Origin: a virus
IMG/VR virus record: IMGVR_UViG_3300048930_000155
Span: 1-64,000 of that record
Reading direction: 5' to 3' (one strand)
DNA length: 64,000 bases
The position numbers were made by a program, and so were the translations under genes. Below, one piece after another: positions 1 to 64,000 of this stretch. The notes beneath the pieces are model-generated. The model did no database searches and was not told the origin of the DNA. It was given only the letters and a program-made list of their open reading frames with translations. Numbering within the stretch: the stretch's first letter is position 1; the number at the start of each line of letters is the position of its first letter.

Positions 1-436
1 CGGCTAGGTGCCCTTTACTCGCCGCCCAGCGTAGAGCCTCGTCGCCACGGGCCCTAACGTCAGCGCCCTTTTCGACGAGGAACTGCACTACGGCTAGGTG
101 ACCGTAGCGCGCCGCCTCGCATAGCGCATAGTCGTCCCAGGCCCTAACGTCAGCGCTCTTTTCGATTAGGTACTGCACTACGGCTAGGTGCCCGTTATAC
201 GCCGCCTCGCGTAGCGCCTCGTCGTCTTGGGCCCTAACGTCAGCGCCCTTTTCGATAAGGAGCTGCACTACGTCTAGGTGACCGTTATACGCCGCCCTGC
301 GTAGCGCATAGTCGTTATAGGCCCTAACGTTAGCGCCCTTTTCGATTAGGTACTGCACTACGGCTAGGTGACCGTAGCGACTAAACGTGATTAAGTCGTT
401 GTTAAGGACGGTTTTATAACCTATGATTGTCGCCAT
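1..436 (-). CDS. Ankyrin-repeat protein, 3' end outside window
   Basis: The reading frame starts with ATG at 436 and stays open to the window edge (145 codons visible). After an N-terminal header (MATIIGYKTVLNNDLITFSR) it consists of 33-residue ankyrin units of the form GHLxVVQxLxEKxAxVRA. The start overlaps the stop of the upstream gene (TAATG), so translation is probably coupled. The header differs from the MLTVE type used by three sister copies but joins the same LNNDLITFSR stretch. Ankyrin repeats normally bind proteins; the target is unknown. The protein family is certain, the full length is not. Confidence 0.9.
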   Translation of the reverse strand, partial: MATIIGYKTVLNNDLITFSRYGHLAVVQYLIEKGANVRAYNDYALRRAAYNGHLDVVQLLIEKGADVRAQDDEALREAAYNGHLAVVQYLIEKSADVRAWDDYALCEAARYGHLAVVQFLVEKGADVRARGDEALRWAASKGHLA

Positions 437-660
437 TAGCTTTCCGCTCCTGTAATAATAGTTATCATAAACTTATTATAATTTATGCTAATCTTACCGG
501 CTTGCATCCCTACTATATAGGATGTGTTTTTAAGCTTGTCGATAACCTGAGAGGACTTAAGTGCGGTCTCAATGCGGCCCTCGCCAGCAGAAGTATCGAC
601 TACTCTACCCTGTGAATGTAAAAATGTCCTTAAAAAATATTCAGTATAATCAGCGCTCAT
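436..660 (-). CDS. Hypothetical protein, 74 aa
   Basis: I do not recognise a family. I chose ATG 660 rather than the longer frame from 687: 660 forms an ATGA overlap with the stop of the preceding gene and has AAGGGG six bases upstream. The protein begins MSADYTEYFLRTF, is soluble-looking and ends in a basic and hydroxyl-rich tail. It sits in the leftward operon, directly coupled to the ankyrin gene that follows. Confidence 0.65.
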   Translation of the reverse strand: MSADYTEYFLRTFLHSQGRVVDTSAGEGRIETALKSSQVIDKLKNTSYIVGMQAGKISINYNKFMITIITGAES

Positions 661-884
661 GATAGCCCCTTTTCGGCCACTCGCCAAGCCGTCTCAATCT
701 CGTCATATATCTTCAACCACTCCTCATCGGACGGCCTATGGTCCCTCATACTCGGATTAATCATTAGTACGTAGTTTATTACCTTATCCGCGTTCACTAA
801 TTTCCCCGACCAAAATTGCTCGTCTACGTAAGTAGAGAATTCATTAGTATCCAAATATTGTTGTACGATCTCTAGCAATCTCAT
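657..884 (-). CDS. Hypothetical protein, 75 aa
   Basis: This small soluble protein has no recognised domain. It starts with an ATGA overlap at the stop of the membrane-protein gene at 881 and ends with an ATGA overlap into the next gene, so it is locked into a translationally coupled series. The sequence is rich in acidic and aromatic residues (RPSDEEWLKIYDEIE). Its reality rests on the coupling at both ends. Confidence 0.7.
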   Translation of the reverse strand: MRLLEIVQQYLDTNEFSTYVDEQFWSGKLVNADKVINYVLMINPSMRDHRPSDEEWLKIYDEIETAWRVAEKGLS

Positions 885-1048
885 TTCCTAGTTTCTCCTA
901 AATATTCTATGACAGTTACTACCCCAGCCATTATGAGTACCGCCGGGAGAAGAATGATCGACATGGCTTTTATGAGGAACTCTAAATCCGAAAATACCGC
1001 AAGCATAATAAGCATGATTACGGCCCCTATAACCAGTACTTGTAGCAT
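881..1048 (-). CDS. Small membrane protein, 55 aa, two predicted TM segments
   Basis: The protein starts MLQVLVIGAV and contains two hydrophobic stretches (about residues 3-20 and 28-48) before a charged tail. The open frame extends up to 1072, but I place the start at 1048: AAGAAAGG, formed by the last codons of the upstream ankyrin gene, lies eight bases before it, and it begins just after that gene's stop. Function unknown; a holin-like or superinfection-type membrane peptide is possible but unsupported. Confidence 0.7.
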   Translation of the reverse strand: MLQVLVIGAVIMLIMLAVFSDLEFLIKAMSIILLPAVLIMAGVVTVIEYLGETRK

Positions 1049-1049
1049 A

Positions 1050-1427
1050 TCATTGACCTTTCTTAATAACATTCTTTAAATATTGTACTACGGCTAGGTG
1101 ACCGTAGCGCGCCGCCTCGCGTAGCGCCGCGTCGTCCTGGGCCCTAACGTTAGCGCCCTTTTCGATTAGGTACTGCACTACGGCTAGGTGCCCGTTAATC
1201 GCCGCCCAGCGTAGCGCCTCGTCGTCACGGGCCCTAACGTCAGCGCCCTTTTCGATTAGGTACTGCACTACGGCTAGGTGCCCACTCTCCGCCGCCTCGC
1301 ATAGCGCATAGTCGCCCCAGGCCCTAACGTTAGCGCCCTTTTCGATTAGGTACTGCACTATGGCTAGGTGCCCGAGGCGGCTAAACGTGATTAAGTCGTT
1401 GTTAAGATCGTTTTGAGTATTTTGCAT
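1050..1427 (-). CDS. Ankyrin-repeat protein, 125 aa
   Basis: The header MQNTQNDLNNDLITFSRLG is followed by about three and a half 33-residue ankyrin units and the terminal motif VVQYLKNVIKKGQ. Only a few positions differ between units, chiefly two after VRA, one after the following Asp, those flanking AL, and two after AA. In ankyrin proteins these lie on the beta-turn and first helix that form the binding face. Its final codons (AAGAAAGG) are the ribosome binding site of the membrane-protein gene at 1048. Probably a protein-binding accessory factor. Confidence 0.9.
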   Translation of the reverse strand: MQNTQNDLNNDLITFSRLGHLAIVQYLIEKGANVRAWGDYALCEAAESGHLAVVQYLIEKGADVRARDDEALRWAAINGHLAVVQYLIEKGANVRAQDDAALREAARYGHLAVVQYLKNVIKKGQ

Positions 1428-1568
1428 TTAAATAAACTCCACTATAATACGCCTTTTCTTAAGCGCTCCTTTATACTTACTAATATTCTTAGCGTTTACA
1501 AGGGTTAGCCTTTTATTAATCTTTAATCTGATCCCTGGGCACTCTCTTGGAACTACGTACTTAATCAT
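1428..1568 (-). CDS. Small basic protein, 46 aa
   Basis: ATG 1568 overlaps the TGA of the preceding gene (ATGA) and the TAA stop lies immediately before the ankyrin gene starting at 1427. The product begins MIKYVVPREC, has a Lys/Arg-rich second half (GALKKRR) and a pI that should be strongly basic. A nucleic-acid-binding role is conceivable, but no domain is recognisable. The tight junctions on both sides are the main evidence. Confidence 0.6.
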   Translation of the reverse strand: MIKYVVPRECPGIRLKINKRLTLVNAKNISKYKGALKKRRIIVEFI

Positions 1569-1807
1569 ACCTTAATAGTCTCTAGCTTAATTATAGGTCG
1601 CTCATCTACCGTAAATCCAGTTATCCTAACTACGTGAATGTCTTTTTTAGACAGGAGCACGTTATTGTGCTTAGACTTAGCCAGGCACTGCTCTATTGAT
1701 TCGTAAGCCTGTGTGCTATCCTTCCATGTACCAGGCTTTGACACTAACTGGTACTGCGTGGGAGTAACATACTCTAGCGCAGTTATGTATATATTACGAT
1801 TTTTCAT
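1565..1807 (-). CDS. Hypothetical protein, 80 aa
   Basis: No family is recognised. The start at 1807 lies just after the end of an ankyrin gene, whose last bases supply AAAGG about seven bases upstream. The protein (MKNRNIYITALEYVTPT) has alternating hydrophobic and charged residues suggesting a small alpha/beta fold. It is coupled by ATGA to the 46-aa basic gene downstream. Confidence 0.7.
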   Translation of the reverse strand: MKNRNIYITALEYVTPTQYQLVSKPGTWKDSTQAYESIEQCLAKSKHNNVLLSKKDIHVVRITGFTVDERPIIKLETIKV

Positions 1808-1812
1808 ATATT

Positions 1813-2193
1813 CTAACCTTTCTTAATAACATTCTTTAAATATTGTACTACGGCTAGGTGACCGTTCTCCGCCGCCCAGCGTAGCGCCGCGTCGTTACGG
1901 GCCCGTACGTCGGCTCCCTTTTCGACGAGGTACTGCACTACGTCTAGGTGGCCCTTCTCCGCCGCGTAGCGTAGCGCCGCGTCGTCACGGGCCCTAACGT
2001 TAGCGCCCTTTTCGATTAGGTACTGCACTACGTCTAGGTGCCCATTCTCCGCCGCCTCGCATAGCGCATAGTCGTCCCAGGCCCTAACGTCAGCGCTCTT
2101 TTCGATTAGGTACTGCACTACGGCTAGGTGACCGTAGCGACTAAACGTGATTAAGTCGTTGTTAAGATCGTTTTGACACTCTACTGTTAACAT
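1813..2193 (-). CDS. Ankyrin-repeat protein, 126 aa
   Basis: The header MLTVECQNDLNNDLITFSR is shared exactly with the copy at 59782. About three and a half 33-aa ankyrin units follow, ending VVQYLKNVIKKG. Bases 2098-2194 are identical to 59887-59983, and 1890-1978 are identical to 3704-3792. The gene overlaps the end of the PcfJ-like gene by 32 bases in another frame, and its own last codons are the ribosome binding site for the gene at 1807. This is the clearest example of the cassette architecture. Confidence 0.92.
   Translation of the reverse strand: MLTVECQNDLNNDLITFSRYGHLAVVQYLIEKSADVRAWDDYALCEAAENGHLDVVQYLIEKGANVRARDDAALRYAAEKGHLDVVQYLVEKGADVRARNDAALRWAAENGHLAVVQYLKNVIKKG
1890..1978. 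repeat. 89-base block identical to 3704-3792
   Basis: This is slightly less than one ankyrin unit, read base for base in both places. Flanking bases differ immediately outside the block. Such identity at silent positions indicates recent copying or gene conversion between neighbouring ankyrin genes. Confidence 0.95.
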
Positions 2194-2194
2194 A
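2098..2194. repeat. 97-base block identical to 59887-59983
   Basis: The block covers the whole N-terminal header and most of the first ankyrin unit of the genes at 1813 and 59782. Both copies are in the same orientation relative to their gene, and identity stops one base beyond the start codon. This marks a shared cassette edge. Confidence 0.95.
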
Positions 2195-2857
2195 AAAATA
2201 TTCGCTATCCTTTATCTTTAAAAATTTAGCGCCCGTGAACTCTTTTTTAAGCATAGTACCTACTGTATCGCTCACTTCAATGTAGCCCAGATTCTCCATT
2301 TCAGAGGATCTAACATCTACTTTAAACATTTTCAACACGGCTAATACCTTTTTGATATAATCAGGGTGGATAGAACCATTCCCTTTGCCTTTAATTTGAT
2401 TCATTTGATCTTGTTGAAGTTCAAAAGTGGCATGAGGCATGTTAAGGGGGTCTCGTAAAGAAAGGACCTTAGTATTAGTCCTGTTAGCGTAACTCCCCGC
2501 ACAGTGTCGCATAAGATAGCCTTCTCTTTTAAAGGCATTTTCGCCGACTAACTCTACTAATTTAAATCCGTCGCTAAATCTCTTAAGTACTTTAATGTCG
2601 GCCTCAGATTCTTGGATATGCTCGCCCTTTTTTATGAGGGTCTTATTCCACTTGTCCGTTGCAGCTTTAGCCTGCGCGTAGCTCATTTTCTTAAGTCTAG
2701 TAGGCGCTTTGTCTGACGCTAAAAAGTCCAGAATGTGCTCTATTTCGACCTGATTCTCGGTGCCCTTTTTGATAGTGGCGGCCAGCACAGTCCTAATCCA
2801 ATTCTGAACTTCGGCGCTAGGGTTATTATAGGTCAAGTATTTAGTTAACTGTTGCAT
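2162..2857 (-). CDS. PcfJ-like protein
   Basis: The 231-residue protein carries the signature of the PcfJ family: YLMRHCAGSY near residues 117-126, followed by ATFEL (about 147-151) and QIKGKGNG (about 158-165). PcfJ proteins are known from conjugative plasmids and phages, and their biochemical role is unclear; the conserved His-Cys pair suggests a catalytic or metal site. The last ten residues (VNSRVSKRS) are read from the start of the adjoining ankyrin gene in another frame, so the original C-terminus may have been replaced when that cassette arrived. Confidence 0.6.
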   Translation of the reverse strand: MQQLTKYLTYNNPSAEVQNWIRTVLAATIKKGTENQVEIEHILDFLASDKAPTRLKKMSYAQAKAATDKWNKTLIKKGEHIQESEADIKVLKRFSDGFKLVELVGENAFKREGYLMRHCAGSYANRTNTKVLSLRDPLNMPHATFELQQDQMNQIKGKGNGSIHPDYIKKVLAVLKMFKVDVRSSEMENLGYIEVSDTVGTMLKKEFTGAKFLKIKDSEYFYVNSRVSKRS

Positions 2858-2870
2858 TTTATATTCTCCT

Positions 2871-3134
2871 TTAAATAAGAATGTTTTTATTTAGCACATG
2901 CTGCGGGATATACCACAGAATCTGCTCTTCTGAGAGAAGCACTTTACGTGTAGAAAGGCCAGAGTATGATCTAAGCTCTACTTTACCGCCTAATATTTCT
3001 AGTTCGGGGGGATCGCCGGGCAAGTAATTACCGTTGTATACAAGATCAGGTTTACCTCCATAGAATCTAAAGTCTACTTCGAACTCTCTACCGTTATATA
3101 AAAAGCTAGAAGTCATTACACCGGAACGCATCAT
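2871..3134 (-). CDS. Hypothetical protein, 87 aa
   Basis: No family is recognised. AAGGAGG lies so close to ATG 3134 that the second ATG (3131) may be used instead. The body (FLYNGREFEVDFRFYGG) looks like a small beta-rich fold ending in a hydrophobic helix (ILWYIPQHVL). It lies between the wHTH-like gene and the PcfJ-like gene in the leftward operon. Confidence 0.65.
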   Translation of the reverse strand: MMRSGVMTSSFLYNGREFEVDFRFYGGKPDLVYNGNYLPGDPPELEILGGKVELRSYSGLSTRKVLLSEEQILWYIPQHVLNKNILI

Positions 3135-3355
3135 GCCTCCTTATTTAAATTTATAGACTTAACCCAAGTTACCGGATCTGTCTTGATAGACACTACGCCA
3201 GTATCTGCTAGATTTTGTAAAAAGTCCACTATTTTTTGTCTAATTTTATGCGTACCTAGTCGTCGTTCTAGTTTAGAGACTAGTTCTACATATAGCGTGC
3301 GTCCTCCTAGTTGAGTTAATATGTCTATAATCATAGATTTAGTTAGCACTTGCAT
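3131..3355 (-). CDS. Small protein, possible winged-helix fold, 74 aa
   Basis: I place the start at ATG 3355 (MQVLTKSMIIDILTQLGGR) because AAGGAG, inside the last codons of the ankyrin gene, stands eight bases upstream; the longer frame from 3376 has no such site. Helices alternating with a short terminal beta hairpin (TGVVSIKTDPVTWVKSINL) suggest a winged helix-turn-helix, possibly a regulator. That reading is a guess from pattern only. Confidence 0.65.
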   Translation of the reverse strand: MQVLTKSMIIDILTQLGGRTLYVELVSKLERRLGTHKIRQKIVDFLQNLADTGVVSIKTDPVTWVKSINLNKEA

Positions 3356-3917
3356 TTTTAGACTCCTTAATAACATTCTCTAAATATTGTACTACGGCGA
3401 GGTGACCGTTACCCGCCGCCCAGCGTAGCGCCTCGTCGTCCCAGGCCCTAACGTCGGCGCCCTTTTCGATGAGGTACTGCACTACGGCTAGGTGCCCGTT
3501 ATTCGCCGCCCAGCTTAGCGCCTCGTCGTTACGGGCCCGTACGTCGGCTCCCTTTTCGACGAGGTACTGCACTACGTCTAGGTGCCCGTTATTCGCCGCC
3601 CAGCGTAGCGCCGCGTCGTTACGGGCCCGTACGTCGGCTCCCTTTTCGACGAGGTACTGCACTACGTCTAGGTGGCCCTTCTCCGCCGCGTAGCGTAGCG
3701 CCTCGTCGTTACGGGCCCGTACGTCGGCTCCCTTTTCGACGAGGTACTGCACTACGTCTAGGTGGCCCTTCTCCGCCGCGTAGCGTAGCGCCAAGTCGTC
3801 ACGGGCCCTAACGTCAGCGCCCTTTTCGATGAGGTACTGCACTACGGCTAGGTGCCCGAGGCGGCTAAAGGTAACCAAGTCGCGGTTTAGATCATCTAGT
3901 AATTCTACTGTTAACAT
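3339..3917 (-). CDS. Ankyrin-repeat protein, 192 aa
   Basis: This is one of the two longest complete ankyrin genes here: header MLTVELLDDLNRDLVTFSR, about five 33-aa units, and the terminal VVQYLENVIKES. Internal units are nearly identical to each other and to the gene at 1813. The header is more diverged than in the other copies. The stop of the upstream gene lies inside the first codons of this one, and its own end contains AAGGAG for the gene at 3355. Confidence 0.92.
   Translation of the reverse strand: MLTVELLDDLNRDLVTFSRLGHLAVVQYLIEKGADVRARDDLALRYAAEKGHLDVVQYLVEKGADVRARNDEALRYAAEKGHLDVVQYLVEKGADVRARNDAALRWAANNGHLDVVQYLVEKGADVRARNDEALSWAANNGHLAVVQYLIEKGADVRAWDDEALRWAAGNGHLAVVQYLENVIKESKNASAN
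3704..3792. repeat. 89-base block identical to 1890-1978
   Basis: Partner of the block at 1890-1978; slightly less than one ankyrin unit in length, with no mismatch. Confidence 0.95.
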
Positions 3918-4135
3918 ATATGCGCGCTCTCTGATTTAATTTCTATAACCCTTAGGGATAGGCGTACTAAGTTATAAGGTCGCCTAAGTTTAGCAGATAG
4001 GTAGTCAGTTAGTACGTCCTCCGCGGCTAGGGCCGCCATAAGTCTCGGGTCTTCGAAATAATCGTCGCTCTTCAGGGATACCGGCACACTATATAACTTA
4101 CCTGCATATTCTATACCCACTAAATAATCTAACAT
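3911..4135 (-). CDS. Hypothetical protein, 74 aa
   Basis: ATG 4135 is preceded by AAGGGG at about five bases. The protein (MLDYLVGIEYAGKLYSVPV) is a small alpha/beta sequence with an amphipathic middle helix. Its last codons and stop are read from the first bases of the ankyrin gene at 3917, so its C-terminus may also have been reset by cassette insertion. No function assigned. Confidence 0.65.
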   Translation of the reverse strand: MLDYLVGIEYAGKLYSVPVSLKSDDYFEDPRLMAALAAEDVLTDYLSAKLRRPYNLVRLSLRVIEIKSESAHIC

Positions 4136-4144
4136 GTCCGCCCC

Positions 4145-4621
4145 TTACTCTAGCTCACAGCTAGTCGTTGTTTTAAAGTTACACCCTCTACCATCGGTAG
4201 TAACATAGTTAGTGTTGTCTAGCAGCATAACCAATCTAATTAGACTAGCGTTACCTGGCGAAAAGACCGCATATAATTTCTCATTCACACAGAATAGAAC
4301 CTCTGGATGAGTTGCTGTATTCGCCGTATCTAGACACGGGACCACTGCACTCATGCTAGTATTTTGTCCCGGGTCTCCTTGAGGCCCAGTCTCGCCCTGT
4401 GGCCCAGTTTCTCCTTGAGGACCACCTAAACCCGGCGCCCCTTGCTCCCCATCTTCACCATGTTCAATTAAGTTATCAGGATGGCCCGGGCACCTTATGA
4501 TCACTCCTCGTGAATCTGGTATAGACCGGCATCCTACGGGCTCTGGTGCGCTCACTGATAGTGGATATTCGGTACCGCATCCAGCCAGTGCAGCTAAAAC
4601 AAAAACTCTATTTAGTCCCAT
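4145..4621 (-). CDS. Collagen-like lipoprotein, 158 aa
   Basis: A short hydrophobic signal ends in LAALAGC, a lipobox with Cys at residue 15, so the mature protein should be lipid-anchored. Residues about 56-85 form Gly-X-Y triplets (GEDGEQGAPG, then GPQGETGPQGET), a collagen-like stretch, followed by a cysteine-containing C-terminal domain with four Cys that could pair in the periplasm or outside the cell. It starts after AAGGAG. Phage collagen-like repeats usually occur in virion fibres; a separate lipoprotein suggests modification of the infected cell's envelope. Confidence 0.75.
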   Translation of the reverse strand: MGLNRVFVLAALAGCGTEYPLSVSAPEPVGCRSIPDSRGVIIRCPGHPDNLIEHGEDGEQGAPGLGGPQGETGPQGETGPQGDPGQNTSMSAVVPCLDTANTATHPEVLFCVNEKLYAVFSPGNASLIRLVMLLDNTNYVTTDGRGCNFKTTTSCELE

Positions 4622-4799
4622 AAGTCTCCTTAATTATTTTATATAAGTCTTCTAATGTAGGCGCGCTAGTTACATGCCTAAGCTCCGCGCCTGTTTTAGT
4701 GTCCTTTAGGTACAGCGCCCACCCCCAGTCTAGATGCCGTATAGCTAAACTATGTCTATCTAGTATCCTCTGGATAGTGCTAAATGACTCTATGTCCAT
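4608..4799 (-). CDS. Hypothetical protein, 63 aa
   Basis: The start at 4799 follows GGAGAGGG and the gene overlaps the lipoprotein start by 14 bases. The sequence (MDIESFSTIQRIL) predicts helix-strand-strand-helix (WALYLKDTKTGAELRH), a compact small fold. No family is recognised. Confidence 0.65.
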   Translation of the reverse strand: MDIESFSTIQRILDRHSLAIRHLDWGWALYLKDTKTGAELRHVTSAPTLEDLYKIIKETYGTK

Positions 4800-4801
4800 T
4801 T

Positions 4802-5407
4802 TTAAACACCCTCTCCAGCAGCGTCGGCTATGCTGGCAACAAAGCTGTCTGTCTTTAAAAGCTTATCTAACTGCGTTACTAACTCGAATATAGAGCTAAA
4901 TTCAATGTCTATACTCTTTAAATCGTCGTATTTACGGTGATATGGTGCATCCTTGACGCTAACCGTTAGCCGTATATTAAGTTCATTAGGTCCTGTCAAC
5001 ATAAGATCGGCCCCTATTAATGTCGTAGACTCTGAATCCTCTGCTCTATAATTATCAAAATCGTCTAACTGATCATCCGTCAATTCAGCATCTGCTGGTA
5101 TTTTACGCGCCTCCTTAAAGGCCTCTAAGTTGTATTTATAAAACTCATCTAGGGTCTTGTGTGCGTTTTCGAAGATACCTGACAGAGCGTACTCTGCGTG
5201 TCTGTTGTCTAGATAAGATATAGCCTCTAATCCGCCCTTGTTGTGACTATAAGGCATGAACCCGTCTCTGGATCTGCACTCTAATCGGTCTATTCTGTCG
5301 CGGCTAAAGCCTAGACCCTCTATTAAAAAGTCTCTCAACATTTGCTCTAAGCTATCGGCCTCGCTCGTACTCAACTCAGGCATATCCTCTATTTTAAATG
5401 CGTGCAT
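4802..5407 (-). CDS. Hypothetical acidic protein, 201 aa
   Basis: This is the first gene of the leftmost operon. ATG 5407 follows AAAGG at a normal distance. The protein is acidic, with an N-terminal helix (LEQMLRDFLIEGLGF) and a C-terminal part rich in beta strands (GADLMLTGPNELNIRLTVSV). There are no signal peptide, membrane segments or catalytic motifs that I recognise. Confidence 0.7.
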   Translation of the reverse strand: MHAFKIEDMPELSTSEADSLEQMLRDFLIEGLGFSRDRIDRLECRSRDGFMPYSHNKGGLEAISYLDNRHAEYALSGIFENAHKTLDEFYKYNLEAFKEARKIPADAELTDDQLDDFDNYRAEDSESTTLIGADLMLTGPNELNIRLTVSVKDAPYHRKYDDLKSIDIEFSSIFELVTQLDKLLKTDSFVASIADAAGEGV

Positions 5408-5953
5408 ACTGGCTTATCCTTTCTTTTGCTTGTTATGTTAGCCACTATATAGCACTATGCTGCTATAGTGTATTAAGTTTATATTAAATCTGCGTTAGGT
5501 CTATTTAAAGCTTTCTGCTTAACTATCAGTTACTTAAGTCTAGGCTAAACTCGCCACTTAAGCTCGTTTTGAATTTAGGGCCTCGACTGCGTAACCTTAA
5601 GCCTAAATTAAGTCTATTCAGCTCTAACTAAAATCAGCTACTTAGCAGAACGGGCCACTAATACGTCTATATAGAATAGATAATCATTATCCATAACATG
5701 TACACATATAAATAGACTGTGTGTAAAGGCTATAGTGAAGACTTAATCATTAGTATAGGGTGTTCTATAGGACATATAGCAAAGTACCGACTATAGGGCG
5801 TATAGAGCGTCTAATAGAGTCTTAAGTCTAGGTGAGTACAGGTGTACTATTCGTTAATCTATTCAAAGCTTTGGATTGAGAGTGAGCGATGAGGTGGAGG
5901 AGTGATGGTTATAGTCACACTCACACCCTCTTCTCCCCCATAAACTCAACTAC
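5408..5953. other. Gene-free region upstream of the left operon
   Basis: No credible gene is seen. The stretch is rich in CTAG and CTATAG. It contains an imperfect inverted repeat at 5443-5470 (CACTATA facing TATAGTG) about 40 bases before the left operon, and the words AAGTCTAGG and TCAACTACTTAG that recur near 7190, 7371 and 7640. A regulatory or replication role is plausible but unproven. Confidence 0.5.
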
Positions 5954-6142
5954 TTAGCCCTGTCTCAATTCCCAAAGCCTATCCCACAATGCCCGCCTAT
6001 AAGCACTGGCCACTTCTATCCACTCCCCTAGAGCCGCCCGCTCTATCCCCTCAGCCCCTCTATAGGCTATAGTCATCGCATTCAGCTCTAATTGAAGCTC
6101 TACCAGCTCCCCCTGTACTGTACTCATGTCTAAACTATCCAT
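5954..6142 (-). CDS. Hypothetical small helical protein, 62 aa
   Basis: The gene starts at 6142 with GGGGG seven bases upstream. The product is almost entirely helical, with leucine and glutamate spacing typical of a short coiled coil (QGELVELQLELNAM) and a second amphipathic helix. It stands alone between gene-free stretches. Function unknown. Confidence 0.6.
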   Translation of the reverse strand: MDSLDMSTVQGELVELQLELNAMTIAYRGAEGIERAALGEWIEVASAYRRALWDRLWELRQG

Positions 6143-6370
6143 AAATCCCCCTTAGTATTGTCTTTCTAGCATTTAGGCCGTGTCTTACGGCTTAAGTATC
6201 AGTTTTAAATCAGTGATATATCGGTGTAAAAATAACACACTATAGACCTATCATTGCCTATAGGATATACTCTAAACTGGGGTAGAGTGTAGCCCGCCCT
6301 TAATAGCCCGCCTGCCCCCTCTACGCGATATCAACTAGTTACGCAATCACTATACGCGACGCCCGACTAG

Positions 6371-6583
6371 TTACTCTTTGGCGTAGTACTCGCCGTCAGG
6401 TCCTTGCTCTAGTTCTCCGCCTTGTGCCAAAGCATCGGCGTAGTCAGCCGCCCCTACCCTAAAGGCTATGGGGTCCACTACTTTGAGCGCATCCCCTTGC
6501 AAGTACTCATACCCGCCTATTTTGACCGGCGGCAGTTCATTTAAGAAACCCCTGTATAATTCGAATTCGTTAACTCTAGTCAT
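6371..6583 (-). CDS. Hypothetical protein, 70 aa
   Basis: ATG 6583 follows AGGGGG. The protein begins MTRVNEFELYRGFLNELPP and ends EQGPDGEYYAKE; it has no recognised domain. It lies in the gene-poor 5.4-7.9 kb region with noncoding spacers on both sides. Confidence 0.6.
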   Translation of the reverse strand: MTRVNEFELYRGFLNELPPVKIGGYEYLQGDALKVVDPIAFRVGAADYADALAQGGELEQGPDGEYYAKE

Positions 6584-6668
6584 TTTAAAACCCCCTATCC
6601 TTAATAGTAATATAGTACTGATTCAGGTCAGGCCTGAAACTCCATGATTAGTCTCATACGTTGCCCCC

Positions 6669-6770
6669 TTACTGTACCGCCACAAAGGCGGCTAATTGAA
6701 TGATTGCGTGTCCGACTGCCCCAAAGGCTAAACTCAGTAGCGCTATTGCAATGATTCCGTTGAATGTCAT
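6669..6770 (-). CDS. Small hydrophobic peptide, 33 aa
   Basis: ATG 6770 has a strong AAGGAG eight bases upstream, and the frame ends at TAA 6669. Apart from its first five residues the peptide is one hydrophobic helix (GIIAIALLSLAFGAVG onward), so it should insert in the membrane. The good ribosome binding site argues for a real gene despite the length. Confidence 0.6.
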   Translation of the reverse strand: MTFNGIIAIALLSLAFGAVGHAIIQLAAFVAVQ

Positions 6771-6797
6771 TTTATTTACTCCTTATAATCTTATAAT

Positions 6798-6818
6798 GCC
6801 CGATTTTTTAGGCCGGGC
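6798..6818 (-). terminator. Possible stem-loop between two small genes
   Basis: GCCCG pairs with CGGGC around an 11-base loop between the genes at 6840 and 6770. No clear T-tract follows on the minus strand, so it may be an attenuator or processing site rather than a terminator. Confidence 0.3.
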
Positions 6819-6839
6819 TAATTAATTTTACGTTAAGAT

Positions 6840-7022
6840 TTAGGCGGCTAACCTCAATACTCCTAGCATGTCGTTAGCTTTGGCCTGCGCTATTTTGCGA
6901 AGTCTGATTAAGTCTTGAACATTGTCTACTAGTCCTGACCGCATGATCTCTACCTCAGTCCCTCTCCACTTAATAAAGAATACAATGTGTTTATGATGGT
7001 ACTTGAACTTGATTGGTTGCAT
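6840..7022 (-). CDS. Hypothetical basic protein, 60 aa
   Basis: The start at 7022 follows AAAGGG. The N-terminal half is basic and aromatic (IKFKYHHKHIVFFIKWRG), the C-terminal half is a helix (LIRLRKIAQAKANDML). It might bind nucleic acid, but no family is recognised. Upstream on the minus strand, TTGGCA and TATAAG at short spacing are a weak promoter candidate. Confidence 0.55.
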   Translation of the reverse strand: MQPIKFKYHHKHIVFFIKWRGTEVEIMRSGLVDNVQDLIRLRKIAQAKANDMLGVLRLAA

Positions 7023-7855
7023 ATGTTTATTTCCCTTTCCTATTCTGTTTAGGTCTTATACTTATATACATGCAAGGCGTGTGCCAAGACTAACTGTTGA
7101 TAATCATTGGATTGTGTAGATCATATGATGTAGAAGTTCTTTACACTTTTATTAAGATTAGGTTAGCCCCGCCTGATAGTCCCATGACTTCAACTACTTA
7201 GCTTAGGTGTAGAAGTTATAGACAGGTGTCATTAGTTTGGTCGATGGGTCGGTGCATTATTTTGTACATACAATAGACGGCGTGGCGGGCATGGTGTAGA
7301 CTATAGACATGTTAGACTTGAGCAGGAGTATAGACTATAGGCATAGCCTAGGCATAGCTAAGTCTAGGCAAGGCTTGACATAGGGAATAGCCCCCCCCCT
7401 GTGGCCAACGGCACCGTCGTACGGGCCTATTGCCAGACACACACCCCGACCCCTTTTTTAAATCCGGCCCCGAAGTTTAGACCGCCCCCAAACTGAGTAA
7501 CTGCACAAGCGCCCTGCCCCCTCCAAAATCCAGACGGCTATAAGTTTGAGTAACTGCTAGTCGCGACCGTATCATACCTCTAAAGGTATAAACTAGACCT
7601 AAAGCTCTAAAAGCATACCCGCTAGGGTACACTGGACTAGAAGTCTAGGCTAGGTTATAATGGAGCTTAGAGTGACTAAGCTAGTCGAGGCTATATCCAA
7701 AGGTAGCGTAGTTTAGGCTTAGGGCGTATAACGCGCTAGGAAGGCCTAGATTAAACGATTAGCTTAAAGGTAGTACGTAGGTGGCCTAGACTAGGCTACG
7801 CTTAATAGCGGGGCGTATAGGCCGTTTAAATGGGTAATAGCATAAGGAGACGATA
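7023..7855. other. Large gene-free divergent region with repeats
   Basis: Transcription diverges here: genes to the left are on the minus strand, those to the right on the plus strand. I see no gene. The region holds a run of nine C at 7391-7399, paired GACTATAG elements near 7290 and 7328, clusters of TCTAGGC, and two adjacent small hairpins near 7572-7632 (ATACCT/AGGTAT and TACCC/GGGTA). It could contain an origin or early control region. Confidence 0.5.
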
Positions 7856-8143
7856 ATGCAGACTAAAGGTAAAATTATTAACTTGTACGTGCATAGGAAG
7901 ACAGGGGAACTGTATACTCAAGTGAGTACGAGTAACTATAGAATATTGGATTCAAGAGGTAACCCTATTAAAACCCAGCATTTAGAGTTGATAGATTCTT
8001 GGATAGAATTAGATAATGAGGGACTTTTAAGCTCAGGGTTTTGGTATGACCTAGGCCTGTTCACTGCTTTGATAGGGACTATCGTAGGTACCTGTTATTT
8101 AATCGTAAAGGCGTTATTTAATATGCCCCTCCCGCTGACTTAA
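7856..8143 (+). CDS. Hypothetical protein with C-terminal TM segment, 95 aa
   Basis: ATG 7856 follows AAGGAG at eight bases. The first 60 residues form a soluble, beta-rich domain (GKIINLYVHRKTGELYTQV); residues about 66-88 are a membrane helix (LFTALIGTIVGTCYLIVKAL). The topology suggests a small anchored protein. No family is recognised. Confidence 0.7.
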   Translation: MQTKGKIINLYVHRKTGELYTQVSTSNYRILDSRGNPIKTQHLELIDSWIELDNEGLLSSGFWYDLGLFTALIGTIVGTCYLIVKALFNMPLPLT

Positions 8144-8257
8144 TTTATCAAGCGAGCACTGCATCACTTAAACGGCATGCGCTGACCGCTCCTGCCGTGC
8201 CGCGCCTACCCCCCCCCCCTAGTTATCAGCCTAGTTATGCGCTATTATTAAACTCTA

Positions 8258-8386
8258 ATGGACACTATTCTAGGCCTAGGCATTTACTTTAGCTTCGCTA
8301 TATTCTTTTTAGTTATTATGCCTCAGGCTATGGTGTTTGTATTTCGAGTACTTAACTACGTAGCCTCGATATTAGGCGATAAATAG
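8258..8386 (+). CDS. Small membrane protein, 42 aa
   Basis: The frame from ATG 8258 to TAG 8386 encodes MDTILGLGIYFSFAIFFLVI and a further hydrophobic helix, so it is probably membrane-inserted. There is no clear ribosome binding site, which lowers confidence. A run of 11 C (8209-8219) lies upstream. The composition is the main evidence. Confidence 0.45.
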   Translation: MDTILGLGIYFSFAIFFLVIMPQAMVFVFRVLNYVASILGDK

Positions 8387-8412
8387 TACCTTAGGGCTAG
8401 GCCGTAGCTCAC

Positions 8413-8424
8413 AACAAATCTTTA
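8413..8424 (+). promoter_or_regulatory. Late-motif copy (weak), before the gene at 8426
   Basis: CAACAAATCTTTAT matches the first half of the recurring AACAAAT element but lacks the TAGG end. It lies six bases before the start codon, which has no other ribosome binding site. Confidence 0.4.
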
Positions 8425-8425
8425 T

Positions 8426-8614
8426 ATGAAGCCTGACGACACTAAAAAACTCTATCAAGATACTAATGGAGATCTTTGGGTAGTGGAGTCTACAGACTAC
8501 TTGTATGCACCTACCGGCATAGTTTACATATTTGAATCAGCTCAAGGTAAGATCTACTCTACCTTCTCACCAGAGACCTTAGGGTACGTTTTAGTCGACG
8601 ACTTTACTGAGTAA
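8426..8614 (+). CDS. Hypothetical protein, 62 aa
   Basis: The protein begins MKPDDTKKLYQDTNGDLW and looks like a small beta-barrel-type fold of short strands (VYIFESAQGKIYSTF). No family is recognised. No Shine-Dalgarno sequence precedes it; the AACAAAT motif directly upstream may drive its transcription. Confidence 0.6.
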   Translation: MKPDDTKKLYQDTNGDLWVVESTDYLYAPTGIVYIFESAQGKIYSTFSPETLGYVLVDDFTE

Positions 8615-8623
8615 GGGCACGCT

Positions 8624-8839
8624 TTAAAACTTGACCGTTACCCTGAACTCTCGCTTTGAGTCAGATTTTGAAGCTAATACAAATAAAATCTTATAGTTAT
8701 TATCAACTACGTCAATAAGCTCGTAACCATAGTCGATCTCATTTTGCACGATTTCTTGGAACTTAGATTTAAGTTCGGAGTCGCTACGATCTTGCGTGTC
8801 TATGTACAAGAATTCATAAGTATTAGCTCGTTTTGTCAT
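8624..8839 (-). CDS. Hypothetical protein, 71 aa
   Basis: The gene starts at 8839 after AAGGAAC and follows the small lipoprotein gene by 12 bases, so both are probably cotranscribed. The sequence (YEFLYIDTQDRSDSELKSKF, then YELIDVVDNNYKILFVLASK) resembles small DUF4177-like strand-helix-strand proteins. That resemblance is weak. Confidence 0.65.
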   Translation of the reverse strand: MTKRANTYEFLYIDTQDRSDSELKSKFQEIVQNEIDYGYELIDVVDNNYKILFVLASKSDSKREFRVTVKF

Positions 8840-8851
8840 GATTAGTTCCTT

Positions 8852-9016
8852 TTAATCTAGCTTATAGCAAATTATATTTTGATCTAGCTGCCTAAAGCAC
8901 TTGTAGTTTATCTCTGCAGGATCTATAAGTAGCTGTATTTCTTGTTTAGGAGTAAAGAATAGTGACGCGCATCCTTGCAAGAGGCTTAGCATTAGGCTCA
9001 GCATTACAACGCGCAT
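8852..9016 (-). CDS. Small lipoprotein, 54 aa, candidate outer spanin
   Basis: ATG 9016 opens a 54-codon frame with signal sequence MRVVMLSLMLSLLQGC, giving a lipobox with Cys16. The mature part is about 38 residues with two further Cys. A tiny lipoprotein directly after a single-TM protein, next to a transglycosylase-like gene, fits an Rz/Rz1-type spanin pair, which disrupts the outer membrane at lysis. The inner partner is shorter than usual, so this is inference. Confidence 0.6.
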   Translation of the reverse strand: MRVVMLSLMLSLLQGCASLFFTPKQEIQLLIDPAEINYKCFRQLDQNIICYKLD

Positions 9017-9020
9017 GGAT

Positions 9021-9200
9021 CTATTCAACGCTTTCTCTAATTAAATCACATCGCTGATCGACTAAAGAACGATCAAGACACATTTCCTCTACGGCCCGAC
9101 GCTGAATGTTACCTAATAGGTGTGCGCCCAGTCCTACAACTGCCGCCATTAGTAATAAAATCATGAAGATAGCCATAATAGCATCCTTAAGTACTTGCAT
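9021..9200 (-). CDS. Single-TM protein, 59 aa, candidate inner spanin
   Basis: Residues about 7-27 form a membrane helix (IMAIFMILLLMAAVVGLGAH), followed by a charged periplasmic-type tail with two Cys. I chose ATG 9200 (MQVLKDA): a TATAAT box ends seven bases before it, so the longer frame from 9224 would not be transcribed from that promoter. The mRNA should be leaderless or nearly so. Together with the lipoprotein at 9016 it may form a spanin pair. Confidence 0.6.
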   Translation of the reverse strand: MQVLKDAIMAIFMILLLMAAVVGLGAHLLGNIQRRAVEEMCLDRSLVDQRCDLIRESVE

Positions 9201-9207
9201 AGACTCC

Positions 9208-9236
9208 ATTATAGCAGCAAGCATCGCTCAAGTAAA
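9208..9236 (-). promoter_or_regulatory. Sigma70-like promoter for 9200 operon
   Basis: TTTACT (9231-9236), 17-base spacer, TATAAT (9208-9213), preceded by TGC as an extended -10. The start codon is seven bases downstream. Confidence 0.7.
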
Positions 9237-9257
9237 GTAGATATTTTGATCATAATG

Positions 9258-9266
9258 TGCTAATAA
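9258..9266 (+). promoter_or_regulatory. Possible extended -10 promoter for 9274
   Basis: TGC precedes TAATAA at 9261-9266, seven bases before ATG 9274. No convincing -35 is seen. The gene has no Shine-Dalgarno sequence, so it may be another leaderless start. Confidence 0.4.
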
Positions 9267-9273
9267 TAAGAAT

Positions 9274-9951
9274 ATGAGTCAATTTATTGCAATTATTATG
9301 GTAATAATGGTCTGGGCGATGCCATCTGAAGCCAAGAACAAATATAAGCAGACAATGAAACGCCAAAAACTAAAGTCAGCTCAGGAGTTGCAGGATAAGG
9401 GGCCTATCTCAGAAGAAGACGCGCTGTTATACCCGCTATCTGGCGTAGAGTCGTCTTATGGAACTGATTTAGATCATAAGACTATGAAGACGGGAATACA
9501 TGCCGGTACGGCGGCGCAAGGCCCGTTGGGAATGATGCCACTAACTTTTAAGGACGTCGCTAATAGAGTTCGATTACGCAAAGAAGAGCTAGGCCTAGCC
9601 CCCGATTTTGAAGGTGACCCAGAAATAGAACAATGGGCCAGGCATCCTAATATTGATGAAGTAGCGTTCGCTATGCGCGAATTCCCTGATATGACTCAAA
9701 GAGCTGCCAGATACTTAGAGCGACACCTAGAACATAGATTTCCAGGAGACGAGAATCTTGCTAAAAGAGCGTTTATGTGGAATCAAGGCCACGCAATGAA
9801 GGATTCTAAAATTCCCAGTGATGCTACAATAGAAAAGCACGATTATACTAAGAAGTTTCGTCGCGAAAGTGCTAGAAGATTCAAGAAATTAGAGGAAGCT
9901 GCTAGAAAAGCCAAGGCGTCAGACCCTAGTAGTTCAGATAGTATTCCTTAG
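9274..9951 (+). CDS. Secreted transglycosylase-like lysis enzyme
   Basis: The 225-aa protein has an N-terminal signal peptide or anchor (about 1-20, ending PSEA). Residues 55-92 resemble the soluble-lytic-transglycosylase core: SGVESSYG with candidate catalytic Glu59, then AAQGPLGMMPLTF, where the family usually has a G-LMQL-P motif. A later WNQGHAM matches the conserved asparagine motif. It should cleave peptidoglycan in the periplasm. Divergently placed candidate spanins support a lysis role; a virion entry enzyme is the alternative. Confidence 0.65.
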   Translation: MSQFIAIIMVIMVWAMPSEAKNKYKQTMKRQKLKSAQELQDKGPISEEDALLYPLSGVESSYGTDLDHKTMKTGIHAGTAAQGPLGMMPLTFKDVANRVRLRKEELGLAPDFEGDPEIEQWARHPNIDEVAFAMREFPDMTQRAARYLERHLEHRFPGDENLAKRAFMWNQGHAMKDSKIPSDATIEKHDYTKKFRRESARRFKKLEEAARKAKASDPSSSDSIP

Positions 9952-10168
9952 CTTGTAGCAAGCCCCACTCCCGCCTATTAAGGCGCCTAACTTTACTGCA
10001 GTCAAAAGAGTTAATAGCTAGATGGGGCTCAAAACCACTTACTAGATATACGTTACTATTAACCTCCCCAACGTCCGGTAAATTTGATGTATTTTCTCGG
10101 TATTGTATGAGTTCTTCCATATATCTAACTAGGGCCATATTTTCCGGATAATCAATAGGCTTACTCAT
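9926..10168 (-). CDS. Hypothetical protein, 80 aa
   Basis: I place the start at ATG 10168, overlapping the end of the AAA+ gene (AATGAGTAA). The protein (MSKPIDYPENMALVRYMEEL) has no recognised domain. Coupling to the ATPase suggests a partner or substrate adaptor. Its end overlaps the convergent transglycosylase-like gene by 26 bases. Confidence 0.65.
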   Translation of the reverse strand: MSKPIDYPENMALVRYMEELIQYRENTSNLPDVGEVNSNVYLVSGFEPHLAINSFDCSKVRRLNRREWGLLQAKEYYLNY

Positions 10169-11138
10169 TATCAATCCCTAAACTTCGTCTGGATGAGAAT
10201 TTTTTAGCAGCTTTTGCACTTTTATCGTAAATAAGATCGATGCTATTTTGCAGCGTAATATCGTAAAGTTTGGACCTAACTACAATTTCTTTTATATGTG
10301 CTGCAGATAGTTTAGAGTACTTATCTTTTTTAATCTGAAGCATAGCCTCTTCGTTAGCAGCCCCTGCCATAAAGAAGTTAAGTAACGCTGCCCTAAACTC
10401 TGGATTTGGCGGCTTGACTTCAATTACATCGTCGAATCTTTGAGGTCTATTGGTCAGATTCTCTAAGAACATTTCCGGAAAGTTAGTGGTGGCTAGGATA
10501 ACCGTAGGAACTTTAAACGTGCGCTCTACGTTATCTAATAGCGCTAGTAAGGATGATTCGGACGGTCTGTAAGCGTCAGCAGACTCTACTCCGCCAAGAT
10601 CTTCAATTATCAGAAAGAAACGCTTAATCCCGTGAGTCTCGTAATCAAAAGAGTTCAGGAACGTCTTTACTACGCTAGCCTCGTACTTGTCAGTTGGCCA
10701 TAACACAATAGCCGTATCATTACTAGCGACATATTTATTACACACTTTTGCTATTACTGTACTTTTGCCGCAACCTGGGGGGCCGTATAATAGAAATGAT
10801 CGTTTAGGGTCGATTTTAAGCTCTTCGTAAATATTGAGGCGATTAAAAAATACCTCAACCCCGCGCTCCACTGCCATAACCTCTACGTACTGGTCTAGTA
10901 TATCCTGCGAGGTAAATTCCGTAGGGACTAGTGATAAAGCCTGATCTACTATAGCCATAGTAAATAGACCGGGCAAAACGGGAGTTTTCTTAAACTTAGC
11001 GCCCTCGTCCGTTTTAAATCCAAACTGCATTAACTTATTATTAGTCGATAATATGGTGAAATCAGCTTCTTGAATCTCAGCCCCAAGCTCCATCGTGCTG
11101 AAATCTGCAATATTCTTAAGTATGAATTTTCCTGCCAT
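10161..11138 (-). CDS. AAA+ ATPase, 325 aa
   Basis: Walker A GPPGCGKS lies at 119-126, Walker B FFLIIED at 174-180, the sensor-1 ATTN at 216-219 and a box RPQRFD at 231-236 fitting an arginine finger. The first 110 residues are a family-specific domain without recognised motifs. It belongs to the classical AAA group (BCS1- or FtsH-like core), which remodels proteins using ATP. Phages encode such ATPases with varied roles, so the substrate is unknown. It is the first gene of its unit and probably leaderless. Confidence 0.85.
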   Translation of the reverse strand: MAGKFILKNIADFSTMELGAEIQEADFTILSTNNKLMQFGFKTDEGAKFKKTPVLPGLFTMAIVDQALSLVPTEFTSQDILDQYVEVMAVERGVEVFFNRLNIYEELKIDPKRSFLLYGPPGCGKSTVIAKVCNKYVASNDTAIVLWPTDKYEASVVKTFLNSFDYETHGIKRFFLIIEDLGGVESADAYRPSESSLLALLDNVERTFKVPTVILATTNFPEMFLENLTNRPQRFDDVIEVKPPNPEFRAALLNFFMAGAANEEAMLQIKKDKYSKLSAAHIKEIVVRSKLYDITLQNSIDLIYDKSAKAAKKFSSRRSLGIDNE

Positions 11139-11144
11139 TTAGTT

Positions 11145-11173
11145 ATAATAACGCATACTTATAATATTTACAA
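11145..11173 (-). promoter_or_regulatory. Sigma70-like promoter for AAA+ gene
   Basis: TTGTAA (11168-11173), 17-base spacer, TATTAT (11145-11150), then six bases to ATG 11138 with no Shine-Dalgarno. This predicts a leaderless transcript. Confidence 0.7.
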
Positions 11174-11178
11174 GCTAT

Positions 11179-11195
11179 AAACAAATATTAGTAGG
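11179..11195 (+). promoter_or_regulatory. Late-motif copy before 11203
   Basis: AAACAAATATTAGTAGG, eight bases before the start codon. The following GCAATAATATGG is identical to the bases preceding the portal gene. Confidence 0.65.
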
Positions 11196-11202
11196 CAATA
11201 AT

Positions 11203-11397
11203 ATGGACTTTATTACTAAACCTAAACTCTTAAAGGGCGTATCTGTGGACAGTGGTCCTCGTATTAAGAAGTTCAAATCGACTATTCGTATTAACGGTAA
11301 GCTAAAGCATTTAGGTTACTATAAAACTGAACAAGAAGCTCACGATGCTTATGTAAAAGCTAAGTCGGAGTTAGACTCTGCTCAAAAGGATAGTTAA
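11203..11397 (+). CDS. AP2-domain DNA-binding protein, 64 aa
   Basis: Residues about 24-60 match the AP2-like fold found in HNH homing endonucleases: FKSTIRINGKLKHLGYYKT followed by EQEAHDAYVKAK. No nuclease domain accompanies it, so it is either the residue of a homing endonuclease or a free small DNA-binding protein. It begins behind a late-motif copy and its stop overlaps the next start (TAATGA). Confidence 0.7.
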   Translation: MDFITKPKLLKGVSVDSGPRIKKFKSTIRINGKLKHLGYYKTEQEAHDAYVKAKSELDSAQKDS

Positions 11398-12476
11398 TGA
11401 CTAAAAAAGAACAAGAAGCCGCTATCTTAAGAATGCTTAGCGAAGCTAAACTAAATCAAGATTCTGCTATAGCACCTATGACTGACGAAGATATGCGTCA
11501 ACTTAGATCAAGGCGAATGACTGACGAAGATATGCGCCAACTGAGTGGCGCTACTAAACAGAGTGCCGGTAACTGGAGCGGACTTAAGAAGCTCATTATG
11601 GGCGACGAGGCTGTTACTGATGCGCCTTCTGGGGTACTAGAGCACTTAGACGCTTATACTGGCGCTCCTGCTAGATCTGCTATCTCTAAGCTGCAAGACG
11701 ACTTTACTGACCTTCCAGGCGCAGCTAGAGCTTATGCTGAGCAGTTTGGGGAAAAGCCTACTAAAGCTCCATCAGGCGCTGATCTCGCTAAGAAAATGCA
11801 GTTAGAAGGTATTCCGGCTGCTGTAGCCGGCACTGCACTAGAGTTGGCCGCAGATCCTAGCTCCGCTATTACTGGCGGACTTAAATTAGCTAGCGTGCCA
11901 CTTATTGGATTAAAGGCGCTTAAGGCCGTTGATGCTGCTGGCGACGCTGCTAAAGTGGTAAAGGGTGTAGATACTGCAGCCGACGCTGCTAGAGCCGTTA
12001 AAGCCGCAGAAACAGCCGCTAGTGCTGCTAAGACTGCCGGAACTGCAGAAGATGCCGCTAGAGCCATTAAAGCCGCCGACACGATGCAAGCATTATCCAC
12101 AAAGCCAATGAGCGCTTCTGAGCAGTTAATTGCCTCAGCTAAGGCTAAAAGAGCTGAGGAGCTAGCTCAAAAAATTAAGATGGCCGAAGAGGCTAAAAAA
12201 GAAGCGGGACTTGAGAAGCTTTGGAGAGAGACAGTTGGGGAATCTGCTGCGGCTGCTCAACAAGGTCCCGTACTGCCGGCTAAGCCCACTAGACCAACTT
12301 CACTGGCTGAGACTAAAGCACGTACAGATACCGTGTTTGACGAAATTAAAGGTACTAGTACTGCGGATGCTATCAGAAACTCCAAGCTTAATCCTGTAGC
12401 TGGTAAGCACGGTGGGATTATATTCGCAGATGATAGTGCAAGATTACAAAGACTCCGTTCTAAGTTCAAAAAATAA
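11397..12476 (+). CDS. Alanine-rich protein, possibly virion-associated, 359 aa
   Basis: The N-terminus carries a short tandem duplication (MTDEDMRQL at about 28-36 and 41-49). The middle is dominated by Ala-rich helices (repeats of AADAARAVKAA type, about 180-230) and the C-terminus is basic (RLQRLRSKFKK). Composition resembles the internal virion proteins at 49281 and 50940. It is in a late-motif unit, which fits a structural or ejected protein. No enzyme motif is seen. Confidence 0.55.
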   Translation: MTKKEQEAAILRMLSEAKLNQDSAIAPMTDEDMRQLRSRRMTDEDMRQLSGATKQSAGNWSGLKKLIMGDEAVTDAPSGVLEHLDAYTGAPARSAISKLQDDFTDLPGAARAYAEQFGEKPTKAPSGADLAKKMQLEGIPAAVAGTALELAADPSSAITGGLKLASVPLIGLKALKAVDAAGDAAKVVKGVDTAADAARAVKAAETAASAAKTAGTAEDAARAIKAADTMQALSTKPMSASEQLIASAKAKRAEELAQKIKMAEEAKKEAGLEKLWRETVGESAAAAQQGPVLPAKPTRPTSLAETKARTDTVFDEIKGTSTADAIRNSKLNPVAGKHGGIIFADDSARLQRLRSKFKK

Positions 12477-12487
12477 GGCAATCTAGC

Positions 12488-12649
12488 GTGGCCGCGAATA
12501 ATATAGCTAATCTCGAGGGAATGTATAAAGAGATTCAAGGCGGAGTATCATCAGATAAGCGCCGTAAGACGCCTTTTCAAAAACTAATGACTAAGTTTAA
12601 GAAAAAAGTGAAAGAAAAGCTACCAAAGCCCGAGACACCGCGTAAGTAA
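12488..12649 (+). CDS. Small basic protein, 53 aa, GTG start
   Basis: GTG 12488 follows AAGG nine bases upstream, right after the alanine-rich gene. The second half is very lysine-rich (KFKKKVKEKLPKPE), so it probably binds nucleic acid or an acidic partner. Its last 53 bases overlap a small convergent gene on the other strand. Confidence 0.5.
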   Translation: MAANNIANLEGMYKEIQGGVSSDKRRKTPFQKLMTKFKKKVKEKLPKPETPRK

Positions 12650-12710
12650 ATAGACCTAGTACAAATAAATACACTAATATCATTATACTAGCAAACTTAA
12701 TCTCGTTCAT
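12597..12710 (-). CDS. Small membrane peptide, 37 aa
   Basis: ATG 12710 overlaps the stop of the dCTP-deaminase-like gene (ATGA), with GAGGAG eight bases upstream. Residues 6-24 form a membrane helix (FASIMILVYLFVLGLF). The tail is read antisense to the plus-strand basic gene. The strong start signals favour a real gene. Confidence 0.55.
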   Translation of the reverse strand: MNEIKFASIMILVYLFVLGLFTYAVSRALVAFLSLFS

Positions 12711-13219
12711 TTGCCGATCTCCTCATTATACTTACTAACAGCAGTTCCGTCTAAGTATTTACCTGAATATTTCTGAGTAGATTCCGTAACTTTAAAGAAT
12801 ACTAACTGACTAAGTGACATGCCTCTGTAGATTTTTACTGGCTGCTGCACGGATATAGCCATAGTCCACTGGCCGCTGTAACCATTATCGCCAAGTCCGC
12901 CATCGCTAGTCACTGAGATGCCTAATCTAGCTGCACTAGAACGCCCATAGAGGATAGCTACTACTCCGTCAGTAGCCACTACCTCCTGGGACTTCACTAG
13001 GTATACCCTTCCTGGGTACAAGATATAAGGCTCTGCACCTATCTTTGTAACGTAAGTAGTTGGCTTAGCTTTAGGGTCTAAGATCGGATCGGAAAGCTCT
13101 GTAACCTCATCAGATATTGACAAGTTGTACGAGTTGGGCCCTAAATTATCCACATTAAAGCTAGATATTTTAATATTGCCGGAGCTAATGTTTTCCAGTA
13201 TCTCAGACGCAACTAGCAT
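12707..13219 (-). CDS. dCTP deaminase/dUTPase-fold protein, 170 aa
   Basis: ATG 13219 is preferred over the frame opening at 13306 because GAGGAA lies five bases upstream. The protein has the trimeric dUTPase/dCTP deaminase hallmarks: PNSYNLSIS (28-36), GRSSAARLG (92-100) and GDNGYSG (110-116). In dCTP deaminases the residue five places after the last Gly of that motif is the catalytic Glu; here it is Ala121 (WTMAI). It may act as a dUTPase, a nucleotide sensor, or be inactive. Confidence 0.7.
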   Translation of the reverse strand: MLVASEILENISSGNIKISSFNVDNLGPNSYNLSISDEVTELSDPILDPKAKPTTYVTKIGAEPYILYPGRVYLVKSQEVVATDGVVAILYGRSSAARLGISVTSDGGLGDNGYSGQWTMAISVQQPVKIYRGMSLSQLVFFKVTESTQKYSGKYLDGTAVSKYNEEIGK

Positions 13220-13220
13220 T

Positions 13221-13523
13221 TTATTCCTCGCTCTTGGCAGCAGCAGCAGCAGCGGCCTTCGCAGCGTCGATAGCAGCATTACGAGCCTGCTCAGCTTCGA
13301 ATTCATCCATCTTTTCCAAGAGAAGCTTAATTCTTCGATCTTGCTCAGCCAGTGGCAGTTTAAGAATTCCTTTTACGAATCTCTTATGATTATTGACTAA
13401 TTCGTACTTAGTTTCTTTACTAACTAAGCTTTTAGGTTGAATTGTAATTAGCGGCTCGTCTTGCATGCCCAGGCGAGTAGCGATTTCACTAAGAATAGCT
13501 TTATTTTTTGAATTCTTTTTCAT
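13221..13523 (-). CDS. Hypothetical protein with Ala-rich helical tail, 100 aa
   Basis: The gene starts at 13523 after GGAG and overlaps the previous gene's end. The C-terminal third is a long Ala/Lys helix (DAAKAAAAAAAK), the middle is an amphipathic helix (RIKLLLEKMDEFEAEQ). No family is recognised. Its last codons provide the GAGGAA for the deaminase-like gene. Confidence 0.65.
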   Translation of the reverse strand: MKKNSKNKAILSEIATRLGMQDEPLITIQPKSLVSKETKYELVNNHKRFVKGILKLPLAEQDRRIKLLLEKMDEFEAEQARNAAIDAAKAAAAAAAKSEE

Positions 13524-13755
13524 ACTGCTCCACTACCTTTCGCTGTAGACCTAGATCTCTCCTAAGTGCGGCTCTACCCTCTGCTGAAGCTTTGGCGTAC
13601 ATGACAATCATACCTGCCGTATCGCTCAAAACCTCTGATACTGTACTGGCCACCGTATACTTAGCAATTTCCTCAGAAGCTTCGTCTAAAGCATTTAATG
13701 TCTTTTCTACCACTTCGTATGCGTTAATAGATAATTTAACCGCTTCTTTATTCAT
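13501..13755 (-). CDS. Hypothetical helical protein, 84 aa
   Basis: ATG 13755 has AAAGG upstream. The protein is predicted almost wholly helical (EAVKLSINAYEVVEKTLNAL) and ends with a charged helix. It overlaps both neighbours by a few bases, typical for this operon. Function unknown. Confidence 0.65.
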   Translation of the reverse strand: MNKEAVKLSINAYEVVEKTLNALDEASEEIAKYTVASTVSEVLSDTAGMIVMYAKASAEGRAALRRDLGLQRKVVEQYEKEFKK

Positions 13756-13949
13756 TTTACCGCCTTTCTGACTACATGTCTACCTGCAATCATTAATCCC
13801 CCTGCCACTACAAATTCTACTATAGCGAAGTAGGGACTTCCTACGGATAAGCTATAGAACCCGAGCCCCATAGACACGTATCCGCATAGAATCATAAAGA
13901 TTCCAGTAAGAGCATCTTTAAATTGCTGATCTAAATCTCTTTTTGTCAT
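13752..13949 (-). CDS. Membrane protein, two TM segments, 65 aa
   Basis: Two hydrophobic helices (about 14-32 and 38-55) are joined by a short loop, with charged ends (MTKRDLDQQFKDAL and RHVVRKAVK). The size and two-helix topology would suit a holin, but nothing specific supports that. It follows the protease gene by one base and lacks a clear ribosome binding site. Confidence 0.65.
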   Translation of the reverse strand: MTKRDLDQQFKDALTGIFMILCGYVSMGLGFYSLSVGSPYFAIVEFVVAGGLMIAGRHVVRKAVK

Positions 13950-13950
13950 A

Positions 13951-14706
13951 TTATAAATTACGTAAAAATTTTACTAATTCTTTTCTAGAAATAACAACGC
14001 CCCATCCCAGCTCATCGCCGGCAAACAGTACGCCCACTACGTTACCGAAAAAATTTACTACAGGAGACCCAGAAGATCCGCCCCTAACTGGTATGTTAGT
14101 AAGGCCTGCGTCTCGCACAAGCTGGGTGCACAGGGGACCGGAGATTGTTTGCTCGGTTTTATACATTCCGCGCTCTAGCTTACATGGGCCAGGGCGAACT
14201 AACACAGCCACTTGCTCATAACCAACAATTTCACCCAAAGTAAGTGTCAGTGGTTGAAGTTTAGGATGCCCGAGAATTCCCACAGTCTCCCCAAGCTCTA
14301 CTCCACCTGATACAGTAAGACCTTCAATATTCGTAGGATTAGATAAGGCACATAAATCTGTAACAATTGACACTTTTACCCGGGTAAATCTGATGCGCTT
14401 ACCATTAACATCCCTGGAATAAAGATATGAGCCGGGAATATTACACACATGTGCGTTAGTTATAATATAAGTCCTACCAGACGCAGCTTTAAGGGCAAAT
14501 CCTGTTCCACCGCTATTCTCTGCTAAGTTAGTAAGTCGTACTACCTTAGCGCCTACGGTAGACCTAATGTACGAGTTATGAAGCCCTGGAGCCAATGCCC
14601 CCAGGAGCACTACTACCCCTGTAAACAGCGCCATACCTGACAGCACTGCAGCTACCTTGAGTTTAATTCTTAAACTCCTTTTAATTGTGGTACGAATATT
14701 CGACAT
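13951..14706 (-). CDS. Membrane-anchored trypsin-like serine protease, 251 aa
   Basis: I use ATG 14706 (MSNIRTTIKRS) because AGAAAGGAA precedes it and the promoter at 14735-14763 lies inside the longer frame. A TM or signal helix occupies about 17-40. The catalytic triad is complete: TNAHVCN (His86), TDLCAL (Asp117) and GSSGSP (Ser212). It should act in the periplasm or on the membrane's outer face. Paired Cys near the triad suggest disulfides. Head-maturation proteases of phages are of other folds, so a role on host envelope proteins is likelier. Confidence 0.8.
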   Translation of the reverse strand: MSNIRTTIKRSLRIKLKVAAVLSGMALFTGVVVLLGALAPGLHNSYIRSTVGAKVVRLTNLAENSGGTGFALKAASGRTYIITNAHVCNIPGSYLYSRDVNGKRIRFTRVKVSIVTDLCALSNPTNIEGLTVSGGVELGETVGILGHPKLQPLTLTLGEIVGYEQVAVLVRPGPCKLERGMYKTEQTISGPLCTQLVRDAGLTNIPVRGGSSGSPVVNFFGNVVGVLFAGDELGWGVVISRKELVKFLRNL

Positions 14707-14734
14707 AATTCCTTTCTTGTCTGCTAGAGTGTTA

Positions 14735-14763
14735 ATAATACCACACGTATTTGACAAGCGCAA
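14735..14763 (-). promoter_or_regulatory. Sigma70-like promoter for protease operon
   Basis: TTGCGC (14758-14763), 17-base spacer, TATTAT (14735-14740). The mRNA start falls about 20 bases before ATG 14706, leaving room for its Shine-Dalgarno site. Confidence 0.6.
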
Positions 14764-15127
14764 GATCTAATGCTATATTTCAAATTACAGACCTCCTACT
14801 GGGGAGGGGGGAGTACTAATATAGGACTATATATAGTACATAGTATAGTACGCACTATATACGTCTACAATGACATCTTAGGATGTCTGTACATCCTGAG
14901 ACCTTTAAACGAAAGTGTGAAATCTAATAATGTACAAGGGTACATACACGTATCCTTAAATCAGGCGCAGTCTCTATCGTTGCGAAGCCCATAAAGCTTT
15001 CGCGCTTTCTGGGCGGTATAATCATCGTGTAAGCTTAGTGAACGTTTTGCACAACTCTAGGCCTGTCCTGGATTTATTATACACCAAAAATCAATCTTGT
15101 CAAGTAAAATCGTAAAAGCGTATTAAT
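14764..15127. other. Divergent intergenic region with hairpins
   Basis: No credible gene is seen. At 14872-14900 two overlapping small inverted repeats (GACATC/GATGTC and GGATGT/ACATCC) could switch between structures. At 14987-15014 GCCCA and TGGGC close an 11-pair stem with one mismatch. TATAGTAC-type words cluster at 14820-14865. None has a T-tract, so a regulatory RNA or protein-binding role is more likely than termination. Confidence 0.45.
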
Positions 15128-15156
15128 TTGACTATCATATGAAAAGCGTATATAAT
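15128..15156 (+). promoter_or_regulatory. Sigma70-like promoter for 15163
   Basis: TTGACT (15128-15133), exact 17-base spacer, TATAAT (15151-15156). The ATG at 15163 coincides with the expected +1, predicting a leaderless mRNA. A second weaker candidate (TTGTCA, TATTAA) lies just upstream. Confidence 0.8.
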
Positions 15157-15162
15157 ATCTAT

Positions 15163-15489
15163 ATGGAAGGTATATCTGGAGTACACGTAAACTACGGAGT
15201 AGTTCTAAATCTTATGCAGGCTGTAAGGGCATTTTCTGAGGACGTTATGTCAGACGACCCTTTCGTTAGGCAGAAATCTATCATGATTGTTGAGCTTTTA
15301 TTTAGTTCTATTAGAGAAGTGCTATCGGCTGCCGCGATGGCCGAGACACCAGAGAATAAGCAGCTTGTGCGCAAGGAACTTGAGAATACTATTAAAGAGA
15401 TTCAAAATAGTATAGCTAAGACAGTAGACCCTAATAAGGTTATAAAGTTTCCTGGTACTAATAGCGATGGATCTACTCCACAGGCTTGA
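15163..15489 (+). CDS. Hypothetical protein, 108 aa, leaderless start
   Basis: The frame opens at 15139, but that ATG lies between the -35 and -10 boxes, so I use ATG 15163 (MEGISGVHVNYGVV). The protein is helical (LMQAVRAFSEDVM, then ENTIKEIQNSIAKTV). It is the first rightward gene before the late region and may be expressed early from a host promoter. No family is recognised. Confidence 0.65.
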   Translation: MEGISGVHVNYGVVLNLMQAVRAFSEDVMSDDPFVRQKSIMIVELLFSSIREVLSAAAMAETPENKQLVRKELENTIKEIQNSIAKTVDPNKVIKFPGTNSDGSTPQA

Positions 15490-15507
15490 AACAAATATAA
15501 GTATAGG
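15489..15507 (+). promoter_or_regulatory. Late-motif copy upstream of packaging genes
   Basis: AAACAAATATAAGTATAGG, overlapping the stop of the preceding gene. A perfect 14-base hairpin (GCCTTA/TAAGGC, 15529-15542) follows in the long leader of the next gene. Confidence 0.65.
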
Positions 15508-15664
15508 ATTTTAGGGTCAAGACAGACAGCCTTAAATAAGGCAAGTGCTTAAAAATAAGCGAAAACGAGCTGCAACGACCAATCTTATTTTTATTTACAA
15601 CCTACCGACGATTATCGTTGATGGTTTACTATAAACCTACCATTAGGCGGTTTAAGGAGAATAA

Positions 15665-15937
15665 ATGACTAAGCTAGAAGAACTTACTAAAAAGACTGAG
15701 GGCCTGAATAAGGCACTGTCAGAGCTTAACGACTACCGTAATGCCGTTAAAGCCGCAACATTTCCTGGAAAGTCTATCGAGGACGCCGCTAAGCTCCTCA
15801 AATTCCTTAATGACAACTACACCTCTCTTCATGCGCAATTTATGAAGAGTGTCGAAGAGGGACTAGAGCTTGAGAAGCAAGCTGAGGCCGAGTCTAAGCT
15901 TCAAGTAGAAGCCGACGCTTCTTCCGATAAGAGCTAA
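15665..15937 (+). CDS. Hypothetical coiled-coil protein, 90 aa
   Basis: ATG 15665 follows AAGGAG. The sequence is helical and charged (LEELTKKTEGLNKALSEL and EEGLELEKQAEAE), ending in a Ser/Asp-rich tail. It opens the late packaging operon. The position would suit an accessory packaging or head protein, without direct evidence. Confidence 0.65.
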   Translation: MTKLEELTKKTEGLNKALSELNDYRNAVKAATFPGKSIEDAAKLLKFLNDNYTSLHAQFMKSVEEGLELEKQAEAESKLQVEADASSDKS

Positions 15938-15939
15938 GT

Positions 15940-16218
15940 ATGAAGCATTTAAGCACTGGCAAATTAGCGGCACTCGTTGCCGTAATACACAGTATTATAG
16001 TTGCTCCATCAGTATACATGACAGTTATTGCAGCAGTAGGCCTTATTTCAGACGTAGTGCAGGAATATATGTCTAGCCGTAAAGAGTTATTGTCCAGTCA
16101 AACTAAAATGGACGCGCTTTCTAAGAAGATGGCCGAGTTTGAGGAGCAGCAGGCAGCTAAACTAGCTAGCATTGAAGCTAAGATGGCAGGCTTTGGGATA
16201 ACACGTAGAAATGTTTAA
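15940..16218 (+). CDS. Membrane protein with coiled-coil tail, 92 aa
   Basis: Two hydrophobic segments (about 10-25 and 27-42) are followed by a heptad-like helix (QTKMDALSKKMAEFEEQQ). A membrane anchor plus coiled coil is a common plan for holins and for spanin-like proteins. It starts two bases after the previous stop and overlaps the next gene by eight bases. Confidence 0.65.
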   Translation: MKHLSTGKLAALVAVIHSIIVAPSVYMTVIAAVGLISDVVQEYMSSRKELLSSQTKMDALSKKMAEFEEQQAAKLASIEAKMAGFGITRRNV

Positions 16219-16420
16219 GTACAGTAAGGGCGCCTCTAAATTGCGCGAGCACATAAGACAGCACAGCGCCGTAGCATCAGCTACTGAAAAACTTAATAAC
16301 AAGATCAGACAATTAGAGTCGGATATTTGTAAGCTGGAAGCAGAGAAATTAGTACTAGAGCAAAGGATAGCTCGTTATGAAAAAGAAACTAGTAAAGCCA
16401 AAACAAGAACTCGTAATTGA
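16211..16420 (+). CDS. Coiled-coil protein, 69 aa
   Basis: The middle is a textbook coiled coil with leucine and isoleucine heptads (KLNNKIRQLESDICKLEAEK), and the ends are basic (KAKTRTRN). It overlaps the next gene by 44 bases in another frame. It could be a terminase-associated or head protein; no family is recognised. Confidence 0.65.
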   Translation: MFKYSKGASKLREHIRQHSAVASATEKLNNKIRQLESDICKLEAEKLVLEQRIARYEKETSKAKTRTRN

Positions 16421-16706
16421 AGAGATCAGGCATTTCCAAGAGATAGCTGAGGTGCAATTAGAGCGCCTTAGAGCTATTTCTAGAGATCGTTTACTAACAT
16501 TTGAAGAAACTAAGATCTTTGATTTACTGACTAAAAACCTTCTTCTAAGCGAGAAAGCCTCTGGAGATATAGAAGGTCAGTCAGAAAAGGTAGAGGCCGT
16601 ATCTACTACGGAACTTATTCAAATAGCGCAGGCTGCGCAGGAGTTCTTTGAAGTTAAGAACGAAGTCAAGGAAGACTTAGATGTCAAGAAAACGCCCTCC
16701 AACTAA
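16377..16706 (+). CDS. Candidate small terminase subunit, 109 aa
   Basis: The gene lies directly upstream of and overlaps the large terminase gene by 26 bases, where the small subunit usually is. The protein has a basic N-terminus (MKKKLVKPKQ), a long central helix (RHFQEIAEVQLERLRAISRD) and an acidic C-terminus, a plan seen in small terminases. AAAGGA precedes ATG 16377. The call rests on position and shape, not on a recognised motif. Confidence 0.5.
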   Translation: MKKKLVKPKQELVIEEIRHFQEIAEVQLERLRAISRDRLLTFEETKIFDLLTKNLLLSEKASGDIEGQSEKVEAVSTTELIQIAQAAQEFFEVKNEVKEDLDVKKTPSN

Positions 16707-18150
16707 GGCAGAAGCTATAGACACGCTTTGGCGTATCGGAGAGCTTTCCTGGAAATTGGACTCATGTCAAAAAAAACTATATGAGAAGTTCAAGACATCT
16801 AAGTACAGAAAAGTAGTGTGGAACGCTAGCCGAAGGATCGGCAAAAGCTACTCACTGCTAATAGTGGCGCTGGAGTATGCACTAAAGAACCCTAATACTC
16901 AAATTAAGTATGCTACATTCACAGCGGTAGCCGGCCAGAAAATTATCCTCCCCACCATCCGTAGTATTTTAGAAGACTGTCCAAAAGACATTAAACCAGA
17001 CTATGTCAGGGCTGACAAATGCTTCTACTTTAAGAACGGATCAATAATCCAGATCGAAGGTACTGATGAAGGCAATGCTGAGAAGTTAAGAGGAACTGCC
17101 AGTCACCTAAGCATCCTAGATGAGGCAGGATTCATGGACGATCTCAACTATGTTATAAACGACATCCTCCTGCCGCAAGCACTTACGACCAACGGTAAGC
17201 TATTAATAGCATCAACTCCGCCAAAGAGTCCGGCGCACCCATTTGCAGATCTCGTAAAAGAAACTGAAAAGCACGACGCTTATATAAAGAAGACAATCGT
17301 CGACGCTATGGAAGATATTAAGAACGATCCTCCACACATGAAGTCTAGGCTAAACCCAGACATCGTTAATGAGCTAAAAGAGGCCAGCGGCGGAGAGAAC
17401 TCTACTACATGGAAGCGCGAGTTTCTTTGTCAGCTAGAAATTGACGCTACTAGAGCCGTAATACCTGAGTTTAATGATGATCTGGCATCGAGGGTAATTA
17501 AAACTTGGGTTAGGCCAGCGCATTACGACGCATATACCAGTCTAGACTTAGGCTTTGTAGATTATACTGCAGCTTTATTTGCATACTATGATTTTAGAGA
17601 GAATAAGCTTGTAATAGAAGATGAAATGTGGATGAACGGGCAAGAAGTTACAGTAAAAAATCTAGCTAATAAAGTAAAAGAGAAGGAGGCATCCCTATGG
17701 ATAGACCCCATCTCCAAAGAATCAAAGCCAGCGTACTTAAGAGTATCCGACGACGACCTAATAACACTAAACGACCTCCAAAGACAGCACGGACTCATAT
17801 TTATTCCAACTAGAAAAGATAACCGCGAAGCAGCCATTAACGACGTGCGAATTCGCCTAGCTGACGAGAATATTATCATTAACCCAAAATGCGCGAATCT
17901 AATATACCAGCTTAAATCAGCAACTTGGAGTAAGAACCGCAAGACATTTGAACGAACTGACCAGGGCGGTCACCAGGATTTACTAGCTGCGCTAATTTAC
18001 TTAGTTAGAAATGTACAGTGGCATAAAAATCCATACCCCACTGAAAGATCGCTACAAGCGTTCAATATGTTCGGTAAAAGCGCGGATTACTTGAGTTCTA
18101 CCGCCCAAGCCGTCAAGAGCATGTTCGTTAAAAACAAGATAAACAAATAA
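16681..18150 (+). CDS. terL: Large terminase subunit (ATPase and nuclease)
   Basis: The 489-residue protein has Walker A ASRRIGKS (49-56) and Walker B SILDEAG (144-150), then SLDLGF as the first acidic motif of the RNase H-like nuclease and GGHQDLLAALIYL with the third. It translocates DNA into the prohead using ATP and cuts the concatemer. Length is normal for the family. AAGGAAG precedes ATG 16681. The portal gene follows by 14 bases. Confidence 0.95.
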   Translation: MSRKRPPTKAEAIDTLWRIGELSWKLDSCQKKLYEKFKTSKYRKVVWNASRRIGKSYSLLIVALEYALKNPNTQIKYATFTAVAGQKIILPTIRSILEDCPKDIKPDYVRADKCFYFKNGSIIQIEGTDEGNAEKLRGTASHLSILDEAGFMDDLNYVINDILLPQALTTNGKLLIASTPPKSPAHPFADLVKETEKHDAYIKKTIVDAMEDIKNDPPHMKSRLNPDIVNELKEASGGENSTTWKREFLCQLEIDATRAVIPEFNDDLASRVIKTWVRPAHYDAYTSLDLGFVDYTAALFAYYDFRENKLVIEDEMWMNGQEVTVKNLANKVKEKEASLWIDPISKESKPAYLRVSDDDLITLNDLQRQHGLIFIPTRKDNREAAINDVRIRLADENIIINPKCANLIYQLKSATWSKNRKTFERTDQGGHQDLLAALIYLVRNVQWHKNPYPTERSLQAFNMFGKSADYLSSTAQAVKSMFVKNKINK

Positions 18151-18157
18151 AGGTAGG
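18141..18157 (+). promoter_or_regulatory. Late-motif copy before portal gene
   Basis: AAACAAATAAAGGTAGG, overlapping the end of the terminase gene, eight bases before ATG 18165. The TAGG may also serve as a weak Shine-Dalgarno. Confidence 0.65.
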
Positions 18158-18164
18158 CAATAAT

Positions 18165-20210
18165 ATGGCTAATAAAGACAAATATTTCGCAGCTTTACCC
18201 TCAAAAGAGGCCGTTTCAGAGATCTATCACAAGGCCCAAGATTGGGGCTCGAGCGCATTAGCCAACGAATACGTAGACAAGCTTCGCCGTAGTTGGTCGT
18301 TTTATCACGGTAACTTCACTTCTGGATCAGGAGATCACGGATTGAGCTTTACTGGCGAGCAGAACGAACTTGTACGATTCCCAGTAAACCACTATAGAAA
18401 CATCGCCAGGCACTTGCTAAATATGACTACGGCTAATCGCCCTAGTCTTAAAACACGCGCTATTAATACAGACGTAAGATCGCAGTCTCAAACCATACTA
18501 GCAGATGGACTTTTGGAGTACTACTTCAGAGAAAAGAATTTAGAGTCGTATGTCAGTAAGGCTACTGAATATGCCATCGTATTTGGTGAAGGATATATTC
18601 GTCTCGGCTGGAACGCTACTGCCGGTCAAATGTTTGAGCAGGACGAGAATAGCGGCGAGCGCTTTTACGAGGGTGACCTAGAGTTCACTAACGTATCCCC
18701 ATTAGACGTTATTCGAGACCCATCTAAAGAAGATACTGCCAGCCATGATTGGCTTATCGTCAGATCATATAAGAATAAGTTCGCATTAGCAGCTAAATAT
18801 CCTGAAATCGAAGATCAAATTCTAAGTGCTCCATCTAAAGATGATCTGGGCGAGTTAAAGTCTGGAAGCTTTAATATGGAAAAGACTGATGACGTTCCAG
18901 TGTACGAGTTCTTCCATAACAAAAACGATGCTCTTCCAGATGGTCGCTACATAGTATTCGTAACCCCTGAAGCTATCTTGTATGACGGTCCACTCCCTTA
19001 TAGAGAAACGCCAATATATCGAATTTCTCCTGAGAATATCTTAGGAAGTCCTTTTGGCTATACTGTAATGTTTGACCTTCTACCTATTCAAGAAGCTATC
19101 AACATGTTGTATAGCACTATTATTACTAACCAGAACGCATTTGGAGTACAGAACGTACTTGTACCTAAGGGCGCAGACTTTACATGGACACAGTTAGCTG
19201 GCGGCCTTAACCTAATCGAATATAATGCTCTCAATAATGCTAAGCCAGAAGCTCTTAACTTGACCCAGACTCCCGCTGAAATCTTTGAGATGATTAAGAT
19301 TCTTGAGCAGCAAATGGAGACTATCTCCGGAATTAATAGTGTAACCAGAGGGCAGCCAGAGGCTAGCCTTCGATCTGCTAGCTCGCTAGCCCTTATTCAG
19401 GCGCAAGCTGTTCAATTCTCATCACTTCTTCAGCATTCGTACGTTAAGGCTATTGAGAATATCGGAAATGGCGTAATTCAAACGTTACAAGACTACGCTA
19501 AATACCCTAGAGTAGCGGCTATCGTAGGCAAGTCACAAAGAGCGTATTTAAAAGAATTCTCCTCAAAAGATCTGCTACAAATAGGTAGGGTCGCTGTAGA
19601 AGTCTCTAATGCCTTAGCTAAGACTACTGCAGGACGCGCAGAGATCGCCAATCAACTAATCCAGATGGGGCTAGTAAAGAACGTTGATCAATATTTTACG
19701 GTGCTGAACACCGGTAGATTAGATTCAATGACAGAAGGCGATCAAGCAGAGCTGTTACTAGTTAAATCTGAGAATGAGAAAATGATGGACGGGACTTATG
19801 CTAGGGCCCTTAGCCTAGATAACCACGCACTCCATATTCAAGAGCACAAAGCATTGCTGGCCGACCCCGATCTTAGAAACGATGAGCAGCTAGTAGAAGT
19901 GGTCCTGTCTCACATCCAGGAACATATTGAGCTCCTAAGAAATACCGATCCTGGCGTACTTGCAGTAACTCGTCAGCAAGCGTTGCCGCCCTTACAGCCG
20001 CCCATGCCTCCTCAAGGAGCTCCTGGACCACAAGCACCGCAAGGCCCTACCCAAGAGGCTATGGAAGGCGCTGAGATGATTCCCGAAGCTATGGAAGCTC
20101 AGACTAACTTTGCAGCAGGCCAGGAAATAGCGGCACCACAAATGCCCACTCCACCAGCTCCATTTCAGAATTTACCAACTAACCCAGCTAACACAGATCC
20201 ACAAGGATAA
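18165..20210 (+). CDS. Portal protein, 681 aa
   Basis: Length, position after the large terminase and sequence style fit the P22/T7-type portal ring, the dodecameric channel through which DNA enters and leaves. Recognisable stretches include YHGNFTSGSG (residues 47-56), the motif RFPVNHYRNIARHLLNMTTA and the conserved middle YRISPENILGSPFGY. The last 90 residues are Pro/Gln-rich (PPMPPQGAPGPQAPQGP), a flexible tail likely exposed at the ring's edge. Confidence 0.88.
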   Translation: MANKDKYFAALPSKEAVSEIYHKAQDWGSSALANEYVDKLRRSWSFYHGNFTSGSGDHGLSFTGEQNELVRFPVNHYRNIARHLLNMTTANRPSLKTRAINTDVRSQSQTILADGLLEYYFREKNLESYVSKATEYAIVFGEGYIRLGWNATAGQMFEQDENSGERFYEGDLEFTNVSPLDVIRDPSKEDTASHDWLIVRSYKNKFALAAKYPEIEDQILSAPSKDDLGELKSGSFNMEKTDDVPVYEFFHNKNDALPDGRYIVFVTPEAILYDGPLPYRETPIYRISPENILGSPFGYTVMFDLLPIQEAINMLYSTIITNQNAFGVQNVLVPKGADFTWTQLAGGLNLIEYNALNNAKPEALNLTQTPAEIFEMIKILEQQMETISGINSVTRGQPEASLRSASSLALIQAQAVQFSSLLQHSYVKAIENIGNGVIQTLQDYAKYPRVAAIVGKSQRAYLKEFSSKDLLQIGRVAVEVSNALAKTTAGRAEIANQLIQMGLVKNVDQYFTVLNTGRLDSMTEGDQAELLLVKSENEKMMDGTYARALSLDNHALHIQEHKALLADPDLRNDEQLVEVVLSHIQEHIELLRNTDPGVLAVTRQQALPPLQPPMPPQGAPGPQAPQGPTQEAMEGAEMIPEAMEAQTNFAAGQEIAAPQMPTPPAPFQNLPTNPANTDPQG

Positions 20211-20283
20211 GGCTGGATATGGGTGACATAACCCTTTGCTATTTGAGGAGGCTATAAGCTGTTCTATAAGCTAAGTTATTGAT

Positions 20284-21249
20284 ATGCCATCTTTACTAGA
20301 CCAAGGTCAGATAATACAAGCAGTATACGATCAAGTACTGAATCGACTGCGTGTAGATATAGGCGCTAATATAACATTAGGCGGTGATCTAGAAGTAGCG
20401 ATAGACCATACTACGGACTCTATTAGATTAGGGGACGGTGTAAGCCTAATAACAGCGACTACGATAGGCCCTAAAACTGGCTTAGATGTGAACATTATTG
20501 CTGGAGGTGGTGGCTCGGTCTCCGTAACCCTAGATTCTTTTACGAAAGTGCCAGCCGATAACGTATTAATAGTAGGCTCTGAAGATGGCACGCAGACAGG
20601 CACAAAACACGCTTTAGTAGTAGGGTCGGATCTAAAACTTAGAGTTATAGACGTAGACGCAGTAACAGAGTTACAGGCAGCCAATACAACACTAACAGCC
20701 ATATCAAATCAACTACCGACCACTCTAGGACAACTCACGGCAGCTAATAGCGTGTCTGTTGTGTTAGCTTCAGACCAGCCAGCGATAGATGTAAACGTAT
20801 CTGGCACTCTTCCACTACCCGCCGGAGCAGCAACAGAAGCCAAGCAAGATGCTCAAATTACAATACTAGACGCGATAGAAGCTGGAATACCTGACTCTAT
20901 TGGGCAGTTAGCCTCAGCCGCTAGTATGTCCGTAGTACTAGCCTCAGATCAGCCAGCAATACCAGTCACGATAAGCTCCGAGCCTATTAAGATATCAGGT
21001 ACTATAGACGGTACCCCATCAGGTACTGAATACCCATTCGTATATAACGTTCGTCAACAAATATTAGCAGCACATGATAGAGAACAAGATATAACTTATG
21101 CGGATTTTGGAACTAAAAATCAAAGAGTTACACAAATTGACTATACAAGTGCCACGTTTCCTGGTATAATTGCTAGGAAGACCTTTACTTATACACTAGT
21201 TGGAGTAAACTACCGACGTGACAGTATAGACTGGGCAATATTACCTTAA
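20284..21249 (+). CDS. Virion structural protein with repeat motif, 321 aa
   Basis: Two copies of a domain ending in SVVLASDQPAIxV (about 157-170 and 217-230) are present; this motif recurs in many phage tail and fibre proteins. The N-terminal part is beta-rich. It lies between the portal and a large beta-rich protein, so it is probably an adsorption-apparatus or head-decoration component. A short GGGT/ACCC hairpin precedes it at about 20219-20233. Confidence 0.6.
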   Translation: MPSLLDQGQIIQAVYDQVLNRLRVDIGANITLGGDLEVAIDHTTDSIRLGDGVSLITATTIGPKTGLDVNIIAGGGGSVSVTLDSFTKVPADNVLIVGSEDGTQTGTKHALVVGSDLKLRVIDVDAVTELQAANTTLTAISNQLPTTLGQLTAANSVSVVLASDQPAIDVNVSGTLPLPAGAATEAKQDAQITILDAIEAGIPDSIGQLASAASMSVVLASDQPAIPVTISSEPIKISGTIDGTPSGTEYPFVYNVRQQILAAHDREQDITYADFGTKNQRVTQIDYTSATFPGIIARKTFTYTLVGVNYRRDSIDWAILP

Positions 21250-21259
21250 GAGGACTTAA

Positions 21260-23320
21260 ATGAAATACGTAAAAGCAGACTTATTAGCCGATGTAGTTGG
21301 AACATATGATCAAACTAAGACTACCGTTCAAGGTAGGGCTCAAGTTAAGAGCATAGGCGGAGATGACGCATTAGGGCCTCCACTTAATAAATATGTTGAT
21401 ACTGTAGCGGATACCGCAGCCTCTTCTAGTGTAGTACCTTTATTGACTTACATGTCCCCTAATGGCCGCTTATTTTCAATCGGCGCGGAGGCTGGAGGCA
21501 TAGTTAACGTTAGCTTACACACTGTTGATTTAACTACTGGATCACCTACTTTTATAGGAACCATAAGGATGCAAATTGCAGACATAGCATCGTCTACACA
21601 CGTTATGCGCGGCCTTAAAGTAGTAGATAGTGGTACTACTGGGTGGAGAATATTCCTAGCTACTACGGCTAACGTGTCGATTAACGGAGGACTTTACTGT
21701 GTAAATAATGTAAACTTAGCTGACTTTGTAGCCGTTGGTCCTGGAACTTTATTCCCTAATGCTACAGGGTCTGATCAAAAGGCTACATATCTACTTCAAG
21801 ACCCGTCAAATATCGGAGTAGGTCAATTAAATATACAGACCGCCGGCATCACGCTTGACCTACCTAATAATAATATTTATGTCCATAATGGAATCTCGGC
21901 TACGCATCAATTCTACGTGTATTCTACCAACGCAACACTAGACTGCCCAGTTTCTTCTGGAACTATAGACGATATTACAGATAGGATTACAATAACTGCA
22001 CATGGTTACGTAGATAACACTCCTATTTTTATTAGCAGTCTAGTGGGCGGAACAGGACTTTCTAATAATACTGTATATTTTGTTAGAAATAGTACGGTAA
22101 ACGACTTTCAAGTATCTGCCACTTCAGGGGGCGCCGCAATCAACATAACCTTAGCCGGTACTGCGGATGTTTGCAGAGCTTTTGGAACTACAGGCTCTGC
22201 GTGGGTACACAAGACAGGTAACTTACCCGCGCTGACCGGGACGCTTATCATCTCCGACTCAGAAGATTATGCAGTACCTAACCACACAACTAATGCAGGT
22301 CAGCCTTGTATATTTTTCTGCACTAGTACTTCCTTATATTTAGGGCAAATATCTGAGTTAACGTCAGGGGCAGTAACATGGCCGTCATTAGTTGCAGCTA
22401 ATCTTTTAGGCACTGTAAACCAAATAGTAACCCCCGCACTAACTTTAGCAACTTGGTCTAACGTTTTAGATAGGGCCGTATATCTTACAAATACAAATAT
22501 ATTCGTGATTAAGCAAGTAGTTAATAACAGCATTGACGATATATTTGGCGGATCTAACAATATATACAGAGAGGCCACAACTAGTGACGCCGTACCAGTA
22601 GGTACACTAACAGTAGGCGCTATAGATGTAGAAGATGGGTGGCTTGTGCTTCAAACTGGAGCCACTGCAGGCCAGCGCGGAGTTATATTGGCAGACCTAA
22701 GATCAGATTCTGTATTTGACTACTCATTTGTCGTAACTAAAGTGCTAGATACGCCTAATTCTGTTTATAAATTTATTACTACTATAGATAAACTATATGA
22801 TGACACTGGAAGCCTAGAAGTATTCTACAGAACTTCGGGATTTGGCTCTATTTCTGGAGGATGGCTCCCTATTGGATTTGCAGAGGATCTTACTGCTGTC
22901 GCTTCTGGCGAACAAGTTCAGTTTAAGATTAATTTTGCTACCTTGGGACTAGACACATCTATACCCGCTCAATTATGCGAATTCTTTTTAGGCTTTGAAT
23001 CTAACACAGAGATTTCCGATAATTGGGAATTCTCAGACGATTTTTCAGACAATGGTGTTCCATCTCGGACAGCATTTAGACTTAAAAAAGCCTACACTAG
23101 CTCAGTTCCGACTCTTTACTATAGAGCATATGATTTGACTAACGTTCAGCTAGTAAATCACAACACAGTCACAAACGCTGCGAATTTTGAGTACTCAACG
23201 GATAACGGCACGTCTTGGACTCTTTTAGGGACTGTCCCTAACGTAGTAGGTACGTTGCTAAGATATAGCTTCACATCGCCTCCAGGCACAGACGCACGTC
23301 CAGGACTTAAGGAGAGTTAA
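21260..23320 (+). CDS. Large beta-rich structural protein, 686 aa
   Basis: The product is rich in Gly, Thr, Ser and Asn with many short strands, typical of fibres and beta-propellers. The stretch VYFVRNSTVNDFQVSAT (about 270-290) matches a motif also found in the tail protein at 42558 (VVISGADKDEYNGTFTVT-like fold) and common in tail proteins. AGAGGA precedes the start. A fibre or baseplate role is inferred. Confidence 0.55.
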   Translation: MKYVKADLLADVVGTYDQTKTTVQGRAQVKSIGGDDALGPPLNKYVDTVADTAASSSVVPLLTYMSPNGRLFSIGAEAGGIVNVSLHTVDLTTGSPTFIGTIRMQIADIASSTHVMRGLKVVDSGTTGWRIFLATTANVSINGGLYCVNNVNLADFVAVGPGTLFPNATGSDQKATYLLQDPSNIGVGQLNIQTAGITLDLPNNNIYVHNGISATHQFYVYSTNATLDCPVSSGTIDDITDRITITAHGYVDNTPIFISSLVGGTGLSNNTVYFVRNSTVNDFQVSATSGGAAINITLAGTADVCRAFGTTGSAWVHKTGNLPALTGTLIISDSEDYAVPNHTTNAGQPCIFFCTSTSLYLGQISELTSGAVTWPSLVAANLLGTVNQIVTPALTLATWSNVLDRAVYLTNTNIFVIKQVVNNSIDDIFGGSNNIYREATTSDAVPVGTLTVGAIDVEDGWLVLQTGATAGQRGVILADLRSDSVFDYSFVVTKVLDTPNSVYKFITTIDKLYDDTGSLEVFYRTSGFGSISGGWLPIGFAEDLTAVASGEQVQFKINFATLGLDTSIPAQLCEFFLGFESNTEISDNWEFSDDFSDNGVPSRTAFRLKKAYTSSVPTLYYRAYDLTNVQLVNHNTVTNAANFEYSTDNGTSWTLLGTVPNVVGTLLRYSFTSPPGTDARPGLKES

Positions 23321-23322
23321 AA

Positions 23323-24681
23323 ATGGCTAATTTCCTAGTAGAAAATAATTTCTATCAGGGAACATCTGAGGCGTGTATAGCAGACCTAACGCCTCCTACG
23401 TTCGCTGGAATAACTTTTTTGGACGTAGAGTCTCGCGGCCAAATCCGAGCCGGGTGGTCCGCAGCCACCGACCCGACCCCACCTATTAGATACGAAGTCT
23501 ATATCCAAGCGTCTTCAGCGGTGGGCTTATTCAATACCGCTAACATCATAGCAGTTAGTCCAAATCTGCAGTATGACATTTTTACTATGCCAGATGGGTC
23601 GTTCTTAGTTAATGGGACTACTTATTATGTTGGCGTGCGTGCTATAGACGGTGTAAATAACAGAGATAGCAATACCGTTTCTATGAGCGTAATTTCTACT
23701 GGTGTACTAACGGCAATCGACACATATGACGTGGACGGGGCTTTTTCTTTAGCACCGGAAGGCGAGTTTCAGGGAACTATTTGGGGTAAAAAAAACGGGG
23801 AGCTAGCCACGTCTGTCAGTACTGTACTAGGAACTGCCTCGTACCAAGTATATGACAAGACTGGTGCGGCCGTAGTAGGTATGTCACAATCTGGTATTAC
23901 AGCCGATGCTAACGGACAGTTTAAGATAACCGCGGTACCATCTTCTTTACAAGAGTCCCTAGATCATTACGTAGTAAAATGTTCTATATCTATCGACGGA
24001 GAAGTTAGAACAGATAATGTTGGAATTGTTCAAAAAGTACCTAGCTACGGAACGTCTGGACAATATACTTTCGACAACAGCGGCGACTTAGTCGGTATAT
24101 TCTGGGCAAGGGACGAAGCAGACACTCAGATATCCGAATTAGCTAGACTTGGTGTAGGATCATACGACGTACTAGATCAAGATGGTGCCATAGTTGGAGG
24201 CTTATCCGAATCTGGAATAGTGGCTGGCGCGCAAGGCACATATACAATTACCCCAGTTTCCGGAATAGACCCCGCGTCCTTACAGTTATATACGGCTAGA
24301 ATTACAGTGGAAGTTGATGGAATAGCGAGAACATCTCTTATTCCGATGACATCAGTAAGAGCAGAACAATTTGCCAAAGCTACATTCTCTATAAACGCGT
24401 TAAACCAGCTACAAGCTACGTTTTGGGTAGAGACTTCTAACGGGCGCGTACAGACTAGTAATCTAGGAGCTGCAAACTATACGATTTATGATAAAGACGG
24501 GGTGCCAGTAGCGGGACTTACTGAGACCGGCATAACCGCCGACGTTAACGGAAGATTTAATACTACACCAGTAAGCGCGGCTTTACTCACCGACTTAACC
24601 CACTATAGTGCCAAAGTCGGTATTGTAGTGCAAGGAGTTGAACGAGTAGCTTATAAAGGCTTTACGCTTCTAGGATCATAG
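23323..24681 (+). CDS. Fibronectin type III and Ig-like repeat protein, 452 aa
   Basis: An N-terminal fibronectin type III-like domain (about 25-128; IRAGWSAATDPTPPIRYEV and TYYVGVRAIDG) is followed by three copies of a roughly 105-residue domain, each with a YxxxDxxG core and GITADxNGxF-type strand. Such domains decorate virions and bind carbohydrates or proteins weakly. It starts two bases after the preceding gene, after AAGGAG. Confidence 0.7.
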   Translation: MANFLVENNFYQGTSEACIADLTPPTFAGITFLDVESRGQIRAGWSAATDPTPPIRYEVYIQASSAVGLFNTANIIAVSPNLQYDIFTMPDGSFLVNGTTYYVGVRAIDGVNNRDSNTVSMSVISTGVLTAIDTYDVDGAFSLAPEGEFQGTIWGKKNGELATSVSTVLGTASYQVYDKTGAAVVGMSQSGITADANGQFKITAVPSSLQESLDHYVVKCSISIDGEVRTDNVGIVQKVPSYGTSGQYTFDNSGDLVGIFWARDEADTQISELARLGVGSYDVLDQDGAIVGGLSESGIVAGAQGTYTITPVSGIDPASLQLYTARITVEVDGIARTSLIPMTSVRAEQFAKATFSINALNQLQATFWVETSNGRVQTSNLGAANYTIYDKDGVPVAGLTETGITADVNGRFNTTPVSAALLTDLTHYSAKVGIVVQGVERVAYKGFTLLGS

Positions 24682-24682
24682 T

Positions 24683-25237
24683 ATGCCAGTTACTAGAAAG
24701 TTATTAGCTCAACATAATAACGAAGAGAATCAGTGGCTAAAAGTAGATCACAACTCTAGATATATAGTTAATGTATCGCCAGAGTGGCAGTTTCTATTTG
24801 GACCTAATAGCGCACTGTCTACTGGAAGTCGCGTAATAAAGTTAGCCGCCCAACTGGATACCAGCACCTTAGATAAAATTAGACTTATCGGATACTTGTA
24901 TAACTCCGATAATGCCAGCGTAGATAGCGCGGCCTCTGCCACATTTAGCATTTATAGGGTAGAGGACATTACTACACCTAAATGGAACGAAGTATTTATT
25001 GCGAACTTGGGCGGCATAGAGCAAACTAACAGCTATTATTTCGCTGATATAGATATTACAAGCATAACTGGAGCATCTTTAGATGGCGATACTACCTTAA
25101 TGATAGAAGGTACAGTTATAAGATCCGGCGTAACATATAGAGACAGAATATACGTGAACCACCTGGGAATATATGATAGCGTAGTTAGACTAAGAAACGC
25201 AGTTGACTTCCTAGACATAACTAAACTGGACGAGTAG
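24683..25237 (+). CDS. Virion structural protein, 184 aa
   Basis: The protein (MPVTRKLLAQHNNEENQWLK) is beta-rich (SGVTYRDRIYVNHLGIYDSV) without recognised family. One base separates it from the preceding gene. Its place inside the fibre cluster suggests a fibre tip, chaperone or decoration. Confidence 0.55.
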   Translation: MPVTRKLLAQHNNEENQWLKVDHNSRYIVNVSPEWQFLFGPNSALSTGSRVIKLAAQLDTSTLDKIRLIGYLYNSDNASVDSAASATFSIYRVEDITTPKWNEVFIANLGGIEQTNSYYFADIDITSITGASLDGDTTLMIEGTVIRSGVTYRDRIYVNHLGIYDSVVRLRNAVDFLDITKLDE

Positions 25238-25240
25238 CAC

Positions 25241-25687
25241 ATGAAGCACGCGATACTAGATAATAACGTAGTAGTAGAAATAGTAGACATCTCTGAAGAT
25301 GAAATTCACGACGTGGCTAGAAATGTTCAAATGTTAATAAGTATAGATGACATGACTCCGCAGCCTGGAATAGGGTGGGTATTAGATGGTAATAGGCTGT
25401 CACCTAAACCACTGCTGCAACAAAGTGTGGCGGCAGCTATTCAGTTTGGAAAAAGTCTTAAAGACGACGTAACCGCTAGAATAGGCGCTAGAAACTTAAT
25501 ACTAAATAAATCTGAAGCAGATATAGCTGTATTGGTTAGTCAACTAATTAATATAGGTTTTGTACTTGAAGGCGGAGCATTAAAGACCGCTAGAGGTATA
25601 ATTCAGCTCATTAAGCCTATGCACCCAGACCACGCAGAAGAGCTGCAGTATGCTATTGACAGGATTACATCATATGTCGGAGAGTAG
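25241..25687 (+). CDS. Tail-associated protein, 148 aa
   Basis: The N-terminus (MKHAILDNNVVVEIVDISED) and the later GWVLDGNRL resemble the start of phage tail-fibre proteins that present short strands before a helical region. The C-terminal half is helical (DHAEELQYAIDRITSYV). Function is uncertain; fibre assembly is one possibility. Confidence 0.5.
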   Translation: MKHAILDNNVVVEIVDISEDEIHDVARNVQMLISIDDMTPQPGIGWVLDGNRLSPKPLLQQSVAAAIQFGKSLKDDVTARIGARNLILNKSEADIAVLVSQLINIGFVLEGGALKTARGIIQLIKPMHPDHAEELQYAIDRITSYVGE

Positions 25688-26198
25688 AGCACAGTACATA
25701 ACTATAGGGTTTTCTAGGCCAAAATCTAAATTAGCCGTTCTAGCTCATTTGATAAGGCTATTTGAAGGAAGGACCCCGTATAGCCACGTATTCATAAGTT
25801 GGCACTCTAGCTCGTTAAATAGAACTCTTATATATGAAGCTCGCGGAGATGGGGTTAATTTTACTAATGAGCACTCGTTTAATAAAAAGAATAAAGTAGT
25901 AGCTACATTTGAATTAGAGGTAAGCCCTCAAGAAAAGACAGAGATACTCCAGTTTTGCATTGATAACTCCAGAACGCAGTATGGCCATCTACAAGTACTA
26001 GGTATTGGGATAATTAAAATAGCTAGGAAAATCGGGTGCAAGATAAAGAATCCGTTCACTAAAGGGAACGTGTGTTCTGAAATAGCGGCAAGAATAATTA
26101 GCATGTTAGGTGTTAGTATAACAGAGGACTTAAACTTAGTAGGTCCTAGATATATTTACGAGGTATTAGATGGCCAGACTAAGATTGACCCCAAGTAA
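25674..26198 (+). CDS. NlpC/P60-like (YiiX-type) cysteine hydrolase, 174 aa
   Basis: I choose ATG 25674 (MSESRAQYITIGF), overlapping the previous gene. The conserved features are PYSHVFISW with the His (about residue 45) and GNVCSEIAARII with the Cys (about 140), the circularly permuted papain-like order His before Cys. Such enzymes hydrolyse amide or ester bonds in peptidoglycan or lipids. In this place it may be a virion-carried entry enzyme. Confidence 0.6.
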   Translation: MSESRAQYITIGFSRPKSKLAVLAHLIRLFEGRTPYSHVFISWHSSSLNRTLIYEARGDGVNFTNEHSFNKKNKVVATFELEVSPQEKTEILQFCIDNSRTQYGHLQVLGIGIIKIARKIGCKIKNPFTKGNVCSEIAARIISMLGVSITEDLNLVGPRYIYEVLDGQTKIDPK

Positions 26199-26322
26199 GA
26201 ACGCAACCCATACTCTAAAGCCGGCTACCCTCTCTAGAATATCCAAGTGGAAGCGGATAGCAATAGCGTCGATTATCCTAAACGCAGTTACCATTAGCGC
26301 CCTAGTCTGGTTACTCAAATAA
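26170..26322 (+). CDS. Small basic membrane protein, 50 aa
   Basis: ATG 26170 follows GAGG with ideal spacing and overlaps the end of the hydrolase gene. The first 30 residues are basic (KWKR near 26-29); residues 30-49 form one membrane helix (IAIASIILNAVTISALVWLL). A holin-like or anchor role is possible. Confidence 0.6.
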   Translation: MARLRLTPSKNATHTLKPATLSRISKWKRIAIASIILNAVTISALVWLLK

Positions 26323-26343
26323 ACAAATCCTATATAGATAAGG
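26321..26343 (+). promoter_or_regulatory. Late-motif copy before scaffold gene
   Basis: AAACAAATCCTATATAGATAAGG, beginning in the stop codon of the preceding gene and about 70 bases before ATG 26414. Confidence 0.55.
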
Positions 26344-26413
26344 CTATCGCAATTACGCGACGCCTAGCTTAAACCTTACCCCTAAACTAGGGATAGGCAT
26401 AGGAGTATATCAC

Positions 26414-27439
26414 ATGTCAGATAACGGCAGTTCTGCCCCCATCAATAGCTCAGACTCAAGCTCTTCAGAAGCGTCTAATACCGATTTAAACGCCCAAGGT
26501 AACGAGTCTATTAATCTTGAAGGTAATCAGTCTAGCGAAGAATCTTCGTCCAATGGCGAGGCTTTAAACGCGTCTAATGAGGCTTCTAGCGAGGGTTCAG
26601 AGCCCAGCAAGAAAGAAGTTAAGCAGGCGGCGGCTAAGGTAGACGCTAAACAGTCTAAAGCCGACCCCGAAAAGTACACAATCAAGGTAGACGGTCAGCT
26701 TTTAGAGCTTAATAAAGAAGAAATGGTCAAGTACGCTCAATTAGGGCGCGCGGGCCAATCTAGAATGGAAGAAGCGGCTAGAATTAAGCAAGAAGCCATT
26801 CAATTAGTACAAATGCTTAGAACCAACCCAGAAGCTGTACTCGCTGACCCCAATATCCTAGGTTCAGAAGATAAGGTTATCGAATTAGCCCAAAAGATCC
26901 TGTCTAGAAAACTCGAAGACGATCAGAAGAGCCCTGAAGTACGTGAAAAAGAACGCCTTCAGCGCGAACTCGAAGACCTCCGTGCACACATGAAGCAAGA
27001 AGAAGAGCGTCGTCAGGCGGCAGAATATGAAAGACTCGTGCAGCAGCAAGAAGCTCAACTGGAAGAGCAGATCACTGAAGCTTTTGAAGCATCTCAGTTG
27101 CCTAAATCTCCCTTTGTTCTTAAGCGTTTAGCTGATGTCATGATCACGGCAGCCGAGAACAATAAGGACATTAGCCCTAAGCAAGCTCTTAATATTATTA
27201 AGAAAGAGATGCAAAGAGATATTCAGCAATATATTGACGTATTGCCCGAAGACGCTCTAGAAGCTTATATTAGCGCTGAAAAGGTTAAAAAGCTCCGAGA
27301 TCGTCAGATAGCTAAGGCTAGAGAGGCGACTAAAGCCGCTGCCCCTAAAGTAGCGGAAGTTAAGGAAGTAGCATCACCTAGTTCTGAGCCGGCTAAGAAG
27401 GCTAAGATCAGTATGCGCGACTGGCTGCGCGGCAAATAA
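26414..27439 (+). CDS. Candidate capsid scaffolding protein, 341 aa
   Basis: The protein precedes the major capsid gene, the usual place of the scaffold. The first 70 residues are Ser/Glu-rich and disordered, a helical core with long coiled coils spans about 120-300 (RLQRELEDLRAHMKQEEERR), and the C-terminus is basic (AKKAKISMRDWLRGK), as in P22 and T7 scaffolds, which bind coat protein through a basic tail. No protease domain is present. Confidence 0.7.
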   Translation: MSDNGSSAPINSSDSSSSEASNTDLNAQGNESINLEGNQSSEESSSNGEALNASNEASSEGSEPSKKEVKQAAAKVDAKQSKADPEKYTIKVDGQLLELNKEEMVKYAQLGRAGQSRMEEAARIKQEAIQLVQMLRTNPEAVLADPNILGSEDKVIELAQKILSRKLEDDQKSPEVREKERLQRELEDLRAHMKQEEERRQAAEYERLVQQQEAQLEEQITEAFEASQLPKSPFVLKRLADVMITAAENNKDISPKQALNIIKKEMQRDIQQYIDVLPEDALEAYISAEKVKKLRDRQIAKAREATKAAAPKVAEVKEVASPSSEPAKKAKISMRDWLRGK

Positions 27440-27443
27440 GCCA

Positions 27444-27466
27444 TAACAAATAGTAATAGTAAAGGA
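27444..27466 (+). promoter_or_regulatory. Late-motif copy before capsid gene
   Basis: TAACAAATAGTAATAGTAAAGG, 150 bases upstream of the capsid start. A hairpin (GCGCTTAG/CTAGGCGC, about 27470-27493) lies in the resulting leader. Confidence 0.6.
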
Positions 27467-27617
27467 TATGCGCTTAGGCTACGTCTAGGCGCGTAACTCT
27501 ATGGACCCAGGATACTTTACTGCTTCTGGCATCCCGTTACGCCGAGACAAGGCTTATCTCAGTTCCTTTTTATTAAACCAACCAATAACTAAAATTAAAT
27601 AAAAGGAAAATAATAAA

Positions 27618-30600
27618 ATGGCAGCAAATACAGTTGCAACACTTAATGGATTTTTTAAAGAACTTTATGCGAATCAAGTAGAAAACTTAGTTCCTGATAA
27701 CGTAGTCCTCATGAAAGAAGTTGACTTCGTTCCCATGGACAAACAAACCGGTAATCTCTAAAAGTTGAAGATGGAGATTGCGGGTAGAAAAAGCCCCCGC
27801 TATATGGTAGAATCCTTTTAGGAACAATACCTTGAAGAATTATAAAGTATATCAAATCCAAGATATAAATGACAAGACGGTCTACGTAGGGCTGACGGGT
27901 CAGCCATTATCTAGACGATTTGCTCAGCACGTTACTAAACGTAAGTGGAATAGGGCTCATTACAAAATAGTCCTTATTCAGGAGCATTTGACGCTGGATC
28001 AGGCAGTTATTTTAGAAGAGATGCTTATATTACAATATAATACTAGAGTAGACGGGTTAAACGTTAGCCCAAAGTCGATTAACGGCTATTCAAATTTACA
28101 CTCCCCTGAAATGAAGGCTAGATGGTCCAAAGACCGCAAAGGCAAGAAAGTTTCAGAAGAGCACGCAGCTAAGAATAGAATTGCAAGACTCGGACATAAA
28201 AATAGTAAAGAGCATCAGGATAAAATAATTAGACCTAAGCCGGTAATGTGTTTAGAAACTGGTAAAGTTTATAAGTCGGCTAGAGAAGCCGCTAGAGATT
28301 TAAATTTACACTATAGCAAAATTAGCTTAGTTTGTAATGGACTAAGAATTAGTACCGGCGGATATCACTTTAAATTCGTATAAAAATCGGGATGTATCGG
28401 TGAAGGCCTTATAAAAGGTTAATACCGAGGGGAATTGGACCTAACGAATCCAAAACTTCGTAACGCATACTCAGTGAACCTCGAAAGAGAATATAATCTG
28501 GGCAAGAGCTTCCGACACTTAAATGTGAAAATGTATGCTGACCTTATAGGTAACTATAAGATGTTAGAGATAAAAAACTCTAATGATAACAATAAGATCA
28601 TCAACCAGTAATTTTGGGTTAATTTGGCCCAAGTAAAATCTTCTCTGATTGACTTGAACATCCTGAGAAACAGGGCAACAAGGGGCAAGCGAAAGCAGCC
28701 TGAGAGACTAAGTGAGAAGACCCGAGAGGGATGCGATAGTCCGAACTACCGACATAAATAAAACGGTAGACCTTAGCAGAAATGTCTAAGGACTCTAGAA
28801 ATAGAGGTTAACAGAATGCACGAACACGGGTTAAAGCTTTAAGATAGCCCGGTAGACTTAGTAATAAGTTTACGAGAATTGAGGAAAAAACCTGGAAGAC
28901 TAAAGTCTAATAAGGTATAATAAAAGTATGAAACGTTTTGGATCAATATATAAAATTACCAGAATAAGCGATGGAAAAGCTTATGTAGGTAAGACTACGA
29001 GAGATTCGGTAATGGATCGATTTAATGATCATTACTGGAAAACTTCGTCTAAAATGTATATTGATATGGCTCTTCGTAAGTATGGAAGAGGCGCATTTAA
29101 GGTTGAAGAACTTTTTATAGCGTTTAGCGAGCAATCATTGAACGAGGCAGAATACTTGTTAGTGAAAGCGTATAATACTCTGAGCCCAGATGGTTTTAAT
29201 CTAAAGGACGGCGGCCACGGCGGAACAAAGCACACGCCACTAGCTCGAAAAAGAATATCGGACGGAATAAAAAGGTCTGCTAAAATTTTCAAGCCCGGAT
29301 TTAATCGTCCACACACTGAACAAACAAAGCAGCAAATATCAAGAAAATTCAGTCAAGAGAAGATAGTAGCGATATGCCTAAAAACCGGAGCTATTAAGAT
29401 TTATGACATGTTAATGGATGTCAAAAATGACGGATTTCACAAGAGCAATGTTGTTCAGATATGTAAGAAACGAAGCGCACGCCAAATGCACAAGGCGCAT
29501 ACTTTTATGTACTATTCAGACTATGTTAATCAGAACGGAAGTGTAGATATTAAAATGTCTATACACGTGCAACGCATAGGTATTGATCCTAGCTTTATTA
29601 GCTAGACTATAACATACCCACGAGTCCTCAACCCCTCTCGGGAGGGTGAAAAGATATGCTGACCTTATAGGAAACTATAAGAACTAAGGGATAAAAAGCC
29701 TTTAGGGTAACACATGTATCTTACGGAGGCTCCGCTGGAACAGCGTTTAACTTGAACGACGCTATTCCCGGAACAGTTCGCGACGCTACAATCCAAGGAT
29801 ATGAGTTCCTTCTGCGATCTCAAATTGCTTTGTCTGTAGCTACACGTTCTGCTTCTAGCAAAGCAGCTTTCGAGCGCGGCACGAAATTCATCGTAGCTAA
29901 CATGGTTCGATCTTTCGCTAAGCGATTAGAAATCGTCATGTTCTACGGTCAAAAAGAACTCGCTAAAGCTGACGACGCTATGACCGGTTCAGTACTTGAG
30001 ATTTCTCAAGCTGACTGGGCTCCTGGTATCTGGGTTGGCGCTGAGAACGCAGTAATCGAAATCTACTCTGCTGATCTTTTGACCCTTCGCGGCGAAAGAA
30101 CAATCACTGGAGTTAATTTGGAAGACCGCACCCTCACGCTGAGCTCTAACTTGGCCACAGTTGTAGCTACCGACAGGATCTTCTTCAAAGGTTCTATGGG
30201 TAACGAATTCAAAGGTCTCCACGCTATCATGACTGAGACTTCTTCTTTGTTCGGCATTAACCCTTCTCAGTACAGCTTGTTCAAAGCTACTGAATATGAT
30301 GCTGGCGGAGCTGACCTCTCTTTCGCTAAAATTCAACAAGCTATCGCTCGTGGCGTTGAAAAAGGCCTTGACGAAGACGTTCTTTGCTTGGTTAACCCCA
30401 AGACTTGGGCTAAGCTCATGACAGACCAAGCTGCTCTCCGTAAATTCGACTCTTCTTACAGTGTTGAAAAATCAGAGAACGGCGCTCAGTCTATCAAGTT
30501 CTACGCTCAGAACGGTGGAGTTGAAATCAGACCTTCTACTTACGTAAAAGAGTCTCTCGCTTTCATCTTGCCCGTAGCTGAATTGATGCGCGTTGGATCT

Positions 30601-30768
30601 ACCGACATTACCTTCAAGCAACCTCTGGACCAGACCAACGGTGGAGATGCGTTCTTCTTAGCTATACCGAACGTCGCGGGCTTCGAAATCAGAGCCTATT
30701 CGGATCAAGCATTGTTTGTCGCTTGCCCCGGTAAACTGATTCTCATTCATAACATCATCAATTCTTAA
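27618..30768 (+). CDS. Major capsid protein, split by two group I introns
   Basis: Three exons: 27618-27759, 28597-28620 and 29708-30768. Together they make 1227 bases, an uninterrupted 408-residue protein plus stop. Exon 1 starts MAANTVATLNGFFKELY. The junctions read GNL-YHQPVILG-LTHVSYGGS, matching the order I recall in related HK97-fold coat proteins (YHQPVILGLEHG..GGSAG). The spliced protein forms the icosahedral head. Without splicing, exon 1 ends at TAA after 47 codons. A TTG at 29752 gives a misleading shorter frame. AAAGGA precedes the start; a terminator follows. Confidence 0.9.
27760..28596 (+). ncRNA. Group I intron 1 in the capsid gene
   Basis: The 837-base intron starts after a U and ends in G. 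The exon end AATCTCT pairs with internal guide GGAGATT at 27773-27779, giving the standard terminal U-G wobble at the splice site, and GTTG nearby can pair with the sequence TAAC type expected for P10. A GCGGG/CCCGC hairpin follows. The catalytic-core pairings are less clear than in intron 2. It hosts a GIY-YIG gene. Confidence 0.8.
27832..28383 (+). CDS. GIY-YIG homing endonuclease in intron 1, 183 aa
   Basis: The N-terminal GIY-YIG domain has VYQIQD and VYVGLTGQ with the catalytic Arg in SRRFAQH and Glu in ILEEMLI. A middle NUMOD3-like stretch (SEEHAAKNRIARLGHK) and a C-terminal NUMOD1-type helix-turn-helix (SAREAARDLNL) bind DNA. It starts with TTG after AGGA. It presumably cuts the intronless capsid gene, spreading intron 1. 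Confidence 0.88.
   Translation: MKNYKVYQIQDINDKTVYVGLTGQPLSRRFAQHVTKRKWNRAHYKIVLIQEHLTLDQAVILEEMLILQYNTRVDGLNVSPKSINGYSNLHSPEMKARWSKDRKGKKVSEEHAAKNRIARLGHKNSKEHQDKIIRPKPVMCLETGKVYKSAREAARDLNLHYSKISLVCNGLRISTGGYHFKFV
28597..28620 (+). other. 24-base mini-exon of the capsid gene
   Basis: This exon (ATCATCAACCAGTAATTTTG plus GGTT) supplies codons for YHQPVILG with the last base of exon 1 and the first two of exon 3. The flanking intron ends (G before, U at the end) suit group I splicing, and the encoded residues fill the exact gap between exons 1 and 3. Confidence 0.82.
28621..29707 (+). ncRNA. Group I intron 2 in the capsid gene
   Basis: The 1087-base intron has the exon end TTGGGTT paired with GGCCCAA (28625-28631). 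A clear P7 is formed by GACTA (28706-28710) and TAGTC (28737-28741) within typical R and S blocks (GAGACTAAG, GATAGTCC). Its 3' part (29656-29681) matches 28535-28560 of intron 1 at 25 of 26 bases. It hosts a second GIY-YIG gene. Confidence 0.87.
28928..29605 (+). CDS. GIY-YIG homing endonuclease in intron 2, 225 aa
   Basis: SIYKITR and AYVGKTTRDS form the GIY-YIG motif, with Arg in VMDRFNDHY and Glu in LNEAEYLLVKAYN. GGHGGTKHTPLARKRISDG and PHTEQTKQQISRKF are NUMOD3-like DNA-binding stretches. It differs from the intron 1 enzyme over most of its length, so the two introns were probably colonised separately. No strong ribosome binding site is seen. Confidence 0.88.
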   Translation: MKRFGSIYKITRISDGKAYVGKTTRDSVMDRFNDHYWKTSSKMYIDMALRKYGRGAFKVEELFIAFSEQSLNEAEYLLVKAYNTLSPDGFNLKDGGHGGTKHTPLARKRISDGIKRSAKIFKPGFNRPHTEQTKQQISRKFSQEKIVAICLKTGAIKIYDMLMDVKNDGFHKSNVVQICKKRSARQMHKAHTFMYYSDYVNQNGSVDIKMSIHVQRIGIDPSFIS

Positions 30769-30795
30769 ATAATTTTAAGTAATTAGCGATACTAA

Positions 30796-30828
30796 CCCTC
30801 GGACCTAGAAATAGGCCGGGGGTTTTTT
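30796..30828 (+). terminator. Intrinsic terminator after capsid gene
   Basis: CCCTCGG-A-CCTA pairs with TAGGCCGGGGG (11 pairs with one bulged A, GAAA loop), followed by six T. It lies 28 bases after the capsid stop and should end most capsid transcripts. Confidence 0.9.
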
Positions 30829-30898
30829 ATTGCCTAAAATAACTAAGAGTAGTTTGTCAGAATAAGCGCACTAGTATTATAGAATCAAACTTATTTAG

Positions 30899-30927
30899 TT
30901 GACTATGTGTACTAAGTGTGATATGTT
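30899..30927 (+). promoter_or_regulatory. Sigma70-like promoter for 30935
   Basis: TTGACT (30899-30904), 17-base spacer, TATGTT (30922-30927), then seven bases to ATG 30935. The -35 is identical to that of the promoter at 15128. Confidence 0.65.
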
Positions 30928-30934
30928 TATATAC

Positions 30935-32530
30935 ATGACTTTAGATAATTATGATAAACTTCCTTACGGCATAGTTTATGTTCATATTAATAAGCATAAC
31001 GGCAAGGCATATGTAGGACAAACTAGACAAGACCCGGCTAGAAGGTTCAAAAACGAAAGTAACGGCATTAGCAGCTATGCATCTTGTAAAGCTTTTTACA
31101 GGGCTCTGAAGAAGTATTCCTGGGACGGATTTGAAACGAGTATACTAGCTTCAGCTAAAACCCAAATCGATCTAAATTGGCTAGAGGAGTACTTTATTAA
31201 CTACTACTCTGCGCTTCTTCCTAATGGGTATAACTCTGTTCTTCAGACCCCAGAAAGAGTCATATTCACTCAAGAAGTAAGGGATAAGATATCTGCAGCT
31301 AATAAGAGACCTACCGGTAAGCCAGCTTGGAACGCGTTTCGCATAGAAATGGTAGAAGGGAGGCCTCATAAAAAGTGTGGCCTGTGTAAAAGACTTCTAC
31401 CAACATCCAATTTCTCTGAAATACGAAAACGAAGGGGCGTAGTGCTAGAGCAGCCTAAATTAAATCCAAGATGCAGAGAATGCAATAATGCATATAGCTC
31501 TAAGTATGTAAAATATACCAGACTTACTCAAGAGGAGAAAAGAACTAGACTTGATGCTAAGAATGCTCGTATATCTGCAACCATATCTGCAAAATTCAAA
31601 AAAGATCCCGAATACAAGAAAAAATTGAGGGACGCTATTAAAAAGTCTCTTGTAGCAGTTCCAGTAGATTCTGATAAAACTACTTTAGTGTTCGACGCTG
31701 GCATAGAAGCCACTGCTGCTGGGTATCAAAATACGCCTATTAAAAAGTCTATCGATTCAGGTAAACCCTATAAGGGATACGTATGGAAAAGAATGCCGGA
31801 CCTTGAGCAAGACATGGCATCGGCTCTGGGCGTTAGTGGAATAAATGTCTTAAAGTCTGTGGCCATAAGTGACTACAAACTGGACCTAAAAGACCCCCAG
31901 TTACGCGGTAAGATGGTCATATGGAAGCACGAATGGCTAAATCGACGCAAGCAAGTCCTAAACTTCCTAAAACCTAAACTAGGCCTCAGTACTACTATTG
32001 GAGCGCGTAAGTGTGAGTTTAGGCCAGTAGACTGGACCACAGCTAGAGATTTCTGCGAAGCAAATCACATACAAGGGGCGCCGCAACACTCTAAGCTATC
32101 TTTAGGAGCTTTTTACAATAACGAACTAGTCGGTTTAGCCACATTCTCTAGTCATCATAGAAATTCAAACGAGATCGTGCTGTCTCGACTGTGTTTTAAG
32201 GATGACATATCGGTGGCCGGGGCACTATCTAAATTCTCTAAAATAGCCACTAAGCACTTTAACACAGCTATCTATACATGGGTCCACAAAACACTGTCTG
32301 ACGGCCAATCTTACGTTAAAGCCGGCTGGGAAGTGGTAAACGTATTAGCCCCAGACTATTTTTATGTGTCCAGCCAGGATGGTTCAGTAGTCTCCAAGCA
32401 ATCTCGTCAAAAGCGCCTAGTGAACACCCCGGCCGGAATGACCGAACTGGAGCACGCCACAAAAGATGGTTTTAAGCGCGTCTATGACTGCGGAAAGATT
32501 AAATTAGTTTACAGCGGCAACAAATATTAG
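30935..32530 (+). CDS. GIY-YIG nuclease fused to Mom/GNAT-like domain, 531 aa
   Basis: The N-terminal GIY-YIG domain (IVYVHIN, AYVGQTRQDPARRF, catalytic Glu in LEEYF) is followed by a zinc-knuckle-like CGLCKRLLP..CRECN region, a NUMOD-like part, and a C-terminal domain of about 180 residues (CEANHIQGAP, LVGLATFSS, LSRLCFKDD, YVKAGWEVV) that resembles GNAT-type domains attached to large phage homing nucleases. ATG 30935 is chosen over upstream codons because of the promoter. It is free-standing, just after the capsid terminator, probably a homing element of the capsid locus. Confidence 0.7.
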   Translation: MTLDNYDKLPYGIVYVHINKHNGKAYVGQTRQDPARRFKNESNGISSYASCKAFYRALKKYSWDGFETSILASAKTQIDLNWLEEYFINYYSALLPNGYNSVLQTPERVIFTQEVRDKISAANKRPTGKPAWNAFRIEMVEGRPHKKCGLCKRLLPTSNFSEIRKRRGVVLEQPKLNPRCRECNNAYSSKYVKYTRLTQEEKRTRLDAKNARISATISAKFKKDPEYKKKLRDAIKKSLVAVPVDSDKTTLVFDAGIEATAAGYQNTPIKKSIDSGKPYKGYVWKRMPDLEQDMASALGVSGINVLKSVAISDYKLDLKDPQLRGKMVIWKHEWLNRRKQVLNFLKPKLGLSTTIGARKCEFRPVDWTTARDFCEANHIQGAPQHSKLSLGAFYNNELVGLATFSSHHRNSNEIVLSRLCFKDDISVAGALSKFSKIATKHFNTAIYTWVHKTLSDGQSYVKAGWEVVNVLAPDYFYVSSQDGSVVSKQSRQKRLVNTPAGMTELEHATKDGFKRVYDCGKIKLVYSGNKY

Positions 32531-32533
32531 TAG
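32518..32533 (+). promoter_or_regulatory. Late-motif copy before endolysin
   Basis: CAACAAATATTAGTAG lies over the last codons and stop of the nuclease gene, 35 bases before the endolysin start. Confidence 0.55.
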
Positions 32534-32568
32534 ACGAATCAGCGTCAATTCCAGACGACGAGGTACTA

Positions 32569-33159
32569 ATGGACTTGCTTATAGGCATACTTAAACTGCT
32601 ATTAAACGTGTTTAAAGGCGCATCATTAAGCACAAAAGACCTGCCCCGGCCTACCTCCGTCCCCGTAAAAGAAAGTCCCGTAATCGAGCCTATAGAGCGT
32701 CTAGTGCAAGAAGACGTGGCCGTAGCTGAGCCGGCAATAACATTAGACGATTGGATTACGTCCTCAGGCAAGTACCCAGAACGTGCTACTAACCCAGAAC
32801 TTACGTATGAGATACGCTCAGCCGCCATGGGCTTAGTAGATAAAGTAAACGCCTTATTTCGAGAATTAGACTTACCAAAGCCTAAGGTGTCTTCCGGATT
32901 TCGCCCATCTGCCGTAAATGCAACTATATCCGGCGCGGCTAAGAGATCCGGCCACCTAAGAGGGCTAGCTATCGATTTTGCAGATAAAGACGGTAGTCTA
33001 GACTCTATCCTGCAATCCGACTCTGCTCAAGAAGTATTAGCTAGATTAGGCATGTGGCAAGAGCATCCCAGTAAAACCGAAGGCTGGGCACATGTAGATT
33101 ATATCGTAAGGGCAGAAATGAATCGACCTGGATGTAAGCCTCGCCAGTTCATGCCCTAA
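32569..33159 (+). CDS. M15-type peptidase, probable endolysin, 196 aa
   Basis: The zinc site of M15 D,D- or L,D-peptidases is complete: SGHLRGLAIDF gives His129 and Asp136, and GWAHVDY gives His175, with Glu171 as catalytic base candidate. Residues 1-16 are hydrophobic (LLIGILKLLLNVF), so export as a signal-anchored endolysin is likely. It cleaves peptide links in the cell wall. GAGG precedes the start. Confidence 0.85.
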   Translation: MDLLIGILKLLLNVFKGASLSTKDLPRPTSVPVKESPVIEPIERLVQEDVAVAEPAITLDDWITSSGKYPERATNPELTYEIRSAAMGLVDKVNALFRELDLPKPKVSSGFRPSAVNATISGAAKRSGHLRGLAIDFADKDGSLDSILQSDSAQEVLARLGMWQEHPSKTEGWAHVDYIVRAEMNRPGCKPRQFMP

Positions 33160-33225
33160 AGCCCCGTTTATTTAGTCGGCTATTATACCTTAAATTTAGT
33201 CTACTTACGCGCACTTAACCGCGCA

Positions 33226-33246
33226 TAACAAATCTTATTAGCTAGG
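33226..33246 (+). promoter_or_regulatory. Late-motif copy before 33273
   Basis: TAACAAATCTTATTAGCTAGG, followed by AAAGAGG as ribosome binding site. Confidence 0.6.
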
Positions 33247-33272
33247 GATATAATCTTAAAAGAGGTCTTTTA

Positions 33273-33743
33273 ATGGCAGTTTCAGTAACAGTAGCCGGCA
33301 TAACTTATCAGGTACCCAGTCCTAACGATGAGTTGTGGGGTGTTAATACTACAGACTATTTAGTGGCTTTAGGCGAAGAGCTAGCCAACGTAGTGGTAGT
33401 GGGGGACATACCTCCCGAAATTTTAGTAAACATTGCGGCTAGCGGGACAAACGACGTCACGGACTTTATTCTCGACTCTAGCCTAATTCAGGCCGCCACC
33501 GCCGAATACTATATCCAGCGCATATCCGACTCTCCACTAGAACTCGTAGAGTCTGGAACCCTTTATTTTAACTATAATGATGCTGCAGGCGAGTGGTCTA
33601 TAGCTCAAGTCGGCAGTAAAGTGGGCGAGACCCTAGTCACGTTCGCAATGAACGTAAACCAGCTTCAGTACACAGCTTCGGCTATGTCGGGAACTTACAT
33701 CTCAGGCAAAATGCGCTTTCGAGTGAGAGCGTTACCTAAATAA
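33273..33743 (+). CDS. Virion structural protein, 156 aa
   Basis: The beta-rich sequence (MAVSVTVAGITYQVPSPNDE) is of the kind found at the start of phage fibre operons; the stretch YYIQRISDSPLELVESGTLY fits a small jelly-roll. It starts the second fibre cluster behind its own late motif. Function is inferred from position only. Confidence 0.6.
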   Translation: MAVSVTVAGITYQVPSPNDELWGVNTTDYLVALGEELANVVVVGDIPPEILVNIAASGTNDVTDFILDSSLIQAATAEYYIQRISDSPLELVESGTLYFNYNDAAGEWSIAQVGSKVGETLVTFAMNVNQLQYTASAMSGTYISGKMRFRVRALPK

Positions 33744-33748
33744 CAATT

Positions 33749-34411
33749 ATGCAAATATATCAAATACTAAATACAGTTAATAATAAGTGTTATATAGGTA
33801 AGACTTATAAGTGCTTTAAGTATAGATACGGAAAATGCTGGGCTACGGCCACAACAAACGTAGCGCTAAAGCGTGCAGCTGCGAAGTATGGTATAGACAA
33901 TTTTAAAGTCGTAATCTTATTTAATATGTACTCAAATGACCATAGCTTACTACAGGAACTAGAAAAATATTACATAGCAAAGTATAGAAGTAATTTACAA
34001 GAATTTGGGTACAATATGACCTCGGGCGGGGACGGTAGTGTTCAATTTAATGAAGAAAGCAGAAAAAAATTATCGCAAAGTAAAAAAGGTAAAAAGCCTG
34101 CCCACCTGCACACTCCGGCCATGGTGGCTAAAAGAATTGCGGCATGTCGAGCAGCTTGTTTAGGTAAGAAAATGCCAGAAGAACAGGTCAAAAAAATGTC
34201 CGAAAAAAAGAAATTTGTCTTTACGTTTGAGAAAAATGGAAACAAAACTTCTTTTCTCGGACTAAGCAGCGCAGCAAGAGCATATGGTATAAGTTTAAGA
34301 ACACTAGGGCGCTGTATGAATGATAAGTCCGCCTCAAATAACAAAAAAGATAGAGTAGTATTTATCTCAAAACATAAACAACAATTTCCGGAAAATGAAG
34401 GAAACACATAA
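33749..34411 (+). CDS. Free-standing GIY-YIG endonuclease, 220 aa
   Basis: IYQILNTV and CYIGKTYK define the GIY-YIG motif, with Arg in FKYRYGK and Glu in LLQELEKYYI. NUMOD3-like repeats (NEESRKKLSQSKKGKK, PAMVAKRIAACRAACLGKK) and a C-terminal helix-turn-helix (SSAARAYGISLRTLGR) follow. It sits between two fibre genes with no sign of an intron, so it is a free-standing homing gene or a general nuclease. Confidence 0.88.
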   Translation: MQIYQILNTVNNKCYIGKTYKCFKYRYGKCWATATTNVALKRAAAKYGIDNFKVVILFNMYSNDHSLLQELEKYYIAKYRSNLQEFGYNMTSGGDGSVQFNEESRKKLSQSKKGKKPAHLHTPAMVAKRIAACRAACLGKKMPEEQVKKMSEKKKFVFTFEKNGNKTSFLGLSSAARAYGISLRTLGRCMNDKSASNNKKDRVVFISKHKQQFPENEGNT

Positions 34412-34413
34412 TT

Positions 34414-37281
34414 ATGGATACCCCATTCAAAATAAAAAAGTCCGCAGTACTGATTCCCGTAGCTAGTCCTACACTCACTGTGCAAGGCGAAATAGCGTAC
34501 GATAGCGCCACTGACAAAGCTAAGATTCGCGGAGCTTCTACCACTGATTCTCTAGTTTCTGAAGACAAAGCTCAGGACCTTAACAATAAAAACATAGAGT
34601 CTAGTACCATCGACGCCGACGCCAATACGCTTTTAAACGTAGCAGATGCTAATATCAAAGCCGGCGCGGCCATTGACGCTACTAAGATCGCAGACGGTTC
34701 TGTATCTAACGCAGAGTATCAGTACTTAGACGGCGTTAGCGCTCCTATTCAAGGTCAATTAGATGATAAAGTCGAAGGGCCAGCGGTATCAGTAGATAAT
34801 ACTTTACCAAGATTCGATGGCACAGGTGGAGACGTAATCCAAGCTTCTGGAATTGTAGTCAGCGATACTGACGAAGTTTCCGGAATTACGCAGCTAGACG
34901 TGGACGATGTGCGTATTGACGCTAATACAGTATCATCGCCTACCTCGTCATTAGACTTATCTGCGGCTGCAGGTAATAACATAAATCTAACTGTTTCGGG
35001 TGGCGGCGCTATCGCAGCTACTGGGCCAGTAGAAGTTAGCGGCTCCCTTGCCGTAGACAATCTGTCTTTTGACGGTAATACAATTGCATCTACAGATACA
35101 AATGGGAATATTACCCTTTTGCCAGATGGTACTGGGATCGTCGATCTTCAGGCACCTACCACCGTAACTGGACTTTTAAACGTAGACAATCTTCGCCTGG
35201 ACGGCAATACTCTTAGCTCGACGGACACTAACGGCAACATATTACTAGATCCTAACGGGACTGGAGTAGTTTCTGTAGAAGGATCGCCGCTAAGATTGCC
35301 TGAATTAGCTACTCCAGCTACGCCAGCTTCTGGGTATCTCAATCTGTATGCTAAATCAGACGGATTCTTGTACCAGCAGAATGATGATGGGACTGAGTCT
35401 AAAGTAGGCGCGGGCAGCGGCGGCGGCATAAACTATATCCAGAACCCCGACGCGGAAAGTTCAACTACTGGGTGGACTACTTATGCAGACGGCTCTGCTA
35501 TCCCTGTAGACGGCACTGGCGGCTCGCCTACAGCCACTTGGACTAGATCTACTAGTTCACCATTAGTTGGCGCAGCTAGCTTTTTGTATACGCCAGGAGC
35601 TCTCGGAAACGGTGTAAGTACAGACTTTACGGTAGATTCAGCTTTGAAGGCTCAAGTTCTTACCGGCACAGTGTACATGGAAATAAATACGCCCTCTAGC
35701 TTTGATAATGGTGACTTGGCTATCTGGATCTACGATGTGACTAATGCGCTGCTCATTCAGCCCAGTAATTATAGCATCCAGCGGGTTATTGGCTCCGCAG
35801 AACTTAGATTTGAATTTCAAGCAGCATCGAACTCAACAAGCTACAGGCTTTTGATTCATCAAGTGACAGCGGACACTGGATACACCGTGAAGTTCGATAA
35901 CTTCCAGGTAGGTCCAAGTAAGGTCGTAAATGGCGCAGTAATAACGGGACCAACTTCTTATTCTCCAACATTTGAGGGTCTTGGAACAGTTTCCGCTCTT
36001 ACGGCGTATTACTGGAGAGATGGGGCGGACTTGGTTGTTCACTTTACCGTGACTGGCGGAACGCACTCTGGAACGGCTGTTTCAATTTCACTTCCAGCAG
36101 GTACTACAGCAGACAGCACAAAAATCGGTCAAAACACAGTTGTGGGCGATTTAGCCGCATCTGCGACGCCCTTCAGCGGAACTATTGCAAAAGCATCTGC
36201 AAACGATAAAGTATTTTTAATTGGTAGCGGATCGTCTTTGACGGCAGGTAGTCCAGGAACAACGTGGGCTAACGGCACTATTTTCGGAGGAAACTTCCGA
36301 GTTCCTATCTCTGGTTGGGGAGCAACCGCAATTCTCGGACAAGACGCTGACACGAGAGATATTTCCGCCATATATCAAATCAGCGGCGCAACTGCTACGC
36401 CAACACTCACTACCGCTAACACCTTTGTTGTTGATTGCAACGTGAAGATTAAAGACACTCACAGCGCGGTTACAACCGGAGCTTCTTGGAATTTTCGGGC
36501 ACCAGTTGCCGGAGATTATGAAGTGAATGGATATGTCACACTCGGGAACGTCACAGCGGGTGCAGTAAACAATGGAACAAGTCTTCGAGTTTTCAAAAAC
36601 GGCACTCAATTTGGTTATTTAGATGCCCAGCGTTATCCAACTACTTCATCGTTTAGTATTATTAACTCAGGGACTCTCATTGTTCCTTGCGTGGCCGGAG
36701 ATTTAATAGACGTTAGGATCTCTCAAGCTTCTGGAAGTAGTACAATAGTTTCAACTGGAGGTTCAGGAGCTGATTGCGCAATATCTATAAAAAGGTCTGC
36801 GGGGCCTGCACAAATCGCTGCAAGTGAAGTTGTTTCTTTGAGCTATGGAAATGCATTAGGAACTAGCATCTCGAACAACACAGACACGGTTTTGCCATTC
36901 GCTACTCTTGCGCACAATACTCATGATGGGACATGGAACACTTCAACTAACAGATTTACTGCTCCAATTTCTGGATTGTATGACATTCGAGCAATTGTCA
37001 CATTTGCCTCTGAAAACGGTTGGGCTGTAAACGAACGCGCTGAACTTGAAATTAGGAAAAATGGATCTGTCACATTCCCCGATAGGAAAACTCTTGCAAG
37101 ATTCGGCGGCGTAACTGGCACATCAATAGTTGTTAGTTTGAATGGTGGTACAACTATGAGAATGGACGCAGGAGACTACATTGAGTTTTACATTAACCAA
37201 AACTCAGGCGGGACTGTTCCGCTGAGCGCTTCCGCTCAACAAAATCATTTCAGCATAAATAAACGGGGCGGGATAGGTTGA
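34414..37281 (+). CDS. Tail fibre protein with C1q-like domains, 955 aa
   Basis: The N-terminus (about 40-115) shares the block DADxNTxxNxxxAxIKxGAAID with the fibre at 37905. Repeats of SxDxNGNIxLxPxGTG (about 210-280) are typical of phage fibres. Two C-terminal regions (about 660-790 and 800-950; SWNFRAPVAGDYEVNGYV, RFTAPISGLYDIRAIVTF) match the C1q/TNF-like trimer fold that binds receptors. Bases from about 36000 to 37260 contain almost no CTAG, unlike the neighbours, so the tip was probably acquired. Confidence 0.8.
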   Translation: MDTPFKIKKSAVLIPVASPTLTVQGEIAYDSATDKAKIRGASTTDSLVSEDKAQDLNNKNIESSTIDADANTLLNVADANIKAGAAIDATKIADGSVSNAEYQYLDGVSAPIQGQLDDKVEGPAVSVDNTLPRFDGTGGDVIQASGIVVSDTDEVSGITQLDVDDVRIDANTVSSPTSSLDLSAAAGNNINLTVSGGGAIAATGPVEVSGSLAVDNLSFDGNTIASTDTNGNITLLPDGTGIVDLQAPTTVTGLLNVDNLRLDGNTLSSTDTNGNILLDPNGTGVVSVEGSPLRLPELATPATPASGYLNLYAKSDGFLYQQNDDGTESKVGAGSGGGINYIQNPDAESSTTGWTTYADGSAIPVDGTGGSPTATWTRSTSSPLVGAASFLYTPGALGNGVSTDFTVDSALKAQVLTGTVYMEINTPSSFDNGDLAIWIYDVTNALLIQPSNYSIQRVIGSAELRFEFQAASNSTSYRLLIHQVTADTGYTVKFDNFQVGPSKVVNGAVITGPTSYSPTFEGLGTVSALTAYYWRDGADLVVHFTVTGGTHSGTAVSISLPAGTTADSTKIGQNTVVGDLAASATPFSGTIAKASANDKVFLIGSGSSLTAGSPGTTWANGTIFGGNFRVPISGWGATAILGQDADTRDISAIYQISGATATPTLTTANTFVVDCNVKIKDTHSAVTTGASWNFRAPVAGDYEVNGYVTLGNVTAGAVNNGTSLRVFKNGTQFGYLDAQRYPTTSSFSIINSGTLIVPCVAGDLIDVRISQASGSSTIVSTGGSGADCAISIKRSAGPAQIAASEVVSLSYGNALGTSISNNTDTVLPFATLAHNTHDGTWNTSTNRFTAPISGLYDIRAIVTFASENGWAVNERAELEIRKNGSVTFPDRKTLARFGGVTGTSIVVSLNGGTTMRMDAGDYIEFYINQNSGGTVPLSASAQQNHFSINKRGGIG

Positions 37282-37285
37282 GTGT

Positions 37286-37555
37286 ATGGCAAAAACTACT
37301 AAAGGATTAGCTAACGTAGAAGGATCACAAGTACTACAGGGATCGGTTAATCTCGAAGACCAGTCCATTACGACTAGCGGCTTTCTAGTTGGTAAGATCG
37401 GGCGCAAAATTACCCAAACTATACTAACTACTACAGTGCCCAACGATACTACAGATTTAGAATTTTCAGAAAACGCCGCAGTACTGTACACTTTACGCAT
37501 TATTTACACTGACGGAACTAGGCAGACCCTACTCTCTGCCGAGAGGGTAGTATAA
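37286..37555 (+). CDS. Small fibre-cluster protein, 89 aa
   Basis: The protein (MAKTTKGLANVEGSQVLQGS) is beta-rich and ends in a strand-turn-strand (LRIIYTDGTRQTLLSAERVV). It has no recognised family. It lies between two fibre genes and may be a fibre connector or chaperone. Confidence 0.55.
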   Translation: MAKTTKGLANVEGSQVLQGSVNLEDQSITTSGFLVGKIGRKITQTILTTTVPNDTTDLEFSENAAVLYTLRIIYTDGTRQTLLSAERVV

Positions 37556-37556
37556 C

Positions 37557-37892
37557 TTGAGCCTCCAATTTAACCCTATAACAGGGAATTTTGATTTAGT
37601 GGGGGCCGGCGGAGGCGGTGGGGGCGGAGGTCCGGCTGAACGTTATACCTCTACTTTTAATGCCACTACTTCTTGGGGCTCAGCTAGCGGTGGCGAGTAT
37701 ACTATTACTATTGCCGCAGCTACGCACGGAAAGGGCTTATACCCCGCGGCTCTTGTGTATGAAGATATGGGCGCAGGTGTATATGAATTAGTAGGAGTTA
37801 ACGCGCTTCAGATAAACTCATCTGGAGACGTATCGATTAAGGTTTTAGAAACGCCGGACACGCGATTTGCCGGACTAGTTTTAATTTTATAA
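37557..37892 (+). CDS. Gly-rich fibre-type protein, TTG start, 111 aa
   Basis: The start is TTG 37557, one base after the previous stop and behind GAGAGGG. The opening LQFNPITGNFDLVGAGGGGG is a common phage fibre motif: a short strand segment, then a poly-Gly hinge, then a beta domain (YTITIAAATHGKGLYPAAL). Probably a virion fibre or connector. Confidence 0.6.
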   Translation: MSLQFNPITGNFDLVGAGGGGGGGGPAERYTSTFNATTSWGSASGGEYTITIAAATHGKGLYPAALVYEDMGAGVYELVGVNALQINSSGDVSIKVLETPDTRFAGLVLIL

Positions 37893-37904
37893 AGGGTATA
37901 AAAA

Positions 37905-39917
37905 ATGTCACAAAGAATTAAGGGTAATCTAGTAGTACAAGGCTCGTCACTCACAGTAAACAGCGTAGAAGTGTTAAAGGAGTCTACAGCGCAGTCAGTA
38001 ACTAACAAGACTATTGATGCCGATCAGAATACTATAACTAACATCGAGAACGCCGACATTAAATCTGGCGCGGCCATCGACGCAGCTAAGTTAGCCGATG
38101 GGTCAGTATCTAACACTGAATTTCAGTACCTTAACGGCGTAACTAGCGCAATCCAAGATCAATTAGACGATAAAGTAGATCTCGCACTAAACGAAGAGCA
38201 TATCTTAGTTGGAAATGCTTCTAACGAAGCCGCTGCCGTAGATACCGGAACTTTAGGCGATATCCTAGCAACAGAGCTTGGCGGTTTAGAGATTAAAGCC
38301 GGAGCAGTTACTAATACTGAAATTAACGCTGGCGCTAATATTGATTTAGATAAACTCGCCCCAGTCACCGCTAGCCGAGCGCTAGAGTCAGACGGCTCTG
38401 GCGTTATTACAGCCTCAGCTACCACTAGCACTGAGTTAAGCTACCTCAGCGGCGTCACATCGGCCATCCAAGATCAACTTGACGATAAAGTAGCTAAAGC
38501 TGGCGACACCATGTCAGGCGATCTAGCTATGGGCGGCAATAAAGTTACTGGACTAGGTGCCCCTACGCTGTCTACCGACGCTGCTACCAAAGCTTACGTA
38601 GACTCCGTAGCTGAAGGACTTAAGCCTAAAACTGCAGCACGCGTAGCTACTACCGGCCCGCTGACTTTAGCGTCCGACTTCGAAAACGGCGACACCGTAG
38701 ACGGCGTAGTACTGGCTACTGGCAACCGCGTTCTTATCAAAGATCAGGCCGATGCTACTGAGAACGGTATATATGTAGTTCAAGCTTCTGGCGCTCCTGT
38801 TAGGGCTACAGACTTTGACAGCCTTAGCCCTATCGATGAAATTAACGGTGCAATGGTAGCTGTTCAAGAAGGTACAGCTAATACCGGTAAAGTATACGTT
38901 CAGTCTGGTACTGTAGCTACTATCGGCGTAAGCGATATCGACTTTGTATTCTTTAACTCCAGCTCATCTCTTGTGGGCGGAGACGGTATCACTGTCTCTG
39001 GATCTAACATTTCCGTAGACCACGATGGTCAAGGCCTTCAGTTCACAGCTACGCAACTAGCTCTTGAACTTGACGGATCTACGCTATCTAAGTCTGCTAG
39101 CGGCCTTAAAGTAGCAGATAACGGTATTACAGACGTTCAAATTACGGACGGCGCAGTAAACGAAGACAAATTAAACGCTTCAGTAGCTGGCGACGGTATT
39201 GCTGGCGGAGCTGGCTCTCCTCTTAGCATCGACCACGACGGCGAGGGTCTGGACTTAGTGGGCGGGCAGTTAGCTCTTGAGCTAGACGGCGCTACGCTCT
39301 CTAAATCAGTTGACGGATTAAAAGTCGCTGATAGCGGTATTACAAATACCCAAGTAGCTGCCGCTGCTGCAATCGCTAGGTCTAAACTAGCTAGCGGTAA
39401 CGCGCACAGAGTATTAATTAACGACGGCACTGGCGTAATGTCAGAAGCTGCCGCCCTTACTGACGGCCAACTTCTTATAGGCTCTACTGGAGCTTCTCCC
39501 GCTGCTGCTACCTTGACCGCTGGTGCTGGAATTAGTATCACTAACGGAGCTGGATCTATTGAAATCGCAGCAGCCGGAGCTAGCGCAGGCGATATCGCAG
39601 AGACTAGCTTTAGCGCGGCTAATAACCAAGGATCTCCAGCTAACGTTACCGGATTAGCTTTCGCTAACGGCGTAGTGCGAGGATTTAAAGCCCTGGCGAC
39701 CATCACCCTTGACGCCGACACAGACGCATATGAAGTAAAAGAACTCAGGGGCATCCAAAAAGGTGCTTCTTGGGATCTTGCTGAAACATCTAGCGGAGAC
39801 CTCTCAGGTATTGATTTAACTATTACTAACGCAGGTCAGGTACAGTACACCTCCGGCAATGCGAGTGGGTTCGTTTCCTGTACGATTAAATTTAGAGCGT
39901 GGGCACTTAGCGTATAA
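37905..39917 (+). CDS. Tail fibre protein, 670 aa
   Basis: The first 80 residues resemble the fibre at 34414 (IDADQNTITNIENADIKSGA, VTSAIQDQLDDKV). A motif DLAMGGNKVTGLGAP (about 205-219) and repeats of DHDGxGLxxxxxQLALELDG (about 365-460) follow, both common in phage fibres. The C-terminal 100 residues are a beta domain. AAAGGG precedes ATG 37905. It should be a receptor-binding or side fibre. Confidence 0.8.
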   Translation: MSQRIKGNLVVQGSSLTVNSVEVLKESTAQSVTNKTIDADQNTITNIENADIKSGAAIDAAKLADGSVSNTEFQYLNGVTSAIQDQLDDKVDLALNEEHILVGNASNEAAAVDTGTLGDILATELGGLEIKAGAVTNTEINAGANIDLDKLAPVTASRALESDGSGVITASATTSTELSYLSGVTSAIQDQLDDKVAKAGDTMSGDLAMGGNKVTGLGAPTLSTDAATKAYVDSVAEGLKPKTAARVATTGPLTLASDFENGDTVDGVVLATGNRVLIKDQADATENGIYVVQASGAPVRATDFDSLSPIDEINGAMVAVQEGTANTGKVYVQSGTVATIGVSDIDFVFFNSSSSLVGGDGITVSGSNISVDHDGQGLQFTATQLALELDGSTLSKSASGLKVADNGITDVQITDGAVNEDKLNASVAGDGIAGGAGSPLSIDHDGEGLDLVGGQLALELDGATLSKSVDGLKVADSGITNTQVAAAAAIARSKLASGNAHRVLINDGTGVMSEAAALTDGQLLIGSTGASPAAATLTAGAGISITNGAGSIEIAAAGASAGDIAETSFSAANNQGSPANVTGLAFANGVVRGFKALATITLDADTDAYEVKELRGIQKGASWDLAETSSGDLSGIDLTITNAGQVQYTSGNASGFVSCTIKFRAWALSV

Positions 39918-39928
39918 GGATTACTATA

Positions 39929-40213
39929 ATGCAAAAGCTAAAGCTATTAATACAGAAGATGAACGAGCAGGGCGTCCCTCTGCCACTATTACGCATTAAT
40001 GGCGCGCCCACTGTAACAGGCACTATGGCGGTTATTAGCTTTACTACAGCCTTGCTTGGTCAAATTGGAAAAGTAACTAATCTTATCGGAGACGTAGACT
40101 TGAATAATGCTAATTATTTGGTTATAATAACGCTTGGCGCGTATCTAGGCCGAAGGATTAGTGGCAATAAAGATAACGCTAGTTTAGACGCTAAAAACAA
40201 GGAAGGTCAGTAA
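39929..40213 (+). CDS. Membrane protein, holin-like, 94 aa
   Basis: Two hydrophobic helices (about 31-48 and 63-75) are flanked by charged ends. The N-terminal MNEQGVPLPLLRINGAPTVT resembles small conserved phage membrane proteins encoded next to structural genes. Size and topology suit a holin, which sets lysis timing, but no decisive motif is present. Confidence 0.55.
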   Translation: MQKLKLLIQKMNEQGVPLPLLRINGAPTVTGTMAVISFTTALLGQIGKVTNLIGDVDLNNANYLVIITLGAYLGRRISGNKDNASLDAKNKEGQ

Positions 40214-40214
40214 C

Positions 40215-40700
40215 ATGGCATTAAACCCAAACCTAACATCTCTCGACTTGCAACAAGCTCAGAAGCGTACTATCGACGCTAATGACGATGCAGTTCGGAT
40301 TATTCTAGCCGACACCTCCGGAATAGCTATTGAGCTTAGCGCGGCTGACGGCGATAGCGTAGCTGCAGAAAAAAGCTTAGTTTCAGAAGAAGGCTCAATC
40401 GATAGCGCATCTACGGGAACTTTAGTAGCGGCTTTAGACGTTTCGGGTCGACAAGAGATGCAGCTCCTAGTAGACGTAGGCGCAGGCATAACAGGCTCAG
40501 CTACAGTATCCATTGAAATAAGTCCCGAAGACTCGGGCAACGTGTGGATTCCTAGCGGAACTACACTAGCTATTACGGGGACCGCAAATCTAAAATCCGC
40601 TAAAGTCACTGACCTGGCTCGACGAGTTAGAGTAGTGCTTTCTGGCGCTAATTCAATTACAGTAGGTACTGCCACACTTCATTTATTGGCTAGGAGCTAA
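40215..40700 (+). CDS. Virion structural protein, 161 aa
   Basis: The protein (MALNPNLTSLDLQQAQKRTI) is a beta-rich sequence (MQLLVDVGAGITGSATVSIE) of a type common in phage decoration proteins. One base separates it from the membrane-protein gene. No closer assignment is possible. Confidence 0.55.
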   Translation: MALNPNLTSLDLQQAQKRTIDANDDAVRIILADTSGIAIELSAADGDSVAAEKSLVSEEGSIDSASTGTLVAALDVSGRQEMQLLVDVGAGITGSATVSIEISPEDSGNVWIPSGTTLAITGTANLKSAKVTDLARRVRVVLSGANSITVGTATLHLLARS

Positions 40701-40706
40701 CCTACA

Positions 40707-41162
40707 ATGGGACGACTATACCTTAACAAAAAGGGCCCCACACAGCCCGTTAAACGCGCTATAAGCCCCGCTATTGAAACTTTAGTGGAAGACATGAGCA
40801 ATGCGCCTTTGGATAGAGAAGTCGTCGTAAAAGAGATTATAGAGCGTCCTATCGAAGTAATTAAGGAAGTTATAGTAGAAGTACCTGTGATCAAGGAAGT
40901 GATTGTTGAACGTAAAGAAGAAGTTCCTGTAATTAAGGAAGTTGTAAAAGAGGTTGTAAAGGAAGTTGTAAAAGAAGTAGTGCGTACAGTAGAGGTTCCT
41001 GTCGAAGTGATTAGGGAAGTTGAAGTAGTTAAAGAAGTTGAAAAAATCATTAAAATACCAGTAATTAAGGAAGTTAAGCACATTCCGGTATGGGTAAAAG
41101 CTATGGTAGTGCTTGGAATTATTAAATACGTCGCTTTAGCCGCTTGGCTAGTGACGAAGTAA
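40707..41162 (+). CDS. KEV/VPV-repeat protein with C-terminal TM, 151 aa
   Basis: Residues about 40-125 are a low-complexity array of EVxKEV, VPVIKEV and EVVKEVVKEV units, with hydrophobic Val/Ile alternating with charged Lys/Glu; this could form an extended beta structure. Residues about 129-147 are a membrane helix (VWVKAMVVLGIIKYVALAA). Such Val-Pro-Val/Lys-Glu arrays occur in bacterial surface and phage proteins. Function unknown. Confidence 0.65.
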   Translation: MGRLYLNKKGPTQPVKRAISPAIETLVEDMSNAPLDREVVVKEIIERPIEVIKEVIVEVPVIKEVIVERKEEVPVIKEVVKEVVKEVVKEVVRTVEVPVEVIREVEVVKEVEKIIKIPVIKEVKHIPVWVKAMVVLGIIKYVALAAWLVTK

Positions 41163-41163
41163 G

Positions 41164-41185
41164 AAACAAATTAGTAGTATAGGGG
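41164..41185 (+). promoter_or_regulatory. Late-motif copy before 41198
   Basis: AAACAAATTAGTAGTATAGGGG, right after the preceding stop. The TATAGGGG end resembles the initiation end of single-subunit phage RNA polymerase promoters. Confidence 0.65.
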
Positions 41186-41197
41186 ATTAGTTAACAC

Positions 41198-41560
41198 ATG
41201 GAAAAGAAACAAAAAGAAGAGATGTCAATGGACAAAAAAGCTAAGCTTGATTTGCTCAAGAGTCTTCGTAAAATGGCTATGGGCCTTATCCACGAAGGTA
41301 TGGGCGAAGACGACATGGAGCTCGACGGTATGAAGAAAGTTACCGTAGCTGCTAAAGATTCTGAAGGTCTTAAAAAGGGCTTAGAAAAAGCTGAAGACAT
41401 CTTAGAAGATATGCCCTTAGACTCTAAAGAGTCTGAAGATTCAGATGATATGGAAGAACTTGCTGAAGAGTCATCTGAAGAAATGTCTGACGAATCTGAC
41501 GAAATTGCAGAATTAGAAGCTAAATTAGCTGCTCTCAAGGCCAAGAAACTTAAAGCTTAA
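41198..41560 (+). CDS. Acidic protein, 120 aa
   Basis: The N-terminus is Lys-rich, while residues about 70-110 are strongly acidic (ESEDSDDMEELAEESSEE) and the end is a helix (AELEAKLAALKAKKLKA). The second Met (MSMDKK) is another possible start. Acidic small proteins near tail genes can be chaperones or DNA mimics; neither is proven. Confidence 0.6.
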   Translation: MEKKQKEEMSMDKKAKLDLLKSLRKMAMGLIHEGMGEDDMELDGMKKVTVAAKDSEGLKKGLEKAEDILEDMPLDSKESEDSDDMEELAEESSEEMSDESDEIAELEAKLAALKAKKLKA

Positions 41561-41586
41561 GCTAGTTAGCTGAAAAAGGAGCTAAC

Positions 41587-42555
41587 ATGTCAAAGCTATA
41601 TATGGACTCGAGTGAACTACTAGCCTCCATTAAATTGAGGGCGGCAGTTCCACTTGCCCAGATTTCGTTTACTGATGCTGATTTATTAAACTTCGCTACA
41701 GAAGAAATCGACCTTAAAATCGTCCCTTCTATCTTATCAGTTAGAGAAGAATTCTACGTTACTACCGAGACAGTCCCCCTCGTTGCTAATCAGTCTAATT
41801 ATAAGATACCGTACCGCGCTATTGGCGGTAAAGTGCGCTACGTTTATTTACTCACATCTGACGGAACATCTAGACCGCTTGCACAAATAGGCATGGAGTT
41901 CCTACCAGACTATCAAGCTACATCCTTCTCATTTCAAGAAGCTGGGTTCTATCTTCAGTCGGATGAACTAGTCATTCTGCCGCCTATTCAGGGAACGGTA
42001 ACGTCGTCCCTAGTGATGAAGTATTACATGAAACCTAATAAGGTAGTGCCAATGAGTCGCGGCGGCCAGATTACTTCCATAACAGAGAGAGTTGGCAATA
42101 CCACTCTAACGGACATAGTAATTAGCACAACTATGCCTACTAACTTCACTACAGGCTCAGAAGTAGACTTTATACAAGCTAAATCCAACCACAAGACAAA
42201 AGGCTATGATATTACAGTTCAGGCTGTAAGCGCCGCTAGCCGAACTATTACAATCAACACTGTTGACGTTCCTTCTGAACTAATCGTAGGCGACTTTGTT
42301 TGCACAGCCGGCGAGACTGTTATCCCTCAAGTGCCATCAGAACTACAAGTAATGGTGGCGCAGGCAGTAGCTTGTCGCGTACTTGAAGCTATTGGCGATA
42401 CTCAAGGATTAGCTAACGCTAATGCTAAACTCCAGGAAATGGAAGTAAAGCTCTTGAGTGTTATAGACAGCAGAGTAGAAGCTCCTGGACGTAAAGTTAA
42501 AAACCCTAACACATTTATAGGTAATTCATTTAATCGACGCTTGCGGAGGTATTAA
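41587..42555 (+). CDS. Head-tail adaptor, tail tubular protein A-like, 322 aa
   Basis: The pair of this gene and the very large one after it matches T7 gp11/gp12 and P22 gp4/gp10-type tail tube genes. Helix-rich ends (DADLLNFATEEIDLKIVPSI and ELQVMVAQAVACRVLEAIGD) with a central beta insertion (about 165-250) are as expected for gp11-like adaptors that dock on the portal. AAAGGAG precedes ATG 41587. Confidence 0.75.
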   Translation: MSKLYMDSSELLASIKLRAAVPLAQISFTDADLLNFATEEIDLKIVPSILSVREEFYVTTETVPLVANQSNYKIPYRAIGGKVRYVYLLTSDGTSRPLAQIGMEFLPDYQATSFSFQEAGFYLQSDELVILPPIQGTVTSSLVMKYYMKPNKVVPMSRGGQITSITERVGNTTLTDIVISTTMPTNFTTGSEVDFIQAKSNHKTKGYDITVQAVSAASRTITINTVDVPSELIVGDFVCTAGETVIPQVPSELQVMVAQAVACRVLEAIGDTQGLANANAKLQEMEVKLLSVIDSRVEAPGRKVKNPNTFIGNSFNRRLRRY

Positions 42556-42557
42556 TC

Positions 42558-45500
42558 GTGGCTGTCCGTACCCTACTTAAGATTGCGGGCCTGTATACCG
42601 ACCCCAACTCCATTGGATCAGTTCCAGAGGGCGCGCTTGTTGAAGCTGAGAACGTAATTATCGACAGTGACGACGTACTAGAGTCTCGGCGTGGTTTTAA
42701 GGTATACGGCGTGGAGTTTAGTGGCGGCACCGCTAAGCAGATGCTGGACTATAAGGACACGATCTTAAGACACCATTCTGACTTATTGTCGTACGACTTA
42801 GTAGCTAGTCCAGGCACGTTTACTATATATAAAGAGCAAATGTGGGTATATGCTAACTCACTTACAAACTCTGGAACTACTGCTACTTATGTTTCTTTTA
42901 AGCCACATAAACTAGTTACCGGAGACTCCGTAGTAATTTCTGGTGCCGATAAAGACGAATATAACGGTACTTTTACCGTTACTGTAAGTAACTCCACTAC
43001 ATTTACCTATACCATGACTGGGACGCCATCAGGCTCCGCAACTATTCCAGGCCCTGTCCTTGAAGCCAAGACTTACCACATTAATCAGATAGACTCGTCT
43101 AATAAGATCCGTGGAGTGGAAGCTGTAAATAGTAACTTTTATTTCACGTCAGATACTGGCATGAAAAAGTTGGACCGCGTATCTGGATACGTGTCTGAAA
43201 TTGGAGCCCCTAAAGCTCTGGATACGGACCTAGAATTAGTAGATGCAGCAACTTCGCCTATAATGCCGCAGAATTCACAAGTAGCTTATCGCGTAGTATG
43301 GGGCTATAAAGACTCTAATCAAAACTTAATATTAGGGGCGCCTAGCACAAGCTCTACAATAGGCTTATCCGCGAGTAGCCTAGCCATCCCAGACTTCAAC
43401 GCTCTTTTGGATAAATTAGACGACGCTGCCGCAATAAATACCGGCACTCTTACTGATACGGATTACAACACGCTTGCCATAGGAACTACCGCTAGTGCTG
43501 TAGAACTAAACGCAGCGCTTAAAGAGCTATGCTTTAAATTAGAGGCCGATATTGGCCACTCTAATCCGGACCCCGCAGTTTATGGTAGCACAGGCGTAAT
43601 CACGAATATTCCTACAGGCACCGCTGGCTCTTCCGTAATTATCACTGCCAATAACACGCTATCAGTAGGCGATTCTGTTACCTTAGCCAATACAACCAGC
43701 TTTCCATCTATCGACGGTACATACGATATTACTGCTCGTACAGCAACTAACTTCACTATTAAAATAGATCAGGCTATTACAGTAGCAGCTACAGGGGTAG
43801 ACGTGGGCTCGTGGACTAGCGGCATTGCTCAGTACTATCCTGCACCTGAGGTGGATAATGAGGAAGCCTTCATTGAGCAGCAAGCTTTCTTTGACGAAGT
43901 AGTAGATGCTTTAATAGCCGAGCCTAACGCACATATTTCAGCTCAAGGTACTTTAACTATTCCTACTGGCCTAGCCGGCGCCATATCAGTCACTACTAAC
44001 GATACGCACCTAATGGCCAATGGCGCTTCCGTGGAGATAACAGGATCAACCACTACTCCTAGCATAGACGGCACTTACACTATATCTAACGTAACCGCCA
44101 CTACATTCGACATTACCGTAGCCGCTGATATAACAGTATCAGGTACTGCGGACTATATTGGTCAAGCCCAGTTAGCGGCGAACTTCACCAACGCCATTCA
44201 AGGTAAGAACGTTACACTAACCTTTACAGTACCCGAAGGCATTACAACTAACTACTTCTATCAGATATACAGAACCCAGGCTTCATCAGGTCTTAATATC
44301 AATCCTGGCGACGATATGGGCCTAGTATTCGAAAGTAACCCTACAGCCCAGCAAATACTAGACGGTATTATCGAAGTGACAGACGAGACGCCAGACGGCT
44401 TTAGAGGAGCAGACCTCTACACTAACCCTAGACAAGAGGGAATACTGCAGGCTAACGAGCAACCCCCTTTTGCCAAAGATGTCGCTATTTATAAAAACAT
44501 TGCATTCTATGCTAATACTAAGACTCGCCACAAGCGACTCTTATCATTAACGGGAGTTTCTGGATTAGTGGGAACTTCCTTGTGGGTGGGCAATACTAGG
44601 TATGACTTTGTATCCGGTACTCCGGCTAACGGAAATGAAATAGAAGTTCAGACTTCTGGCACTCCTGCTCAAAATGTGGACACAACTGCGCGTAACTTAG
44701 TCAGGACTATAAACAGATACGCAGATAATACCGCGATATACGCTTACTATATTTCCGGCGTGGACGATATTCCAGGTAAATTACTATTAGAGGCTCGCTC
44801 CATAAGTTCTAGTGCGTTTTACGTAATGTCTAACAGCGTTACAGTAGGTAGCACTAATTTCAGCCCTAGTGTAGCGCCAGAGAATAATCCCATTACATCA
44901 ATAAGCTCGGCTACCTCAGCAGTAATCACTACCACTACGGCGCATGGCCTACAGGTAGGCGATCAGGTGTACTTAGTGGACACTGATACCGATGAGCTGT
45001 GCGATGGCCTTAGGACTATTACAGCACGATCATCTAATACGTTTACTGTTGCAGTGAATACTACTACAAGCGGAAGCACTGCTCGTGGATTCTTTAAAAA
45101 AGCAGCACTAGCGGTAGTATCAGATAATGAGGTAACTAAGAACCGAATCTACTACTCTAAGCAGAATATTTATGAGGCCGTACCTACCCTAAACTTCTTT
45201 AACGTAGGTAGTGGTGATAAAGACATACTTAGAATCGTTGCTCTGCGCGACAGTCTTTTTGTACTTAAAGCAGACGGCGTGTACAGAATCAGTGGCGAGA
45301 CTACTTCTAGCCTTATTGTGGACGCTTTCGACTTGTCCGCACAAGTGCGAGGCCCAGACACCGTCGCAATCGGTAATAACCAAATCTACGCATTTTCTAA
45401 CCAAGGCGTGTGCACCATATCAGATAATGGCGTATTAGTCATATCCAGACCAGTAGAGGATCAACTATTAAAGCTAGCTCCCAACGCAAATATACCATCT

Positions 45501-46370
45501 ACAGCCTTCGCCGTGTTTTACCAAACTGACCGTAAATATATCCTGTGGTTACCGGAAGACTCAAATGATACAGTATCGCAAAGAGCGTGGGTATATAATA
45601 ATGTCACACAAGCGTGGACTAATTGGATACAATCTAAGACCTGCGCCATAGTAAATTCCAATGATGACAAGCTTTACCTAGGCGCTTCTGATATTAACGC
45701 AATAGAGCAAGAGCGTAAATCATTTACTAGATCAGACTATGCTGACCGAGAATACGCACTGTCGATAGTATCATATGATGCTACTAATTCTATCGCCACG
45801 TTGTCTAGCGTAGCTAATGTAGCTATAGGCGATATTCTGGTACAGACCGTTAGTCACACTATGGAACTAGACTACGGATCATATGATTATGAGGTCGAGG
45901 CTAAAGTGGTAGCAGTGAACGCGGCTAGATCTACCGTAACTGTAGAGACTGTATACGACCTTATAACAGGCCCTATAACGCTCTATAAGGCTTACCAGTG
46001 CAAGATCACATGGGCGCCTGAGGATGCGGGCAATGAAGGTGAAATAAAGCAATTTAGAGAGGCTACAGCGCGTTTTAAGAAGTCTAGGATCACTACGCCA
46101 GTGCTGGCCTTTAGTAGTGACTTACAGTCTGGATTTGAAGAAATACAGTTATTAGGGCCGGGCCTAGGTAACTGGGGCTACTTCCCGTGGGGCGGAGTGC
46201 CCTGGGGCGGAGACTCTAGGCAGCGCGGATTTAGAACATACATACCATTAGGTAAGCAGCGATGTAGTTTGCTCAATTGTCAGTTCAAGCATAAAGTCGC
46301 TCGAGAAGAGTGGCAGTTAGAGGGCATATCATTAGTAGTTGAAGTAAGCAGCCCAAGGATTAACAGATAA
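42558..46370 (+). CDS. Tail nozzle, tail tubular protein B-like, 1270 aa
   Basis: GTG 42558 follows GGAGG. The beginning LLKIAGLYTDPNSIGSVPEG and the pair ESRRGFKVYG are typical of gp12/gp10-like nozzle proteins (NG..GVD..L.PL..R.G). C-terminal beta-propeller elements (DRKYILWLPEDSNDT, WVYNNVTQAWTNW) agree. At 1270 residues it exceeds T7 gp12 (about 800): inserted Ig-like repeats (about 100-160, 370-430, 480-530, 770-830) with VTxSNSTTFTYT-type strands account for the difference. Confidence 0.8.
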   Translation: MAVRTLLKIAGLYTDPNSIGSVPEGALVEAENVIIDSDDVLESRRGFKVYGVEFSGGTAKQMLDYKDTILRHHSDLLSYDLVASPGTFTIYKEQMWVYANSLTNSGTTATYVSFKPHKLVTGDSVVISGADKDEYNGTFTVTVSNSTTFTYTMTGTPSGSATIPGPVLEAKTYHINQIDSSNKIRGVEAVNSNFYFTSDTGMKKLDRVSGYVSEIGAPKALDTDLELVDAATSPIMPQNSQVAYRVVWGYKDSNQNLILGAPSTSSTIGLSASSLAIPDFNALLDKLDDAAAINTGTLTDTDYNTLAIGTTASAVELNAALKELCFKLEADIGHSNPDPAVYGSTGVITNIPTGTAGSSVIITANNTLSVGDSVTLANTTSFPSIDGTYDITARTATNFTIKIDQAITVAATGVDVGSWTSGIAQYYPAPEVDNEEAFIEQQAFFDEVVDALIAEPNAHISAQGTLTIPTGLAGAISVTTNDTHLMANGASVEITGSTTTPSIDGTYTISNVTATTFDITVAADITVSGTADYIGQAQLAANFTNAIQGKNVTLTFTVPEGITTNYFYQIYRTQASSGLNINPGDDMGLVFESNPTAQQILDGIIEVTDETPDGFRGADLYTNPRQEGILQANEQPPFAKDVAIYKNIAFYANTKTRHKRLLSLTGVSGLVGTSLWVGNTRYDFVSGTPANGNEIEVQTSGTPAQNVDTTARNLVRTINRYADNTAIYAYYISGVDDIPGKLLLEARSISSSAFYVMSNSVTVGSTNFSPSVAPENNPITSISSATSAVITTTTAHGLQVGDQVYLVDTDTDELCDGLRTITARSSNTFTVAVNTTTSGSTARGFFKKAALAVVSDNEVTKNRIYYSKQNIYEAVPTLNFFNVGSGDKDILRIVALRDSLFVLKADGVYRISGETTSSLIVDAFDLSAQVRGPDTVAIGNNQIYAFSNQGVCTISDNGVLVISRPVEDQLLKLAPNANIPSTAFAVFYQTDRKYILWLPEDSNDTVSQRAWVYNNVTQAWTNWIQSKTCAIVNSNDDKLYLGASDINAIEQERKSFTRSDYADREYALSIVSYDATNSIATLSSVANVAIGDILVQTVSHTMELDYGSYDYEVEAKVVAVNAARSTVTVETVYDLITGPITLYKAYQCKITWAPEDAGNEGEIKQFREATARFKKSRITTPVLAFSSDLQSGFEEIQLLGPGLGNWGYFPWGGVPWGGDSRQRGFRTYIPLGKQRCSLLNCQFKHKVAREEWQLEGISLVVEVSSPRINR

Positions 46371-46771
46371 TGGCGCGAATAAAACTTAAGCGAATCTTGT
46401 CTGAAGATTTGCCTTCGCAATATTCAGATTTGACTGATAAGCTGCTATTACCGATTAATGACGCGATTGATAGTTTATCTAACGCCATGAACAATAATCT
46501 TTCTGTTGCCGATAATCTTTCGGCACAGGAGACTGTTCTGGACGTTAGTACGCTACCTACAAATGCCTCCCCATTGTTTTTTAGAAGTACTTTAAAGGGC
46601 CCGTGTCGCGGCATCGTTTGTATAGCCGCTGAGCTGATTGGACAAGGTACTCAGCCCACTGGCCAGCCCTTCTTTACATTTGAATCCGCCGGTGCTAATA
46701 TAAAAGTAACTAATATCACCAACTTAACTGCAGGATCGCGGTATTCATTACGTATTTACTGTTTCACATAG
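46370..46771 (+). CDS. Virion protein, 133 aa
   Basis: The start overlaps the stop of the nozzle gene (TAATG). A helical N-terminus (PSQYSDLTDKLLLPINDAID) leads into a beta domain (FFTFESAGANIKVTNIT). Its place behind the nozzle gene suggests a tail-tip or internal protein. No family is recognised. Confidence 0.6.
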   Translation: MARIKLKRILSEDLPSQYSDLTDKLLLPINDAIDSLSNAMNNNLSVADNLSAQETVLDVSTLPTNASPLFFRSTLKGPCRGIVCIAAELIGQGTQPTGQPFFTFESAGANIKVTNITNLTAGSRYSLRIYCFT

Positions 46772-46775
46772 CATT

Positions 46776-46793
46776 AAACAAATTATTAATAGG
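46776..46793 (+). promoter_or_regulatory. Late-motif copy before internal-protein genes
   Basis: AAACAAATTATTAATAGG (46776-46793), six bases before ATG 46799, followed by GGAAGT as weak Shine-Dalgarno. Confidence 0.65.
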
Positions 46794-46798
46794 GAAGT

Positions 46799-48220
46799 AT
46801 GGCCACAATTCTTAAACAAAATCAAGATAAAGCAAAGGATCAAGCAGTTGACGCTCAAGGTGAACAATCTACTTTTGCAACATCTTCAGGCCAATCTTCT
46901 ATGGCAGGTCAGGGTGGCGGTCAAGCTCCTCAAGCGGGTCAAGCGGCCCCCCAAGGACCTTCTAGTTCTGGAAGTTTCACTAACGTAAGAAATTTTATTA
47001 AAGCTAATCAAGGCAATCAACTAGGCCAAATGGTTAAGGGCAAGACTCAAGAAGAGAAGCAAAAAGCAGCTAGCACTTTATCCCAGGCGCAAAATACACT
47101 AGGCGGACAATTAGGCGTCGTTCGTGATCAAGTTGATGCGTCTAAGGATAAAGTTACCGATGCTATTACAGCGCTAAGCCAGAACTCGTATTCTCCAGAT
47201 CAAGCAAAAGCTGAACAATCTATTGCGGATATTTCAACTGCATATAACATGCAGTATGCTGGTCCTGACCAACTGGGTAGTCAGGATAAAATCGCGGCTC
47301 AGGCTCAGAACCTATCACAAATAGGGCAAGCCGCTAAATCAGACCCAGGGCGCGCCGCGCTACTCCAAAGATTCTTCGGAAGACAGAATCCTACCTACAC
47401 ATCCGGCCAAACATCTTTAGACAATCTGTTGCTTGGTCAACAAACTCGAGAACTATCAGACATTAGGCGACAAGCTCCAGAATTTCAAAAACAAGCTGCC
47501 ATGGCCAGACAGCAAGCAGCAGCAGACATAGCTGGAGTTCAGGGGGATATTGGACAGTTAAAGACTGATACTGGAGCGCAAGTTGGTAAAGTTCTGACTC
47601 AGGCAGAGGCTACTGCTAAACAACGTGCACAAGAAGAGGCTAACAGAGTTATTAAACAGGACGCGGATGCTGCCAGAGCGGCCATGAAGAATTTCAACTT
47701 TGACCTGAGTCGCCAGGCACCAGAACAGAAAAAGGGCGAGCTGCCGCCACTTTGGAGTGGATTTTCCGGCGATACTTCGGCGTACCTAGGATTCACAGCG
47801 TCTGATGATATGCTTAGGAATATGGGGGTGCTACCACAGAATGCATTCGCCCAACAACTTTCATCTGGAGATTTTGGCACAATCTCACAACTTGATCCAA
47901 TTAAGGCTGCCGTGTATGCTAAATTAGCTGATGCCGTACAAGGTACTACGCAGTTCCGAGCTGGACAAACAGCTCAATCGTTATCAAACGCTGCGGTGGA
48001 CGCTAATAAAATTGCAGCAGTACATCAGGACATAGCGCGTCAACTTGAGCCGCTTTTGCGAGGGCGCCGAATAGGTAATTCTATGGAATCTGCTTACGAT
48101 GCGCTTCATAAGCAGTCTATGCGTAAGGACTTAGGATATGCATCTGACGCGAAATATGCGGGCATTGTTAGAAACGCTGCTAGCGACGCATTACGTAAGG
48201 TTTTAGCTCAGTATAAATAA
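46799..48220 (+). CDS. Internal virion protein, Gln/Ala-rich, 473 aa
   Basis: The N-terminus is low-complexity (GQGGGQAPQAGQAAPQG), the rest is helical and rich in Gln and Ala (RQAPEFQKQAAMARQQAAAD). It is the first of four large genes behind the nozzle gene, the place of the ejection proteins in T7- and P22-like phages, which are injected with DNA and form a channel. No enzyme motif is seen. Confidence 0.6.
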   Translation: MATILKQNQDKAKDQAVDAQGEQSTFATSSGQSSMAGQGGGQAPQAGQAAPQGPSSSGSFTNVRNFIKANQGNQLGQMVKGKTQEEKQKAASTLSQAQNTLGGQLGVVRDQVDASKDKVTDAITALSQNSYSPDQAKAEQSIADISTAYNMQYAGPDQLGSQDKIAAQAQNLSQIGQAAKSDPGRAALLQRFFGRQNPTYTSGQTSLDNLLLGQQTRELSDIRRQAPEFQKQAAMARQQAAADIAGVQGDIGQLKTDTGAQVGKVLTQAEATAKQRAQEEANRVIKQDADAARAAMKNFNFDLSRQAPEQKKGELPPLWSGFSGDTSAYLGFTASDDMLRNMGVLPQNAFAQQLSSGDFGTISQLDPIKAAVYAKLADAVQGTTQFRAGQTAQSLSNAAVDANKIAAVHQDIARQLEPLLRGRRIGNSMESAYDALHKQSMRKDLGYASDAKYAGIVRNAASDALRKVLAQYK

Positions 48221-48232
48221 AAGGGAAACACT

Positions 48233-49267
48233 ATGGTAAATAAACTAGGTACAGCATTAGGCGGAGCAGCTAGCGGAGCGGCTGCCGGAACAGCTATTTT
48301 ACCCGGATGGGGCACGGCAATTGGCGGGATTATCGGAGGATTAGGTGGGCTAATTAGCGGCGGGGAATCTGCTGAAGCAAAGGCTGCTAGAGAAGCCGCT
48401 GACGACATTAAAAATAACTGGGAGATAGCAACCCCCGAACAACGTCAATATGCTCTGGAGTATTATCAAAGCGTCGGACAATTTAGCCCAGAAATGGAAG
48501 CCGCCATACTTCAAGAAGCCTCAGCAGCGGAGCAAATATCGTTAGACCCGGCGTATCAACAGGCTCAGCGTGATGCTCTAGCTCGTCTCGAACTTAAACT
48601 TCAAGGTGGAGGTTTTGACTTGGAAGACGAGGCTAGAATGCTCCAAGCTCAGCGAGATGCCGCTAGGGATGCTCAAGGCAATCGCGAAGCAATTATGGCC
48701 CGTATGGCTCAGCAAGGTATGTCAGGAGCTGGACAAGAGTTGGCCATGCAGTTGCAGGCAGCTCAAGGCGCGCAAGATATGCAAGCTCAGCAGCAACTTA
48801 ATATTGCCGCAGAAGCTAACCGCAGACAAGGGCAGCTTATTCAAGATAAATTTAATTTAGCCCGTAATATGCAGCAAGATGAATATGGGCGAGATATTGG
48901 ATTAGCAGATAGGCGCGATGCGCTGTCTAGGTTTAACGTACAAACTAGACAAGACGTACAGCAGCGTAACGTTGATCGCAGTAATCAGGCACAACAGTAC
49001 GACCTTCAGTACGCCAGGGATCTTAGCAATAAAAACGTAGATCTACGTAATACATACGCACAAGATCAGCGTAATCAAAGGTTGGCCGCGGCTGCTGATA
49101 AGAACCAGGGCCTGTTAGCTAGGCATGGAATGGCTACTACTGCAGGCAAGGCACAAGATGCGACTGAAGCTGCGGCTTCAAAGGGCTGGATCGATACTAT
49201 GACTGGTGCCGGTACCGTCGCTGTAGGCGCAAAAAACGCTGGACTACTCGGCACTAAAAAAGTATAA
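48233..49267 (+). CDS. Internal/ejection protein with Gly-zipper, 344 aa
   Basis: The N-terminal 50 residues form a glycine-zipper-like membrane-active segment (ALGGAASGAAAGTAILPGWG and then IGGIIGGLGGL), as in phage DNA-ejection proteins. Long Gln/Asp/Arg-rich helices follow (residues 90-300). AAAAGGG precedes the start. The protein likely inserts in the host membrane during DNA delivery. Confidence 0.65.
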   Translation: MVNKLGTALGGAASGAAAGTAILPGWGTAIGGIIGGLGGLISGGESAEAKAAREAADDIKNNWEIATPEQRQYALEYYQSVGQFSPEMEAAILQEASAAEQISLDPAYQQAQRDALARLELKLQGGGFDLEDEARMLQAQRDAARDAQGNREAIMARMAQQGMSGAGQELAMQLQAAQGAQDMQAQQQLNIAAEANRRQGQLIQDKFNLARNMQQDEYGRDIGLADRRDALSRFNVQTRQDVQQRNVDRSNQAQQYDLQYARDLSNKNVDLRNTYAQDQRNQRLAAAADKNQGLLARHGMATTAGKAQDATEAAASKGWIDTMTGAGTVAVGAKNAGLLGTKKV

Positions 49268-49280
49268 TAAGGACTGATTT

Positions 49281-50933
49281 ATGAAAAAGAAGCCGTCATA
49301 TCTAGAAACCCTGTCCTCACTGTTCCCGTTATCTTCTGAACCCTTGGCTTCTAGCGCACCCGCATCTCAAGATGGCTTTATTCAAGAGGCGTTGGCAAAT
49401 ATTGCTACGGCACCGGCACAACCATCGCCCGCGCCTGTACAGCCAGATGCTCCGGCACCGGAGATAGAAACCCCAGTATCTAAGATGTTAGCGGACCTTT
49501 CTAATCTAACTACGCCAACACCTCCAGACGCTACAGAAGATACCGCAGCCAAGCCGGCCAATAAAGCCCCTGCCGAACCTAAGGCACCAGCGCTCCCCAG
49601 CTCATCAGATTCATCCCTCATGGAAGAAGAGCTTTCAGCTAAGTCTAAGCGAGACGCACGAGCGTCCGAGCTTAATAGGCTGTATCCGGTCGAACAGCCT
49701 GATAATTCTATGGCGCTGCTCACCATGCTTCGAGGAGCTGCACAAATGGGCGGCGGACTTGCTAGCAGAGTGCAGGGAGTAGATGTAAAGCCCGACGTTA
49801 GCGGAATAGATGCCGCTCAAAAAGACATTACCACAATGCAGAAAATGCTGCAAGATGCCACTAAAATGAAAATGGACCGAGATAAGTACGGCATGGATAT
49901 GCGCCTAGAGGCTGAAAAAGACGACCCTAATAGTCAAATATCCCAGACGTATCGCACAGTCGCTGAGAAAGCTGGCCTAAAGCTTAAGGGCAATGAAACT
50001 GCGCGAGCGCTAGAGGGCGTTCTTGGTAAGGGCGTGCTGGGCGGAGGCGACGGTAAATTCGTGTATATGGGCGCAGTTGAGGGCGGACACCCTGCCTGGT
50101 ATAATACCCAAACTCGACAACTATCAATTGAGCCTAACGTTAAGATGGCCGAGAAGGGCCAGCTTATGAAAGATTTGGACACAGGCGAAAATAAGATATT
50201 CCTGCCCCGCTCCAAAACTACTATCCCATTAGGGCAAAAAGCTGCACTTGATCTACCTACTGACAGACCATTAACTTACAATGAGCAAATTAGAAAAGAT
50301 TATTACGATTTAAATAGAGCACAAAAAGATAAAGTAATGGATTTCCGTGACCAAGTCACTAAGGATAAACTAGTGGCAGAGGCTAGGGATTCTTTGATGT
50401 CCGTGGACATGGCTCTATCTTTGATAGACGCAAATATTCCAGGCTCAGGCGGAGCTATCAAGCGCGGACTACTTAAGATGTTTGAGAGTGGTGGCCGCTT
50501 TACTAACGAAGACGTTCAGCAATTCGGCGGCGAGCAGAGCGCCTTAGCGCGACTTACCAGAATGGCTATTCTTGAAACTCAAGGTAAGGACTTGTCTCCA
50601 GACGATCAAAAGTACGCCAAACAGCTAGCGTTAGTTATTCAGCGAAAAACTCAGGATAAGCTCAAAGAAGCTACAAATCGTTATACAGAGGACTTAGTTA
50701 GGATTGGGGTACCAGAGCAAACTGCTGGTCGCGCCATACTTGGTGGGCTAATTGACACACCAACGTTATGGATTGATCCTAAAACCAAAAGAAAAGTAGC
50801 AGTATCTAATGCGCAGTCTGCGGCGGCTTTAAGTAAAGGCCTTCTCCCGCCTTGGCACGCCGAAGAGGCGAATTTACAGACAGAATTAACTAAATACGAA
50901 GAGGCTGCCGCTAAAGCAGCTAAAGGTAAATAG
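49281..50933 (+). CDS. Internal virion protein, Pro/Ala-rich N-terminus, 550 aa
   Basis: The first 130 residues are disordered and rich in Pro, Ala and Ser (APAQPSPAPVQPDAPAPE). A helical body (LVAEARDSLMSVDMALSLID, LARLTRMAILETQGKDLS) follows. It belongs to the same cluster of internal proteins. The plan of a disordered start followed by helices suits proteins that must unfold for ejection. No catalytic domain is recognised. Confidence 0.6.
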   Translation: MKKKPSYLETLSSLFPLSSEPLASSAPASQDGFIQEALANIATAPAQPSPAPVQPDAPAPEIETPVSKMLADLSNLTTPTPPDATEDTAAKPANKAPAEPKAPALPSSSDSSLMEEELSAKSKRDARASELNRLYPVEQPDNSMALLTMLRGAAQMGGGLASRVQGVDVKPDVSGIDAAQKDITTMQKMLQDATKMKMDRDKYGMDMRLEAEKDDPNSQISQTYRTVAEKAGLKLKGNETARALEGVLGKGVLGGGDGKFVYMGAVEGGHPAWYNTQTRQLSIEPNVKMAEKGQLMKDLDTGENKIFLPRSKTTIPLGQKAALDLPTDRPLTYNEQIRKDYYDLNRAQKDKVMDFRDQVTKDKLVAEARDSLMSVDMALSLIDANIPGSGGAIKRGLLKMFESGGRFTNEDVQQFGGEQSALARLTRMAILETQGKDLSPDDQKYAKQLALVIQRKTQDKLKEATNRYTEDLVRIGVPEQTAGRAILGGLIDTPTLWIDPKTKRKVAVSNAQSAAALSKGLLPPWHAEEANLQTELTKYEEAAAKAAKGK

Positions 50934-50939
50934 TAACTT

Positions 50940-53426
50940 ATGGCTAAAGACGACGTAGTTGACTTTGAAGATTTCTTAGCAGAGCAGGGCGAGTCATCGC
51001 CTGAAGGCTCAGATAATTCACAAGCTGCGTTGCTAGGCTCTTCCCCACAGGCACTAAAAGCCGGCGTAGAAGAAGGTAAGAAGCTACAGGCGGAGGCATT
51101 TGCAAACCAACTAGCAGCCGAAAATCTTACTAAAAAAGAAACTCCTGCTGATCTATTAGGAGGTGCTATCAAGACTGGGGCCGCTGCCGGACTAGGCGCC
51201 GCTGAAGGCTTAACCTATGACCTACTGGATGACGCTTTAGGCTTAATGCCAGGAGTAGACTCTAAGGACTTTAGACGAGCTTTTGACGAGCTGTATGAAT
51301 CTAGCCCAAAAGCCTACACCGCTGGTAAAATATTAGGCACAGTCGCCCCCATGGCAATATCGCCAGTAGGTGCCGCGCCAGCAGCCCTCTCAAGATTACC
51401 AATGCTATCCAAAGCAGCGCAACTAGCCTACGCCCCCGCCACTAAAGCAGTACAGGCTGCAGCTAAGACTAAGGACCTGGGATACTTTGGTAGATTGCTA
51501 GGCTCGTCCGGCGACATTGCGACGGCTACAGCCCTGTCTGCTGCCGGTAGGACAGAAGGAGATAAGTTAGATGCCGTAAGCGAAGCTTTATCTTCCCCTG
51601 CCCATATCCTTCCTCAATTAGCTAACGTCCCGTTACAGACTACGCCCGCATTATTGAATCTACTGTCTAAGACTAGTCCAGCTCAGAGCGCTAAGTTTGG
51701 TAAAGAATTTACAAAGACTACCGGACTTATGCCAGGTTCTAGAGAAGGTCGCGAACTAGCGCTATCTGAAATTCAACAAGTAGCGCGAGAAATTGGCGAA
51801 CCCTTAACCGCAGCCGCTGCAGCTAAGAAGCAGCAAGCATACGCAGGCCTGATGAAATCTGCAAATGAAATCTTAGAATTAACTTCAGCAGCTAAGTCTA
51901 AAAGCGCTAAAGAAATAGATACCATTGTTCGTCAAATGGCAGCGTCCGACAGTCCGACAGATATTTCTAAGCTAGCGGACAAAGTTCGTAAAATAGCAGA
52001 AAAATTTGATATGTCTCCAGACGAAGCACCAATTGCAGCTAAAGTCATGAAAATGGTAGATGATCTTTCTATAGTCAAGCCTGAGGCGAAACTAACTAGG
52101 ACTGAGGCGCTAACTAGAAAACTAGATCCAGAGACTGGCCTTCCAGTAGACACTACTAAAACTACCTTACGAAGTAAGGACGTGGACGTAAGTTCTGAAG
52201 ACTTGCAGAAGCTCTTGGACGATACTAAGGCTATGCAGTCTAAACAAGGACAGACTGCCCAAGGACTTACAGAAGGCCCTGCTGGAACAACAGAGACGGT
52301 GAGTCGTACTGATGAGCTTACTATACCTGCCGTCACTAGAACTGAAGCTCCTATTAAAGACTTATACAAAATACATAAGGCACTGTCAGACAAAGTTCAA
52401 ATGACTAGCGACCCGGCTACACAGCTTGGATTTAAAAAGATGTTGGCTGAAGTTGAGGGTGCCATGCTGAACGAAAGCACAGCTAAGCAGTTCCTAGAAA
52501 GTCGAAAACTTTACGCTAAACAGGCACAGCTAGGTAGGACCGCTAAAGATACTGAATTAACTGAGTCGGTAGTTAGTCCTCAATTCACTGACTGGCTCGC
52601 TAATTTGTCAGACCAGACTCGCTCAGGAGCGCAAACAGAGCGCGTAAACGTTGAAGCGCTATTAAAGTCAGTTTCTGACCAACCTACTGCACAACGAGTT
52701 TTGGCTGAAAGCGAAGCTTCAGGAAAAGCCTTTAAGCAAGCAGAGGCTATACGCAATAAGTTCTTAGATGCGTCTTCCTCTGTGCCTGGACGAGAGTTCA
52801 GAGGGATAGAGGCGGCTATAGGTACGGCAGACCCTACTAATATGGGCCTCCGTTCTACAGAACAAGGAAAAGATTTACAAGCAGCGGCAGAATTTCTAGC
52901 TCCTGGTCTTACGACTGAGAAGACGCCTAAAATTGAGCGTGCCGGCAAACTAGGTAAAATGCTAAACTTGACAGCAGAGCCGGATACTAATTTTGCATCT
53001 GGAGGGGTTACTGGAACCGTAATGAAATTGGCTCAGTCAGAGGGCGGCGGTATTTCTGGTATTCCATATACCCTAGGCGGATTAGCACAAAAAGCCGAGG
53101 ACATCGCAGTAAAGACGCCCGCAGGCATCGTTAAGTCGGCCGCTAAGACATTCTCCGATTTACCTGACGAACAGTTAATGGCTAAGTCTGAGGAACTTAT
53201 TAGAAAAGGCTATAAAGGCTTAGGCGCCCTAGCTAAGTCCGCAATTGGCCCAACTAACATCAGCCGGAATGCTGCCCTATTCATGCTTAGCCAAGATCCT
53301 GGTCTAAAGTCAGAATATGCAAGAGCATTAGAGGCGGGAGATTTAGAGTCATCAGACGTCACTTCGTTTGATAATATGGACGCTATACCTTTTGACCAAT
53401 TTGATAAGGATAATTCTGACAAGTAA
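50940..53426 (+). CDS. Large internal virion protein, 828 aa
   Basis: The acidic ends (DDVVDFEDFLAEQGE and DNMDAIPFDQFDKDNSDK) are similar to each other. A membrane-active Gly/Ala segment (GGAIKTGAAAGLGAAEGL, about 70-88) and long helical stretches lie between. It is the largest protein of the ejection cluster, as T7 gp15/gp16 are, though no transglycosylase motif is visible. Probably part of the injected channel. Confidence 0.6.
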   Translation: MAKDDVVDFEDFLAEQGESSPEGSDNSQAALLGSSPQALKAGVEEGKKLQAEAFANQLAAENLTKKETPADLLGGAIKTGAAAGLGAAEGLTYDLLDDALGLMPGVDSKDFRRAFDELYESSPKAYTAGKILGTVAPMAISPVGAAPAALSRLPMLSKAAQLAYAPATKAVQAAAKTKDLGYFGRLLGSSGDIATATALSAAGRTEGDKLDAVSEALSSPAHILPQLANVPLQTTPALLNLLSKTSPAQSAKFGKEFTKTTGLMPGSREGRELALSEIQQVAREIGEPLTAAAAAKKQQAYAGLMKSANEILELTSAAKSKSAKEIDTIVRQMAASDSPTDISKLADKVRKIAEKFDMSPDEAPIAAKVMKMVDDLSIVKPEAKLTRTEALTRKLDPETGLPVDTTKTTLRSKDVDVSSEDLQKLLDDTKAMQSKQGQTAQGLTEGPAGTTETVSRTDELTIPAVTRTEAPIKDLYKIHKALSDKVQMTSDPATQLGFKKMLAEVEGAMLNESTAKQFLESRKLYAKQAQLGRTAKDTELTESVVSPQFTDWLANLSDQTRSGAQTERVNVEALLKSVSDQPTAQRVLAESEASGKAFKQAEAIRNKFLDASSSVPGREFRGIEAAIGTADPTNMGLRSTEQGKDLQAAAEFLAPGLTTEKTPKIERAGKLGKMLNLTAEPDTNFASGGVTGTVMKLAQSEGGGISGIPYTLGGLAQKAEDIAVKTPAGIVKSAAKTFSDLPDEQLMAKSEELIRKGYKGLGALAKSAIGPTNISRNAALFMLSQDPGLKSEYARALEAGDLESSDVTSFDNMDAIPFDQFDKDNSDK

Positions 53427-53436
53427 TAGGTGATTT

Positions 53437-53739
53437 ATGGACGATAAATTCAATAGGATTAATGCTAAGCTAGATAAGATCGATGAGCGGCTAGATAAAG
53501 TTGAGCAAGTCCTTGTCCGTAATACTACCATTATGGAAGAGCATCACAGACGCAGTACCACTCTTGAGACGCACGTATCTAAAATTGAAGGCAGATTCTA
53601 TAAAGAACTGGGGCCTATTAAAAAACACGTGGACATGGTGTCGTATGGAGTTAAAGGTATTATGTGGGTATTCGCTGGCATATCAGCAAGTATAGGATTA
53701 CTGCTGGCGCTTAGACAATTAGGTATCGTCCTCTTCTAA
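53437..53739 (+). CDS. Coiled-coil plus TM protein, XhlA/holin-like, 100 aa
   Basis: The N-terminal two thirds form a coiled coil (NRINAKLDKIDERLDKVEQV) and residues about 75-95 a membrane helix (GIMWVFAGISASIGLLLAL). This plan matches XhlA-type and related phage membrane proteins that work with holins. It ends the late region; its stop overlaps the convergent operon by 21 bases. Confidence 0.65.
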   Translation: MDDKFNRINAKLDKIDERLDKVEQVLVRNTTIMEEHHRRSTTLETHVSKIEGRFYKELGPIKKHVDMVSYGVKGIMWVFAGISASIGLLLALRQLGIVLF

Positions 53740-54210
53740 ATTACGCTTAATCATAATAGCTTCTAAAACAGCATCCTCGTATTCCCCTGGATGCATAGTG
53801 CTCATATATTCAGAATCTAAGATGGACGCCAGAGCCTGGGGATTTTCGGTATTTACAATAGCATTCATAGCCTTAGCTTTGGTAAACATACATCTATTTC
53901 TAGCGTTATTCGTGCCCCACAGCTCTCGTTTAGCTTTCTTACTCTTGTAGAATTTTTTACCTTTGTGCTGGAAATTAGTGATTACTGTCTCTTCGAGAAA
54001 AGCATTAAGCCACGCCTTATCTTTATCGCTAAGCTTATCAATATAGTCAGTTTCTAACTGGTCTAGTCTAGTCTTTACCTGCCGCTTAAAGTTGAGTGCG
54101 GCGTATTTTTCTCTGTGACGAGGAATGACTTGTTTATCAGTATCTAGCTTAGTCTTGGACTTTAGCTTTAGTTTTCGTTTTTGCTTTGTTGGAGCCGCTT
54201 TTTTTGCCAT
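53719..54210 (-). CDS. Basic hypothetical protein, 163 aa
   Basis: I choose ATG 54210 (MAKKAAPTKQKRKLK) because AGGAAG precedes it; the frame opens at 54270 without such a site. The first 35 residues are Lys-rich, probably disordered and nucleic-acid binding; the C-terminal part is helical and acidic (HPGEYEDAVLEAIMIKRN). A promoter lies at 54297-54325. It ends the leftward DNA-metabolism operon. Confidence 0.65.
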   Translation of the reverse strand: MAKKAAPTKQKRKLKLKSKTKLDTDKQVIPRHREKYAALNFKRQVKTRLDQLETDYIDKLSDKDKAWLNAFLEETVITNFQHKGKKFYKSKKAKRELWGTNNARNRCMFTKAKAMNAIVNTENPQALASILDSEYMSTMHPGEYEDAVLEAIMIKRNLEEDDT

Positions 54211-54622
54211 TGCTTTTCTTCCTGAAAAATCTCGTATCCATGTACATACTGTATGTACTTGGTAGACCAACCGTCGTGGGGTCTAAGTATGTAAATATTA
54301 TAGCACCTGATACCTTGCTTGTAAAGTAATTTCTAAACAATTTAAAGAACTTTCTCATTGGAATAGGGTCTTTAGCTTTACTAGCGTATATCTGATAAAT
54401 AAGCCTGAGCGGAACGGCGCGAGTACCCTCTACAATGTCATTATCGTAGATAAAGGCCTTGACTTGGCGCTCCTCATAAGACAGCTCAGAATCGTTTATA
54501 GGGCCGTCCGACAGCGCGGCGGCTAGTAGGGGCCCTAGGTCTACAGAAGTCTCAATGGCGAGGCTTATAGGCTGTCTAGCGACCTCTATAAGCTCAGCTA
54601 TAGTCTTCTTGTGCTTGCCCAT
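54149..54622 (-). CDS. Hypothetical protein with basic tail, 157 aa
   Basis: ATG 54622 (MGKHKKTIAELIEV) stands one base after the preceding stop; a TTG frame up to 54649 is less likely. A folded part (about 10-130) is followed by a Lys/Ser tail (KKSNGKKSGSNKAKTKTKAK) that overlaps the next gene by 62 bases in another frame. It also contains an internal promoter for that gene. Confidence 0.65.
   Translation of the reverse strand: MGKHKKTIAELIEVARQPISLAIETSVDLGPLLAAALSDGPINDSELSYEERQVKAFIYDNDIVEGTRAVPLRLIYQIYASKAKDPIPMRKFFKLFRNYFTSKVSGAIIFTYLDPTTVGLPSTYSMYMDTRFFRKKSNGKKSGSNKAKTKTKAKVQD
54297..54325 (-). promoter_or_regulatory. Sigma70-like promoter inside the 54149-54622 gene
   Basis: TTTACA (54320-54325), exact 17-base spacer, TATAAT (54297-54302). 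It should give a separate transcript for the basic protein at 54210 with a leader of about 80 bases. Confidence 0.75.
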
Positions 54623-54623
54623 A

Positions 54624-55046
54624 TTATTTAGTAGCTTGATTAACCCCAAACGCTAGGGCAGTAGTCAATAAGGCACCTAAGCCAAAATACAGGGTAGTCT
54701 TCCAGAAATTAGAGTCTTTGGATTGTTGAAGCTGCTTAGATAGTTCAGAAGACTGCTCCTGCCACATTTTAGACTGCTCCCTAATAAGCTCCATTTCCCG
54801 ATCTTTAAGGGCCATGAGTTTGATATTAGTCTCATCTAAGGTCTTGTAGTAGCGGAGGGATTCGGAATCTTGACGAGCTTCTTTTTCTTTATCTGGGCTA
54901 AATAAGTAGCCGGTGAAGGGGGCCGCCTGACCTTTTTCTACGAACTGGACCTGGGCCGTAGTCGGCGCCGCAATAGCAATCGCGGCCACGAACGCTAATA
55001 ACCTATAGGACATATTAAGCTTAGATTTGAATGTACTATAAGACAT
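54624..55046 (-). CDS. Exported protein with coiled coil and TM, 140 aa
   Basis: A signal sequence (about 12-32, MSYRLLAFVAAIAIAAPTTA) is followed by the block AAPFTGYLFSPDKE, which I recall from a family of small phage and bacterial membrane proteins, then a coiled coil (IREQSKMWQEQSSELSKQLQ) and a C-terminal TM helix (about 117-135). An inner-spanin-like role is possible. It is coupled to the gene before it. Confidence 0.65.
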   Translation of the reverse strand: MSYSTFKSKLNMSYRLLAFVAAIAIAAPTTAQVQFVEKGQAAPFTGYLFSPDKEKEARQDSESLRYYKTLDETNIKLMALKDREMELIREQSKMWQEQSSELSKQLQQSKDSNFWKTTLYFGLGALLTTALAFGVNQATK

Positions 55047-55048
55047 AG

Positions 55049-55330
55049 TTATTTCTTCTTATTCCAGAAGTCTTCTACTTCCTTAGAGCTAAGATCTTCT
55101 GCCGGCTTATTGCCAGCTTCCCTAAGCTTATCAGCCTCAGACTGCAGTCCAGCCTCATTATCTTTAAGCCCACCGATCTTAGCATCGATTACCGCAGAAT
55201 CCTGCCCCGTCTTGACTAACCCGAGCTTAGCCAGTAAACCCCTAGTAAAGTATTGTCTGAGCAAGATTAGTCCCAGGATAGCGCTAAGAATAGTTACAAT
55301 TACTTTCCACGATTTCTTTAAAAATGACAT
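55049..55330 (-). CDS. Membrane protein with soluble tail, 93 aa
   Basis: One TM helix (about 9-25, VIVTILSAILGLILL) is followed by a helical tail ending VEDFWNKKK, a C-terminal motif I recall from small phage membrane proteins encoded next to the family at 54624. Adjacent membrane proteins suggest a complex. It overlaps the RuvC-like gene's stop by one base. Confidence 0.6.
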   Translation of the reverse strand: MSFLKKSWKVIVTILSAILGLILLRQYFTRGLLAKLGLVKTGQDSAVIDAKIGGLKDNEAGLQSEADKLREAGNKPAEDLSSKEVEDFWNKKK

Positions 55331-56037
55331 TAAATAGTCTCCCCTAATTTACTAAGTTTTTCTAAAACTGTAAACGGCGTAAATGCCGTATTAGCTACTT
55401 CGATCTTATAGACCCCGTGATGCTTAGCTACTGCTAGAGCTATAGCCAGAGCGTCAGTTATATCATGTGGAAGCTGTCTCTCTTTTAAATTAATATTGCT
55501 TTTGATATTTTCCGGCACTGATATAAACTTCTTAACGTAATTAGCAGTAGGAATCTTATAGTCTCGTTTAGAGCCTACTGTAACGCTTTTAATGCCTAAT
55601 ATAGCTCGCCAGGCTGACGGGCCTAGTTCTTGATAGATTACCTCTTTTTCATCGGCGGCCATGCTTATAAGAGCGTTGATAGTCGGAACTACAGCGGAAC
55701 CCATTGGCAGCTTAGGATTCATAAAGAATGACTCTGTAACAACTACGTGAGGAATTATGTGATCGGTGCCGTCTAATAGAATGCCGGCGGCCTTTAGCAT
55801 ATAACGATAGCGCTGAGCCTTAGACCAGGAATCCTTAGTCCACAGCATGCCTGTAGCTACTACGTACATTTCTTTAGCGTCTAGATCTAATTGGACTAAA
55901 ACCCACGCTAAGTGGCTGGAGCTAGGGTCTACTAATAGAAACCCGTGCTTACCTTCGGTATATGTAATGGGGAACTTAATATTAGTCTTAGCGAGAACGG
56001 CATTAGACTTCTTTTTAGTTTGTTTTCGTTTGGCCAT
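55330..56037 (-). CDS. RuvC-like Holliday junction resolvase, 235 aa
   Basis: The RNase H-fold acidic residues are visible: LLVDPSSSHLAWVLV (first Asp, about residue 36), VVVTESFF (Glu, about 101) and the terminal DITDALAIALAVAKHHG (about 192-208). It should cleave four-way junctions before packaging or in recombination. A Lys-rich start (MAKRKQTKKKSN) may bind DNA. Length is slightly above bacterial RuvC. It begins in overlap with the zinc-ribbon gene. Confidence 0.8.
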   Translation of the reverse strand: MAKRKQTKKKSNAVLAKTNIKFPITYTEGKHGFLLVDPSSSHLAWVLVQLDLDAKEMYVVATGMLWTKDSWSKAQRYRYMLKAAGILLDGTDHIIPHVVVTESFFMNPKLPMGSAVVPTINALISMAADEKEVIYQELGPSAWRAILGIKSVTVGSKRDYKIPTANYVKKFISVPENIKSNINLKERQLPHDITDALAIALAVAKHHGVYKIEVANTAFTPFTVLEKLSKLGETI

Positions 56038-56332
56038 GCTTATTAGTCTTCCTATATGTACACTCGGTATTACTGCATAATACCAAAGTTCTAGTACCTA
56101 AGTCAACGTGCTTTAGTTTATTCGCACACTTAGGACACTTAGGTTCGGAAGAGTATTGCATATCATGATATGTGATATCGTCTAGAACGGTAGACGCCAT
56201 ATCTACTGCTTTTTGTAGTTCTTTATCTGAGCGGGCTAGCTGCTTACGGAGTTGTCTATTCTCGGCCTCTAGAGATCTAATAACTCCGCGTAAGTGTTCT
56301 AGCTCGCTACGAGTTTTAGGTCGCTTGCCCAT
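56015..56332 (-). CDS. Coiled-coil zinc-ribbon protein, 105 aa
   Basis: The N-terminal half is a coiled coil (LRGVIRSLEAENRQLRKQLA). The C-terminal half has CPKCANK and CSNTEC, a four-cysteine zinc ribbon. Such proteins bind nucleic acid or partners in transcription or recombination. It lies between the dNMP kinase and RuvC-like genes with overlaps on both sides. Confidence 0.7.
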   Translation of the reverse strand: MGKRPKTRSELEHLRGVIRSLEAENRQLRKQLARSDKELQKAVDMASTVLDDITYHDMQYSSEPKCPKCANKLKHVDLGTRTLVLCSNTECTYRKTNKHGQTKTN

Positions 56333-56966
56333 CGGTTAATTTAGAAATAGCGGCTATTACATCTGCTTCAAATTGAAGTAGAGTTGAATTGTTTATGATT
56401 GTAATATCTACAGCCTTAGGTTCGAATTGTTCAGAAGCGTGCGAGTCGGAATTTACTAGCCCTGGGCGTTTTATCATCATTAGCTTACCGCCCAGCTTGT
56501 TTACAATATAGTCGGCCTCATTCTGAAAGCGCACGTCGTGGATTGCGTATTTACCGTCGAACTGTATTTGGGAAGCTATGGCCTTTAGCCAATAGTCTTG
56601 GTCAACGCAATCTCGGACTAGTTCAGAGCCTAACACTTGAAGTAACTGGCGTGGAGTAGACGTGTTTTTAGGGCCGTTATAAAGCCCCACAGCCTCTTCA
56701 ATTACAGAGGGGTGTATTTGCATATACCGATCACTTAGCGCCCAAAGGTAAGCCTTTAAAGCAGTATTAGAGAGGTTTACAGGTACATTAGCTGTTTCCT
56801 TTGTCGCGGGATCGTGGAGTATGTCTAAGCTAATGTCGAATACGTCAGCCGCAGCTTGCTTTATGGCGTCCGCAAAGGCCAAAGGTTTATAGCCCTTATT
56901 AGTGAGCAGTCTAGCCGCCGTAGTTTTACCTGAGCCTTTTTTTCCGATTAAACCTATAATAGTCAT
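56316..56966 (-). CDS. Deoxynucleoside monophosphate kinase-like, 216 aa
   Basis: The P-loop GKKGSGKTT (8-16) follows a short strand, with LAFADAIKQAAADVF as in phage dNMP kinases (T4 gp1-like), and the lid region RQLLQVLGSELVRD contains conserved arginines. It phosphorylates dNMPs to dNDPs for DNA synthesis. ATG 56966 overlaps the preceding stop (ATGA) behind GGAGG. Confidence 0.82.
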   Translation of the reverse strand: MTIIGLIGKKGSGKTTAARLLTNKGYKPLAFADAIKQAAADVFDISLDILHDPATKETANVPVNLSNTALKAYLWALSDRYMQIHPSVIEEAVGLYNGPKNTSTPRQLLQVLGSELVRDCVDQDYWLKAIASQIQFDGKYAIHDVRFQNEADYIVNKLGGKLMMIKRPGLVNSDSHASEQFEPKAVDITIINNSTLLQFEADVIAAISKLTDGQAT

Positions 56967-57322
56967 TTTGCCTCCAGCTTATATGGCTCAAGCGCCGAGT
57001 AAATAAGATTAGCCTTGTGGTAAAATTTTACAAAGTTAGCTCCGATCCACGAAGCTATAATCTCTTCTACGTCTTCTATTTTAGGCTGAACTACAGAATC
57101 TAAGTGTAGGTTTTTAAAGTAGGCGTGCATAAGCTCGTGGCCGCATATTGCCAAAGTGACTGCGTCGTCCCTAAAGTCTATGGTACATTCTTCAATATCA
57201 GTAATTGCGTTACTATCGTTACCGTGTAGTTTTTCATAGACCTTAGCTGGCCACAACTGACACGTCCACATTTCTTCGTTTACCTGTAACTTAATAGAGG
57301 TCTTTGGTTTTCTTTTGGCCAT
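56963..57322 (-). CDS. HExxH metalloprotease-like protein, 119 aa
   Basis: The motif GHELMHAYF (about 80-88) has the HExxH zinc site, followed 24 residues later by VEEIIASW, whose glutamates could be the third ligand. This matches the minimal core of gluzincin-type peptidases. A basic N-terminus (MAKRKPKTS) leads in. The substrate is unknown. TAGACT and TAAACT upstream at 17-base spacing may form a weak promoter with a leaderless start. Confidence 0.6.
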   Translation of the reverse strand: MAKRKPKTSIKLQVNEEMWTCQLWPAKVYEKLHGNDSNAITDIEECTIDFRDDAVTLAICGHELMHAYFKNLHLDSVVQPKIEDVEEIIASWIGANFVKFYHKANLIYSALEPYKLEAK

Positions 57323-57354
57323 AATATTAGTTTACCTAAAAATGGGCTAAAAGT

Positions 57355-58662
57355 CTAACCACGCCACTCGCCTTTAATAACGTTAATTAATTGCCTAGAG
57401 CCATTCTCATACACTAGGCACATAGTATGCATCCACGAACTTGGACCTTTATTATAATTAAGCTTAAGGTAGGAACTGGTACCTACTACCCAAGCGCCTC
57501 GCTGAATTTCTGGGGAATGCGTATGCCCGCTTACTGAAAGTAAGTAGGCCTTTTCTAGGGATATAGTAGACCCTCTAGCGCCATTAGATCCTAAGTGACC
57601 GTGCATGCCGCACTCTATCTGTTTCTTAGTAATCTTAAAGGATTCCTCTGAGCTGAGAAATTTAGTCTTCTTTAGCCTCTGGTACTTAGCCACCCCGTAT
57701 TCGAGAGGGTCGCTACCCCTAGCTTTAGCTAAAGCTAGCTCCAGACCGAGCACGTGATTTTGCGAGTCCTCTAAATAATTACCTGCCTCTAACCATCTAT
57801 CCAAAAATTCATCGTGATTACTCTTAACTACTACGAGTTTTTTCTTAGGTAATTTCTCTAACTCAGCCAGCTCGATAGCAGTATTATGTAACTCAGAGGC
57901 CAAGCTATTCTGGGAGCCTAGTAATGCCTTCATAAGAAGCTTATGCTCTATATGATGGTTTACAGAAATACCGTCAAATAAATCGTGCATAAAGAGATAA
58001 TCAGGCTTAAACCTGTGCATAATCTCTTTGACTATGCGTTTAACTTTAGGATCGGTGTATCCGGTGTGCCAGTCCCCAGGAATTAAAGCTGCCACATTAG
58101 CCTCGAGTACTTTACCATCAGGCGTATAAGTTTTAGCTAAGTCTATGAAACTACCGTCTCTACTAGCCTGTACTTGTCTAAAATGATATAGCGATGATCC
58201 CTTTACCTCTACAATTATAGCTCCGATTACGTGATCTAAATTTGCGATTAAAGATCTTTTAGAGCGTTTTTTGTGAGGCCGCGTTACCGCTCCAGGAGTC
58301 ATTAGTACTCTAGGAAGTTCGTTGCTAGGAGATGCCACGGACTTTAATCTTTGCTTAGGGGACGAGTATATTACGCTAGTGTCGATTCCAGATAATCGTT
58401 CTAACCCTGATATAGGATCTGGCTGTTCAGCTCCTACGGGGATAGTAGACAGCATTAATTTTGAGTTTAGCGACAAGTCCTCTGTTACTACAGTACCGTA
58501 GGTCTTAAGCTTTGGATCTAGCGTGTCCTTTTTAGCCAGCGGAGGCGTGGGCAGGATAAGGAGCTTTGCCTTATTTCTAGCACAGTAATTTTTAATAGCG
58601 GATAAAAATCCATCATGAGCTGCGCAGCCCGGCACCGCCGACGCAATTACGTATCGCTTCAT
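57355..58662 (-). CDS. Metallophosphoesterase-like protein, 435 aa
   Basis: Metal-binding motifs of calcineurin-like phosphoesterases occur in order: IPGDWHTGYTD (about 194-204), MHDLFDG, KSNHDEFLDRW (NHD/E box), GMHGHLGSNGARG and SVSGHTHSPE. This long version occurs in many phages (T5 A1-like) and is linked to DNA breakdown or repair. AAGGAG precedes the start at 58662. Confidence 0.78.
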   Translation of the reverse strand: MKRYVIASAVPGCAAHDGFLSAIKNYCARNKAKLLILPTPPLAKKDTLDPKLKTYGTVVTEDLSLNSKLMLSTIPVGAEQPDPISGLERLSGIDTSVIYSSPKQRLKSVASPSNELPRVLMTPGAVTRPHKKRSKRSLIANLDHVIGAIIVEVKGSSLYHFRQVQASRDGSFIDLAKTYTPDGKVLEANVAALIPGDWHTGYTDPKVKRIVKEIMHRFKPDYLFMHDLFDGISVNHHIEHKLLMKALLGSQNSLASELHNTAIELAELEKLPKKKLVVVKSNHDEFLDRWLEAGNYLEDSQNHVLGLELALAKARGSDPLEYGVAKYQRLKKTKFLSSEESFKITKKQIECGMHGHLGSNGARGSTISLEKAYLLSVSGHTHSPEIQRGAWVVGTSSYLKLNYNKGPSSWMHTMCLVYENGSRQLINVIKGEWRG

Positions 58663-59093
58663 TTACTAAATCTCCTTCTAGCTGTGATAGCTCTTCTACT
58701 AGATTCTGAAAAAGTTACCCATTCCATGTTACCTATAGTATAGCCTAAATCTGGGTTAAGTCTATAGGCCACGGGTGCGAGCTTGATATTCCTATTACTG
58801 CCTATATACTCGTTGAATAGTTTTAAGAATTGCGGATCTGATTTTGCCCACGCTTTAAATTTAGGAAACGCTACAACGGCAAGACCTTTAAATAGTTTAG
58901 GAGTTGAGCAATATTTGCCCAGTACCCTATCGCGCATTCGGCTATGAATTCTGTATATTAAGTTATCGGCCGTTCTTCTATAATCCTCATTACGTTGTCC
59001 ATTCTTTCTACGCCATTTTTTACCGTAACAGGATCTACATAGGCCTTTAATAAGATGTCTTTTATTATTACATCTAGAACTGGTACACTTCAT
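58659..59093 (-). CDS. HNH-like nuclease with Zn finger, 144 aa
   Basis: I use ATG 59093 (MKCTSSRCNNKRHL), two bases after the subtilase stop behind AGGCG. The N-terminal CxxxxC..GLCRSCY is a zinc finger; the C-terminal RLNPDLGYTIGNMEWVTFSE resembles the final part of HNH homing enzymes (usually D...GYT..N..WVT..EN). The full His-Asn-His triad is not visible, so it may be degenerate. Confidence 0.6.
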   Translation of the reverse strand: MKCTSSRCNNKRHLIKGLCRSCYGKKWRRKNGQRNEDYRRTADNLIYRIHSRMRDRVLGKYCSTPKLFKGLAVVAFPKFKAWAKSDPQFLKLFNEYIGSNRNIKLAPVAYRLNPDLGYTIGNMEWVTFSESSRRAITARRRFSK

Positions 59094-59094
59094 G

Positions 59095-59778
59095 TTATTC
59101 GCCTGTAAGGAGTTCTGCGGTAAAATTTGCCGCAGCCTGACTAGTTCCATTTAGACATACGTTAAAGCCGCATTGATAATTACCGTCCCTAATATGAGTT
59201 ACCGGACCATTTTTATTGCTGAGTATAGACGGACTCGCGACCACATAAAAACCAGGTATACCAAACTCGTAACATGCAGGAAATGCGTTACAACTTTGTG
59301 ACAAGTCTAGCCTTAGATTACCTGCAGCGGTTACGATTGTGGTACCACTTTTTAATAAACTAGATATAAGCTCGGCTTCTTTAGGAATAAAGTAAGGTCC
59401 CGCAAGACTCAGATTAATAATATGCGGCTTTAGAGTTTTAGCGTAATCTAAAGCTCTTAGGTAACTATCTGAGGCGGATACCTGAGCCCCACCAGGAAAC
59501 TCCTTCGTATGGTAGAATTTTAGAATAATCATACAGTGTGTCTTAGGATTAAGGCCCTTAGCTATTAGCCCGGCTACGTTAGTACCGTGCCCGTGATAAT
59601 CCTCTAGCTTTGTCTTAGTGAAATCTGCATGACCAGACGAGCATAAGTATGGCAATACTTGCGACGTTTCCGGCATCCCAGAATCAATAATAACTACTTT
59701 CTTACGTGTTTCAGCTAATACAGTTACTGAGATTAGGACAACTAGAAGCACTGTTAGATCTCTAAAATACTGTATCAT
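59095..59778 (-). CDS. Secreted subtilisin-like serine protease, 227 aa
   Basis: An N-terminal signal peptide (about 5-22, ending VLAET) precedes an S8 domain with all catalytic residues: VVIIDSG (Asp32), YHGHGTNVAG (His64), TAAGN (oxyanion Asn) and LNGTSQAAA (Ser213). No propeptide is visible and the domain is compact. It should act outside the cytoplasm. The ribosome binding site GGGGAG comes from the last codons of the ankyrin gene. A subtilase in a phage DNA-metabolism operon is unusual. Confidence 0.85.
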   Translation of the reverse strand: MIQYFRDLTVLLVVLISVTVLAETRKKVVIIDSGMPETSQVLPYLCSSGHADFTKTKLEDYHGHGTNVAGLIAKGLNPKTHCMIILKFYHTKEFPGGAQVSASDSYLRALDYAKTLKPHIINLSLAGPYFIPKEAELISSLLKSGTTIVTAAGNLRLDLSQSCNAFPACYEFGIPGFYVVASPSILSNKNGPVTHIRDGNYQCGFNVCLNGTSQAAANFTAELLTGE

Positions 59779-59781
59779 GAT

Positions 59782-59982
59782 TTAATTCTCCCCGATAACA
59801 TTCTTTAAATACTGTACTACGGCTAGGTGCCCGTTATTCGCCGCCCAGCGTAGCGCCGCATCGCCATCGGCCCTAACGTTAGCGCCCTTTTCGATTAGGT
59901 ACTGCACTACGGCTAGGTGACCGTAGCGACTAAACGTGATTAAGTCGTTGTTAAGATCGTTTTGACACTCTACTGTTAACAT
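59782..59982 (-). CDS. Short ankyrin-repeat protein, 66 aa
   Basis: This minimal copy has the standard header MLTVECQNDLNNDLITFSR, one complete 33-aa unit and the terminal VVQYLKNVIGEN. It is the shortest of the family and its first 97 bases are identical to the gene at 1813. A single full unit may not fold stably, so it is either a seed for expansion or a contracted copy. Its end supplies GGGGAG for the subtilase. Confidence 0.85.
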   Translation of the reverse strand: MLTVECQNDLNNDLITFSRYGHLAVVQYLIEKGANVRADGDAALRWAANNGHLAVVQYLKNVIGEN

Positions 59983-59983
59983 A
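59887..59983. repeat. 97-base block identical to 2098-2194
   Basis: Partner of the block at 2098-2194, about 57.8 kb away. Confidence 0.95.
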
Positions 59984-60014
59984 CTTATATAACCTTCTGC
60001 TCAAGCTTAAGAAT

Positions 60015-60293
60015 CTAGTATAGCGGTACACTAGCATCAATGTCGTCGGGCGATACCGATCTTATCGCAACCTCTGCGCTGCGAGTCTTACCGCAAATCG
60101 CGGTGTAATCCTGCTCCCCTATTTTAGTGAAGATTTTAAGACACGGGCTTTTTTTATACAGCTGTCGGCAACGTAACTGCGCTCTACTTAACTGCCGCAT
60201 ATCAAATTGATTAATTGGTATAAAAGTTTTATTTATAATCTCAGTAGCGGGACACGCAGTAAAGGACGCCATAAACATCAAATAAGCGTACAT
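60015..60293 (-). CDS. Small exported, possibly lipoprotein, 92 aa
   Basis: ATG 60293 follows GGAG formed by the last codons of the recA-like gene. A hydrophobic start (MYAYLMFMASFTAC) with Cys14 could be a lipobox, although Phe at -3 is not optimal. Four more Cys in the mature part suggest disulfides in the periplasm. It lies before a secreted protease and may be related in function. Confidence 0.6.
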   Translation of the reverse strand: MYAYLMFMASFTACPATEIINKTFIPINQFDMRQLSRAQLRCRQLYKKSPCLKIFTKIGEQDYTAICGKTRSAEVAIRSVSPDDIDASVPLY

Positions 60294-60295
60294 AG

Positions 60296-61213
60296 TCACT
60301 CCTCAACGTCTATCTTTACGTTGCCCCAGGAATCTTTATTATCTTCTTTGTACTGCTTAAGCGCTGCAGGATCGTCCGGTATAATAGCGTTAGAAGTAAT
60401 TAAGAAAGGGCCCTCATTGGATACCCCATTAATGTGGTTCTTCTCAACAGCCAGCTTGGCTGCTATCCCGAAAGAAACGTCTCGTCCGTCCTTTACGGCC
60501 TTAAGCTGACGTGTCTTACGCACTTTAATAACTAAGCTAGACGAATAGTAAATCCCATCCCCGCCGTAAGGAACGTCTGTAGTAGGCCCTCCAGGAAACG
60601 CTGGCGGCTGCTTATACGAATGGTTAATGAATACCAGGCCTGCAAAATGCGGGCTATTTACTTTACGCGTATCGTTAATCCTATGACTAACTACCCGCAT
60701 CTGCTCGCGAATTACTTTTGACGTTTTCATCATAGCGCCGCCAACCTCAGTATTACCGTCTTTAGCAATGCGTACAGAATCTCTACTAATGGTATTTCCG
60801 ATAGAGTCCACTATAAATAAAATATCTTTAGGTATGTCGCCCTTGCTTTGTGCAGATAGGAACTTATGAATCTCATCAAAAATCTCTTCGATATACGTTA
60901 CGTCAACAGATAGGACTGCATCCACGTCGACGCCCATAGTCGCGGCCCGCTCCGGCATAAACTTACCTTCTGTGATTATGAATATGGGCAGCACGTTTTG
61001 CTGCAGCGCTTTTGCCGCCAAAGTAAGAGCTAGGGTAGTCTTTCCGCCGTTACTAGGTCCGTAGATTTGAGTTATATGGCCTAAAGGTAGACCAGGTAAT
61101 CCGGATACTTCTTTTAGGGCATCGTCCCATTGGATATAATTCTCTTTCTTGTACGGAACGCTTGCCGCCTGAAGCGACTTTTTAAATGCTTGTAGGTCAA
61201 ATTTCTTAGTCAT
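60296..61213 (-). CDS. RecA/UvsX-like recombinase, 305 aa
   Basis: Walker A GPSNGGKTT (about 52-60), a Walker B-like LFIVDSIGN (about 132-140), the stretch FINHSYKQPP and the loop region PGGPTTDVPYGGDGIYYSS place it in the RecA family, phage branch. It forms filaments on single-stranded DNA for recombination and repair. It starts in overlap with the previous gene behind GAGGGG. At 305 residues it is shorter than bacterial RecA. Confidence 0.85.
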   Translation of the reverse strand: MTKKFDLQAFKKSLQAASVPYKKENYIQWDDALKEVSGLPGLPLGHITQIYGPSNGGKTTLALTLAAKALQQNVLPIFIITEGKFMPERAATMGVDVDAVLSVDVTYIEEIFDEIHKFLSAQSKGDIPKDILFIVDSIGNTISRDSVRIAKDGNTEVGGAMMKTSKVIREQMRVVSHRINDTRKVNSPHFAGLVFINHSYKQPPAFPGGPTTDVPYGGDGIYYSSSLVIKVRKTRQLKAVKDGRDVSFGIAAKLAVEKNHINGVSNEGPFLITSNAIIPDDPAALKQYKEDNKDSWGNVKIDVEE

Positions 61214-61433
61214 GGATGCTTAGCCCCTCACTTAAAAATATATCATGCAACTTCTTTCGCATTTCTGCTACGGCTTTAGTATAATCTTCCGAATATTCCT
61301 CTCCGCCGTACTTCACAATACTGCGAAGTTCTTGATCATACTCCTGCACTGCGTGCTTATAGGCCATCCCCTTTTGGGCACAATCTAGTTCGTATTGCTC
61401 CCCGGGCACTTCAAATTCTAGTATAACTTTCAT
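61206..61433 (-). CDS. Hypothetical protein, 75 aa
   Basis: This is the first gene of the leftward DNA-metabolism operon. ATG 61433 follows GAGGAG. The protein starts with a strand (MKVILEFEVPGEQYEL) and continues as charged helices (DYTKAVAEMRKKLHDIF). I recall similar small proteins near phage recombination genes, but no function is known. It overlaps the RecA-like start. Confidence 0.7.
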   Translation of the reverse strand: MKVILEFEVPGEQYELDCAQKGMAYKHAVQEYDQELRSIVKYGGEEYSEDYTKAVAEMRKKLHDIFLSEGLSIHD

Positions 61434-61456
61434 GATATTACTCTCCTCACATGATC

Positions 61457-61492
61457 AATATACATTAGTACCTTAGTATATGCAAGTGTCAA
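61457..61492 (-). promoter_or_regulatory. Promoter(s) for the leftward DNA-metabolism operon
   Basis: Two overlapping candidates: TTGACA with TACTAA at 16 bases (61465-61492), and TTGCAT with TATATT at 17 bases (61457-61485). Both lie upstream of the Shine-Dalgarno of 61433. Confidence 0.65.
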
Positions 61493-61503
61493 AAGTATAG
61501 CTA

Positions 61504-61532
61504 TTTACAACGTGCATTATTTGAGTTAGTGT
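61504..61532 (+). promoter_or_regulatory. Sigma70-like promoter for 61539
   Basis: TTTACA (61504-61509), 17-base spacer, TAGTGT (61527-61532), six bases to the start codon. The -10 box is weak, but no ribosome binding site is present, which agrees with a leaderless mRNA. Confidence 0.5.
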
Positions 61533-61538
61533 ATAAGC

Positions 61539-62684
61539 ATGACTAATAAGTTATCCCATAGTTCAGTATCTACTTATACTACTTGTGCATATAAGTACAA
61601 ACTTCGGTATATAGAAAAGCTGTACCCCAAAAATCCTAGTGCGGCGCTACTATTCGGCACGGCAATAGACAAGGCACTCACGGATATGCTAAATGATCAT
61701 GCGGCAAATAACATAGACTGGCTAGGACAGACGTATAAGACCACGTTTATCAATAATTGGCGCCGAGGCGAAGTTAATAAAAAGATCGTAGATTTATATG
61801 ATAACCCTGATGTAGTCTACGCAGCGTCAGATATGGACTGGAAGTTAATGTCTAATAAAGACTTTGATGCGCTACTTACTGCGGCCACGTCCCTATATCC
61901 AGGAGTAGGGCCATTACCTAAAGGGGATCACGCCGATCTAGTGGACCTATTTAAGGCTATAGGTAAGCAAAAAGAAGCGGACGGCTGGAATAACCTTAAC
62001 GACGATCAGCGCAAGTACTATAACTACGCTAACTGGCTATGCTTAAGTATTAAAGGTGAGCTGATGATAAAAGCTTATCTAGAGAAGATTATACCTAGAA
62101 TTAAAAGAGTGATAAGCGCTCAGCGGGCAATCGATATTCAAAGCGACAGTGGAGACTCTATTACGGGATTTATAGATTTAATTGCCATATGGGAAGACGG
62201 AAGAACTATAGTATTTGATAACAAAACCTCGGCTAGGGAGTACGAAGCCGACGCTGTTCTAAAGAGCCCGCAACTAGCTATATATTCGCACGCACTCGAG
62301 AATGAGCTTAAGTCTAGGACAGCAGGGTTCATAGTATTACGAAAACTTATTAATAAGAACGCTAGTAAGAAGTGCAGCGTGTGTAATATGGACGGGGAGG
62401 GCAACAGAGCTAGAACCTGTAATAACGAAATAGGCGGTAAGCGGTGTTCAGGAGAGTGGGAAGAAGTGCTGAGGCCGGCAGCGGATATCCAAGTACTTAT
62501 ATCAGATATCCCGGAACAAACGGAGGCCATAACTATCCAGAACTTCGAAGAAGTTAACCATGCTATAAAGGCCCAGGTATTCCCGAGAAACATGTCAGCC
62601 TGTAAGAATGGAAGCCTAATATGCCCGTATTACTCAGTATGCTGGCATAATAATAATAAAGATGTAGTTAAGATTGAAAAGTAA
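61539..62684 (+). CDS. RecB/Cas4-like PD-(D/E)XK nuclease, 381 aa
   Basis: The N-terminal SVSTYTTCAYKYKLRYIEKL and LLFGTAIDKALTDML are typical of RecB-family nucleases in phages. The catalytic motifs follow: ITGFIDLIAI (Asp, about 211) and IVFDNKTS (Asp-x-Lys, about 228). A zinc-binding insertion (KCSVCNMDG..CNNEIGGKRC) and a terminal CKNGSLICPYYSVC could hold a metal or iron-sulfur site. Likely a 5' resecting exonuclease for recombination. Confidence 0.8.
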   Translation: MTNKLSHSSVSTYTTCAYKYKLRYIEKLYPKNPSAALLFGTAIDKALTDMLNDHAANNIDWLGQTYKTTFINNWRRGEVNKKIVDLYDNPDVVYAASDMDWKLMSNKDFDALLTAATSLYPGVGPLPKGDHADLVDLFKAIGKQKEADGWNNLNDDQRKYYNYANWLCLSIKGELMIKAYLEKIIPRIKRVISAQRAIDIQSDSGDSITGFIDLIAIWEDGRTIVFDNKTSAREYEADAVLKSPQLAIYSHALENELKSRTAGFIVLRKLINKNASKKCSVCNMDGEGNRARTCNNEIGGKRCSGEWEEVLRPAADIQVLISDIPEQTEAITIQNFEEVNHAIKAQVFPRNMSACKNGSLICPYYSVCWHNNNKDVVKIEK

Positions 62685-62734
62685 GTGTGGACATAGTTTC
62701 GCGCTTTTGCTAGATTATAACATATAGGAGACAT

Positions 62735-62971
62735 ATGGCAAAAATAGGAAGATCAATTAGAATGAAACAAGAAGACAAAGGACCTTACTATGTGCTTGGA
62801 ATTGCAGTGACTCATGATGGTTTTGAGTTACGTAAGTTAAAGATGCACGGGGACGAAGTTATGCACGTAGAGACGGTAGCCACGTCCACAGATAGGGCCG
62901 AAATCATATCACAACTGGAAATAAATACAGTATATTATGCCTATGACTTTAACCAACAACAAAGTAAATAG
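62735..62971 (+). CDS. Hypothetical protein, 78 aa
   Basis: ATG 62735 follows TAGGAG. The beta-rich sequence (YYVLGIAVTHDGFELRKLKM) has no recognised family. Its last 35 bases overlap the ankyrin gene start in another frame, as with other upstream neighbours of this cassette family. Confidence 0.65.
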   Translation: MAKIGRSIRMKQEDKGPYYVLGIAVTHDGFELRKLKMHGDEVMHVETVATSTDRAEIISQLEINTVYYAYDFNQQQSK

Positions 62972-63635
62972 CGGTACCGCACATTTTCAAACAGAGCTTA
63001 GCGACGCTTTAATCAAGTTTAGCCGCCACGGGCACCTAGCCGTAGTGCAGTACCTAATCGAAAAGGGCGCTAACGTTAGGGCCCGTGGCGACGCGGCGCT
63101 ACGCAGGGCGGCGGAGAATGGACACCTAGACATCGTGCAGTACCTAATCGAAAAGGGCGCTGACGTTAGGGCCGATGATGTCGAGGCGCTACACCGGGCG
63201 GCTACTAACGGGCACCTAGCCGTAGTGCAGTACCTCATCGAAAAGGGTGCTAACGTTAGGGCCTATAACGACGCGGCGCTACACTGGGCGGCTCGTAACG
63301 GTCACTTAGACGTAGTACAGCTCCTCATCGAAAAGGGCGCTAAAGTTAGGGCCTGTGACGACTCGGCGCTACGCTGGTCGGCGGATAACGGTCACCTAGC
63401 CGTAGTGCAGTACCTAATCGAAAAGGGCGCTGACGTTAGGGCCCGTAACGACGAGGCGCTGCGTAACGCGGCGGAGAATGGTCACCTAGCCGTAGTGCAG
63501 TACCTAATCGAAAAGGGCGCTAACGTTAGGGCCCGTGACGACGAGGCGCTACGCGAGGCGGCGCATAATGGACACAAAGACGTCGTACAATATTTAGAAA
63601 ACGTTATTAAGGAGCTTAAGAAGTGCAAGTGCTAA
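62937..63635 (+). CDS. Ankyrin-repeat protein, 232 aa, plus strand
   Basis: This copy alone is on the plus strand. Its header is diverged (MPMTLTNNKVNSGTAHFQ, then ELSDALIKFSRHG) but joins the standard units, six complete 33-aa repeats plus a terminal cap VVQYLENVIKELKKC. Variable residues occupy the same unit positions as in the other copies. Its end contains AAGGAG for the GTG-start gene at 63623. Confidence 0.92.
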   Translation: MPMTLTNNKVNSGTAHFQTELSDALIKFSRHGHLAVVQYLIEKGANVRARGDAALRRAAENGHLDIVQYLIEKGADVRADDVEALHRAATNGHLAVVQYLIEKGANVRAYNDAALHWAARNGHLDVVQLLIEKGAKVRACDDSALRWSADNGHLAVVQYLIEKGADVRARNDEALRNAAENGHLAVVQYLIEKGANVRARDDEALREAAHNGHKDVVQYLENVIKELKKCKC

Positions 63636-63814
63636 ACTTTATCGCAATAACTAGAGAGCTTTACTACAATCGTCCGTCTACACTAAGTAACTTGCAGCAC
63701 GTAGTAGTAGTATTATCTAACGCTAGATGTCACGAATTTTTACTAAAGGTTGAGCAGGAAAGCATCAAAGCGCAAGAAGCAAAAGCTCATATCCCTACCG
63801 TCTTTGACCATTGA
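63623..63814 (+). CDS. Hypothetical protein, GTG start, 63 aa
   Basis: GTG 63623 follows AAGGAG inside the ankyrin gene's last codons and overlaps that gene by 13 bases. The protein (MQVLNFIAITREL) begins with the same MQVL as those at 3355 and 9200. It is helical, ending QESIKAQEAKAHIPT. Function unknown. Confidence 0.6.
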   Translation: MQVLNFIAITRELYYNRPSTLSNLQHVVVVLSNARCHEFLLKVEQESIKAQEAKAHIPTVFDH

Positions 63815-63837
63815 CATTCACTGAAGACTAGTATAAT
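63811..63837 (+). promoter_or_regulatory. Sigma70-like promoter with short spacer
   Basis: TTGACA (63811-63816) and TATAAT (63832-63837) are consensus hexamers but only 15 bases apart, which normally weakens a promoter. It precedes the gene at 63859 by 21 bases. Confidence 0.6.
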
Positions 63838-63858
63838 CTAAAAACACTGGAGGAAATC

Positions 63859-64000
63859 ATGGATACAGTAAAAACAAAAAAGGGCACAGTCCTTCCCTTA
63901 ATGAGCCTTAAAGGTAAGCCGTATATGCAGGTAGCTCATAGGATAGTTTGGTTTAATGAAGATACGGAAGGTGGAGCTTTCAGTATCGAGACTGAAAATC
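63859..64000 (+). CDS. Phage conserved protein, 5' part only
   Basis: ATG 63859 follows GGAGG. The 47 visible codons (MDTVKTKKGTVLPLMSLKGK, then YMQVAHRIVWFNEDTEGG and FSIETEN) match the opening of a phage protein family I recall (LPLxxLKGKxYxxVxxRLxWFRE..WSIETE), often encoded near recombination and replication genes and perhaps binding single-stranded DNA. The rest lies outside the window. Confidence 0.7.
   Translation, partial: MDTVKTKKGTVLPLMSLKGKPYMQVAHRIVWFNEDTEGGAFSIETEN

Follow-up and report, generated by a model that had tools for sequence, protein, structure and literature searches.

Group I introns are already known in capsid genes, and micro-exons flanked by introns are known as well. 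A survey of the Bastillevirinae described phage group I introns that carry homing endonucleases of the GIY-YIG, HNH or LAGLIDADG type, and it also describes, in genes of Bastillevirinae or Twort, a small exon and the skipping of exons (PMC11878797). These introns lie in DNA polymerase, terminase, thymidylate synthase and ribonucleotide reductase genes, and they resemble the ones that we describe below in their ribozyme core, the U at the 5' site, the G at the 3' end, the endonuclease ORFs and the occurrence of several introns per gene (PMC11878797). In contrast, in our window (the whole stretch of 64,000 nt analysed here) three introns lie inside 36 nt of a capsid gene and are missed by the Rfam model RF00028. 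In the mycobacteriophage LittleE, a probable group I intron interrupts the major capsid gene and its splicing was verified by RT-PCR and N-terminal sequencing, so a phage can splice such an intron efficiently enough; however, LittleE has one intron and no micro-exon, while the window has three and two, respectively (PMC3706429). Also, group I introns divide the capsid gene of crAss-like Zeta and Delta phages into up to five pieces, but that capsid family differs from the one in the window, and the available part of the report does not describe splice sites or micro-exons (PMC7886860). The capsid gene of Faustovirus E12 has thirteen exons of 13-527 bp and five group I introns, two of them with GIY-YIG ORFs, although this is a giant virus of eukaryotes, its capsid is unrelated and it also has seven spliceosome-like introns (PMC6247863). 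Finally, a one-base micro-exon lies between two group I introns in the mitochondrial cox1 of placozoans, with RNA-seq support; this is an animal organelle gene, and it demonstrates that splicing can succeed when the exon between two group I introns is very short (PMC5436844).

A full-text literature search returned no description of a phage gene with group I introns so tightly packed, nor of a capsid region that hosts so many introns in the members of one clade. To our knowledge, and within a non-exhaustive search, the 13-nt exon of the window is among the smallest phage exons between group I introns. The gene that we describe very probably consists of four exons and three self-splicing group I introns of two families that would have arrived as homing elements. 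If this splicing does take place, a tailed phage depends on three ribozymes within a 36-nt stretch to make its most abundant protein.

The capsid gene and its exons

The major capsid gene spans positions 27618-30768 and is predicted to comprise four exons (142, 23, 13 and 1,052 nt) and three group I introns. Its features are given below, where R1 and R2 denote the covariance models described in the next section.

27618-27759, plus strand: exon 1, 142 nt, codons 1-47 and the first base of codon 48; N-terminus of intronless relatives, joined in frame to exon 2
27753-27759 with 27773-27779, plus strand: P1 of intron 1, AATCTCT/GGAGATT, 9 bp
27760-28596, plus strand: predicted intron 1, group I, 837 nt, ending in TAACAATAAG; R2 match at 28462-28591 (E=2.6e-26); L007 has a homologous intron at this codon
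27832-28383, plus strand: putative GIY-YIG homing endonuclease ORF in intron 1, 183 aa with a NUMOD-like C-terminus; Pfam GIY-YIG E=2e-7, I-HmuI_NUMOD-like E=1.5e-9
28465-28469 with 28534-28538, plus strand: P7 of intron 1, GCATA/TATGC, from the R2 model
28597-28619, plus strand: exon 2, a 23-nt micro-exon; encodes YHQPVILG together with the final T of exon 1
28620-28818, plus strand: predicted intron 2, compact ORF-less group I, 199 nt, ending in TTAACAGAATG; R1 match at 28636-28746 (E=2.1e-25); same-site intron in L300
28627-28633, plus strand: GCCCAAG, which forms P1 of intron 2 with TTTGGGT, 7 bp
28639-28645 with 28714-28720, plus strand: P3 of intron 2, R1 core
28706-28710 with 28737-28741, plus strand: P7 of intron 2, R1 core
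28819-28831, plus strand: exon 3, a 13-nt micro-exon, CACGAACACGGGT; encodes HEHGL together with the first two bases of exon 4
28827-28831 with 28847-28851, plus strand: P1 of intron 3, CGGGT/GCCCG, 5 bp
28832-29716, plus strand: predicted intron 3, group I, 885 nt, ending in GGGTAACACATG; R2 match at 29571-29712 (E=5.6e-25); same-site intron in L012
28928-29605, plus strand: putative GIY-YIG homing endonuclease ORF in intron 3, 225 aa; Pfam GIY-YIG E=3e-6, PHROG 314 homing endonuclease E=6e-31
29574-29578 with 29655-29659, plus strand: P7 of intron 3, GCATA/TATGC, from the R2 model
29717-30768, plus strand: exon 4, 1,052 nt, capsid residues 60-409 and stop; tblastn to relatives

Once joined, the four exons encode a 409-aa protein that contains GNLYHQPVILGHEHGLSYGG, and around the junctions the spliced message would run GGGT, CACGAACACGGGT, TATCTTACGG. 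A three-intron join shifted by one base, giving ...ILGARTRVSYGG, was replaced by the boundaries listed above. When scored against their own capsid alignment columns in 43 intronless capsids, exon 2 ranks first among the 31,756 stop-free 23-mers of the window and exon 3 ranks first among its 48,805 stop-free 13-mers.

The original prediction had called this a capsid gene, and the assignment is borne out by a match to the PHROG 14242 major head protein (E=5e-16) and by relatives in phages and viral contigs that are 26-70% identical. The Alphafold2 model of L002, an intronless relative 70% identical to the window protein, has a pLDDT of 84.6 and matches the phage capsid 7f38 (E=1e-10) and the HK97 capsid 2ft1 (E=6e-8); read from this modelled relative, the window protein is an HK97-fold major capsid protein, and the residues encoded by exon 2 correspond to strand 52-60 of the model. 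It had also been claimed that exon 1 stops after 47 codons and that gene finding would return a truncated protein starting at TTG 29752. Indeed, 27618-27759 reads 47 codons into a TAA and the simple ORF list gives the truncated ORF, so that gene callers would report a capsid protein without its first 71 residues.

Reading of the unspliced RNA ends at that TAA, in codon 48, and no second capsid locus was found in the whole 81.7-kb record to which the window belongs; capsid production should therefore need the splicing of all three introns, as judged from the sequence. Each intron would fold its own core and leave the late transcript, probably by self-splicing without proteins: guanosine would attack at the last base of the upstream exon, a U, and the exons would then be ligated at the terminal G of the intron. 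The 409-aa frame would be complete only after all three introns splice, as stop codons in the introns would otherwise end translation. A second assembly, L001, which is alone among the matches listed in being near-identical, is identical across 27300-31000, an identity that supports the assembly only and carries no independent evolutionary support.

Two ribozyme families

A 17-base motif common to intron 2 and to the intron of the relative L004 occurs in at least 120 viral contigs. The R1 model was built from the cores of 44 compact members of this family, with the window excluded. The family folds into P3, P4, P5, P6, P8 and P9, where compensatory changes are numerous, and P7 forms a pseudoknot. 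Paired cells amount to 97.8% (slid controls stay near 40%), and 251 cells are changed on both sides versus 71 in shuffles; in P7 (GACUA/UAGUC), 9 of the 44 members show covariation from A-U to G-C. The 44 relatives end in a UAACA-type tail, GTAACA-n-G, just before the 3' splice site, and a P1 of at least 6 bp with U.G at the splice site is found in 46/54 family members versus 14/54 shuffled sequences. In the window R1 has one match (28636-28746), the same single one that it has in the 81.7-kb record, and it gives intron 2 a complete P3-P9 core; the P7 that had been predicted there from the letters was recovered at the positions listed.

A second family comprises introns 1 and 3. In other phages, the 3' half of this family recurs in introns of terminase, DNA polymerase, helicase and crAss-like capsid genes, the last including L146 and L149. 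The R2 model was made from this 3' half in 14 sequences, again with the window excluded, and its training set contains the L007 and L012 introns that occupy the same sites as those of the window. R2 covers P7, a P7.1-like helix, P8, P9 and P9.1, and these are the helices for which introns 1 and 3 are modelled. The family shows 81 double-changed cells versus 21 in shuffles, and its P7 (GCAUA/UAUGC) changes from A-U to G-C in 2/14. R2 matches the record at 28462-28591 and 29571-29712 and nowhere else, and both matches stop 4-5 bases short of the terminal G of the intron.

The three introns end in G (at 28596, 28818 and 29716), with a conserved TAACA 4-5 nt before each, and in all three a P1 is found with U.G at the splice site. 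The first of these P1 helices had been proposed before and holds. A P1 of the observed length arises in 0.2% of shuffled intron heads for intron 1, but in 18% for intron 2 and 12% for intron 3, so that, taken alone, the P1 of either of the latter is not rare in shuffled sequence. The original prediction had also suggested a search with covariance models for group I introns. Our custom models return three matches (E 3e-26 to 6e-25), but RF00028 returns none at E up to 10 in this record and three others; likewise, the Rfam scan gave no group I match in the whole window or, at loose thresholds, in 27600-29800. RF00028 is silent too on L004, where the intron is clear from its exons, and thus it appears insensitive to these families, which leaves an annotation gap. 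By their predicted folds and conserved ends, all three interruptions are group I introns, of two ribozyme families. An IStron element had been suspected from matches to Clostridioides phages but found no support, as we saw no transposase ORF in the introns.

Introns of related capsid genes and competing readings

Taking this gene and the matches listed together, we counted 19 introns in 11 capsid genes at 13 distinct positions. Ten of these positions, holding 16 of the introns, fall within 58 nt (coding positions 135-192), and the remaining three lie within 10 nt near codons 13-16. The interrupted relatives are as follows.

L006: exons 57/127/11/15/1074, four introns
L007: exons 145/13/1123, two introns
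L012: exons 53/140/1082
L004: exons 158/1057
L136: exons 156/1107
L014: exons 53/88/663, ending at the contig end
L224, L225 and L231: one intron each
L300: one intron; the contig was placed in the bin of a beta-proteobacterial MAG

About 93 of 103 distinct capsid loci among the matches listed are uninterrupted at this stretch, after L004 and L007 were corrected by hand; several of the intron-bearing loci were found through intron motifs, hence 10% is not an unbiased frequency. L004 and L007 had been taken as intronless when tblastn extended through the junction, and the introns are present on direct reading. When the relatives are spliced by identical rules, their capsids are gap-free in the interrupted stretch and their frames are open despite the differing intron sets.

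Each site of the window is occupied elsewhere. At the intron 1 site, L007 has an intron too, and so does L224, where it is of the other family. L300 has one at the intron 2 site, with the junctions ATTTTGGGT/TAAAATCTAGGCCCAA and ATAG/CTAGAACACGG, and L012 has one at the intron 3 site, with AAATG/TCTCATACGG at one end; at the other, GAACACGGGT/TAAA is identical to the 5' splice site that follows exon 3, and this identity is part of the evidence for that exon. In L231, the second intron of L007 and the third and fourth introns of L006, P1 is weak or was not found, and the junctions come from the protein alignment and the terminal G. The fourth intron of L006 matches R2 (9.7e-18) with an unclear P1, and the 15-nt exon of this gene is less certain than its 11-nt exon.

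The original prediction divided the gene otherwise, with two group I introns around a single 24-nt exon, intron 2 at 28621-29707 and the last exon starting from TAACACATGTATC. Its three pieces do join in frame to the claimed 409 codons (1,227 nt including the stop, without internal stops, hence 408 aa), with U as the last base of the upstream exon and G as that of the intron. Nevertheless, this reading seems to us extremely improbable. The resulting protein is one residue short against all relatives (ILG-LTH-VSYGG versus VLGSEHGMTYGG, with L002, L003, L005 and L015 aligned), whereas the protein from three introns is gap-free in the interrupted stretch, outscores it against 5/5 relatives (13 to 25 BLOSUM units higher) and is 11 bits better on a profile of five relatives. 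Moreover, its intron 2 would hold two catalytic cores of different families; the GTAACA-n-G with which the intron-2 family ends is satisfied at 28818; the TAACA that it places in the exon is part of a conserved intron tail, since the supposed opening of the final exon, TAACACATG, is the tail of intron 3; and L012 and L300 use the intron 3 and intron 2 sites separately. Moving its 3' site by three bases was also tried and rejected, as the intron would then end in A. What was taken for intron 2 is thus read as an intron (28620-28818), an exon (28819-28831) and another intron (28832-29716). The earlier proposal was right about the kind of intron and about the mini-exon YHQPVILG, which is the best 23-mer of the window, although the latter measures 23 nt rather than 24 and the gene carries three introns and two micro-exons (23 and 13 nt) instead of two and one.

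It could also be argued that the gene is a decaying pseudogene or a mosaic assembly and that the virions use another capsid gene, given that the contig is metagenomic, that its ends are not proven complete and that the gene is heavily interrupted. We give this very little credence: every exon is open and in frame after splicing, the 81.7 kb hold no second capsid locus, the second assembly is identical across the region and the relatives keep open frames with different intron sets. More plausible, but still quite unlikely, is that alternative splicing yields both the full product and one in which exons 2 and 3 are skipped together, so that the 142-nt exon joins the 1,052-nt exon. The 36 nt lost (23 + 13) would keep the frame and leave 397 aa without YHQPVILGHEHG, and exon skipping between group I introns has been reported for Twort orf142 and phage SIOphi (PMC11878797). 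On the other hand, skipping either micro-exon alone shifts the frame, and the double skip removes residues that are conserved in the aligned relatives and lie on a core strand of the L002 model (strand 52-60), so its product is unlikely to give a normal capsid. Four exons and three introns, all of them removed, thus remain our preferred reading.

Putative homing endonucleases and the probable spread of the introns

The original prediction made no mention of the GIY-YIG homing endonuclease genes in introns 1 and 3, the second of which runs at its 3' end into the ribozyme core. Both features expected of homing introns are present, namely these endonuclease ORFs and intronless alleles at the same site: among the matches listed, the empty site is found in L002 (70% identical), in L155 (62%) and in about 90 others. 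The targeted codons belong to the conserved ones in the capsid protein. The introns probably arrived and spread as homing elements whose putative endonucleases cut intronless capsid alleles at highly conserved codons, a spread that probably took place during co-infection. Repeated insertion at this one short stretch across the phage group would then have piled up introns, separated by micro-exons.

Intron 1 and the L007 intron at its site encode endonucleases with 73% identity, against about 45% for the two capsids, which fits the spread of the intron between phages. For intron 3, the endonuclease is 56% identical to its same-site counterpart in L012. Relatives of the intron 1 endonuclease also occur at codons 48 and 49 of L224, L136 and L225, 46-59% identical in pairs, and there the introns have the core of the other ribozyme family despite the related endonucleases. 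Overall, the endonucleases at codons 48-49 are 46-73% identical and sit on two ribozyme families, which suggests that the endonuclease lineage, and not the ribozyme, determines the insertion site. We may go further and picture codons 45-64 as a battleground of homing elements with overlapping targets, where endonucleases choose the site and swap ribozymes, and where every newly inserted intron breaks up the target sites of those next to it, so that introns stack and the exons end up 11-23 nt long; splicing that is incomplete or alternative may then set the amount of capsid or its in-frame form. This extended scenario is possible but, as a whole, we hold it doubtful.

The clade offers a natural series of alleles at almost the same codons, from empty (about 93 among the matches listed) to single, double, triple and quadruple introns. 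With such a series, one can study what endonuclease specificity, ribozyme identity and target conservation each contribute to the positions of introns. Additionally, six of the matches listed lie in bacterial or archaeal genome bins scattered over unrelated phyla, and these may be binning errors.

Introns of the window capsid gene and the Rfam model

The Rfam group I intron model RF00028 reported zero group I introns in window 27300-30800, nor in the records of three related contigs with intron-bearing capsid genes (L004, L006 and L007). Despite this silence, the introns of that region and of the three records are evident by exon alignment and covariation.

Genes flanking the capsid gene

The following genes lie on either side of the capsid gene in the window:
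16681-18150, terminase large subunit gene, upstream
18165-20207, portal gene (P22-like), upstream
30899-32530, GIY-YIG ORF, 543 aa, TTG start, apparently free-standing
33749-34411, second GIY-YIG ORF, apparently free-standing

The terminase large subunit and portal genes preceding the capsid gene constitute an ordinary tailed-phage head module. Both additional GIY-YIG ORFs are located a short way downstream of the capsid gene, and the C-terminal part of the 543-aa one also matches HNH/homing endonuclease families.

Related introns in other contigs and phages

In L224, another related contig, an intron of 1,459 nt (5563-7021) shares its insertion codon with window intron 1 and contains two ORFs, being a GIY-YIG ORF close to its 5' end and a LAGLIDADG-like ORF close to its 3' end. 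We also found introns of the intron 1/3 family inside or beside annotated major capsid genes of one crAss-like phage and another gut phage (L146, MT774392.1; L149, PQ006092.1).

As for the intron-2 family, an intron without ORF (~1996-2212) splits one gene of MW202674.1 (L139), whose two parts each bear the annotation 'P22 coat protein'. A tandem pair occurs in another gene, on the reverse strand of 3614-3899 in contig L089, where an apparent exon of ~39 nt separates the two introns. Contigs L022, L058 and L099 each carry two introns of this family at short distance, their starts being 441 nt apart in L099.
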